Assembly: GCA_905479815.1 (NCBI GenBank)
Contig: CAJQOA010000007.1
Span: 1-35,028 of the forward strand
Direction of reading: 5' to 3'
Source of the DNA: an uncultured Psychroserpens sp.
GTDB taxonomy: Bacteria; Bacteroidota; Bacteroidia; Flavobacteriales; Flavobacteriaceae
Length of the DNA stretch: 35,028 nt
Below, piece after piece: positions 1-35,028 of the stretch. A model generated the notes under the pieces. It made no database searches and was not told the DNA's origin. It saw nothing but the letters and a program-made list of their open reading frames with translations. The position numbers were made by a program, and so were the translations under genes. The stretch's first letter is position 1. Each line of letters begins with the position of its first letter.

Positions 1-37
1 CAGTTAATACTATTGAACCTTCATTGATTCAACACTG

Positions 38-45
38 CAAAGATG
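38..45 (-). promoter_or_regulatory. possible -7 box for a gene beyond the left edge
   Basis: On the minus strand this reads CATCTTTG followed by CAGTGT, one base off the Bacteroidota -7 consensus TAnnTTTG. The same ATCTTTGCAGTGT string occurs in the promoter of the minus-strand gene starting at 8694. No minus-strand coding region begins between here and the edge, and no TTTG is found at the proper -33 distance, so this is a guess that a divergent gene starts to the left. Confidence 0.25.
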
Positions 46-109
46 GGACGGCATGCAACTTATAGTCGGTAGTTACTTATTTAAAATCGTTTGTAAATGT
101 TTGTAGTCG

Positions 110-139
110 TTTGTAAATGGATATAAATACGTACCTTTG
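110..139 (+). promoter_or_regulatory. Bacteroidota-type promoter, possibly giving a leaderless transcript
   Basis: TTTG at 110-113 and TACCTTTG at 132-139, separated by 18 bases, match the Bacteroidota -33/-7 consensus exactly. The expected transcription start, 5-8 bases after the -7 box, falls on or next to the ATG at 146, so the mRNA may have almost no leader. The -33 TTTG is the last of three TTTGTA copies spaced exactly 10 bases apart (90, 100, 110). Confidence 0.6.
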
Positions 140-145
140 CAACTA

Positions 146-790
146 ATGAAAAAACTCATAAGCCACATCTATCCTATCACCAAAACTATTATATCTCAGT
201 TTTCTGGCACTTTAGAAATAACAACCAAGAACGGCAAAAAACATCTCAATACTAAAAATGCAAACTATAGTTATGGTGCTTTACAGATGATTTTAAAGTT
301 TGGTTTAGATAAAATTGATCTTAAAAAAGTAAACTCTGTATTACTTTTAGGTCTTGGTGGCGGTAGTGTTATTCAAACACTTAGAGACGATTTTAAGTAT
401 CAAAAACATATTACTGCAGTAGATATTGACCCTGTCATTATTGACATTGCAAAAACCGAATTTGATATACAAGACTCTAAAGATTTGAAAATAATTTGCC
501 AAGATGCTCTTGAATACGTGAGTCAAAATACGACGCTATTTGATCTTATTATCATAGACTTATTTATTGATATTAAAATGCCAAAACAATTTTTAGAACT
601 CTCTTTTTGGGAGGACATTATCAAATCGAAATCTAGTAATGGTATTATATTATTTAATGGGTCTTTAGAAAAAGAAAAGAGTAAAGACTTAAAAAAGGTC
701 ATCACATTTTTAAAATCAAAAGTATATAAAGTGGATGTTTACAATAAAATAAACAATGTGAATACAATCATTATAACGCAATCTATATAA
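146..790 (+). CDS. spermidine synthase-like SAM-dependent methyltransferase
   Basis: A 214-residue cytosolic protein with the Rossmann fold of the spermidine synthase/methyltransferase superfamily. Visible are the glycine-rich loop GLGGGS (residues 69-74), the acidic VDID pair near 92-95 that would hold the nucleotide ribose, and CQDALEY (118-124) at the position following strand 4. It is shorter than true polyamine aminopropyltransferases (about 280 residues) and lacks most of their N-terminal barrel, so it is more likely a spermidine-synthase-like methyltransferase of unknown substrate. The ATG at 146 is preferred over an in-frame TTG at 137, because that TTG lies inside the -7 promoter box. 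The next gene starts 16 bases downstream. Confidence 0.75.
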   Translation: MKKLISHIYPITKTIISQFSGTLEITTKNGKKHLNTKNANYSYGALQMILKFGLDKIDLKKVNSVLLLGLGGGSVIQTLRDDFKYQKHITAVDIDPVIIDIAKTEFDIQDSKDLKIICQDALEYVSQNTTLFDLIIIDLFIDIKMPKQFLELSFWEDIIKSKSSNGIILFNGSLEKEKSKDLKKVITFLKSKVYKVDVYNKINNVNTIIITQSI

Positions 791-806
791 ATCATAACAC
801 TAAATT

Positions 807-1157
807 ATGCAAAAGCAATGTCCAGAGTGTGGTAACAAAATTGTTGGTAGAATTGACAAGAAGTTTTGCAGTGATGCTTGTCGTAATTCTTATAACAATA
901 CCATTAATAAAGACAGTAAAAATCTTATTAGAAATACCAATAACCGTCTCAGGAAAAACTATCGTATTCTAGAAGAACTCAATCCAAATCAAAAGAAAAA
1001 AATCTCTAGAGCACGATTAGTAGAAAAGGGATTTGATTTTAATTACTTCACTAGTATTTACACTACAAAAGCTGGAACAGTTTACTATTTTGTTTACGAC
1101 CAAGGGTATTTACCTTTAGAAAATGAGTACTATGCTTTAGTTAAAAGAGACAACTAA
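807..1157 (+). CDS. small zinc-ribbon protein
   Basis: A 116-residue protein opening with a probable zinc ribbon: C5-x2-C8, then C21-x3-C25, within a sequence reminiscent of small treble-clef or MYND-like fingers in flavobacterial hypothetical proteins. The finger is followed by a basic, helical segment rich in Lys, Arg and Asn (about 30-75) and a compact aromatic C-terminus. There is no signal peptide or membrane segment, so it should be cytoplasmic. Nucleic-acid binding is plausible from the finger and basic region but is inferred only. It lies 16 bases after the spermidine-synthase-like gene on the same strand, so the two are probably cotranscribed. Confidence 0.7.
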   Translation: MQKQCPECGNKIVGRIDKKFCSDACRNSYNNTINKDSKNLIRNTNNRLRKNYRILEELNPNQKKKISRARLVEKGFDFNYFTSIYTTKAGTVYYFVYDQGYLPLENEYYALVKRDN

Positions 1158-1210
1158 ACCTGTAACATTTTAGTCTATTATATGACATATAGTATATAAC
1201 CACACCAACT

Positions 1211-1900
1211 ATGACAACTCCCATTATTATAATTCTCGTTATTTGCGCCATAGCAATTATTGGTTTCTCAGCATATTATTTTAATGGTAAACAAGTTATT
1301 ATTAGAACACTTTCAAAGATTCCTACTAAACCTGCTTCTAGTTTAAAGACTAATGAACTTTCAAAAGTAAGCGGTAAAGCGCTTCATGTTGAAGCACCTC
1401 TTATAGCACCATATTCTGGCAGAAAATGTGTGTTTTATCAAATAGATATTCAAAAAAAAGTAAGTAATGGTAAAAGTTCACATTGGAAAACGATAGTTTC
1501 CGAAGAAAAGTTTCAAGACTTTTTTGTAGACACTAATGGTGACTTTGTGATTATAAAACCACAGGATATTCCAAGAAATTATATATGCCATTTGGTAAAA
1601 GATAAAGAAACTTCTTCAGGTACTTTTAATGATCCAACACCAAAGTTTGTTGCGCTTTTAAGACGCTATAATATTGAACCCGAAACGTACTTTGGCTTTA
1701 ATAAAACATTACGATATAAAGAAGGTATTATTGAAATAGGTGAGCGCATCACAGTTGCAGGCATTGCAAAATGGAAATCTCTAAGCGAGCCATTACCAGA
1801 ATATCCATATTCTAAAATTGCAACTTTAGAAAGTGAAGGTAAACAGAAATTGATTATTACAGATTTGCCTGAGGTTTTACCTAATAGAAACCGAAGATAG
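1211..1900 (+). CDS. membrane-anchored GIDE-domain-like protein
   Basis: A 229-residue protein with one N-terminal membrane helix (about 3-24) followed by a soluble domain. The stretch from SKVSGKALHVEAPLIAPYSG to CVFYQIDIQ, then a later WKTIVSEEKFQDFFVDTNGD, resembles the GIDE domain (PF12483) found between the membrane helices of the mitochondrial E3 ligase MUL1 and in many bacterial membrane proteins. There is no RING finger, so it is not a ubiquitin ligase. The role of the bacterial domain is unknown to me. The gene follows the zinc-ribbon gene by 53 bases and converges with the CBS gene, with only five bases between the stops and no hairpin terminator visible. Confidence 0.65.
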   Translation: MTTPIIIILVICAIAIIGFSAYYFNGKQVIIRTLSKIPTKPASSLKTNELSKVSGKALHVEAPLIAPYSGRKCVFYQIDIQKKVSNGKSSHWKTIVSEEKFQDFFVDTNGDFVIIKPQDIPRNYICHLVKDKETSSGTFNDPTPKFVALLRRYNIEPETYFGFNKTLRYKEGIIEIGERITVAGIAKWKSLSEPLPEYPYSKIATLESEGKQKLIITDLPEVLPNRNRR

Positions 1901-1905
1901 TGTGT

Positions 1906-2379
1906 CTATCTCCAGTTTTGCCCTTTCAAATCAAGTGCAGCTTTTAAAATATCTTTTTGGCTTATTTGCCCAACTAACTTTCCGTTCTCCACAATAGGGA
2001 AACGTCTAATTTTAGATTCTAAAAACTTGTTGGCTGCATCAAAAACATTCATGTTTCCATCTATAGTTTCAACATTTTTAGCCATTCTAGTTTCAACAGT
2101 ATGTTGCTCCATTGGCATATTATGATAACGACTTTCACTAATGTCTTTGAGACAATCGCCTTCAGAAATAATCCCAACTAATTCATTGTTAGAATTAACA
2201 ACGGGTCCTCCAGAAATTTTATTTTTTATGAGTGACTGGATCACCTCATCAACCGATTGCTCTGGTTTAAACGTAATTAAATCACGTGACATAAAATCAC
2301 TCACTTTAAATGCATTAACCTCTGTCGTATTTTGCTGTTGCTTTCTAGCGCCTTGAAAACTTTTAATGCCCATAACCAA
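1906..2379 (-). CDS. CBS-domain pair protein
   Basis: A 157-residue cytosolic protein made of two CBS motifs, about residues 24-82 and 92-152, folding as one Bateman module. Typical signatures are SGGPVVNSNNELVGIISEGD in the first and RRFPIVENGKLVGQISQKD in the second. CBS pairs sense adenine nucleotides or SAM, but there is no attached enzyme or transporter to indicate the output. The N-terminal 23 residues are polar and Gln-rich. The ORF begins ATG GTT ATG, so the start could be either Met-1 or Met-3. It is divergent from the SDR gene and convergent with the GIDE-like gene. Confidence 0.85.
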   Translation of the reverse strand: MVMGIKSFQGARKQQQNTTEVNAFKVSDFMSRDLITFKPEQSVDEVIQSLIKNKISGGPVVNSNNELVGIISEGDCLKDISESRYHNMPMEQHTVETRMAKNVETIDGNMNVFDAANKFLESKIRRFPIVENGKLVGQISQKDILKAALDLKGQNWR

Positions 2380-2458
2380 TATATTTTTGTGTGAACTTAA
2401 AGTTACTGAAAATTAGTCAATTAAACCAACACAATAATCCGTTCAATAATTTGTAAAT

Positions 2459-3289
2459 TTGAAAGCACTAAAAACAGTACTATTGAATTCAAAAATTTGT
2501 GTCATCGGTTGTGGTTGGTTGGGATTACCATTAGCCAAAAAATTAATAGAACTCAACTACAGTGTTCATGGCTCAACGACTTCAAAAGAGAAATTATCAA
2601 TACTAGAACACGCAGAAATTCATCCGTTTTTAATTCAATTTTCTTCGGAAGGTGTAACCGGTAACCTAAAATCTTGTCTTAAAGATTGCCAAACGCTCAT
2701 TGTAAACATTCCTCCTGGTTTGCGTAAAAACCCTGAAAGCGATTATGTTAAACAAATGAAACATTTTATAGACGCTGTTGAAGATTCTTCTATAGAAAAT
2801 GTATTATTTATAGGTTCTACATCTGTATATGGTGATGATGAAGAATACCCTATAATTACAGAAGAGTCTCCTACCTCAAATGCTAAGATACCAAAGCAAC
2901 TATTAGAAGTTGAAGCGCTTTTCACATCAAACAAAAAATTCAAAACCACTATTTTACGATTTAGTGGTCTTTTTGCTGAAGACAGACATCCTGCAAAATT
3001 TCTTTCAGGAAAAACTAATCTAAAAAATGATAATGCTCCAGTAAATTTAATTCATAGAGATGATTGTATTTCTATTATCATTTCCGTAGTGCAACATAAT
3101 ATTTGGTCTACTATTATTAATGCTTCAACACCATCACATCCTACTAAAAAAGACTATTATAATTCAATTTGCGAGTCACTTCAATTACCACTTCCAGAAT
3201 TTAATACTACCGAAATTAGTAAAGGAAAAATCATTGACTCAACAAAGTTGGTACAACTTTTGAATTATGATTTTAAAGTAAAACTTTAA
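2459..3289 (+). CDS. NAD(P)-dependent epimerase/dehydratase family (SDR) protein
   Basis: An extended SDR protein of up to 276 residues, resembling the YeeZ-type sugar-nucleotide epimerase relatives. The dinucleotide loop is GCGWLGLP (residues 18-25), with ENVLFIGSTSVYGDDEEYP carrying the Ser and Tyr region and GLFAEDRHP downstream. The usual YxxxK is not clear, and many YeeZ relatives lack it, so catalysis is uncertain. There is no ATG near the front. The extreme start is TTG at 2459, but this TTG is the end of a possible -7 box, TAAATTTG (2454-2461). A TTG at 2483, giving MNSKICVIGCGW, fits the usual distance to the Rossmann loop better. The true 5' end is therefore probably about 24 bases downstream of the coordinate given. 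Confidence 0.75.
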   Translation: MKALKTVLLNSKICVIGCGWLGLPLAKKLIELNYSVHGSTTSKEKLSILEHAEIHPFLIQFSSEGVTGNLKSCLKDCQTLIVNIPPGLRKNPESDYVKQMKHFIDAVEDSSIENVLFIGSTSVYGDDEEYPIITEESPTSNAKIPKQLLEVEALFTSNKKFKTTILRFSGLFAEDRHPAKFLSGKTNLKNDNAPVNLIHRDDCISIIISVVQHNIWSTIINASTPSHPTKKDYYNSICESLQLPLPEFNTTEISKGKIIDSTKLVQLLNYDFKVKL

Positions 3290-3448
3290 CAATTAGCAGA
3301 CTTTTAAGAACTAATGCCAGATATTTTTTTAGTTTTGGCGCAATTAATTAATAAAAACAATGAAACATTCTTATTGCATTAGTATTCAAACAATACTATG
3401 ATTATTTGAATGTTCCATGTGACAAATAAAAAAAATTAATACGAACAC

Positions 3449-4159
3449 ATGAAAAAACTTATCCTTCTTTTAGCCGTTGTAACGACATTTAATGTCACTG
3501 CTCAAACCAAATCTGAACTTTTAAAACACTTTGAAGCATATCATAAAGAGATGAAAGGTCAAGGTGATGTCCAAGGTGTCATCAATGCCATGACGCATCT
3601 TAACGTGATACAGCCTAGCCAACAGCGATCAGACACACTTGCTTATATTTATGTTACAGAGGGTAGAAATCTTGAAGCTTTAAATACTATTGGTATCGAT
3701 TTAAATGCAACAGACTCTGATATTAATACAGAAGTTAAAGCCATTTCTCTAAAAGCGCTTAATCAACCCGAACGTGCCGTTGTTTTTTATGAAGAGTTAT
3801 TTAAAAGGAATGCCAACTCTTATGTTGCTTACGAGATTGCTGACTTAAAAACACAATTACAAGATTTTGCTAGTGCAAAGGCAAAAGTTGATTATGGTTT
3901 AACGAATGTAAAACCAGAAATGAAACGTTCATTTTACGAATCACAAAGACCTTACGAAGTGTCTCTTAAAGGTGCATTGACATATATGAAAGCATTGGTT
4001 GTTTTTAATATGAATCAAACCGATAATTTAGATCAAGCCATCACATTACTAGGTGAAGCTTTAGTTATGGATGCTAATTTTAATTTAGCAAAAATAAGTA
4101 AAGACGCATTAGAAGCAAGAAAGGCAAAAGGGACAACTACACCTGAAAAAAAGAATTAA
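3449..4159 (+). CDS. exported helical (TPR-like) protein of unknown function
   Basis: A 236-residue protein with a Sec signal peptide (about 1-18, ending in TAQ), so it is probably periplasmic. The mature part is alpha-helical, with repeated helix pairs reminiscent of tetratricopeptide repeats (for example the segment around QPERAVVFYEELFKRNANS and the C-terminal LDQAITLLGEALVMDANFN), but I cannot define regular 34-residue repeats. It ends in a Lys-rich tail. It stands alone: 159 bases without a gene lie upstream, and a strong terminator shared with the opposing peptidase gene follows. Function not recognised; protein-protein scaffolding is the usual role of such folds. Confidence 0.7.
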   Translation: MKKLILLLAVVTTFNVTAQTKSELLKHFEAYHKEMKGQGDVQGVINAMTHLNVIQPSQQRSDTLAYIYVTEGRNLEALNTIGIDLNATDSDINTEVKAISLKALNQPERAVVFYEELFKRNANSYVAYEIADLKTQLQDFASAKAKVDYGLTNVKPEMKRSFYESQRPYEVSLKGALTYMKALVVFNMNQTDNLDQAITLLGEALVMDANFNLAKISKDALEARKAKGTTTPEKKN

Positions 4160-4188
4160 AAGAAAATTAAACTTCTTTTAATAGTATA

Positions 4189-4216
4189 AAAAAAGCACCC
4201 AATTGGGTGCTTTTTT
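4189..4216. terminator. symmetric bidirectional terminator
   Basis: Perfect inverted repeat with arms 4189-4202 and 4203-4216: an AAAAAGCACCC-type arm, its complement, and T-runs on both sides. It lies between two convergent genes (ends 4159 and 4237) and can end transcription from both directions. Confidence 0.9.
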
Positions 4217-4236
4217 ATTTTTATTAATGTGTTGTA

Positions 4237-6300
4237 TTACCAAATTCTAACACGCTCTTCTGGAGCTAACCACATTTTATCACCTTCTTTAATATCAAAT
4301 GCTTCATAGAATGCATCAATATTTTTAAGCGGTTGTGTTGCTCTTTGAATTCCTGGAGAGTGAGGATCTGTTTTGATTTGTGTTCTCAAAGCATCTTCTC
4401 TAGTTAATGTTCTCCAAACCGTAGCCCAAGACATAAAGAAACGTTGCTCAGGAGTGAAACCATCAATATCTTCTGGTCTTCCATTTTCAGCATAGTATAA
4501 TTGTAACCCATCATAAGCTCCAAGTACTCCACCAAGATCACCAATGTTTTCTCCTAAAGTAAATTTACCATTGATAGTAACACTATCTAATACTTCAATA
4601 GCACTGTACTGTTCAGCTAAAGCATCTCCACGTTTTGTGAATTCTTCAAGATCCATATCTGTCCACCAGTTATTTAAGTTTCCGTCGCCATCAAAACGTG
4701 CTCCAGAATCATCAAATGCATGAGAAATTTCATGACCAATAACAGCTCCTATTCCACCATAATTTACAGCTTCATCAGCAGTCCAGTTATAGAAAGGTGG
4801 TTGTAAAATTGCTGCTGGGAAAACAATCTCATTATTTTGAGGATTGAAATATGCATTAACCATTTGTGGAGGCATTCCCCATTCAGACTTATCTACAGGT
4901 TGCCCTATTTCTGATAAATTCTTTTCACTTGCCCATTTTCCTACTGCGAACATGTTTTCTGCAAAAGAATTACCTTCTTTAACCATCATCTCAGAGTAAT
5001 CTTCCCACTCATCTGGATATGCAATCTTAACAGTAAACTTATCTAGTTTTTCTACAGCTTTAACCTTAGTTTCTTCAGACATCCAATCTAACTTCTGGAT
5101 TCTATTTTGAAACGCAGAAATAACGTTAGCAATCATTTTTTCTGCTTTTGCTTTAGCTTCTGGTGGAAACTTAGCTTCAACATATAATTTACCAATCGCT
5201 TCACCAACAGTTCCATCTACAGTACCTAATGCACGTTCATCAGCTGGACGCATAGCTTTAGCTCCTCTTAAAGTTTTAGAATAAAACTCCCAATTTGCCA
5301 TTTCAATATCTGTAGTTAAGTAACTAGCTGCGTTATCAAGTGTACTCCATGTCATTAATGTTTTAACATCTTCAATACTTGTAGACGCTAAGAAATCATT
5401 CATAGCTACCATATATTTTGGTTGCATAACATTAACATCTCCTAGTTCTTGTTTTATTTCCATATCAGAAACAAGCTTTTCCCAGTTAAATACTGGAGTC
5501 AATTCTTGTAATTTAGAAAGTGACATAGGATTGTTATAATTACGAGCATCTCTCATAGCTACTTTATCCAATCTAGGCTCAGCTAATTGAGTTTCCATAG
5601 CTAAAACTTTAGCCGCAGCTATTTTTGCATCTGCTTCACTATAATTAATAAACTGAAGCATTCTAGCAACATGCTCTACATATTGACCTCTAATCTCTTT
5701 TGATTTTGCATCTTGATCTAAATAATAATCTCTTTGTAATCCAAGACCTCCAGGAAAAACCCATGCCATGTTCATACTACTATCACTAAGATTTGTAGAT
5801 GATGCTAAACCTGTAAATGGAGCTGATACTCCAATAGTAGTAGCATAAACAGTTTGCATATCTCCTAAATCTTTGATACCAGCAATTTTATCTAATAAAG
5901 GTTGAAGAGGTTTGATTCCTGCTGCATCTCTTGCTATAGTGTCTAATTGAGTCTCAAAAATTAAAAGCGCTTTTTTCTGGTCTGTACCCTCAGCATAAGT
6001 TCCTAATTCTTTAGACGTATTAACGATATCTAAAACGTCTTTTCTTGTTGCTTTTCTTAAAACACCAAATCCTCCCCAACGTGTCTCGTCTTCTGGAATT
6101 GTTGTTGTCTTTGCCCAATTACCATTAACGTAATTGTAAAAATCATCTTTTGGACTCACTGTTGTGTCCATGTTGTCGAGATTAATTCCAGGAATTTTCT
6201 CAACCATTGCAGTTTCATCTTTAGGCTCTTCTTTACATCCTAACAATGCAAAAAGCCCTAATACAGAAACCACCAAAATACTTTTGATATTGGTTTTCAT
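4237..6300 (-). CDS. pepO: M13 family metallopeptidase (neprilysin/PepO-like) lipoprotein
   Basis: A 687-residue zinc endopeptidase of the neprilysin family, which cuts peptides up to about 40 residues. The zinc site is HEISH at 523-527 (H523, catalytic E524, H527) followed by GENIGD with the third ligand E584 and its partner D588. The substrate-binding NAYFNP motif and the PAAILQPPFY segment precede it. The N-terminus has a lipoprotein signal ending in the lipobox LLGC (C22), so the enzyme should be anchored in a membrane facing the periplasm or outside. Length matches the family. It is 112 bases downstream of a small lipoprotein gene and probably has its own promoter. Confidence 0.95.
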   Translation of the reverse strand: MKTNIKSILVVSVLGLFALLGCKEEPKDETAMVEKIPGINLDNMDTTVSPKDDFYNYVNGNWAKTTTIPEDETRWGGFGVLRKATRKDVLDIVNTSKELGTYAEGTDQKKALLIFETQLDTIARDAAGIKPLQPLLDKIAGIKDLGDMQTVYATTIGVSAPFTGLASSTNLSDSSMNMAWVFPGGLGLQRDYYLDQDAKSKEIRGQYVEHVARMLQFINYSEADAKIAAAKVLAMETQLAEPRLDKVAMRDARNYNNPMSLSKLQELTPVFNWEKLVSDMEIKQELGDVNVMQPKYMVAMNDFLASTSIEDVKTLMTWSTLDNAASYLTTDIEMANWEFYSKTLRGAKAMRPADERALGTVDGTVGEAIGKLYVEAKFPPEAKAKAEKMIANVISAFQNRIQKLDWMSEETKVKAVEKLDKFTVKIAYPDEWEDYSEMMVKEGNSFAENMFAVGKWASEKNLSEIGQPVDKSEWGMPPQMVNAYFNPQNNEIVFPAAILQPPFYNWTADEAVNYGGIGAVIGHEISHAFDDSGARFDGDGNLNNWWTDMDLEEFTKRGDALAEQYSAIEVLDSVTINGKFTLGENIGDLGGVLGAYDGLQLYYAENGRPEDIDGFTPEQRFFMSWATVWRTLTREDALRTQIKTDPHSPGIQRATQPLKNIDAFYEAFDIKEGDKMWLAPEERVRIW

Positions 6301-6412
6301 AATGTGCTTAAAATTTAAATTTGATTAAAATTAGTTATTAATTAGAAGCCTCAAAGGCGCATTTGTTACATATTAACAAAATATTAAGAGTATTGAAGGG
6401 TTGAATAAGCAA

Positions 6413-6937
6413 CTATTGTGGCTTAAGAACATTGTTTTTATCAAATTCAAACTTCTTATTAATTTGTAAATTAAGGTTTGAAGTTGTAATTAAAAACTCC
6501 TTTATAGCTTTGATTTTTTCTTCCTTATCTATATTATCAATTCTTAGTAGACTATTTAATTTCTGTGTTTTTGTATCCAATGCCGTAATTCTAGCCGAAA
6601 TCTCATTGGTTTTGAGGTTAACAGGCATTTGTGTTCTTAGTTCTTGTAATAATGTTTTTACAATTAAAGGGTCCCCAGAAAAATAAACTAAATCTCCCTT
6701 TTTTAATAATTCTATTTGAGTGTTTAACTCTTGAAATTTTTGCCAATCGGCTACTGCTTTTTGCGAGTCTGTGCTTAACCCAAAATCATCATAGCGTATA
6801 GACTCAATATCTTTTTGAGATATTTTTTTTGCATCTATTTGCTCTTGAGTTTCTACAATAACTTCGGAAACTTTATCTTCTTTACAACTTATGATTAAAA
6901 AACAAAAACTTAAAAAAGCTAGTAATACTGTACGCAT
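6413..6937 (-). CDS. small lipoprotein of unknown function
   Basis: A 174-residue protein with a lipoprotein signal (hydrophobic core 4-17, lipobox IISC with C18). The mature part is mostly helical and charged, with a KAVADWQKFQELNTQIELLK coiled-coil-like stretch and a longer helical C-terminus. No enzyme motif is visible. It precedes the M13 peptidase gene on the same strand, but 112 bases separate them. It is divergent from the threonine dehydrogenase gene across 143 bases. Function not recognised; I would treat it as a flavobacterial envelope lipoprotein. Confidence 0.7.
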   Translation of the reverse strand: MRTVLLAFLSFCFLIISCKEDKVSEVIVETQEQIDAKKISQKDIESIRYDDFGLSTDSQKAVADWQKFQELNTQIELLKKGDLVYFSGDPLIVKTLLQELRTQMPVNLKTNEISARITALDTKTQKLNSLLRIDNIDKEEKIKAIKEFLITTSNLNLQINKKFEFDKNNVLKPQ

Positions 6938-7049
6938 GATTAATGAAATTCAATTTGAAGTAAATATAGGCAAAGCGAATACATCTTAATTGCAATTAAC
7001 AAAAAAATAAAGAGTCCTTAATTTTATGAATTTATGCTTTTATTCTTTT

Positions 7050-7057
7050 TATTTTTG
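7050..7057 (+). promoter_or_regulatory. candidate -7 box for the threonine dehydrogenase gene
   Basis: TATTTTTG matches TAnnTTTG, 23 bases before the ATG at 7081. No TTTG is present at the correct -33 distance, so this is supported by one element only. Confidence 0.4.
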
Positions 7058-7080
7058 ACTGTACGATTAAAAAATATAAT

Positions 7081-8046
7081 ATGCCTAGAATTTTAGTTAT
7101 TGGTGCTGGTGGTCAAATAGGATCTGAGCTCACACACAAGTTAAGAGATCTTTACGGACAAGAAAATGTTATTGCTAGTGACATTGGATATCATAATACC
7201 TATATAGTAAATTCTGGTATTTTTGAAATTGTTGATGCTCAAGACTATGACTCAATAAAAGTTTGTATTGACAAACATCAAATTGACACCGTATACCTTT
7301 TGGCCGCTATGTTAAGTGCCACTGGAGAAAAATACCCAATGAAAGCATGGGATTTGAATATGAATTCTCTTTTCCATGTGTTGAATCTTGCAAAAGACGG
7401 ATTTATAAAACAATTATTCTGGCCCTCTAGTATTGCTGTTTTTGGACCAACAACTCCAGTTACTAATACTCCTCAACACACAGTTACTGAGCCATCAACA
7501 GTTTATGGAATCACAAAACAAGTTGGTGAACGTTGGTGTGAATATTATCATGAAAAATATGGTGTTGATGTAAGAAGTTTACGTTATCCTGGAATTATAA
7601 GTTGGAAAACAATGCCAGGAGGTGGTACTACAGATTATGCTGTTGAAATTTATCATAAAGCAATACTTGATAAAAAATATGAATGTTTCTTATCTGAAAA
7701 CACAGAGCTTCCAATGATGTATATGGATGATGCCATTGATGCTACAGTTAAGCTCATGCAAGCGCCATCAGATGATGTAAAAATAAGATCATCCTATAAT
7801 TTAGCAGCTATAAGTTTTACTCCTAAAGATATTTCAGAAGCGATACAAAAACATATTCCCGATTTTAAAATCACTTACGAGCCAGACTTTAGACAAGACA
7901 TTGCTAATAGTTGGCCAAAATCTATTGATGACTCTTCTGCACGCTCAGACTGGAATTGGTCTGAAAGATATAGTCTTGAAAAAATGACTAAAGAAATGAT
8001 AACCCATTTACGTAATAAATATAAAGATTCTATAACTATAAATTAA
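7081..8046 (+). CDS. tdh: L-threonine 3-dehydrogenase, short-chain (SDR/epimerase-like) type
   Basis: A 321-residue cytosolic enzyme oxidising L-threonine to 2-amino-3-ketobutyrate with NAD+, the first step of threonine breakdown to glycine and acetyl-CoA. It belongs to the extended SDR family like the enzyme described from Flavobacterium frigidimaris, not the zinc-dependent MDR family of Escherichia coli. Visible are the nucleotide loop GAGGQIG (8-14), the serine region WPSSIAVFGP (114-123), catalytic Y142-xxx-K146 in TVYGITKQ, RYPGIISW, and GGGTTDYAVEIYHKA, which is characteristic of this enzyme group. The partner 2-amino-3-ketobutyrate CoA ligase is not in the window. A strong terminator follows. 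Confidence 0.88.
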   Translation: MPRILVIGAGGQIGSELTHKLRDLYGQENVIASDIGYHNTYIVNSGIFEIVDAQDYDSIKVCIDKHQIDTVYLLAAMLSATGEKYPMKAWDLNMNSLFHVLNLAKDGFIKQLFWPSSIAVFGPTTPVTNTPQHTVTEPSTVYGITKQVGERWCEYYHEKYGVDVRSLRYPGIISWKTMPGGGTTDYAVEIYHKAILDKKYECFLSENTELPMMYMDDAIDATVKLMQAPSDDVKIRSSYNLAAISFTPKDISEAIQKHIPDFKITYEPDFRQDIANSWPKSIDDSSARSDWNWSERYSLEKMTKEMITHLRNKYKDSITIN

Positions 8047-8060
8047 CAGTCTAAATGCAT

Positions 8061-8096
8061 AAAAAAAAGCACTTTCTAACGAAAGTGCTTTTTTTT
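8061..8096. terminator. symmetric bidirectional terminator
   Basis: Perfect 16-base arms (8061-8076 and 8081-8096) around a TAAC loop: an A-run plus GCACTTTC and its complement plus a T-run. It separates two convergent genes (ends 8046 and 8113) and should work in both directions. Confidence 0.9.
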
Positions 8097-8112
8097 TACG
8101 ACATCTAAATTT

Positions 8113-8694
8113 CTATAATAACTCGAAGGTCTTAATAAAAGATCTACCTCCAGAAGACATACTTAAATAGTAATCTCCTTTCTCTTCAGCAGATAGTTTA
8201 TAGATTTTATTTAAAATCTTATCTCCTGCGATTTGGTCTTTAAAAATTCGCTCTCCATTATAATACAATTCAATGTCTAAAGGCTGCTCATCTAAAGACA
8301 TTTGAGAAATTAATAATTGATTATTTTCTGTCCTAACAACAGGTTTAAAAATCACCTTTCTGTTTTTTTCTAAAAAAACCACATTATTAGTTTGTATAAT
8401 AAACGGTGTAATAATGATTTCAAAGTCTTTATCTAATTCAATAGTATAAGAACCGTCATTTAAAGCTGTAAAATCAAATCGCTTTGCGAACGCACCATTG
8501 CGTTTGATTGTTTCTGTATAAAGGGTCGTTCCTTTATCGTCAATAATTTTATAATGGTGTCCTTTTTTAACATTAGAAAATCTCAATAAGGTAATTCCTT
8601 TTGAAGGAACATCCATTACTTCTTCACTGGCGTAGCTTGTTACTATAGTTAACATTATTGCTACTAATAAAATTGTTTTAATTGCTTTCATCAC
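8113..8694 (-). CDS. exported beta-rich protein of unknown function
   Basis: A 193-residue protein with a Sec signal peptide (about 1-22, ending TSYAS), predicted periplasmic or surface. The mature part appears all-beta: short alternating strands such as HYKIIDDKGTTLYTETI and SYTIELDKDFEIIITPFII suggest two immunoglobulin-like or Secretion-domain-like halves. The C-terminus FIKTFELL resembles the last strand of such domains, but I do not see a full T9SS sorting signal. Function not recognised. The start is ATG ATG, so Met-1 or Met-2 is equally possible. A -7 box lies 26 bases upstream. Confidence 0.7.
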   Translation of the reverse strand: MMKAIKTILLVAIMLTIVTSYASEEVMDVPSKGITLLRFSNVKKGHHYKIIDDKGTTLYTETIKRNGAFAKRFDFTALNDGSYTIELDKDFEIIITPFIIQTNNVVFLEKNRKVIFKPVVRTENNQLLISQMSLDEQPLDIELYYNGERIFKDQIAGDKILNKIYKLSAEEKGDYYLSMSSGGRSFIKTFELL

Positions 8695-8720
8695 TTTATA
8701 GGTTTTAATGATTTACACTG

Positions 8721-8728
8721 CAAAGATA
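8721..8728 (-). promoter_or_regulatory. -7 box of the exported-protein gene
   Basis: Minus strand reads TATCTTTG, a full match to TAnnTTTG, 26 bases ahead of the ATG at 8694. A TTTT sits about 18 bases further upstream instead of the usual TTTG. Confidence 0.5.
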
Positions 8729-8869
8729 TAATGCTATTTAGGTATTAAAAACATCAGATTTGTCATATTTATATGCTATATTATCATCATGATTTCAATT
8801 AAACAACATAAATGTTAATATAGAATACTTTTTTGGTAATTCTGAATAGAAATTATTCCTTAAATACTG

Positions 8870-8877
8870 TAAATTTG
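8870..8877 (+). promoter_or_regulatory. -7 box of the AraC-family gene
   Basis: TAAATTTG matches TAnnTTTG and lies 16 bases before the ATG at 8894, predicting a leader of about 10 bases. No clear TTTG is seen at -33, which could mean the promoter depends on an activator. Confidence 0.5.
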
Positions 8878-8893
8878 TATGTAGCAGATTGTT

Positions 8894-9766
8894 ATGAAAC
8901 AGAGAAAACCTACTTTAGAAAAGATTAATCCAAAATTTGGAAATTCCATTTTCGTAAAAAAAGGAACATCACAAGATATTGGTAGCGCTCCATTTTGGCA
9001 TTTTCATCCTGAAATAGAACTTGTTTACGTAGACAAAGGGAAAGGCAAACGTCATATTGGTAATCATTTATCTTATTTTGATAATAGTCAACTTATTCTA
9101 ATTGGATCTAATTTACCGCATTACGGTTTTACAGATAGACTAACGCAACAAGGATCTGAGATTTTAGTACAATTTAAACCCGAGTTTTTAGGCTCTTATT
9201 TCTTTGACACTCCAGAAATGACTGGTATTAATGCGTTGTTTGAACGATCAAAAAACGGAATACTTTTTAAGCCAGAAACTAAACGACGTGTTGGAAAAAA
9301 AATTCAAAAACTTAATGAGGTCGATGGTTTTGAGCGTGTCATATTGCTATTAAAAATACTTCACAAACTCTCTAAAGTTAAAGACTATGACATTTTAAAT
9401 GCAGATGGGTTTGTTTTTGAAACCGAAATGCAGGATACAGCCAAAATAGATATTGTTTACAAACATATTAATGAGAACTTTCAAAGGCATATTTCACTTG
9501 ATGAAATTGCAGACAAAGTAAGTATGACAGTTCCTGCGTTTTGTAGATACTTCAAAAAATCTACTGGAAAAACATTTACTAAGCTTGTTAATGAATATAG
9601 AATCGTTCATGCTACCAAACTATTATCTGAAAGTCAAATGAGCATATCTGATGTCGCTTTTGAATGCGGATTTAATAATTTTTCTCACTTCAATAAACTA
9701 TTCAAGGAGTTTGCAGGTAAAAGTGCATCAAAATACAGAGGTGAACTTAAACAAATAGTTAAATAA
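8894..9766 (+). CDS. AraC family transcriptional regulator (cupin + HTH)
   Basis: A 290-residue regulator. The N-terminal half is a cupin-like sensory domain (about 25-100), with a HFHPEIELVYVDKGKG stretch and a conserved IGSNLPHYGF turn. The C-terminal 100 residues carry the two helix-turn-helix motifs of the AraC family, including AFCRYFKKSTGKTFTKLVNE and SDVAFECGFNNFSHFNKLFK. Cupin-type AraC proteins usually sense small carbohydrates or related ligands and act on nearby genes. The obvious neighbours give no sugar-use clue. A 57-residue ORF begins 15 bases after the stop and may be cotranscribed. Confidence 0.92.
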   Translation: MKQRKPTLEKINPKFGNSIFVKKGTSQDIGSAPFWHFHPEIELVYVDKGKGKRHIGNHLSYFDNSQLILIGSNLPHYGFTDRLTQQGSEILVQFKPEFLGSYFFDTPEMTGINALFERSKNGILFKPETKRRVGKKIQKLNEVDGFERVILLLKILHKLSKVKDYDILNADGFVFETEMQDTAKIDIVYKHINENFQRHISLDEIADKVSMTVPAFCRYFKKSTGKTFTKLVNEYRIVHATKLLSESQMSISDVAFECGFNNFSHFNKLFKEFAGKSASKYRGELKQIVK

Positions 9767-9781
9767 TTCAAGCACTAAACA

Positions 9782-9955
9782 ATGGAAGATAAAATAGACA
9801 AAACTATAGAATATTATAAAATAAAAGAGCAACAAATATTAAATGCTGTTAATTCTAGCAACAATTTAACTGCAGATGACATCATGCATTATGGTAAAGA
9901 AATGTCTATCGTTATGTATAAAATAACGGCTTTAGAAATTGCTAAAGAAAATTAA
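9782..9955 (+). CDS. small acidic/helical protein, 57 residues
   Basis: An ATG-started ORF of 57 codons beginning 15 bases after the AraC-type gene and ending TAA, 11 bases short of the convergent HD gene. It starts MEDKIDKTIEYYKIKEQQ and is predicted to be two amphipathic helices (about 3-22 and 31-54) joined by a polar NSSNNLTADD loop, with no signal peptide or membrane helix. Tight placement, a good start codon and amphipathic, codon-typical content support it being real, but I recognise no family. It may be a cotranscribed accessory of the regulator; that is inference. Confidence 0.6.
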   Translation: MEDKIDKTIEYYKIKEQQILNAVNSSNNLTADDIMHYGKEMSIVMYKITALEIAKEN

Positions 9956-9966
9956 ACATATTCATT

Positions 9967-10623
9967 TTACTTTTCACCATCCCACTCGGCATAAAACTGT
10001 TCTAGAAATTGCTCCATATACTTATGGCGTTCTAGCGCAATTTTTTTACCCGTCTTTGTATTCATTCTATCTTTTAAAAGCAATAATTTTTCGTAGAAAT
10101 GATTAATTGTAGGCGCTGTTGATGCTTTGTATTCTGCCTTAGTCATTTTAAGATTTACCTTTACCGACGGATCAAATATTTTTCGATTTTTGAATCCGCC
10201 ATAATTAAATGTTCTGGCAATTCCAATGGCTCCAATAGCATCTAATCGGTCTGCATCTTGCACGACATCCAATTCCGAAGACGAAAAAGTTTGCGCTTCA
10301 TTTCCTCCCTTAAAAGAGATGTGTTTTATAATATTAACAACATGCTCAATAACTTTAGAATCTACATTGTTTTCAAACAAGAATTTACGAGCTACTTTGG
10401 GACCAACTGTTTCATCACCATTGTGAAACTTACTATCTGCAATATCATGTAGTAAAGCACCAAGAGCGACAACAAAGCCATCTACAGATTCGTTTTTAGC
10501 GATGAGTATGGCATTATTATAAACTCTTAAAATGTGAAACCAGTCGTGACCACCTTCAGCTTTTTCAAGTTCTTTTTGAACAAATAATTTCGTTTTTTCT
10601 ATAATGTCTTCTGAAGTATGCAT
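9967..10623 (-). CDS. HD-domain phosphohydrolase
   Basis: A 218-residue cytosolic metal-dependent phosphohydrolase of the HD superfamily, similar to the YedJ-type group. Metal ligands are visible in order: H30 in HDWFHILRVYNNA (26-38), H59-D60 in GALLHDIADSKFH, and the distal Asp in VVQDADRLDAIGAIG (about 125-139). That last string is characteristic of this subgroup. The substrate is unknown; nucleotides are usual. A terminator hairpin separates it from the upstream desaturase gene, so it is probably transcribed on its own. Confidence 0.9.
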   Translation of the reverse strand: MHTSEDIIEKTKLFVQKELEKAEGGHDWFHILRVYNNAILIAKNESVDGFVVALGALLHDIADSKFHNGDETVGPKVARKFLFENNVDSKVIEHVVNIIKHISFKGGNEAQTFSSSELDVVQDADRLDAIGAIGIARTFNYGGFKNRKIFDPSVKVNLKMTKAEYKASTAPTINHFYEKLLLLKDRMNTKTGKKIALERHKYMEQFLEQFYAEWDGEK

Positions 10624-10637
10624 GACCTAAAATTAAA

Positions 10638-10664
10638 AATTCCTTTCAGAAACTGAAAGGAATT
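10638..10664 (-). terminator. terminator after the plsC-desaturase operon
   Basis: Twelve-base inverted arms (10638-10649 and 10653-10664, AATTCCTTTCAG type) with a three-base loop. On the minus strand the stem is followed by a T-rich run. It sits between the desaturase stop (10685) and the HD gene start (10623). Confidence 0.8.
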
Positions 10665-10684
10665 AAATCTATTTTTATTTTGAA

Positions 10685-11674
10685 TTATTTTAAACTCGCT
10701 GGCTCTACCCATTTAAATTGATATGAATTTTCAGGTATTTTAATACGATCAGCCAATCGTAACATTCTAGGAGGTAATTTCATTAAATAGTCACGAGCTT
10801 TTTCAGCTTCTTCATTAAGACCTTTGATATTTCCAATATCCCATCTATCAATTAGCTTTTGCAAAATATCAACATAATCCTTAGATGTATAAACACCTAT
10901 ACGTTGTGCTGTATTTGAGAATTCCTCAAACGCAGAACCTAGCTTATCACCAGACTCCCTTAAAAAATGTGCTGGCATTGCTATTTTTTGCTTCATCATG
11001 TAATGAAAAGCCATCATCATTTGACTTGGGTCAACTTCAAAAATGCGTTCTACAAACTCTGAGTATGCGTGATGGTGTCTCATCTCATCTCCGGAGATAA
11101 TCTTACACATTTTTGCTAGCTGCTTATTGCCTTTAGATTTTGCGATTTTTGCTACTCGATTATGAGAAATATAAGTTGCCAATTCTTGAAAACTAGTATA
11201 TACAAAGTTTTTATAGGGATCTCTATCTGTACCTATATCAAAACCATCTGCAATAAGGTGTTGTGTAGTTCTCTCAATTTCTTTCATGTTAACACGACCA
11301 GAGAGATAAAGATATTTATTGAGCACATCGCCATGGCGATTCTCTTCACCCGTCCAATGCATCACCCATTTTGACCAACTATTACGCCCCACTTGATCAA
11401 CACCTTCTACATCCATTAACCAAGATTCGTATGATTGTAAAGCTTCTTCAGTAATCATATCACCTACTAAAACAACCCAAAAATCATATGGTAATTCTTT
11501 AGAAAGCTCACGAATCTCTCGAACTTCTTCAAAGAAAGTATCACTTTGAGGGTTTGGTAAAAAATCTGTAGGTTGCCAAATAGTGTCTATTGGTATCAGG
11601 TATTTTTCAATAAGGTGATCCACATCTTTTTCTAGATGTTGCATCACTTCCAATCGTATGTTTTTCAGCGACAT
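10685..11674 (-). CDS. acyl-[acyl-carrier-protein] desaturase (diiron, soluble type)
   Basis: A 329-residue soluble fatty acid desaturase of the plant-plastid stearoyl-ACP type, which introduces a cis double bond into acyl-ACP using a carboxylate-bridged diiron centre and ferredoxin-type reductant. Both diiron motifs are intact: EENRHG with E111 and H114, and DEMRHH with E197 and H200. Further candidate ligands are E77 (MITEEALQSY) and E164 (SFQELATYISH). Length agrees with the family. It starts 18 bases after the plsC stop, so desaturation and phospholipid acylation are probably coexpressed, fitting membrane-fluidity control in a cold or temperate marine bacterium. The terminator at 10638-10664 closes the unit. 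Confidence 0.93.
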   Translation of the reverse strand: MSLKNIRLEVMQHLEKDVDHLIEKYLIPIDTIWQPTDFLPNPQSDTFFEEVREIRELSKELPYDFWVVLVGDMITEEALQSYESWLMDVEGVDQVGRNSWSKWVMHWTGEENRHGDVLNKYLYLSGRVNMKEIERTTQHLIADGFDIGTDRDPYKNFVYTSFQELATYISHNRVAKIAKSKGNKQLAKMCKIISGDEMRHHHAYSEFVERIFEVDPSQMMMAFHYMMKQKIAMPAHFLRESGDKLGSAFEEFSNTAQRIGVYTSKDYVDILQKLIDRWDIGNIKGLNEEAEKARDYLMKLPPRMLRLADRIKIPENSYQFKWVEPASLK

Positions 11675-11692
11675 ATTAATGCTGTTTAATGG

Positions 11693-12433
11693 TTAATTAA
11701 CACGAATAGCGTCTGTAATTGTTTTTTCAACAGTAGCCAACAACGCTTGCTTATCTGTAAATATAGCCATTTCTATAGGCTTGTGAACAGTAAATTTTAT
11801 ATGATTTCCTATTCCCATAGGAAATTTTCCATAACGTAACATTTTCCATGAATTATTAACTGTAATTGGAACAATGAGAGCAGAAGGTGTTTTCTTCATC
11901 AATATTTCTAAGCCTTTAGTTTTAAAAGGTTTTGGATGCCCATCTTTACTTCGAGTACCTTCTGGAAAAATGACACCTGCACGATTTGTTTTTTCTAAAT
12001 ACTCACCAAACTTCATCATTGCTGGTAACGATTGTCTAGGGTTTTTACGATCTATTAATACAGATCCTCCATGACGTAAATTATAGGATATGCTTGGAAG
12101 CCCTTTACCTAACTCTTTTTTTGATACAAATTTCACATGATGCTTTCTCATATACCACATTATTGGAGAAATATCATACATACTTTGATGGTTGCTTACA
12201 ATAAGTAAGGGTCTATCTGTACTAATATTATGAGGGTTATTCCAAGTTACACGAGTTCCCAAAATATGTAAACAACGTACTAAACTCAATTGCAAAAGAT
12301 CTACCGTTTTTTTAAGAGCTTGATATCCTAGAACCTTAAAGCAAAATACTTGAATTGGGTGAAAAAATAATAAGCACAGACTAAACGCTATCAAATATAA
12401 AATCGTTAAAGGATATGCTAACATTTTTCTCAT
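11693..12433 (-). CDS. plsC: 1-acyl-sn-glycerol-3-phosphate acyltransferase (PlsC)
   Basis: A 246-residue membrane acyltransferase making phosphatidic acid from lysophosphatidic acid. Motif I is NHQSMYD (81-87, H82 and D87 forming the HX4D catalytic pair). Motif III is FPEGTRS (156-162), with KSKE-type substrate residues between, and motif IV is around ALIVPITVNNSW. A hydrophobic N-terminal helix (about 7-25) anchors it. It is the first gene of a two-gene unit with the acyl-ACP desaturase. Confidence 0.92.
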   Translation of the reverse strand: MRKMLAYPLTILYLIAFSLCLLFFHPIQVFCFKVLGYQALKKTVDLLQLSLVRCLHILGTRVTWNNPHNISTDRPLLIVSNHQSMYDISPIMWYMRKHHVKFVSKKELGKGLPSISYNLRHGGSVLIDRKNPRQSLPAMMKFGEYLEKTNRAGVIFPEGTRSKDGHPKPFKTKGLEILMKKTPSALIVPITVNNSWKMLRYGKFPMGIGNHIKFTVHKPIEMAIFTDKQALLATVEKTITDAIRVN

Positions 12434-12437
12434 GCGG

Positions 12438-12468
12438 TAAAATTAGCCCAATCCTTATAAAACACAAA
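12438..12468 (-). promoter_or_regulatory. promoter of plsC-desaturase unit
   Basis: Minus strand: TTTG (12468-12465), 19 bases, TAATTTTA (12445-12438), seven of eight positions of the fixed and free -7 pattern. The -33 TTTG is part of the T-run that ends the bacilliredoxin terminator, so terminator and promoter overlap. Confidence 0.5.
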
Positions 12469-12493
12469 AAAACCACGATTAAATCGTGGTTTT
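12469..12493 (-). terminator. terminator of the bacilliredoxin gene
   Basis: AACCACGATT and its complement (arms 12469-12480 and 12482-12493) followed on the minus strand by a run of seven T. It lies between the bacilliredoxin stop (12521) and the plsC start (12433). Confidence 0.85.
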
Positions 12494-12520
12494 AAATTAT
12501 ATCAAAAAGCTAAAGCTTTT

Positions 12521-12931
12521 TTAGCAATGCTGATTGTAAGCATCCATCAGGTTTTCAGAAATTAATTCTGCAGGACGACCTTCAATATGATGACGCTCTA
12601 ACATGTGAACTAATTCACCATCTTTAAATAATGCCATACAAGGTGAGCTTGGAGGAAAAGGTATCATGTGAGCTCTTGCTGCATTTACAGCATCCTTATC
12701 AACACCTGCAAATACTGTTACAATGTGATCTGGACGTTTAGCATTTTGTAAACTTTGACTCGCACCAGGACGTGCATTTGCTGCGGCACAACCACATACC
12801 GAGTTCACAACGACTAACGTCGTTCCTTCTTTTGCTAATGTTGCTTCTACAGCCTCTGCTGTATGTAATTCTTCAAAACCAACTTTGGTTAAATCCTCAC
12901 GCATAGGTTTTACTAATTCTGCTGGATACAT
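12521..12931 (-). CDS. bacilliredoxin (BrxA/BrxB, YphP/YqiW family)
   Basis: A 136-residue thioredoxin-fold protein of the family that removes bacillithiol from S-bacillithiolated proteins. The active site is C46-G47-C48 in NSVCGCAAANARP, the CGC form typical of the family, and MYPAELVKPMREDL at the N-terminus and MIPFPPSSPCMALFKDGELV further on are family signatures. Length is standard. It stands alone with its own terminator. A -7 box (TATCTTTG) lies 35 bases ahead of the ATG. Its presence suggests, but does not prove, that the host makes bacillithiol; no synthesis genes are in this window. Confidence 0.93.
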   Translation of the reverse strand: MYPAELVKPMREDLTKVGFEELHTAEAVEATLAKEGTTLVVVNSVCGCAAANARPGASQSLQNAKRPDHIVTVFAGVDKDAVNAARAHMIPFPPSSPCMALFKDGELVHMLERHHIEGRPAELISENLMDAYNQHC

Positions 12932-12965
12932 ATATTTTAAATTTTTAGATTAATACTTTGAAATA

Positions 12966-12973
12966 CAAAGATA
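12966..12973 (-). promoter_or_regulatory. -7 box of the bacilliredoxin gene
   Basis: Minus strand TATCTTTG, full match to TAnnTTTG, 35 bases upstream of the ATG at 12931. A TTTG lies only 12 bases further upstream, closer than usual. Confidence 0.45.
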
Positions 12974-13016
12974 CCAATTGTGTAACAAAGTCTATACCAT
13001 TTCTACTAACAAATAG

Positions 13017-13024
13017 TATATTTG
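13017..13024 (+). promoter_or_regulatory. -7 box of the TerB-DnaJ gene
   Basis: TATATTTG matches TAnnTTTG, 23 bases before the ATG at 13048. No TTTG at -33. Confidence 0.4.
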
Positions 13025-13047
13025 AATATAAATAAAATCTATAGTAT

Positions 13048-13836
13048 ATGAGTTTTGCAAAATGGATAGGAGGCGCTTTAGGTTGGTCTTTTGGAGGACC
13101 AATTGGAGCCATAATTGGTCTTGCTATTGGAAGCTTAATTGATGGTTCTACTCAAGGTGGAGGCTTTTTATTAGGTGACGGAAATCCGCAACAACAAAGA
13201 CGAACAAGACAAACTTCCTCTCGTTCAAGGACACAAACGCGAACACGACCTCAAACTCGTTCTGGTGATTTTGAAGTTAGTCTATTAATTTTAGCTTCAG
13301 TTATTATCAAAGCAGATGGTAAACAAGACCAAAGTGAGTTAGACTTTGTACGCAAGCAATTTGTGAGTATGTATGGAAAGGAGAGGGCAAATCAAGCCTT
13401 TAAGCTTTTTAAGAATGTAAGCAAACAACACATACCTGTTAGAAAAGTATGTGTACAAATACGTGAAATGATGGATCATGCATCACGTTTACAGTTACTT
13501 CATTTTCTCTTCGGAATAGCAAAGGCAGACGGTATGGTTACCGATGATGAAGTATCTCAAATCTATATGATATCAGGTTATTTAGGAATTAGCACTCGTG
13601 ATTACGGAAGCATAAAAGCCATGTTCTACAATAGTACTGATAACGCTTATAAAATCTTAGAAATCACGAAAGAAGCCACTGATGATGACGTCAAAAAAGC
13701 GTATCGAAAAATGGCAAAAAAGTATCATCCTGATAAAGTCATTCACTTAGGAGAAGAACATCAAAAAGGTGCTGAAGAAAAATTTAGGCAAGTACAAAAT
13801 GCCTATGAAAAATTACAAAAAGAACGTAGATTCTAA
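13048..13836 (+). CDS. DjlA-like TerB + DnaJ-domain co-chaperone
   Basis: A 262-residue protein with the domain order of DjlA relatives: a glycine-rich hydrophobic N-terminal segment (about 5-32, possibly membrane-inserted), a Gln/Arg/Thr-rich linker (45-75), a TerB-like all-helical domain (about 78-190, with ASVIIKADGKQDQSELDFV and FGIAKADGMVTDDEV acidic repeats), and a C-terminal J domain (about 199-262). The HPD tripeptide that stimulates DnaK ATPase is present at 227-229 (KKYHPDK). It should recruit DnaK to the inner membrane face. It is convergent with the small membrane protein gene ending at 13840. Confidence 0.9.
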   Translation: MSFAKWIGGALGWSFGGPIGAIIGLAIGSLIDGSTQGGGFLLGDGNPQQQRRTRQTSSRSRTQTRTRPQTRSGDFEVSLLILASVIIKADGKQDQSELDFVRKQFVSMYGKERANQAFKLFKNVSKQHIPVRKVCVQIREMMDHASRLQLLHFLFGIAKADGMVTDDEVSQIYMISGYLGISTRDYGSIKAMFYNSTDNAYKILEITKEATDDDVKKAYRKMAKKYHPDKVIHLGEEHQKGAEEKFRQVQNAYEKLQKERRF

Positions 13837-13839
13837 TCA

Positions 13840-13989
13840 TTAACGATTATTATCTCTATCTTTTATTCGTCTTTCAACATCTTTGAAGTAACGCTTTTCT
13901 TTATACTTTCTATAAATAAAAACAACGACTACAATAAGACCTAGAATCATTATTCCGCCTTGTCCTGTGATGTAATTAAGTATATCCAT
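13840..13989 (-). CDS. 49-residue single-pass membrane protein
   Basis: A short ORF on the minus strand, ATG at 13989 and TAA at 13842-13840, three bases beyond the convergent DnaJ-protein stop. It encodes an N-terminal MDILNYITGQGG, one membrane helix (about 12-26, IMILGLIVVVVFIY), and a strongly basic/charged cytoplasmic tail (RKYKEKRYFKDVERRIKDRD). The topology (short outside, helix, positive inside tail) is convincing for a real small protein. No family recognised and function unknown. It is divergent from the sigma factor gene across 132 bases. Confidence 0.6.
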   Translation of the reverse strand: MDILNYITGQGGIMILGLIVVVVFIYRKYKEKRYFKDVERRIKDRDNNR

Positions 13990-14121
13990 GTTATTAAATT
14001 AGAAATCTATAGTCGCAATAAGTATTAAACCTTTCACTTTGTGTTTGGTATTATAATTGTACAATTTTAAAAAAAACAGGAGACCTTTTCAACTTTTGAC
14101 CATTAATAAGTAAAACAGTGT

Positions 14122-14664
14122 ATGAGTGATCAAGACATTTTAGTACTTTTTAAAAACGGTCAACGTGAGAAAGCATTTAAGAAACTCTACCATCTTTATC
14201 CAAGAATTGAGAAACTAGTACTCTCAAAAGGTGGCAGCAAAGATGATGCTAGTGATGTGTTTCAAGAAGCACTCATTATTTTAAATCGAAATCTAGAAAC
14301 TTCAAACTTTAAACTCACGGCTTCGTTTTATACGTATCTATATTCGGTATCACGTTTTGTGTGGTCTGATATTCAAAAAAGCCTTACCAAACAACAACTA
14401 CAAGATCTTAATACGCAAGAAGTTCAAGTGTTTCAAGAGGTCATCGAAGAAAAAAAATACCAACTTGCCGAACATGCTTTTCTAGAAATAGGGAAACGAT
14501 GTCAACAACTTTTACAACTGTTTTATCACCAAGCCATGTCGTTTAAAGACATTGCTAATGTGATGCAATTTAAATCTTCAAAAATTGCAAAAAACCAGAA
14601 GTATAAGTGCTTACAAAAAGCAAAAGACATCTATCAAACCAAATTAAAATCGGTTCAATCCTAA
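14122..14664 (+). CDS. ECF-type RNA polymerase sigma factor
   Basis: A 180-residue sigma-70 family protein with only regions 2 and 4. Region 2 covers about 15-95 and contains DDASDVFQEALIILNRN, matching the core-binding and -10 recognition helices. Region 4 (about 112-175) contains RCQQLLQLFYHQAMSFKDIANVMQFKS, a helix-turn-helix for -35 recognition. The gene is followed 11 bases later by a membrane protein whose N-terminus is built like an anti-sigma factor, so the pair probably forms a signal-responsive sigma switch. No consensus housekeeping promoter is evident upstream, which would fit autoregulation. Confidence 0.9.
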   Translation: MSDQDILVLFKNGQREKAFKKLYHLYPRIEKLVLSKGGSKDDASDVFQEALIILNRNLETSNFKLTASFYTYLYSVSRFVWSDIQKSLTKQQLQDLNTQEVQVFQEVIEEKKYQLAEHAFLEIGKRCQQLLQLFYHQAMSFKDIANVMQFKSSKIAKNQKYKCLQKAKDIYQTKLKSVQS

Positions 14665-14675
14665 AAAAGAAACGC

Positions 14676-16844
14676 ATGGAAACTTACACTCAATATATAG
14701 AACTTATAAATGATTACCTCAATAATATACTCTCAAAAGAAGCACAAGCAGATTTTGAATCAAAGCTTAAAAGCGACTCAGTATTTAATACCATCTACCA
14801 AGAACATCTAGTGTTTGTAAACGGATTAGAGCGCATTGAAATTAAAGGCGATATCCAAAACGCAAAACATTCATATCACACAGAAAAATGGTTAAAAATT
14901 TCAGGGATTTCTATTCTAGTTATTGGCGCATTAGTGATGTTATATACTTTGGTTTTTAATACCTCGGAAATGGAACTAACTCCAAATTCTGATGCTTTAA
15001 ATACCATAATCATAGATTCTACATCTAGTTCAAAAACAACTACTCTTTCAGATGTTGAACCTATAGTAGATTCTATAATTAACACCAAAACCACAAAAGG
15101 CATACTGGGTATTACAACTCCAATTTCCGAAGAAAAATTGATTGCGAAAGCAAATTATAATCCGTTTCAAAAAGCACATCAAGTCCTAAGAATCAACACT
15201 CAAAATGACACTATAATTAGATGTAAAGAAGGCAGTGTTTTAAGAATTTCAAAAGGGGCTTTTGTTAATCGTAAAACAGGAAAATCTATTGTTGGAAACG
15301 TCGATATTAAGGTGACTGAATATTATAAATTATCAGACATCTTAATCGCCAATCTTTCTACCGTTTCTAATGGTCAACAATTAGAGACTGGAGGTATGCT
15401 TTTTATCGAGGCAACACAAGGTGCAACAGATTTAAAATTAAAAGACGATTCTCCTATTGACATTTCATTTCCGACGAGAAACAAAAAAGAGGGTATGCAA
15501 TTATTCACAGGAGAATGGACAAATAAGAACATCAATTGGTCACTTCAAAACATAGAGGAATTAGAAGAAATAGACCTTTACGAAGAGCATATAGACGTCC
15601 CTTTTAATGTGGTTGAAGAAGCTCCAATATTTCCTGGATGTGAGACTGAAAACACCAATGACGCTAGGAAAAAATGTATGAAGGAGGCTATTTCTAGTTT
15701 TGTGAATAGAAAATTTAATATAGGTGTTGCTAATAACTTAGGACTTTCTGGACTACAACGTATTAATTGTTATTTCAAAATTGACAAGGATGGAAATGTC
15801 GTTTTTATTCAGTCTAGAGCACCACATCCTAGATTGAGTGAAGAAGCAGATCGTGTTATTGGTCTATTGCCCAAAATGATTCCTGGAAAACAACGAGGTA
15901 AAGCTGTTAATGTGCCTTATGCTTTACCAATTCGTTTTAAAATTCAAGGAGAATCATCTACAAATCAATCTTCAAGACGAGTGAGTATGGATACTGTATC
16001 AACTGTTACTAGTATTGCTTTTGATCAAGAGCCTGCAGTAAGCCCTGTAGAAATGGATACCACTTATAATGCTAATCGAGGTATGGTTGAGTTTATTAGA
16101 GAAGTGATGCACGATAAAGATTTTCCTGTAGATTCTTTATTTATAAGCCAATGGGAGCAGTACAAAAAACAAAAGCTGATTAGAGGTATAAGCATAGAAA
16201 CGAAACCAAATTATATAGAAAGAGCCATCGTTTTAAGAAAACCATTACTTGAAATGGAGGGTAGTAAATTTAAGATTATAGATGGTGATTCTATCACTCG
16301 AGGTGGACATATTATTAGAGTACCATGGGATGAAAGTAAAATACCAACAACGACTCAAGTTATGACTATTGCTCCAAAACAACGATTTTCTGCAGGTACA
16401 GATGCAGTTACTGCAGAAGAGTTTGAATCTCGATTAGGTGATGTCGCAGATACTAGTATTTCCTCTAGAGATGCAGGATATTATATTCTAAAAACCTCTA
16501 ATCTAGGTTGGATTAATTGTGATCGTTTTATCAATGGTAGAACGACTCGTATCAAATACAAACTCAAAATAAAAAATGCTGATGGCGCGAGTATTAGTAT
16601 GGTTTTTAAATCTATAAACGCTGTGTTACCGAGCTGGTACACCAATGGTGTTTATGATTTTCAAACTGTTGGAGCTAATGAAAAAGTCGTTTTGGTTGCG
16701 ATTAAGCGAAAAAACGGAAAGCTCTATTATGATATGGTGGAGACGAAGACGAAAGCTAATCCACAATTAGATTTTAAGTTTAAAGAGGTTACAATTGAGG
16801 AACTTAAAGAAGAATTGGAGGGATTAAATAGCAACTTTAATTAA
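14676..16844 (+). CDS. anti-sigma-like membrane protein with internal TonB C-terminal domain
   Basis: A 722-residue protein with an unusual layout. Residues 1-70 are cytoplasmic and helical (METYTQYIELINDYLNN, then a SKEAQADFESKLKSDS segment), like Bacteroidota anti-sigma factors. One membrane helix follows at about 74-94. The periplasmic part holds a beta domain common in Bacteroidota (about 185-267, with GAFVNRKTGKSIVGNVDIKV and LETGGMLFIEA). Next is a domain nearly identical in plan to flavobacterial TonB energy-transducer C-termini (about 308-423, with EEAPIFPGCE, LGLSGLQRINCYFKIDKDGN, SRAPHPRL and LLPKMIPGKQRGKAVNVPY). A C-terminal region containing LGWINCDRF ends the protein. I chose ATG 14676; the longer frame from 14607 would overlap the sigma gene. 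Probably controls the adjacent sigma factor; inferred from position and layout. Confidence 0.75.
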   Translation: METYTQYIELINDYLNNILSKEAQADFESKLKSDSVFNTIYQEHLVFVNGLERIEIKGDIQNAKHSYHTEKWLKISGISILVIGALVMLYTLVFNTSEMELTPNSDALNTIIIDSTSSSKTTTLSDVEPIVDSIINTKTTKGILGITTPISEEKLIAKANYNPFQKAHQVLRINTQNDTIIRCKEGSVLRISKGAFVNRKTGKSIVGNVDIKVTEYYKLSDILIANLSTVSNGQQLETGGMLFIEATQGATDLKLKDDSPIDISFPTRNKKEGMQLFTGEWTNKNINWSLQNIEELEEIDLYEEHIDVPFNVVEEAPIFPGCETENTNDARKKCMKEAISSFVNRKFNIGVANNLGLSGLQRINCYFKIDKDGNVVFIQSRAPHPRLSEEADRVIGLLPKMIPGKQRGKAVNVPYALPIRFKIQGESSTNQSSRRVSMDTVSTVTSIAFDQEPAVSPVEMDTTYNANRGMVEFIREVMHDKDFPVDSLFISQWEQYKKQKLIRGISIETKPNYIERAIVLRKPLLEMEGSKFKIIDGDSITRGGHIIRVPWDESKIPTTTQVMTIAPKQRFSAGTDAVTAEEFESRLGDVADTSISSRDAGYYILKTSNLGWINCDRFINGRTTRIKYKLKIKNADGASISMVFKSINAVLPSWYTNGVYDFQTVGANEKVVLVAIKRKNGKLYYDMVETKTKANPQLDFKFKEVTIEELKEELEGLNSNFN

Positions 16845-16905
16845 TTTTTTCACTGAACTATGAATGATATTAGACTTCATTATAATTATAGAATAACGGA
16901 AAAAC

Positions 16906-18066
16906 TTAGCCTCTAAACAAAAAGAAGTCATCCTTCATGTCTTCTATCTGTGCATCTTCATTGGTAATGATATAATCAATAGCTTTAGTCGTGAATTCAT
17001 CACCTTTTGAAGTTAAAGACACGATCTTATGATTTATTACAATCATATTATTTTTTAAAGCTAATTCTAAAACGGTTTTAGAACGTACTTTTTGCCAATT
17101 AATATGCTCATTAAGATGATTAACATGACGTTCGTTTTCTTCATCATGATTTTTTAAATGCAATAAAAAGGTGAGTAATGAGACTTCAATGCGTTGTTGC
17201 TTTTCTCTATAAAGCACTGCAATAACGCCTTTATTTGGCGCAAATAAATAGACTAATAAAAACAAAAGTCCAAGCACTGTTGATATTGATCCTGCAATTG
17301 AAGCATCTAATCCATGTGCCAGCCAATATCCTGAAATAGCGCTAAAAATTCCGAAGACAATAGAAAATATGAGCATTTTCTTTAAATCGGTGGTCAATAA
17401 ATAGGCAGTAGCTGCTGGAGCAATCATGAGAGCTACTACTAAAATAGCACCTACTGCGTCAAAAGCACCTACTGTTGTTATGGATGACACGGTCATTAAT
17501 CCGTAATGAATAATAACTGGTGAAAACCCTAATGAGGCTGCCAAACCTTTATCAAACGTACTTAGTTTTAATTCTTTAAAAAAGGCCAATAATAATACAA
17601 TCGTGATGATGAGAATACTGCCAATAACCCAAAGGGATTTTGGACCAACATCAACACCAGAAATTAATAAACGATCAAAAGGCGCTAAAGCTAATTCACC
17701 AACTAAAACGGCGTCAATATCCAAATGCACATCATTCGCTTTTTTAGCAATCATCAAAACACCAATACTAAATAAGACAGGAAACACTAACCCAATGGCA
17801 GTATCTTCTTTCACTAACCCTGTTTTTTGAATATACTCAACCAAAACCACCGTAATTACACCTGTTAAAGCTGCTAATAATATTAATAATGGTGAATTTA
17901 AATCTTGAGTGATAAAAAACCCAACAACGATTCCTGGTAATATAGAATGGCTAATAGCATCGCTTATCATGGCCATTTTCCGGAGTACTAAAAACGTACC
18001 TGGAATAGCACAAGCAATAGCTACCAAACTCGCAATAAGTTGTATTTCTATTTGTGCGTTACTCAT
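16906..18066 (-). CDS. metal ABC transporter permease with C-terminal winged-helix-like tail
   Basis: A 386-residue inner-membrane permease of the ABC-3 (ZnuB/MntB/TroC) family with about eight membrane helices (residues 1-285), including the family-typical LRKMAMISDAISHSILPGI near the N-terminus and GAILVVALMIAPAATAYLL. A cytoplasmic tail of about 100 residues (290-386), absent from ordinary ZnuB, looks like a winged helix: helices, then NNMIVINHKIVSLTSKGDEF, where LTxxG marks the wing as in DtxR-type repressors. It is the last gene of the metal operon. Its start overlaps the previous permease stop by eight bases, implying coupled translation. Confidence 0.9.
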   Translation of the reverse strand: MSNAQIEIQLIASLVAIACAIPGTFLVLRKMAMISDAISHSILPGIVVGFFITQDLNSPLLILLAALTGVITVVLVEYIQKTGLVKEDTAIGLVFPVLFSIGVLMIAKKANDVHLDIDAVLVGELALAPFDRLLISGVDVGPKSLWVIGSILIITIVLLLAFFKELKLSTFDKGLAASLGFSPVIIHYGLMTVSSITTVGAFDAVGAILVVALMIAPAATAYLLTTDLKKMLIFSIVFGIFSAISGYWLAHGLDASIAGSISTVLGLLFLLVYLFAPNKGVIAVLYREKQQRIEVSLLTFLLHLKNHDEENERHVNHLNEHINWQKVRSKTVLELALKNNMIVINHKIVSLTSKGDEFTTKAIDYIITNEDAQIEDMKDDFFLFRG

Positions 18067-19186
18067 CGTTTCTAGTTAATTGGTTATATAAATTTAAAGC
18101 CGATTTAAAACCCTCGTCAGTCAAACTCCAGGTGGATCCTTTTAAAGTCACGTAATCTTTCTCAACTAGCTTTTTAAGAGTCCCTTTGGTATAGCCTTGA
18201 AAACTATTCAAAATTTTAATTTCGTGCGGATGCGAAATATCATCATGCGTTTCTGCAATGTTATACATGAAGGCCAAAGTTTTGTGTAGTTCTAAATCAC
18301 GACGATTTTTTATAAATCGTATTTGTTTAAATAGTAAACCTCGACTTGGAGAAAATATAAACGATATTAATACAAAAACAGCTGCAACCAACACAATCAC
18401 AGGACCTGTAGACAAATTGTTTTGACTGGCACTAATTGCTGTTCCGAAAACTCCAGAAAATGCTCCAAAAATCGCAGCTAAAAACACCATGGTTGCCAAA
18501 CTGTTAGTCCATTGTCTTGCTGCAGCTGCAGGCGCTAGAAGCATAGCACTCATAAGTACGACACCTACGGTTTGTAATCCTAATACAATGGCTAAAACAA
18601 TGAAACTCGTAATTAATATGTCTATAGCTTTGGTATTAAAGCCAAGTGTTTTGGCGTAATCTTTATCGAAGAGTAAAATTTTAAATTCTTTCCAAAATAA
18701 GAGCAATACAAATAGGCAAATCCCGGTGACAATTGCCATCATCCAAACATCACTCTCTACAAGCGTTGCTGCTTGACCAAATAAATATTTATCTAATCCT
18801 GCTTGATTAGCATTAGGTTGCTTTTGTATAAATGTGAGTAAGAGCATTCCGAAACCAAAAAACAAAGACAAAATTAACCCAAGCGCAGTATCAGATTTGA
18901 GGTGTGTTTTTGTGACAATACCTCTAATCCAGAAGGTTCCAATCAACCCACTTACCAATGCACCCAACAATAATGTGTTACTATCTTTTGCACCAGTAAT
19001 CAAAAATGAAATAGCTATTCCTGGAAGTGCAGCATGCGAAATAGCATCTCCTAAAAGACTTTGTTTTCGAAGTACAGCAAAGCTCCCTAACATACCAGTT
19101 ACAGCACCAAGAATTGCAGTTCCTAATGTGATGGTTCGTAAGGTATAGTCTGTAAAAACTAAAGAAAAATAGTCTTGAATATCCAT
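18059..19186 (-). CDS. metal ABC transporter permease with C-terminal winged-helix-like tail
   Basis: A 375-residue ABC-3 family permease (membrane part about 1-285), with LRKQSLLGDAISHAALPGIA and a VVLMSAMLLAPAAAARQW segment typical of manganese/zinc/iron permeases. The C-terminal 85 residues form a predicted winged helix: THDDISHPHEIKILNSF, recognition-helix-like TKGTLKKLVEKDYVTL, and wing WSLTDEGFKSALN. The last string closely parallels LQLTEKGTKMALN in the operon's own DtxR-type repressor. The start codon overlaps the ATPase stop as TAATG. It presumably forms a heterodimer with the downstream permease. Confidence 0.9.
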   Translation of the reverse strand: MDIQDYFSLVFTDYTLRTITLGTAILGAVTGMLGSFAVLRKQSLLGDAISHAALPGIAISFLITGAKDSNTLLLGALVSGLIGTFWIRGIVTKTHLKSDTALGLILSLFFGFGMLLLTFIQKQPNANQAGLDKYLFGQAATLVESDVWMMAIVTGICLFVLLLFWKEFKILLFDKDYAKTLGFNTKAIDILITSFIVLAIVLGLQTVGVVLMSAMLLAPAAAARQWTNSLATMVFLAAIFGAFSGVFGTAISASQNNLSTGPVIVLVAAVFVLISFIFSPSRGLLFKQIRFIKNRRDLELHKTLAFMYNIAETHDDISHPHEIKILNSFQGYTKGTLKKLVEKDYVTLKGSTWSLTDEGFKSALNLYNQLTRNDE

Positions 19187-19923
19187 TATTCTTGTATACT
19201 CACTTTATAATTAATTCCGTAGGTTTTTGTTAAGTTGTCATCGTTAAATATATCCTTAACTGGACCTGTCGCTATTTTTTTGACATTTAAAAACGTTACC
19301 CAATCAAAATATTCGGGAACGGTTTGTAAATCATGATGAACAACGATTACTGTTTTTCCTGATTTTCGTAATTCTTTTAAAATATTAATGATTGCAATTT
19401 CTGTAGTGGCATCGACACCTTGAAACGGTTCATCCATAAAATAGATAGAAGCATCTTGCACTAAAGCACGTGCTAAAAATATACGTTGTTGTTGACCACC
19501 AGACAGTTGACTTATTTGTCTGCTTTTAAAAGGTAACATTCCTACTTTTTCAAGGGCTTCTAAAGCCGCTTTCTTTTGTTTTTGTCGCGGACGTTTAATC
19601 CAGCCTAAACTCCCATAAGTTCCCATCGTCACCACATCTAATGCTGTTGTTGGGAAATCCCAATCCACACTTCCTTTTTGTGGTACGTAGGCTACTAATG
19701 AACGCTGTTTATCGTAAGATTTACCATAGATAGACACACTGCCTGCAATAGGTTTTAATATTCCTAAAACAGATTTAATTAGTGTAGATTTTCCTGCACC
19801 ATTTGGCCCAACTATAGCCATCAATACGCCTTCTGGAATTTCTAAGTCAATATCCCAAAGTACCGGCTTGTAATTATAAGCTACAGTTAAATCATCTATT
19901 TTTACTGCGATTTTATTACTCAT
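19186..19923 (-). CDS. metal ABC transporter ATP-binding protein
   Basis: A 245-residue ABC ATPase of the manganese/zinc/iron uptake group, powering the two permeases. Walker A is GPNGAGKST (39-47), the Q-loop region is [15 protein letters not shown], the signature is LSGGQQQR, Walker B is [10 protein letters not shown], and the switch histidine is in VVHHDLQ. The AYVPQ and DWDFP strings are characteristic of metal-type ATPases such as MntB/TroB. It overlaps both neighbours by one base (TAATG at each junction), so the operon is tightly coupled. Confidence 0.95.
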
Positions 19924-20834
19924 TATTTTAAAGCATTTACAATTGTGTTGACGTTATACTCAAACATTCCAACATAAGTCCCTTCTTCAGTTCCTGCATT
20001 TCCTAAAGCATCAGAGTACAATGTGCCTCCAATTTCAACATCGTGCCCTTTAGAATTTACTGCAGCTTGCAAAGCTTCAATTGTTCTTTTAGGAACTGAA
20101 CTCTCTACAAAAACAGCTTTGATGTTTTTTTCGATAATAAAGGCAGATAGTTTCTGTACATCTTGAACACCTGCTTCTGTAGCAGTTGACAATCCTTGTA
20201 AGCCTACAACTTCAAAGTCATATGCTTTTCCGAAGTAATTAAATGCATCATGCGCTGTTACTAATATTCTTTTTTCCTTCGGAAGCGTCTCGATAGTCGC
20301 CTTTATTTTAGACTGTAATTCGTTCAGTTTAGCTAAATATTTTGTTTCGTTAGCTTTAAAATTATCTGCATTTTCAGGATTTTTTTCTGAAAGTACTTGT
20401 GTCACCTTTTGAGCAAATTGCTTGAAGTAATTAATATCAAACCATACATGAGGATCATAATTGGATGCAAAATAGTCGGATCCAATCAATGTACTTTTAT
20501 CTAGTTCTTCACCTAAAGCAATTGGTGTTTTCGTAGCACTTCCCATCTTTTCAAACACCTCAACGAGCTTCCCTTCCAAATGCAAACCGTTATAAAAAAT
20601 CACATTGGCATCAACTAATTTAGTGACGTCCCCTTCACTAGCTTTATAAAGGTGTGGATCTACTCCGCTGCCCATCAATCCTTGAAGATTCACATAATCT
20701 CCTCCAATGTTTTTTACCAAATCGGTAATCATTGACGTTGTGGTAACGACGTTTAATTTTCCGTTAGTATTAGTTTCGTTTTTACAACTGAAAATAGTTA
20801 CTAAAACGAAAACTATAAGCATGTTCTTTTTCAT
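19923..20834 (-). CDS. metal ABC transporter substrate-binding lipoprotein (TroA/ZnuA-like)
   Basis: A 303-residue cluster A-I solute-binding protein. The lipobox ends at C17 (TIFSC), so it is a periplasmic lipoprotein. The four ligand positions are visible: H61 (VDPHLYKAS), H129 (DPHVWFD), H195 ([10 protein letters not shown]) and D275 (LYSDALG). This His-His-His-Asp set resembles TroA of Treponema. MntC/PsaA have Glu at the third position, and zinc-specific ZnuA proteins also carry a His-rich loop, which is absent here. The metal is therefore manganese, zinc or iron, not decided by sequence. The start lies five bases after the outer-membrane gene stop. Confidence 0.93.
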
Positions 20835-20839
20835 AATAT

Positions 20840-21697
20840 TTATTTTGTAGGTATTCTAAAACTCGCACCTAGACCTAATAAAAGGTCTTGTCCTTTGGTA
20901 ATACTTGTTCCGAAGTATGCATCTAATTGTAAATCATTTGAGACTAAATACGTAAATCCTGCATCCCAGTAATGATTAGCAGTACTATCTTCTGGCAAAT
21001 CGCCATAAAGCTCAGCGTACATACCAAACCTATCTGTAAAACTATAACCGTAAGCTACTGTATAAATAGCTGCAGCTTCTGGAGAATCATTCCCCCATTG
21101 TCCACCAAGGTTATAGGCTATACTAGATTTCTCACTTAACGTATGAGAAAAAGCAAATCTAAAATCAACTGCAGTAGTTTCTGGACGGTAATCTTGTCCT
21201 GCAGAAAATATAGGAAACACATGACCTATTAAGGCAATCTCTGGCATCCCATTTTTTTCTTCGGAAATATCAATTTTCACACCTAATAATAATGGTGACA
21301 ATCCACTTGTGACATTATCTAATCTATTTCCATTAATCGTTGTTACACCTTCTACAAAATCCCAACCTATTCGTAATTCTATATTATCAAGAATACCGTA
21401 ACGCAAAAGTGTTGTATTGAAAGTATACGCTTCAGATGTGATAGTGTTATCTTTAAAAGACTCGTACAAACCTCCTGTTTCTATTTGAAAAACACCTTTT
21501 CCTACTGTTGATGATGCTTCTGTTGCATCTGGTCTATCTGTTATTAACGCATCGTAAACAATTTCGATACATTCAATAATGACGCCTTCAGCAATTTCTT
21601 CTTTGGGTATATCTAGTTTTTCAGGTATATCTTCCTGACCGAAAATTAATCCAGAATATAACAATGCTATAAGTAGGAATATATTTTTAATTCTCAT
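20840..21697 (-). CDS. outer-membrane beta-barrel protein (Phenol_MetA_deg-like) in the metal operon
   Basis: A protein of about 285 residues with a signal peptide (MRIKNIFLLIALLYSGLIFG then Q) and a barrel of alternating strands. The ALITDRPDATEASSTVGKG opening and the following GVFQIETGGLYE, RYGILDNIELRIGWDFV and TAVDFRFAFSHTL strands resemble the Phenol_MetA_deg/transporter-like barrel family, whose substrates are mostly unproven. It is cotranscribed between the metal-responsive repressor and the binding protein, suggesting an outer-membrane step for metal entry or siderophore-free uptake; inferred. The start overlaps the repressor stop by 11 bases if ATG 21697 is used; ATG 21703 or 21727 are alternatives. 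Confidence 0.8.
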   Translation of the reverse strand: MRIKNIFLLIALLYSGLIFGQEDIPEKLDIPKEEIAEGVIIECIEIVYDALITDRPDATEASSTVGKGVFQIETGGLYESFKDNTITSEAYTFNTTLLRYGILDNIELRIGWDFVEGVTTINGNRLDNVTSGLSPLLLGVKIDISEEKNGMPEIALIGHVFPIFSAGQDYRPETTAVDFRFAFSHTLSEKSSIAYNLGGQWGNDSPEAAAIYTVAYGYSFTDRFGMYAELYGDLPEDSTANHYWDAGFTYLVSNDLQLDAYFGTSITKGQDLLLGLGASFRIPTK

Positions 21698-22343
21698 CGA
21701 CATAAATAATTTTAGTGAAATCTTCATTCAAAACAATGCTATTTGATCCAATAGAAATTTGAGTCATTTTGTTACTAATAAACTGTTTTGAAACGGTTAC
21801 TATATTTCTATATTTAATTTCGTTTTGTGCACAAAAATCAAAGAATTCTTTATCATCACTCAACAATCTAGAAATGATATATGTTTTCCCTTCTGTTGCT
21901 TCAGCTAGTGAAATAGACGTATCTTCAGTAGTGATTTCTCCGTCTGCATTTGGTATAGGGTCACCATGAGGATCAAACTTTGGGTGACCTAAATAAGCAC
22001 TTATTTTATCGGCTAACAAATCTGAAGTTTGATGCTCTAGAAGTTCTGCTTCGCGGTGAATATCATGCAATGACATATCAAACATCTTAAACAGAAATGA
22101 TTCCCAGAGGCGATGTTTTCTCACCACATTAAGTGCCATTTTAGTACCCTTTTCTGTGAGTTGAAGTTTTTGATACTTTTCGTAATTAACCAAATCTTTC
22201 ACTGCTAATTTCTTAGCCATATCTGTTGCCGCTGCATTAGATATCCCAAGCTTTTTGGCAATATTGCCTGGCTTAGTATCTTTAATATCGTGATTATCAT
22301 TATTGTAAATTGCTTTTACAAAGTTCTCAATCGCTACAGACAT
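21687..22343 (-). CDS. DtxR/MntR-family metal-dependent repressor
   Basis: A 218-residue three-domain repressor: winged helix (1-72), dimerisation/metal domain (about 73-140) and a C-terminal FeoA/SH3-like domain (about 145-215). Metal residues align with DtxR: H77, E81 and H96 (site 1), then E100, E103 and H104. The DtxR Cys102 position is Glu, as in manganese-sensing MntR, but the N-terminal MntR Asp is Asn-7 here. Sensing of Mn or Fe is likely; which one is open. First gene of a six-gene uptake operon, so it is probably autoregulated and represses uptake when metal is sufficient. A palindrome at 22365-22380 lies just after its -7 box. Confidence 0.92.
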   Translation of the reverse strand: MSVAIENFVKAIYNNDNHDIKDTKPGNIAKKLGISNAAATDMAKKLAVKDLVNYEKYQKLQLTEKGTKMALNVVRKHRLWESFLFKMFDMSLHDIHREAELLEHQTSDLLADKISAYLGHPKFDPHGDPIPNADGEITTEDTSISLAEATEGKTYIISRLLSDDKEFFDFCAQNEIKYRNIVTVSKQFISNKMTQISIGSNSIVLNEDFTKIIYVDEN

Positions 22344-22364
22344 TTTTAATTGCTTTAATTAATT

Positions 22365-22380
22365 TTTAAGTATGCTTAAA
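22365..22380. promoter_or_regulatory. candidate operator of the metal regulator
   Basis: Near-palindrome with TTTAAG and CTTAAA arms around TATG, seven bases downstream of the -7 box, covering the expected transcription start of the repressor operon. Thirteen of its 16 positions recur at 27478-27493 in the feoA promoter. The form (AT-rich, 6-base arms) suits a DtxR/MntR-type dimer. Confidence 0.6.
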
Positions 22381-22387
22381 TTTTTTA

Positions 22388-22418
22388 CAAATGTAACTAA
22401 AATTCGACATTACATCAA
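22388..22418 (-). promoter_or_regulatory. promoter of the metal-transport operon
   Basis: Minus strand: TTG (22418-22416), 20 bases, TACATTTG (22395-22388), a full -7 match. The start site should fall near 22381, inside or next to the operator-like palindrome. Confidence 0.55.
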
Positions 22419-22487
22419 TAAGATTTTGAAATTAGGACTACTTTCTTATAATTGTTAACTTAACACATCCTTAAAATTCATAAATAT

Positions 22488-24515
22488 ATGTTTCGATATA
22501 CTTTCCTTCTATTAATTCTATTGAGTTCTCAAGTGGTTATTTCACAATCTGAAAAACGACCACTTCAACCTTTAGATATTTTTGAACTTGAATGGGCTTC
22601 AGATCCACAAATTTCTCCCGATGGTTCTCAAATAGTGTACAAAAGAAATGGTTTTGATATCATGAAAGACAACTCTAGAGGTAATCTATGGATTATTAAT
22701 AGCGATGGCTCTTCTCACAGAAAATTAACATCTAGAGAGGTCAATGAGTCACAAGCCAAATGGTCACCATCAGGAGACCGTATTGCATTTTCAAGTGCTA
22801 CAGATGAAGGTTCTGAGTTATATATGTATTGGACTAAAACTGGACAAATTGCCAAGCTATCTCAGCTTACAAAATCACCAGGAAATCTCACGTGGTCACC
22901 TGATGGAAACCATTTAGCATTCACGATGTTTATCTCTCAAAAACCTCCAGTAGTTGCTAAAATGCCAACAAAACCAAAAGGTGCAGATTGGGCAAAACCA
23001 GCCCGTATTACAGATCGTTTAAAGCATGAAAGAGATGGCAGTGGTTATATGGAACCTGGATTTACTCATGTTTTTACAATTCCTTCGGAAGGTGGATCTG
23101 CACGTCAAATTACTTCTGATGATTTTAACCATAACAGTAGTTTATCATTTTCTCCTGATGGACAAGACATTTATTTCTCAGCCAACAGAGTGGACGATTG
23201 GGAATATAGATTTAGAAATAGTGAAATTTACAAAGTGAATATTGATTCTAAAAAAATTATAGCACTTACCTCACAAGATGGACCAGACTATAGCGCACAA
23301 GCCTCTCCAGATGGAAAAACTATAGCATTTTTAGGGTTTTTAGATAAAGTTCAAGCCCACCAAAATACAGTTTTACATCTAATGAATACTGATGGTAGCA
23401 ATCGAAAAATCATCTCTTCAAATCTAGATCAAAGCGTTTCTAATATTTCATGGGATACTGAAGGTAAAGGCTTATATTTTACATATGATGACAAAGGAAA
23501 TTCTAAAGTTGCTCATATCACAACCTCTGGCGAAATAACGAAACTAGCAGATAATTTAGGAGGTACAACATTAGGAAGGCCTTATGCTTCTGGTTCGTAT
23601 TCTGTTTCAACTAATGGGACGGTTGTTTTTACGCAAACTCGACCAGAATATCCAGCAGATTTAGCGGTTATTCAGAACAAAAAAGCACCTCAACTCATCA
23701 CGAGTTTAAACTCAGATGTTTTAGATCATCGCCAATTAGGTGAAACAGAAGAAGTCTGGTACAAATCCTCTTTTGATGGACGGGATATTCAAGGATGGAT
23801 TGTTAAACCACCATTTTACGATAGTTCAAAAGCATATCCGTTATTAGTTGAAAATCATGGCGGACCAATCTTAAATTATGGAGACCGTTTTACTGCGGAA
23901 ATCCAACTCTACGCAGCAGATGGTTATGTGGTATTTTACCCAAACCCAAGAGGAAGCACCAGTTATGGTGAAGAATTTGGAAACCTATTATACAATAATT
24001 ATCCAGGTCAAGATTATAATGATGTCATGGATGGTGTAGATCATTTAGTAGAAAATGGCATCGCAGATAACACTAAGTTATTTGTCACTGGCGGAAGCGC
24101 TGGAGGTATTATGACCGCATGGATTATTGGAAAAAATAAGCGTTTTAAAGCTGCTGTAGTTGCAAAACCAGTTATGAATTGGATTAGTAAAACTTTAGTT
24201 GCAGATAATTATTATGGTTATGCCAATTCTAGATATCCAGGGCAACCTTGGGAAAACTTTGAAACCTATTGGAAGTTCTCACCCATCTCCTTAGTTGGTA
24301 ATATTGAAACGCCAACAATGGTAATGGTTGGTCTTAATGATTTGAGAACGCCTCCTAGTGAAGCCAAACAATTGTATCATGCTTTAAAACTTCGAAAAAT
24401 TGAAACTGTTTTAGTAGAAATTCCTGATGCATCTCATGGTATTGCACGTAAACCAAGTAATTTAATAAGTAAGGTAGCGCATACTTTGGCATGGTTTAGG
24501 GCGTATAATAAGTAA
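22488..24515 (+). CDS. S9 family peptidase (prolyl oligopeptidase/acyl-aminoacyl peptidase type)
   Basis: A 675-residue exported serine peptidase with a signal peptide (about 1-19, ending VVISQ). A seven-bladed propeller of WD40-like PD40 repeats occupies about 30-400 (repeated SPDGxxIxF strings such as SPDGQDIYFSANR and SPDGKTIAFLG). The alpha/beta hydrolase domain follows (about 410-675), with NHGGPILNYGDRF, the nucleophile elbow GGSAGG (S537), the Asp near VMVGLNDLRTPPSEA, and His in IPDASHGIARKP. Such enzymes trim oligopeptides in the periplasm. It is divergent from the metal operon and nine bases ahead of the next gene. Confidence 0.93.
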   Translation: MFRYTFLLLILLSSQVVISQSEKRPLQPLDIFELEWASDPQISPDGSQIVYKRNGFDIMKDNSRGNLWIINSDGSSHRKLTSREVNESQAKWSPSGDRIAFSSATDEGSELYMYWTKTGQIAKLSQLTKSPGNLTWSPDGNHLAFTMFISQKPPVVAKMPTKPKGADWAKPARITDRLKHERDGSGYMEPGFTHVFTIPSEGGSARQITSDDFNHNSSLSFSPDGQDIYFSANRVDDWEYRFRNSEIYKVNIDSKKIIALTSQDGPDYSAQASPDGKTIAFLGFLDKVQAHQNTVLHLMNTDGSNRKIISSNLDQSVSNISWDTEGKGLYFTYDDKGNSKVAHITTSGEITKLADNLGGTTLGRPYASGSYSVSTNGTVVFTQTRPEYPADLAVIQNKKAPQLITSLNSDVLDHRQLGETEEVWYKSSFDGRDIQGWIVKPPFYDSSKAYPLLVENHGGPILNYGDRFTAEIQLYAADGYVVFYPNPRGSTSYGEEFGNLLYNNYPGQDYNDVMDGVDHLVENGIADNTKLFVTGGSAGGIMTAWIIGKNKRFKAAVVAKPVMNWISKTLVADNYYGYANSRYPGQPWENFETYWKFSPISLVGNIETPTMVMVGLNDLRTPPSEAKQLYHALKLRKIETVLVEIPDASHGIARKPSNLISKVAHTLAWFRAYNK

Positions 24516-24524
24516 AATCGATAC

Positions 24525-24968
24525 ATGAAAATTAAACTTTTAATAATTTGTTATTTAGCTTTTGGGTATTGTTTTGCTCAAAAAACAATAAAACCGCTTG
24601 ACTTTACTTACGATTCTATACCTATTAATACCAACATTAAAATTCACGATGCAGTGTCATTTAAAAATGTGGTCATTACTTTTGAAAAGGTACTTATAGA
24701 TTCTCGTTGTCCAAAAGATGTAAATTGTGTAAGGGCAGGTGAAGCTAAAATCTTATTATCAATAATTGAAGATGGGGTCTTTCTTAAAAACAAAGAAGTC
24801 ACTATTGACGCTGAGGGTTATATTTTTGCAAGCACAAATATGTGTTATAGAATGAAAAACTACGACATATACATAACCGAATTGTATCCATACCCAAAAT
24901 CTAAAGAGAAAACTAAAGAAGCGTCTTATAATGCTAATTTTTTCGTGATGCGAAATTATCGTCAATGA
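24525..24968 (+). CDS. exported hypothetical protein with DSRCPKDVNCVRAG motif
   Basis: A 147-residue exported protein (signal peptide about 1-18, ending FAQ). The mature domain is beta-rich and contains DSRCPKDVNCVRAGEAKI, a paired-Cys motif seen in many flavobacterial secreted hypotheticals, where the two Cys probably form a disulfide. Function unknown. It follows the S9 peptidase by nine bases and is likely cotranscribed. Its stop codon overlaps by seven bases the end of a convergent small Cys-rich membrane protein gene. Confidence 0.7.
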   Translation: MKIKLLIICYLAFGYCFAQKTIKPLDFTYDSIPINTNIKIHDAVSFKNVVITFEKVLIDSRCPKDVNCVRAGEAKILLSIIEDGVFLKNKEVTIDAEGYIFASTNMCYRMKNYDIYITELYPYPKSKEKTKEASYNANFFVMRNYRQ

Positions 24969-25105
24969 CACCCACAATCATCTTGACCGCAAGCTTTAGA
25001 TCCAGATGTTTTTTTCTTAGGAAGTACGCCAAATTTATTCAATAAAAACCACATCGCTATTGCTAGCGCTATAAAAACTAATATGTTTTGTACTATGGTA
25101 TTCAT
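24962..25105 (-). CDS. FeoB-associated Cys-rich membrane protein
   Basis: A 47-residue protein encoded right after feoB. One membrane helix spans about 5-22 (VQNILVFIALAIAMWFLL), followed by a basic linker (PKKKTSGSK) and a Cys/Asp tail with C39, C44, C46 and His-47, the hallmark of the small FeoB-associated family (PF12669). It probably helps FeoB-mediated ferrous iron transfer; the exact role is not established. It starts 30 bases after the feoB stop. Its stop overlaps the convergent gene ending at 24968. Confidence 0.85.
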   Translation of the reverse strand: MNTIVQNILVFIALAIAMWFLLNKFGVLPKKKTSGSKACGQDDCGCH

Positions 25106-25135
25106 AATTTGTTTGTCGTTAAAACAGTTTAAATC

Positions 25136-27235
25136 TTACTTTAAAAATTGATAAGCAATCAAAGCTACAACATAAGCAAATGCAGTCATAATCACAAGTT
25201 GTAACATTGGCCATTTCCAAGTATTAGTTTCTCGCTTCACAATTGCTAATGTACTCATACATTGCATAGCAAAAGCATAGAATAATAGTAAAGAAATCCC
25301 TGATGCTAGGGTAAATAGTTTACCATCTGTTGTTCTATTTGTGTCTTTAGCCATTCTATTTGTGATGGTATCTACGTCATCATTTTCTACACTATATATC
25401 GTTGCTAATGTTCCTACAAAGACTTCTCGAGCTGCAAATGAGCTTACAATTGCGATTCCTATTTTCCAATCATATCCTAATGGTCTAATGGCAGGTTCTA
25501 TAGCTTGTCCAGCAATACCAATAAAAGAATGTTCTAGTTTATGAGATGATATTTTTTGTTGTAATTCTTCCGAAGATAAATTTTCCGAAGCATACTCAAC
25601 AGTGACAATTTCTTCTGCATTATTGAAACTATCTCCTGGTCCATAAGATGCTAAAAACCACAATACAATCGATATTGCTAAAATGATTTTACCTGCTCCA
25701 AATACAAATGACTTTGTCTTCTCTAAAACTGTTAGTGCTACATTTTTAAATAAAGGCAATTTGTAATTTGGCATTTCTACCACAAAAAAGGTTTTGCTCT
25801 TCATTTTTAGAATCTTATTTAAGATCCAGGCAGAAACAATTGCTGTACCAAAACCAATAAGATAAAGTAACATAAGTGTTAATGGTTGATATCCTAATCC
25901 TAAAAAACGACCTTCGGGAATCACTAATTCTATGATGATTAAATATACTGGCAAACGTGCTGAACAGGTTGTAAATGGTGTCACTAGAATCGTTATCAAA
26001 CGTTCTTTCCAACTTTCAATGTTTCTAGTTGCCATAATTGCTGGAATAGCACATGCAGTTCCTGATATTAATGGTACCACACTTTTACCGCTCAAACCAA
26101 AACGCCTCATAATACGATCCATCAAAAAGACAACACGACTCATATAACCACTCTCTTCTAGGATGGCGATGAACAAAAACAGAAATGCTATTTGTGGAAT
26201 AAATATCACGATACCACCTAGTCCAGGAATAATACCTTCGGTAATTAAATTAGTAAAGACACCTTCTGGCAAAATGCTTTGAGTCCACTCACTTAACCAG
26301 GCAAATGCTCCATCAATAAGCTCCATAGGCACTTGAGCCCACTCATATATTGCTTGAAATATCGTTAATAAGATGACAAAAAAGATGAGATACCCCCAAA
26401 CCTTATGAGTTAAAACTCTATCTAGTTTTATTCTAAGGTCTTTCGCTGTTTTAAGATCAATTGTCTGACCTTGTTTAAGTGTATTATTAATAAATTGATA
26501 GCGTTTTATCGTTTCTTTTTGTTGTAAGCGCTTAAGATCGGCTTTACCTTTAGTTTTAAAACTATTGATAGCATCAATTTCATTTCTATCAACTTTTCCG
26601 AAGTTAACATCCTGTGTAATAACCAACCACAATTTATATAATAACTGATTTGGAAATGCTTTTCTTAGCTTATCAAAATACTCTGTGTCAATTTCCGAAG
26701 CACTTAAACAAGGTGTGCTTGATAACTCTTTATAATTTGTAATGAGCTCTTTGAGTTGATCTATACCTTTATTTTTTCTAGTACTTATAAGGGCAATTTT
26801 AGTTTGCAGTTCTTGTTCTAAATAAGGAATATCTAACTGAATGCCCTTATAGGCCATCCTATCTGACATATTGATAACCAAAATTGTAGGAATCTCTAAA
26901 TCTTTGATCTGAGTATATAAAAGTAAGTTTCGTTTTAAATTTTCAACATCACTTACTACGACTGCAACATCTGGGAAATCTTTATCATTTTTATTGAGGA
27001 GTAACTCAATCACCACATTTTCATCAAGAGAAGACGCGTTTAAACTATAGGTTCCTGGTAAATCAATAATATGAGCTTTAACTCCTCTTGGAAGTTTACA
27101 AATTCCTTCTTTTTTCTCAACCGTAATTCCTGGATAGTTACCAACTTTTTGATTTAAGCCTGTAAGTGCATTAAAAACAGACGTTTTTCCTGTATTTGGA
27201 TTTCCAATAAGTGCAACATTGATTTGTTTAGGCAT
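25136..27235 (-). CDS. feoB: ferrous iron transporter FeoB
   Basis: A 699-residue inner-membrane Fe2+ transporter. The N-terminal G domain has G1 GNPNTGKTS (11-19), G3 DLPGTYSL, and G4 NMSD. Helical GDI-like residues follow (about 165-270), then the membrane domain with two Gate motifs: GYMSRVVFLMDRIMRRFGLSG (a stretch of conserved residues) with SGTACAIPAIMATR, and later SSFAAREVFVGTLATIYSVE. Length is standard. It overlaps feoA by eight bases and is followed by the small Cys-rich membrane protein, forming a complete feo operon. Confidence 0.97.
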   Translation of the reverse strand: MPKQINVALIGNPNTGKTSVFNALTGLNQKVGNYPGITVEKKEGICKLPRGVKAHIIDLPGTYSLNASSLDENVVIELLLNKNDKDFPDVAVVVSDVENLKRNLLLYTQIKDLEIPTILVINMSDRMAYKGIQLDIPYLEQELQTKIALISTRKNKGIDQLKELITNYKELSSTPCLSASEIDTEYFDKLRKAFPNQLLYKLWLVITQDVNFGKVDRNEIDAINSFKTKGKADLKRLQQKETIKRYQFINNTLKQGQTIDLKTAKDLRIKLDRVLTHKVWGYLIFFVILLTIFQAIYEWAQVPMELIDGAFAWLSEWTQSILPEGVFTNLITEGIIPGLGGIVIFIPQIAFLFLFIAILEESGYMSRVVFLMDRIMRRFGLSGKSVVPLISGTACAIPAIMATRNIESWKERLITILVTPFTTCSARLPVYLIIIELVIPEGRFLGLGYQPLTLMLLYLIGFGTAIVSAWILNKILKMKSKTFFVVEMPNYKLPLFKNVALTVLEKTKSFVFGAGKIILAISIVLWFLASYGPGDSFNNAEEIVTVEYASENLSSEELQQKISSHKLEHSFIGIAGQAIEPAIRPLGYDWKIGIAIVSSFAAREVFVGTLATIYSVENDDVDTITNRMAKDTNRTTDGKLFTLASGISLLLFYAFAMQCMSTLAIVKRETNTWKWPMLQLVIMTAFAYVVALIAYQFLK

Positions 27236-27461
27236 TAGAAATCTCTATTAAAATGTGAATAGCAGTTTCTTTTCTTATCGCTAAGTGAGTACCATTAATA
27301 TTAAGATACATTGGATCTGCAAAAGGAGCAACTTGTACAAGTTCAACAGAGTTACCTGGCAAACACCCCATTTCTAGGAGTTTAAGCGGCACATGAATAG
27401 AGGAAACATCGGTAATAATACCCTGTTGACCTCGTTTAATATCTGCTAAAGTGAATTTCAA
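27228..27461 (-). CDS. feoA: ferrous iron transport accessory protein FeoA
   Basis: A 77-residue SH3-like cytosolic protein that binds and tunes FeoB. Family marks are TLADIKRGQQG, LLEMGCLPGN, and LAIRKETAIHILIE. The start codon is TTG at 27461; there is an in-frame stop shortly upstream and no ATG giving a full-length protein, so TTG is the most likely start. A TATTTTTG -7 box lies about 30 bases upstream, overlapped by a sequence similar to the operator of the DtxR-type repressor operon. Confidence 0.93.
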   Translation of the reverse strand: MKFTLADIKRGQQGIITDVSSIHVPLKLLEMGCLPGNSVELVQVAPFADPMYLNINGTHLAIRKETAIHILIEISNA

Positions 27462-27477
27462 GCTTATTTAGATTGAT

Positions 27478-27495
27478 TTTAAGTAAGCAAAAATA
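27478..27495 (-). promoter_or_regulatory. feoA promoter -7 box with overlapping metal-regulator-like site
   Basis: Minus strand TATTTTTG (27495-27488) matches TAnnTTTG. The overlapping sequence TTTAAGTAAGCAAAAA (plus strand 27478-27493) matches TTTAAGTATGCTTAAA upstream of the repressor operon at 13 of 16 positions, including an unbroken TTTAAGTA. Downstream, GCTTACTTAA and CTAAATAAGC form an imperfect palindrome. A repressor bound here would cover the -7 box. Confidence 0.5.
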
Positions 27496-27532
27496 AAGGA
27501 AAATTTCAGTGTAAAAAAATTGTAATTGGTTT

Positions 27533-28201
27533 TTATTGATATTCCTTTTTAAGTCGCTTAATATCTTGTATTAAAGAGTCTACAGAAGTTGGGCTTATTC
27601 CATTGTATAAACCTCTAATCTGCTTGTTTTTATCTATAAGTGCAAAGTTTTCGGTGTGAATCATTCCGTAGTCCTCAGAATTATCATCTTTTACGACTAG
27701 GTATGATTTTCTTGCCAGGTCATAAATTTGTTTTCGGTCTCCTGTGACAAGATTCCATTTACTATCATTCACGCCTTTCTTAATAGCATAACGTTTTAAT
27801 TGTGCTACTGAATCTATTTCTGGTGTCACAGAATGTGATAATAACATGACCTCATCGTCATTCAAAATTTCTATTTGAACACGTGCCATTTGATCTGTCA
27901 TAATTGGGCAAATGGTTTGACATGTCGTGAAAAAGAAATCTGCTACGTAAATTTTATTTTCATATGTGTCTTGAGTAATCGTCTCTCCATTTTGATTAAT
28001 AAGTTCAAAATCTGCTATTTTATGATGCTTTTTTTTATGCTGAATAGTACTATCTACTAATTCTGCGTCTACTCTATTTGGAGCATAAATAGGTAATGGC
28101 TGTTCAACATTTAAAGCTGAATAAATAAAATATATAATTACACCTGATACGATAGTAAGAACGAAAAAAAATACTTTGAGCTGTTTTAGATACCTCAACA
28201 T
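27533..28201 (-). CDS. SCO1/SenC family copper chaperone-like protein
   Basis: A 222-residue membrane-anchored thioredoxin-fold protein (membrane helix about 10-30). Copper ligands are C94 and C98 in TTCQTICPIM and H182 in GMIHTENFALID, the standard CxxxCP...H set. It should load the CuA site of cytochrome c oxidase or act as a thiol reductase in its assembly, on the periplasmic side. It is downstream of no other gene on its strand for over 100 bases and not part of the feo operon (71 bases separate it from feoA, which lies behind its own -7 box). Confidence 0.93.
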   Translation of the reverse strand: MLRYLKQLKVFFFVLTIVSGVIIYFIYSALNVEQPLPIYAPNRVDAELVDSTIQHKKKHHKIADFELINQNGETITQDTYENKIYVADFFFTTCQTICPIMTDQMARVQIEILNDDEVMLLSHSVTPEIDSVAQLKRYAIKKGVNDSKWNLVTGDRKQIYDLARKSYLVVKDDNSEDYGMIHTENFALIDKNKQIRGLYNGISPTSVDSLIQDIKRLKKEYQ

Positions 28202-28249
28202 AAACTGATAATTAAGACTTTAACAATTGTGATTTGTAAGTTTGGATTG

Positions 28250-28257
28250 CAAAAATA
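28250..28257 (-). promoter_or_regulatory. -7 box of the SCO1-like gene
   Basis: Minus strand TATTTTTG, full match to TAnnTTTG, 48 bases before the ATG at 28201. The nearest TTTG upstream is only 14 bases away. Confidence 0.35.
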
Positions 28258-28318
28258 CGACACAATAGCAACAAAATGTGTACTTTTAACATGCTATTAG
28301 AATAAAAAGAAAAACATT

Positions 28319-30256
28319 ATGAAATTAAGACTACTCCTTTTATTAGGTCTCTATACAACCCTATCCTTCTCTCAAGATTATAATGAAACTTTAGATGCTA
28401 TTAGAGAATCTGAAGCTAAGTCTGCGTTAAATCACATGATGCAACGTTCAAACCTCAACACAGGTAATTATGATTTAAAATATCATAGACTAGAATTAGA
28501 TATTGATCCATCGGTTGCATTTATTACTGGTGACATCACTAGTTATTTTGAAGCAAAAAGTGATATGACTACAGTGACGTTTGATTTAACATCAAACATG
28601 GTTGTTTCTCAAGTTTTACAAAGAGGGAACATATTAGCCTTTACTCAAAATGCAGATGATGAATTAGTAATTACTTTACCTGTGACTCAAAACACTGGTG
28701 TTTTAGATTCTCTCACAGTGAGTTATTCTGGAAACCCAATAAGCTCTGGTTTTGGTTCATTTGAACAAACACAACATAATGGTGATCCAGTAATTTGGAC
28801 GCTTTCTGAACCTTATGGAGCTAAAGCTTGGTGGCCTTGTAAGCAAGATTTGATTGATAAAATAGACTCTATTGATGTGTTTATGACAACGCCACAATTT
28901 AACCCATCTAACGAAGAATATATTTCGGTATCTAACGGTCTTGAACAAAGTCAAATTATCAACGGAACAGATAAAACAACACATTTCAAGCATCGTTATC
29001 CAATACCAGCATATCTTATTGCGATTGCTGCTACCAATTACGAAGTGTATTCTCATACAGTTCCAAATAATGGGAACCCTTTTGATATTGTAAATTATGT
29101 TTACCCAGAAAGTTTAGCAAATGCTCAAGCAGGCACACCTATCACTGTAGATATCATGAATATTTACACGAATCTATTTGAAGAATATCCTTATGCAGAT
29201 GAAAAATATGGTCATGCCCAATTTGGTTGGGGAGGAGGTATGGAACATACAACTGTTTCATTCATGGGGAGTTTTGGACGCAACCTTGTTGCCCACGAGC
29301 TAGCCCATCAATGGTTTGGAAATAAAATTACCTGCGGAAGCTGGAAAGACATCTGGCTTAACGAAGGTTTTGCAACATACCTCTCTGGAATTACTATAGA
29401 AAATTTAGACGGTAATGATGCGTTTACAACTTGGAAACAGCAACGAAATAACTCTATAACGTCTCAAACTAGTGGATCTGTATATCTTACAGATGCAGAT
29501 ACAACAAGTGTTAGTAGAATTTTTAGTGGACGATTATCTTACAATAAAGGATCAATGGTTTTACATATGCTTAGAAAAAAACTTGGAGACGCACCCTTTT
29601 TTCAAGCTTTACAAACGTATTTGGCGAGCTCACAGCATGCTTATGATTATGCTAAAACGGAAGATTTTATCAATATAGTTGAAACATCGTCTGCAGAGGA
29701 TTTAACTGAGTTTTTTGATGATTGGTTATACAATCAAGGATATCCTAGCTATACCATAAACTGGAATCAACCTATAACTAATCAGGTTTCAATAACTATT
29801 GCGCAAACACAAAGTCACCCTTCGGTTTCCTTTTTTGAAGCTCCAGTTCCTGTGCGCTTGGTTGGAACACTTGGAGAAACATTAAATCTTGTTTTAGACA
29901 ATACTACTAATCAGCAAAACTTTTTAGAGAGTGTAGGGTTTGAGGTTCAAAGCATCCTTTTTGACCCTGAGTCTGATCTCATATCTAGAAATAACAGTGT
30001 GGTTTTAGGTGTTGACGATTTAGAGATCGCTAATAGTTTATTGGTATATCCTAATCCGACTTCTGATGTCTTATTTATTGACAAGCCTTCAAGTTTAGAT
30101 ATTTCAGAAATAAAAATCTTTAACCCATTAGGTCAACTTGTTAATCAATTGCCATATACCTCCACTTTAGATACATCTATTTGGACTTCAGGACTATTCT
30201 TTATTAAATTTCAAACCAAAGATGGTGTCATTACTAAAACGGTGTTAAAAAAGTAA
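28319..30256 (+). CDS. M1 family aminopeptidase with T9SS type A sorting domain
   Basis: A 645-residue exported zinc aminopeptidase. It has a signal peptide (about 1-19, ending SFSQ), an M1 beta-saddle N-domain, the exopeptidase motif GGGMEH (WGGGMEHTTVS), and the zinc motif HELAH (H326, E327, H330) with third ligand E349 in WLNEGFATY, the exact HExxHx18E spacing. The last 75 residues (about 570-645) are a type IX sorting domain: LVYPNPTSDVLFID, an IKIFNPLGQLV strand, and the GLFFIKFQTKDGVITKTVLKK terminal signal. So it is probably secreted to the cell surface, unlike most M1 enzymes, and lacks the long C-terminal helical domain of PepN. Confidence 0.95.
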   Translation: MKLRLLLLLGLYTTLSFSQDYNETLDAIRESEAKSALNHMMQRSNLNTGNYDLKYHRLELDIDPSVAFITGDITSYFEAKSDMTTVTFDLTSNMVVSQVLQRGNILAFTQNADDELVITLPVTQNTGVLDSLTVSYSGNPISSGFGSFEQTQHNGDPVIWTLSEPYGAKAWWPCKQDLIDKIDSIDVFMTTPQFNPSNEEYISVSNGLEQSQIINGTDKTTHFKHRYPIPAYLIAIAATNYEVYSHTVPNNGNPFDIVNYVYPESLANAQAGTPITVDIMNIYTNLFEEYPYADEKYGHAQFGWGGGMEHTTVSFMGSFGRNLVAHELAHQWFGNKITCGSWKDIWLNEGFATYLSGITIENLDGNDAFTTWKQQRNNSITSQTSGSVYLTDADTTSVSRIFSGRLSYNKGSMVLHMLRKKLGDAPFFQALQTYLASSQHAYDYAKTEDFINIVETSSAEDLTEFFDDWLYNQGYPSYTINWNQPITNQVSITIAQTQSHPSVSFFEAPVPVRLVGTLGETLNLVLDNTTNQQNFLESVGFEVQSILFDPESDLISRNNSVVLGVDDLEIANSLLVYPNPTSDVLFIDKPSSLDISEIKIFNPLGQLVNQLPYTSTLDTSIWTSGLFFIKFQTKDGVITKTVLKK

Positions 30257-30277
30257 TTATAAATCGTGCTAAAACAC

Positions 30278-30285
30278 TACTTTTG
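30278..30285 (+). promoter_or_regulatory. -7 box of rseP
   Basis: TACTTTTG matches TAnnTTTG, 29 bases before the ATG at 30315. No TTTG at -33, but the element lies outside the preceding coding region (stop at 30256), supporting a separate rseP transcript. Confidence 0.4.
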
Positions 30286-30314
30286 TCGCTTAGAATTTTT
30301 ATGATTTAAGATAC

Positions 30315-31640
30315 ATGGAGTTTGTAATTAGAATATCTCAGTTTTTATTGAGTCTTTCACTACTAATCGTATTACACGAATTAGGTCACTTTATACCAGC
30401 AAAACTATTTAAAACCAGAGTAGAAAAGTTTTATCTATTTTTTGACGTTAAGTTTTCTTTATTTAAAAAGAAAATTGGCGGTACTGAATATGGAATTGGC
30501 TGGTTACCATTAGGTGGTTATGTAAAAATAGCAGGAATGATGGATGAGAGCATGGACAAAGAGCAAATGGCTCAACCACCAAAACCTTGGGAATTTCGTT
30601 CAAAACCAGCTTGGCAACGTTTAATAATAATGTTGGGTGGAGTTACAGTAAACTTTATACTTGCCTATGTGATATATGTGTTCTTAGCTTTTGGTTATGG
30701 TGATACTGATATTGCTGCCAGTAGTGTAAAAGATGGATATACAGTTACTAATCCTATTTTAACCAATTTAGGTTTAAAAACAGGTGATAATGTTGTGTCT
30801 ATTAATGGTGAAAAAGTAACTATGGTTTCTGAAATAAGAAAGAAACTAATTGAAGCTGAAAAATTAACGGTTATAAGTAACAACGAAACTAAAGAAATCA
30901 CACTTCCTGAAGATTTCTTAGGTCAATTAAGCACAGGAGACAGTAGAAGCTTTTTTGGTTTACGTTATCCGTTTGTTGTAGAACATGTTATTGATACTCT
31001 AGCGAACAAAGGTAAAGACCTTAAAACTGGAGATATTATAATGGCTATTAATAATGAGCCCTTAAAGTATTCTGATGAATTAGGAGATAGAATAAAGCCA
31101 TTAGCAGGTACTGAAGTTTCTGTTGATATTCTTAGAGATGGGAAAACCATCCCAATGACACTAAATGTTGGTAATGATGGGAGACTCGGTATTATTTCAG
31201 GTGGTACTTTAAGTGATCTAGAAAAATTAGACTATTATGATATTGTAAGAAAAGAATATGGTTTTGGAGAAAGTTTTGTTGTAGGCTTTGATAAATTCAC
31301 AACACAAGTATCATCTTACGGTGTACAACTTAAAAAAATATTCACACCTAGTACTGGTGCCTATAAAGGTGTTGGAGGCTTTAAAGCAATATATAGTATT
31401 TTTCCTGGTCAATGGAGCTGGCAAGCTTTTTGGGGTCTTACTGCTTTTCTATCTATTATGTTAGGTGTACTTAACTTATTGCCTATACCTGTTTTAGATG
31501 GTGGCCATGTGATGTTTTTACTATATGAAATCATTTCTGGTAGAACACCAAATGAGAAGTTTTTAGAGCGTGCTCAGTTAGTTGGGTTTATTGTATTAAT
31601 TGCTATGGTACTGTCTGCCAATATTAATGATTGGATTTAA
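30315..31640 (+). CDS. rseP: site-2 protease RseP (M50 zinc metalloprotease)
   Basis: A 441-residue intramembrane zinc protease. HELGH at 21-25 is in the first membrane helix, and the third ligand Asp is in NLLPIPVLDGGHVMF near the C-terminus (about 388-402). Two PDZ domains lie between (about 115-200 and 205-290), with GLKTGDNVVSINGEKV and NKGKDLKTGDIIMAINNEPL as ligand-loop strings. The four-helix membrane layout and length fit RseP. It cleaves anti-sigma factors and remnant signal peptides; the ECF/anti-sigma pair at 14.1-16.8 kb is a conceivable client, inferred only. Confidence 0.96.
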   Translation: MEFVIRISQFLLSLSLLIVLHELGHFIPAKLFKTRVEKFYLFFDVKFSLFKKKIGGTEYGIGWLPLGGYVKIAGMMDESMDKEQMAQPPKPWEFRSKPAWQRLIIMLGGVTVNFILAYVIYVFLAFGYGDTDIAASSVKDGYTVTNPILTNLGLKTGDNVVSINGEKVTMVSEIRKKLIEAEKLTVISNNETKEITLPEDFLGQLSTGDSRSFFGLRYPFVVEHVIDTLANKGKDLKTGDIIMAINNEPLKYSDELGDRIKPLAGTEVSVDILRDGKTIPMTLNVGNDGRLGIISGGTLSDLEKLDYYDIVRKEYGFGESFVVGFDKFTTQVSSYGVQLKKIFTPSTGAYKGVGGFKAIYSIFPGQWSWQAFWGLTAFLSIMLGVLNLLPIPVLDGGHVMFLLYEIISGRTPNEKFLERAQLVGFIVLIAMVLSANINDWI

Positions 31641-31672
31641 TAAAAAAAATCATTTTTTTTTTAAAAAAAATG

Positions 31673-31703
31673 TTTGACAAACTTAAAATTTAATATATAT
31701 TTG
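31673..31703 (+). promoter_or_regulatory. promoter of the tRNA-Asn gene
   Basis: TTTG (31673-31676), 19 bases, TATATTTG (31696-31703): a textbook Bacteroidota promoter. The tRNA begins 26 bases after the -7 box. Confidence 0.75.
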
Positions 31704-31728
31704 CGCTCGCTAACGCGATAAATAACCT

Positions 31729-31802
31729 TCCTCTTTAGCTCAGTTGGTTAGAGCATCTGACTGTTAATCAGAGGGTCCTAAGTTCGAGTCTTAGAAGAGG
31801 AG
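31729..31802 (+). tRNA. tRNA-Asn (anticodon GTT)
   Basis: A 74-base cloverleaf. The acceptor TCCTCTT pairs with AAGAGGA, the D stem is GCTC/GAGC, the anticodon stem is TCTGA/TCAGA around loop CTGTTAA (anticodon GTT), and the T arm is CTAAG/CTTAG around TTCGAGT. The discriminator base is G, as expected for Asn. The 3' CCA is not encoded, so it must be added after transcription. Confidence 0.97.
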
Positions 31803-31806
31803 CATA

Positions 31807-31834
31807 AAAAGTCATTACTTTCGTAATGACTTTT
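31807..31834 (+). terminator. terminator of the tRNA-Asn gene
   Basis: Arms 31807-31818 and 31823-31834 (AAAAGTCATTAC and its complement) around a TTTC loop, ending in a T-run, four bases after the tRNA. It may also serve the convergent enoyl-CoA hydratase gene from the other side. Confidence 0.85.
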
Positions 31835-31872
31835 CTGTTTTATATAGTTAATTATGAAAGAGTTACCTCTAA

Positions 31873-32655
31873 CTATTTCCCAGGAAACTCTGCCTTACGC
31901 TTTTGTAAAAAAGCAGTAGTCCCTTCTTTAAAATCTTCGGTACCAAAGCATTTACCAAACTGTTTGATTTCGGTTTTGTATCCGTCAACACCATCTTTAT
32001 AATTAGCGTTTATAGATTTTATAGCACCTTTAATAGCAACTGAAGAATTACGCATAATTTTACTTGCTATTTTTTCGGCTAAAGCAATCAACTCCTCTTG
32101 AGAAGTCACATGATTTACCAATCCATAGTCCAAAGCTTTATTAGCATCAATCATTCCTGCAGTCATCACCATTTCCATAGCTCTACCTTTACCAACTAAT
32201 TGCGGTAAACGTTGTGTGCCACCATAACCAGGAATCACGCCTAAAGACACTTCTGGTAGTCCCATTTTTGCGTTATCACTTGCCACTCTAAAATGGCAGG
32301 CCATCGCCAACTCTAAACCACCTCCTAATGCAAAACCATTAACAGCTGCAATAACGGGAGTCGATAAATTTTCTATATAATCAAACAACATTTTTTGACC
32401 TTCACCTGCTAATTTTTCAGCATTTTTTACATCAAAATCTGCAAATTCACTAATATCTGCACCAGCTACAAAAGCCTTTTCACCACTACCAGTGATAATA
32501 ACCACTTTAGTTTGTTTGTCCTTATTTGCCGCTTTAAACGCTTTATGAAGTTCTTCAATAGTCACTTTATTGAGCGCATTCAATTTATTTGGTCTATTAA
32601 CTGTGATGGTTGTAATTCCGTTATTTGTAGTACTTAAAATTGTGTCGTAACTCAT
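31873..32655 (-). CDS. enoyl-CoA hydratase (crotonase family)
   Basis: A 260-residue crotonase hydrating trans-2-enoyl-CoA in fatty acid or amino acid breakdown. The oxyanion-hole region is AFVAGADISEF (61-71) and GFALGGGLELAMACH (107-121). Both catalytic glutamates are present: E115 in GGGLELA and E135 in GLPEVSLGVIPGYGGTQRL. Both being retained argues for a true hydratase over an isomerase or a decarboxylase. The C-terminal F-Q-KRKAEFPGK tail is typical. It follows the histidine kinase gene by 55 bases on the same strand, with two small inverted repeats in the gap. Confidence 0.93.
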   Translation of the reverse strand: MSYDTILSTTNNGITTITVNRPNKLNALNKVTIEELHKAFKAANKDKQTKVVIITGSGEKAFVAGADISEFADFDVKNAEKLAGEGQKMLFDYIENLSTPVIAAVNGFALGGGLELAMACHFRVASDNAKMGLPEVSLGVIPGYGGTQRLPQLVGKGRAMEMVMTAGMIDANKALDYGLVNHVTSQEELIALAEKIASKIMRNSSVAIKGAIKSINANYKDGVDGYKTEIKQFGKCFGTEDFKEGTTAFLQKRKAEFPGK

Positions 32656-32669
32656 TCTAGATTTTTTTT

Positions 32670-32704
32670 ATTCTCGTGATTATGAGAATCCTGTATGTAT
32701 CAGG
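32670..32704. repeat. two adjacent small inverted repeats
   Basis: ATTCTC (32670-32675) pairs with GAGAAT (32684-32689), and CCTG (32690-32693) pairs with CAGG (32701-32704). The two would form back-to-back hairpins between the histidine kinase stop and the enoyl-CoA hydratase start. No T-run follows on the minus strand, so they are not a typical terminator. Confidence 0.4.
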
Positions 32705-32710
32705 GATTTA

Positions 32711-34165
32711 TTATTTCTTTGGAAATGTAACTATAAAAGTAGTTCCAATACCAAGTTGAGATGTAAAGGTAATATTTCCTTTATAAGTTTCCACGATATT
32801 TTTTACCATGGCGAGACCTAATCCCATTCCGCTAGATTTGGTTGTGAATTTTGGCTCAAATATTTTTATTTTATTGTCTTCAGAAATCCCTACACCATTA
32901 TCTTCAACTGTGACCATAACATTTTCACCTTCAGAAAAGACCTTAACCTCAATTTTTGGGTTTTCTCTATCATCCGGAATGGCTTGAATACCATTTTTAA
33001 CCAAATTGGTAACCACTCGAATAAGCTGCGTACGATCAAAATTCACCATGATCTCATCCTCTTCCGAAGAAAAAACAATATAATCTTCACTAAAAATATC
33101 AAGGCCTAACTTAACAATATTAACCACATTTAAGGTTTCATTTTGTTGCGCTGGCATTTTTGCAAAATTTGAAAACGCAGACGCTATAGAGCTCATGGTA
33201 TCAATTTGTTGGATGAGTGTTTGGCTATATTCATCTACCTTTTGATGTATGTTTTCATCCTGAGGGTCAAATTTTCTTTGAAAACTTTGTACACTCAATC
33301 GCATTGGAGTTAATGGATTTTTAATCTCATGGGCAACCTGCTTTGCCATCTCTCTCCATGCTTGCTCCCTTTCGTTAGTTGCTAATTTAACAGCACTTTC
33401 CTCAAGTTCATCAATCATACTATTATATGAGTTGACTAAGGTTGAAATCTCCTCACTTGAAGACGAAACATCTATTTTTTTATTTCGTTTTTCTAGTCGA
33501 GTTTCGTTGATTTTGTCAGAAATCGTTTTAAGTGTTCTTGTAATATATTTTGATAATAATAATGCCAAGATAATAGCAATAAGCATCATAAATAAATAAG
33601 CATATACCAAGCGTTCTAAAAACTCGTTAAGCTCTTTATTAAGAAAGTCATCATTCTCTAAATACGGGAGATTTAATATGGCTAAAGGCTTAGACCTTGC
33701 ATCGTAAATATATCTATATGACGACTGAAACGTTTCTCCATTTTTTTCGTTTTTTACAACATGTCTATGATCTGCACCATTTGAAATTTCATTTAAAATA
33801 TCAACATCAATACAGCTAACTACAGAGTCTTTAGTTATACTAGCCTTTGAAGATTTTAAAAGCGTCCCATCTAAATCATATAGAATGACTCGCAAACCAT
33901 GAATAGCATCAATTCTATAGATTTCATCTTTAAAAATTAAGGATACTTTCTCAGTTTCTACAGGATAAGTCGTCTCTCTAATAACATAGTTTATATCACT
34001 AATAATAGCGGTTTCCTTTCGCTTTAATCGTTCTTCATGATAATCTATGGCCTCTTCATTATATTGATAAATAGTAACACCTGCAATTAAGATGCTTGCA
34101 ATAAGCACCAATAATATCATGGCAAAGAAAATACGGACTCGTAAAGACAATTTGTTTAACCTCAT
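32711..34165 (-). CDS. NtrY-like sensor histidine kinase
   Basis: A 484-residue membrane sensor kinase. Two membrane helices (about 8-31 and 188-206) bracket a periplasmic domain of about 155 residues. A HAMP linker follows (about 205-262). The HisKA helix holds the phosphoacceptor H279 in QVAHEIKNPLTPMRLS, a sequence typical of NtrY-type kinases. The ATPase domain has the N box VVTNLVKNGIQAI, G1 VEDNGVGIS and G2 SSGMGLGLAM. No response regulator is adjacent in the window, so the partner must be elsewhere (an NtrX-like regulator would be expected). Confidence 0.93.
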   Translation of the reverse strand: MRLNKLSLRVRIFFAMILLVLIASILIAGVTIYQYNEEAIDYHEERLKRKETAIISDINYVIRETTYPVETEKVSLIFKDEIYRIDAIHGLRVILYDLDGTLLKSSKASITKDSVVSCIDVDILNEISNGADHRHVVKNEKNGETFQSSYRYIYDARSKPLAILNLPYLENDDFLNKELNEFLERLVYAYLFMMLIAIILALLLSKYITRTLKTISDKINETRLEKRNKKIDVSSSSEEISTLVNSYNSMIDELEESAVKLATNEREQAWREMAKQVAHEIKNPLTPMRLSVQSFQRKFDPQDENIHQKVDEYSQTLIQQIDTMSSIASAFSNFAKMPAQQNETLNVVNIVKLGLDIFSEDYIVFSSEEDEIMVNFDRTQLIRVVTNLVKNGIQAIPDDRENPKIEVKVFSEGENVMVTVEDNGVGISEDNKIKIFEPKFTTKSSGMGLGLAMVKNIVETYKGNITFTSQLGIGTTFIVTFPKK

Positions 34166-34210
34166 CTTAGTTTTTGTAGTGCAATAAATGTAACAATAAT
34201 TAAGCCATTA

Positions 34211-34759
34211 TTAAGCATCTGGATTTTTGTGTCGCATATTTTTATAAATTTTAAATCCTAGCATTAGTAAAACACCTAAAACAAAAATACCTACAACTCC
34301 AAATATCCAATTAATAGCGCTTTTTAGAATAACTAAGAATATCACTGCGAATAAAATAAACGTAGCACCTTCGTTCCAAAGACGCATAAAATTAGACGAT
34401 TTCTTAACGTCATCATTTTGTAACTGTTTATAATAATGATGTGTTTTAAGATGATACAAAATCAATAAAACAACAAACCCTAGCTTGACTTGCATCCAAG
34501 GGATTTCTAATAAAACTGGATTTAAAATAAGTAACCAAATCGCAAAAGTGGTCGCTAAAATTGCAGATGGCCACGTAATGATATTCCATAAGCGTTTTGC
34601 CATTAATTTAAGTTGCTTTCCTAAAATCTCCTTTTCTGGAGATGGCTTATGAAATGCTTCAATTTGGTACACAAAAAGTCTCGGGATATAAAATAAGCCA
34701 GCAAACCATGTGACTATAAATATGAGATGTAGTGCTTTTATATAGTTGTAATATTCCAT
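34211..34759 (-). CDS. hemJ: HemJ-like protoporphyrinogen IX oxidase (CopD-related family)
   Basis: A 182-residue membrane protein with four to five helices. The N-terminal YIKALHLIFIVTWFAGLFYI and PRLFVYQIEAFHKP strings, with conserved His-11 and Arg-27, and KLMAKRLWNIITWP follow the HemJ pattern; HemJ oxidises protoporphyrinogen IX in bacteria lacking HemG/HemY. Length agrees. Its ATG overlaps the preceding gene stop (TAATG), so it is cotranslated with the glycosyl-hydrolase-like gene, a pairing without an obvious functional link. No other haem gene is in view. Confidence 0.85.
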   Translation of the reverse strand: MEYYNYIKALHLIFIVTWFAGLFYIPRLFVYQIEAFHKPSPEKEILGKQLKLMAKRLWNIITWPSAILATTFAIWLLILNPVLLEIPWMQVKLGFVVLLILYHLKTHHYYKQLQNDDVKKSSNFMRLWNEGATFILFAVIFLVILKSAINWIFGVVGIFVLGVLLMLGFKIYKNMRHKNPDA

Positions 34760-35028
34760 TAATTTTCTACAAATAAGTAGTTTAAATTTTTTGCATTAAA
34801 ATCTTTATTAAATTGATTGATCTTATCTGCTATTAATGCATTAAACAAATTTAATTGCTCATCAATTTTAGCAGTTAGCTCGTTTTTTACAGCAATATCT
34901 TGATCTGTTGGCGCAAAGTCTCCCATACCAACTAACGAATTTAAATGCCCTAATTTATTAGTCAATCGAATTGGGAAATTCAATGGATCTTGACCACTTC
35001 TATTTTGCGTTTGATATAAAGCTTCCTC
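34759..35028 (-). CDS. C-terminal part of a probable BNR/sortilin-type glycosyl hydrolase (partial)
   Basis: The frame is open to the right edge, so this is the last 89 residues of a longer protein; a TTG at 34983 is internal, not a start. Reading from the edge gives EEALYQTQNRSGQDPLNFPI, then LTNKLGHLNSLVGMGDFAPT and a helical tail. This matches the C-terminal cap that follows the BNR/VPS10-like propeller in Bacteroidota 'glycosyl hydrolase' proteins of about 900-1000 residues. The propeller itself lies outside the window, so the family call rests on the tail alone. Confidence 0.6.
   Translation of the reverse strand, partial: EEALYQTQNRSGQDPLNFPIRLTNKLGHLNSLVGMGDFAPTDQDIAVKNELTAKIDEQLNLFNALIADKINQFNKDFNAKNLNYLFVEN

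Follow-up and report, generated by a model that had tools for sequence, protein, structure and literature searches.

In the 35,028-nucleotide stretch of DNA analyzed here (the window), we identified an ECF sigma factor gene followed by the gene of a putative membrane-bound anti-sigma factor, whose large periplasmic part contains a TonB C-terminal (TonB_C) domain. Our preferred reading, on which we are evenly divided, is that the two proteins form an ECF sigma/membrane-bound anti-sigma pair with a modular periplasmic sensor, in which TonB_C binds TonB boxes or similar peptides. The cytoplasmic three-helix domain (residues 1-73) would keep the sigma factor inactive, one helix would cross the inner membrane, and the modular sensor would hold TonB_C between two beta domains with the motifs LETGGM and LGWINCDRF. 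As in TonB, TonB_C would bind a short peptide strand, most likely a TonB box or a comparable peptide at the N-terminus of an outer-membrane receptor. We infer that the anti-sigma factor changes, or is triggered to be cleaved, when this ligand binds or is lost, and that the freed sigma factor would transcribe its own operon from a conserved upstream element.

The sigma factor gene (14122..14664, + strand, 180 aa) matches TIGR02937 and Sigma70_r2, and is separated by 11 bases from the anti-sigma gene (14676..16844, + strand, 722 aa). An earlier note on this DNA had proposed such a pairing of an ECF sigma gene with a TonB_C-bearing anti-sigma-like gene at 14122-16844, and the pairing holds. The longest ORF of the second gene would begin at GTG 14607; this start was rejected because the alignment of the 14 full-length members begins at METY, MDTY or MENY, and the gene starts at ATG 14676. 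The pair is flanked in the window by genes for a DnaJ/TerB-domain protein and an ABC-3 permease, with no TonB-dependent receptor gene adjoining it, and a Pfam search of the anti-sigma protein gave no FecR domain match at E up to 1; the note was correct on both points for the window. In two relatives (L067 and L068), the TonB_C-bearing anti-sigma gene does have a convergent TonB-dependent receptor gene as its neighbor, which we count in favor of the preferred reading; at loci other than these and the window, receptor adjacency was judged by inspecting neighbor genes by eye only.

The product of 14122-14664 is an ECF sigma factor. It matches TIGR02937 over residues 18-166 (E 3.2e-12, 46.4 bits, cut-off 42.9) and Pfam Sigma70_r2 (28.5 bits, cut-off 24), and is 65-97% identical to 26 other aligned sigma factors. 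No region 4 match was obtained from Pfam at E up to 1, and the score against the Bacteroidetes model TIGR02985 (26.3 bits) is far under its cut-off of 126.4. The gene is preceded by a conserved 36-base element, GGAGACCTTTT-N6-TTGACCATTAA-NNANTAAA (14079..14114, + strand), which recurs in all but one of 33 upstream regions (32) with no more than four mismatches among its 27 fixed bases. Its 22-base core, searched with zero mismatches, was found once in each of 15 genomes out of 57, the window's own among them. These exact sites were the pair's own only, and the search of the 57 genomes found no regulon beyond the pair's operon; two sites with three mismatches were seen in other genomes, and a reversed-pattern control gave five matches. 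The element is probably the promoter through which the sigma factor drives its own gene.

Residues 1-73 of the second protein (14676..14894, + strand) were modeled by AF2 (pLDDT 90.7) as three helices, at residues 4-15, 21-33 and 35-72. When this model was searched with Foldseek against 350,542 PDB chains, MucA, RsiW and RslA took five of the top six places, with weak E-values (2.7-5.8). These entries (6in7, two chains of 5wuq, 8z6g and 3hug) are anti-sigma domains solved with their own sigma factor or its domain, and the Z of 6.3 against anti-sigma folds is middling for a helical bundle. No significant Pfam sequence match was found for the N-terminus (zf-HC2 at E 0.06 and 0.29 in two of eight members), Sigma_reg_N matched at E 0.06 in one of 32 family sequences, and PDB sequence searches with the N-terminus or the whole family returned nothing significant (one match at E 0.91). 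Weaker relatives of the domain lie directly 3' of another ECF sigma gene at all seven loci fetched. By its modeled fold, with the weak E-values noted, the region models as a class I-type anti-sigma domain, in line with the anti-sigma fold expected by the earlier note, and we infer that it binds the sigma factor.

A single transmembrane helix is predicted at about residues 71-98 (14886..14969, + strand), the only hydropathy peak above 1.6, as the note had claimed; in the structure model a helix spans residues 35-94. The periplasmic part comprises about 620 residues. Its first beta domain (residues 167-291; 15174..15548, + strand), without a Pfam family, is aligned in all 32 rows of the family alignment, where the motif reads LET-x-GM, and is present in 35 of 38 mapped loci. 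A likeness of this domain to ZU5 was considered, but Pfam gave no ZU5 match, and the whole-protein fold search hardly covered this part. The C-terminal beta domain (residues 575-722; 16398..16841, + strand), also without a Pfam family, carries LGWINCDRF at residues 610-618, and fold searches returned weak matches to beta-sandwich folds (Z about 4-4.6). The note's estimate of about 300 residues with this motif after TonB_C agrees with the 297 residues that follow residue 425. An extra segment at residues 459-560 (16050..16355, + strand), found in the window's genus and near relatives, is carried by 16 of the 26 anti-sigma rows in the family alignment and missing from the other ten. A profile of residues 430-722 gave matches in 22 of 299 Flavobacteriaceae, some of them in lipoprotein-like genes that lack this sigma factor. 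LGWINCDRF was rejected as a part of TonB_C because the motif occurs without a TonB_C match in such lipoprotein-like genes and in an OmpA-family protein. At one locus (L084), an ECF sigma gene lies near a LETGGM/LGW gene on the opposite strand. The string GWINCDRF was not found in the literature searched. A Pfam match of the anti-sigma protein to Binary_toxB_3 (0.044, under the cut-off) was taken as a chance beta-sandwich match.

The TonB_C domain itself (residues 306-425; 15591..15950, + strand) is identified by both profile and fold. PF03544 matches residues 366-423 with 26.1 bits (curated cut-off 24.6), and the structure model has a TonB/TolA fold at residues 314-425, which confirms the mid-periplasmic position proposed in the note. 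A VIA fold comparison gave a best Z of 8.5, to the TonB of 6i97 over residues 314-425, and the first 22 matches listed were TonB, TonB-homologue or TolA C-terminal domains; Foldseek with the whole model gave no match at E 0.001 or better, with a TonB match first (2.4e-3). A chance PF03544 match was rejected because the fold and the presence of TonB_C in 28 of 38 mapped loci both bear the domain out, and because the domain is 45-91% identical between pairs of the 14 full-length members (window included) while linkers average 19-32%. Mean identity among these members is 65% for TonB_C and 61% for the anti-sigma domain (61-66% for domains overall), so that TonB_C is no less conserved than the anti-sigma domain, a point in favor of the preferred reading.

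A TonB-type protein from the same genome shares 64% identity with residues 290-426. We compared 20 TonB1 domains, in which 71 columns are conserved to at least 90%, with 29 anti-sigma TonB_C domains: the TonB1 residue is kept by at least half of the latter in 56 of these columns and by at least 80% in 38, and the last-strand residues Y-S-L-P-I are retained in 72-97%. Judged by sequence, the TonB_C of the anti-sigma factors closely copies the TonB1 domain. In a TonB_C tree, built on few columns, poorly resolved and with row labels assigned by length and motif, 14 anti-sigma rows, drawn from the window's genus and from Arcticiflavibacter, fall into a single group (99/92); the 29 anti-sigma rows as a whole do not, requiring six changes, at least two of them forced by well-supported branches. 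The same genome also encodes a BlaR1-like M56 protein with two TonB_C copies (L089 2058-4185) and a short protein with TonB_C; therefore, the domain is not confined to TonB, and its occurrence on a signaling protein is not unique to the window's anti-sigma gene. Sensing by TonB_C could plausibly work through the binding of TonB boxes. We consider it unlikely, but worth stating, that the anti-sigma factor is a TonB mimic, whose TonB1-derived domain would compete with TonB1 for free TonB boxes and so report on the number of outer-membrane receptors that are loaded, idle or misassembled.

The pair is conserved across related genomes, as the note expected of a true pair: of 299 Flavobacteriaceae genomes, 22 have the sigma factor, and these same 22 have the anti-sigma domain, always side by side. 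One culturable relative with the pair is Arcticiflavibacter luteus SM1212. Adjacency was also seen in 38 of 38 mapped loci, these loci having been found through the two genes. TonB_C is in 16 of the 22 pairs, five have other outer parts in its place and one pair is broken, and TonB_C is missing from ten of the 38 mapped loci that retain the sigma factor and anti-sigma domain. TonB_C is therefore not required for the basic circuit, and these loci (including six of the 22 family pairs) rule it out as an invariant sensor. At two further-varied loci (L127 and L145), the outer part is a lipocalin-like domain joined to the anti-sigma stalk, and at six others (L011, L012, L013, L017, L038 and L078) it forms a separate adjacent gene; the L127 domain matches the separate genes by BLASTP at 4e-40 to 6e-22 (six-sequence set) and by profile. 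With outer parts varying between TonB_C, lipocalin-like and other domains, it follows that the sensor end swaps, while the sigma factor and anti-sigma domain stay.

The same variation lends some weight to a different view of a genuine pair, which we hold tentatively: TonB_C may have lost TonB-box binding and serve as a spacer, or bind another periplasmic partner such as the adjacent lipocalin/NlpE-like protein, with the system reporting the general envelope or lipoprotein state. The dispensability of TonB_C, the fused or adjacent lipocalin-like domain, and LETGGM + TonB_C + LGW proteins without this sigma factor (at L080, and at L178 in another family) are all consistent with it. However, the window's own genome gave no match to the lipocalin-like gene, and this gene occurs at the same locus in five genus genomes where no pair was seen, so that its adjacency may be an inherited position. 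Moreover, TonB_C is closer to real TonB1 than a spacer would need. A TonB_C domain with a single N-terminal membrane helix also recalls TonB, and the second protein could in principle act chiefly as a TonB variant that transduces energy together with ExbBD, the sigma factor being merely co-transcribed. This is very improbable, given about 70 residues of anti-sigma fold before the helix, a TonB_C that is not C-terminal as it is in energy-transducing TonB but is followed by the 297 residues, and the retention of sigma factor and anti-sigma domain in pairs without TonB_C.

Within the window's genus, ten of 23 genomes have no full-length match (one of them with a short version). P. burtonensis has one in-frame stop in each gene; in G166 the reading frame of the sigma gene is disrupted, and that of the anti-sigma gene stops short of TonB_C; in G270 the sigma gene is intact and the adjacent anti-sigma gene is frameshifted. 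The first two cases would represent joint decay of both genes, which we count in favor of a sigma/anti-sigma pair. G270 counts against the preferred reading, as do the tree that does not unite the 29 anti-sigma TonB_C rows, the weak N-terminal matches, the occurrence of TonB_C in other proteins of the genome and the search that found no wider regulon. That the pair itself is decaying and functionless, as the missing and broken genes might suggest, is the least probable reading, since intact full-length genes are present, besides the window, in 11 further genomes of the genus and in one from a different genus, the domains keep 61-66% mean identity between variable linkers, and the upstream element is near-invariant.

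In known TonB-linked surface signaling, a dedicated receptor touches the anti-sigma factor, and Bacteroidota have very many receptors. Under the preferred reading, an anti-sigma factor with the receptor-touching domain of TonB could let one sensor read many receptors. If the protein is a TonB mimic, this would be receptor-general surface signaling without a dedicated receptor, STN or FecR domain, with the sensor end swapped between lineages and the sigma factor, anti-sigma domain and upstream element constant. The exchangeable outer modules form a natural set of sensor swaps. The pair would also bring a further kind of anti-sigma factor to Bacteroidota, a phylum in which just 6% of ECFs had class I anti-sigma neighbors according to PMC7406223.

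No description of TonB_C in an anti-sigma factor was found in the literature searched, a search that left the ECF reclassification and first Dma papers outside. RsiW, MucA and RslA, class I anti-sigma factors, likewise have a three-helix N-terminus, a neighboring ECF sigma gene and a single membrane helix, but the window protein shows no significant sequence match, and its periplasmic part is large and modular, combining TonB_C with two unnamed beta domains. With FecI/FecR-type signaling the pair shares an ECF sigma factor, a membrane regulator and the TonB theme, and the receptor gene adjoining the pair in the two relatives is a further likeness; in contrast, the window's anti-sigma factor has neither a FecR domain nor an adjacent receptor, and its TonB part lies inside the anti-sigma factor. 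In the Pseudomonas aeruginosa PUMA3/Vre system, PMC2729926 describes VreA as a separate periplasmic protein with a TolA/TonB C-terminal fold after an STN domain, which places this fold, as here, in ECF surface signaling without its own outer-membrane receptor; unlike in VreA, the window's fold sits in the anti-sigma factor, where Pfam finds no STN domain. Bacteroides Dma proteins also combine a Bacteroidota anti-sigma domain, one membrane helix, a tether and an elaborate outer part with an adjacent ECF sigma gene. The Bacteroides dma2 operon includes a third gene, BT_1557 (PMC13088901). One locus (L180) has a Dma-like layout: an ECF sigma gene and a gene whose product has an OMP_b-brl_2 barrel at its C-terminus are directly followed by a LETGGM/LGW lipoprotein-like gene. 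Whereas Dma has an outer-membrane beta-barrel at its end, neither Pfam nor the model shows a barrel in the window protein, which carries TonB_C and beta domains instead. The BlaR1-like M56 protein of the same genome is likewise a regulatory membrane protein bearing TonB_C, but it is a Peptidase M56 with two copies, a penicillinase-repressor-type gene beside it and no sigma factor. Taken together, the nearest precedents are Pseudomonas VreA, the Bacteroides Dma proteins and BlaR1-like M56 proteins with TonB_C.

The pair consists of an ECF sigma factor gene (14122-14664, forward strand, 180 aa; TIGR02937, 3.2e-12) and a gene for a putative 722-aa anti-sigma protein (14676-16844, same strand), which starts 11 bases past it. 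A GTG start inside the sigma gene, giving the longest ORF, was rejected in favor of the ATG at 14676 because 14 full-length members align from there. The sigma factor reached 26.3 bits against the Bacteroidetes model TIGR02985, which requires 126.4. The pair is flanked by a DnaJ/TerB-domain gene on its upstream side and by an ABC-3 permease gene, which lies downstream in the opposite orientation. Metal-related genes were also observed beside the pair (16906-27235), including the ABC-3 permease and FeoB (Pfam) as well as a putative second permease, a putative binding-protein-like gene and a putative DtxR-like gene; relatives carry the permease genes at this locus whether or not they have the pair.

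The anti-sigma protein was modeled by AlphaFold2 using a 32-row alignment, and the resulting scores (mean pLDDT 73, pTM 0.31) make single domains readable, though not their mutual arrangement. Its predicted helical N-terminus (residues 1-73) is followed by a single hydrophobic helix by hydropathy (residues ~71-98), in agreement with the one membrane helix described in the earlier note, and by predicted disorder (residues 97-164). Beyond these, the model contains a beta domain with the LETGGM motif (169-290), a well-predicted part corresponding to TonB_C (310-425), a disordered stretch (426-457), and a region (460-722, model and alignment) comprising the LGWINCDRF beta domain and a segment that is confined to the window's genus and its close relatives (in 16 of the 26 anti-sigma rows). 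Mean identity among 14 members is 61-66% in the folded parts and 19-32% in the linkers.

Judged by sequence and structural model, the TonB_C domain of this protein is genuine. Pfam matched PF03544 at 26.1 bits (cut-off 24.6). When the whole model was searched with Foldseek, the top match was TonB of 6i97 (E 2.4e-3), with nothing at E 0.001 or better; in a structural second look (VIA), C-terminal domains of TonB, TonB homologues or TolA filled the first 22 rows, with the TonB of 6i97, in complex with the receptor FoxA, scoring best (Z 8.5, rmsd 2.4, 88 residues). Residues 290-426 share 64% identity with the TonB-type protein C25, encoded in the same genome, which carries TonB_C (Pfam, E 1.2e-8). 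We then compared 20 domains of this type (TonB1) column by column with 29 TonB_C domains from anti-sigma proteins, the groups being labeled by length and motif. Among the 71 columns at least 90% conserved in TonB1, the TonB1 residue is kept in at least half of the 29 anti-sigma TonB_C domains at 56 columns and in at least 80% of them at 38; the Y-S-L-P-I residues in the last strand show 72-97% retention. In E. coli TonB, the last strand pairs with TonB boxes. The PF03544 and TonB/TolA fold matches, together with TIGR02937, confirm the earlier observation of an ECF sigma factor paired with an anti-sigma-like protein bearing TonB_C in the middle of its periplasmic part.

TonB_C also has other roles in the window's own genome, where the gene for a BlaR1-like M56 protein containing two copies of the domain comes after a penicillinase-repressor-type gene (locus L089, 2058-4185). 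Two proteins with signal-like starts also match the TonB_C profile outside the TonB context (L087, 2396-4507; L090, 2861-4195); Pfam confirms the domain in one, a 166-aa protein of the window's genome, and gave no match in the other, of 703 aa.

An anti-sigma fold at the N-terminus is suggested by structure. Residues 1-73, modeled alone (pLDDT 90.7), were searched with Foldseek against 350,542 PDB chains, and five of the six best places went to anti-sigma factors (MucA at ranks 1 and 4, RsiW at 2 and 3, RslA at 6), rank 5 being an unrelated protein. These matches have weak E-values (2.7-5.8) but consistent identities; VIA gave Z 6.3 over 67 residues against RsiW, which is middling for a helical domain. 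Sequence searches with the N-terminus yielded weak zf-HC2 matches in two of eight members (E 0.06 and 0.29) and one weak match to PDB sequences (E 0.91), and genomic context provides the stronger evidence. The sigma profile matched 22 of 299 Flavobacteriaceae genomes at E 1e-30 or better; these 22 were also the ones recovered by the N-terminal profile, all at E 7.8e-28 or better (next match 5.2e-11), so the pair is conserved across related genomes. Since members from these genomes had entered both profiles, the telling comparison is with the other 277 genomes, of which none showed a strong match to the domain in the absence of the sigma factor. For weaker N-terminal-profile matches, the gene lies directly behind another ECF sigma gene in all seven fetched loci (L189-L195), a second Flavobacteriaceae ECF sigma system with a related anti-sigma domain, and TPR repeats were present in all three scanned.

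Of 57 genomes, counting the window's own, 14 have a near full-length match: 13 belong to the window's genus, which is represented by 23 genomes, and one to another genus. In Psychroserpens burtonensis (L039, 5447-8154), the sigma and anti-sigma genes each contain one in-frame stop; one of the 14 genomes (G017) carries the stop. Genome G166 has a broken sigma frame, and its anti-sigma ORF stops short of TonB_C next to ORFs resembling a transposase. Counter to joint decay, genome G270 has an intact sigma gene and a frameshifted partner. The C-terminal profile, searched phylum-wide, and the sigma profile, searched order-wide, each matched 6 of 395 genomes, own included.

The sensor end of the system swaps while the sigma factor and the anti-sigma domain stay. 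Both were present in all 38 loci of a domain map and TonB_C in 28, and the 22 family genomes divide into 16 that carry TonB_C and six that lack it (L122-L127). Three of the six (L122, L125, L126) possess a variant part with LETGGM and LGWINIDK; in L124 the outer part is a different, short domain, and L123 is a broken pair. In L127 (3837-4844) and in L145 (2456-3457), the latter from the window's own genus, the anti-sigma stalk carries a fused lipocalin/NlpE-like domain. A variant LETGGM part is followed by a TonB_C part in L069 and L076, and three distant pairs of another family have anti-sigma and LETGGM domains with no TonB_C match. In six loci (such as L011, 3654-4079, and L078, 1859-2287), the pair has as its neighbor a stand-alone gene for the lipocalin/NlpE-like domain, with a signal-like start; these separate genes match Pfam only below cut-off, and L127 matches the six at 4e-40 to 6e-22 (BLASTP, six-sequence set). 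Five genomes of the genus retain this gene in that position, where no pair was seen, so the fusions could stem from deletion between neighbors. This retention, along with the lack of a match in the window's genome, argues against a tight link to the pair.

Of 33 regions ahead of the sigma gene, 32 contain GGAGACCTTTT-N6-TTGACCATTAA-NNANTAAA, differing at no more than 4 of its 27 fixed positions; the element is absent from L127. Its 22-base core occurs with zero mismatches in 15 of 57 genomes, one site each; other genomes yielded two more sites, each with three mismatches, which is at chance level (five for the reversed pattern). The distance to the start codon is 5-9 bases except in L010 and L011, where a spacing of 42 bases rules out a ribosome site. 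From these sequences, we infer a candidate autoregulated promoter. In the proposed mechanism, the anti-sigma domain would bind the sigma factor, a ligand would meet the outer part, and the sigma factor thus released may switch on its own operon.

Within the window, Pfam detected no FecR domain in the protein and no receptor gene adjoins the pair. Two loci from different species of a single other genus do have a TonB-dependent receptor gene, with barrel, plug and CarboxypepD_reg_2 domains, that is convergent with the TonB_C-bearing anti-sigma gene and 11-12 bases from its end (L067, 729-3008; L068, 673-2925). The reported lack of a FecR domain and of an adjacent receptor gene therefore holds in the window, but in these two loci a receptor gene does adjoin, and the overall interpretation offered with it is partly supported. 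We regard the receptor adjacency as a lead rather than evidence of function. The main rival to the proposed mechanism is that TonB_C binds another partner or serves as a spacer and that the system senses the general envelope state. The TonB_C-bearing pair is of solid specialist interest because the idea of TonB_C as a sensor is directly testable.

No Pfam family exists for the LETGGM or the LGW-type domain. The two are also combined in lipoprotein-like genes and in an OmpA-family protein (L080-L086 and L177-L180, including L177 3822-5525, L178 3539-5011 and L179 3549-4733). TonB_C lies between them in L080 (5.6e-27, own profile) and in L178 (Pfam, 3.9e-15), which comes from another family. In L180 (772-3981), an ECF sigma gene is followed by a gene ending in an OMP_b-brl_2 barrel and then directly by a LETGGM/LGW lipoprotein-like gene, and in L084 an ECF sigma gene is close by on the other strand. 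The module thus appears to predate its use in the pair, and it is tied to ECF systems in more than one case.

No description of an anti-sigma protein with TonB_C was found in the part of the literature searched. Only 6% of Bacteroidetes ECFs have class I anti-sigma neighbors (PMC7406223), and a flavobacterial ECF-type promoter motif has a CGT box in the -10 region (PMC9723704); the upstream element does not resemble this motif. Bacteroides Dma anti-sigma factors are described as an anti-sigma domain, a helix, a disordered tether and a beta-barrel (PMC13088901), and the gene layout of L180 resembles these systems. In PUMA3 of P. aeruginosa, VreA, which consists of an STN domain joined to a TolA/TonB-like domain (PMC2729926), is a separate periplasmic protein, whereas here TonB_C lies inside the anti-sigma protein itself.
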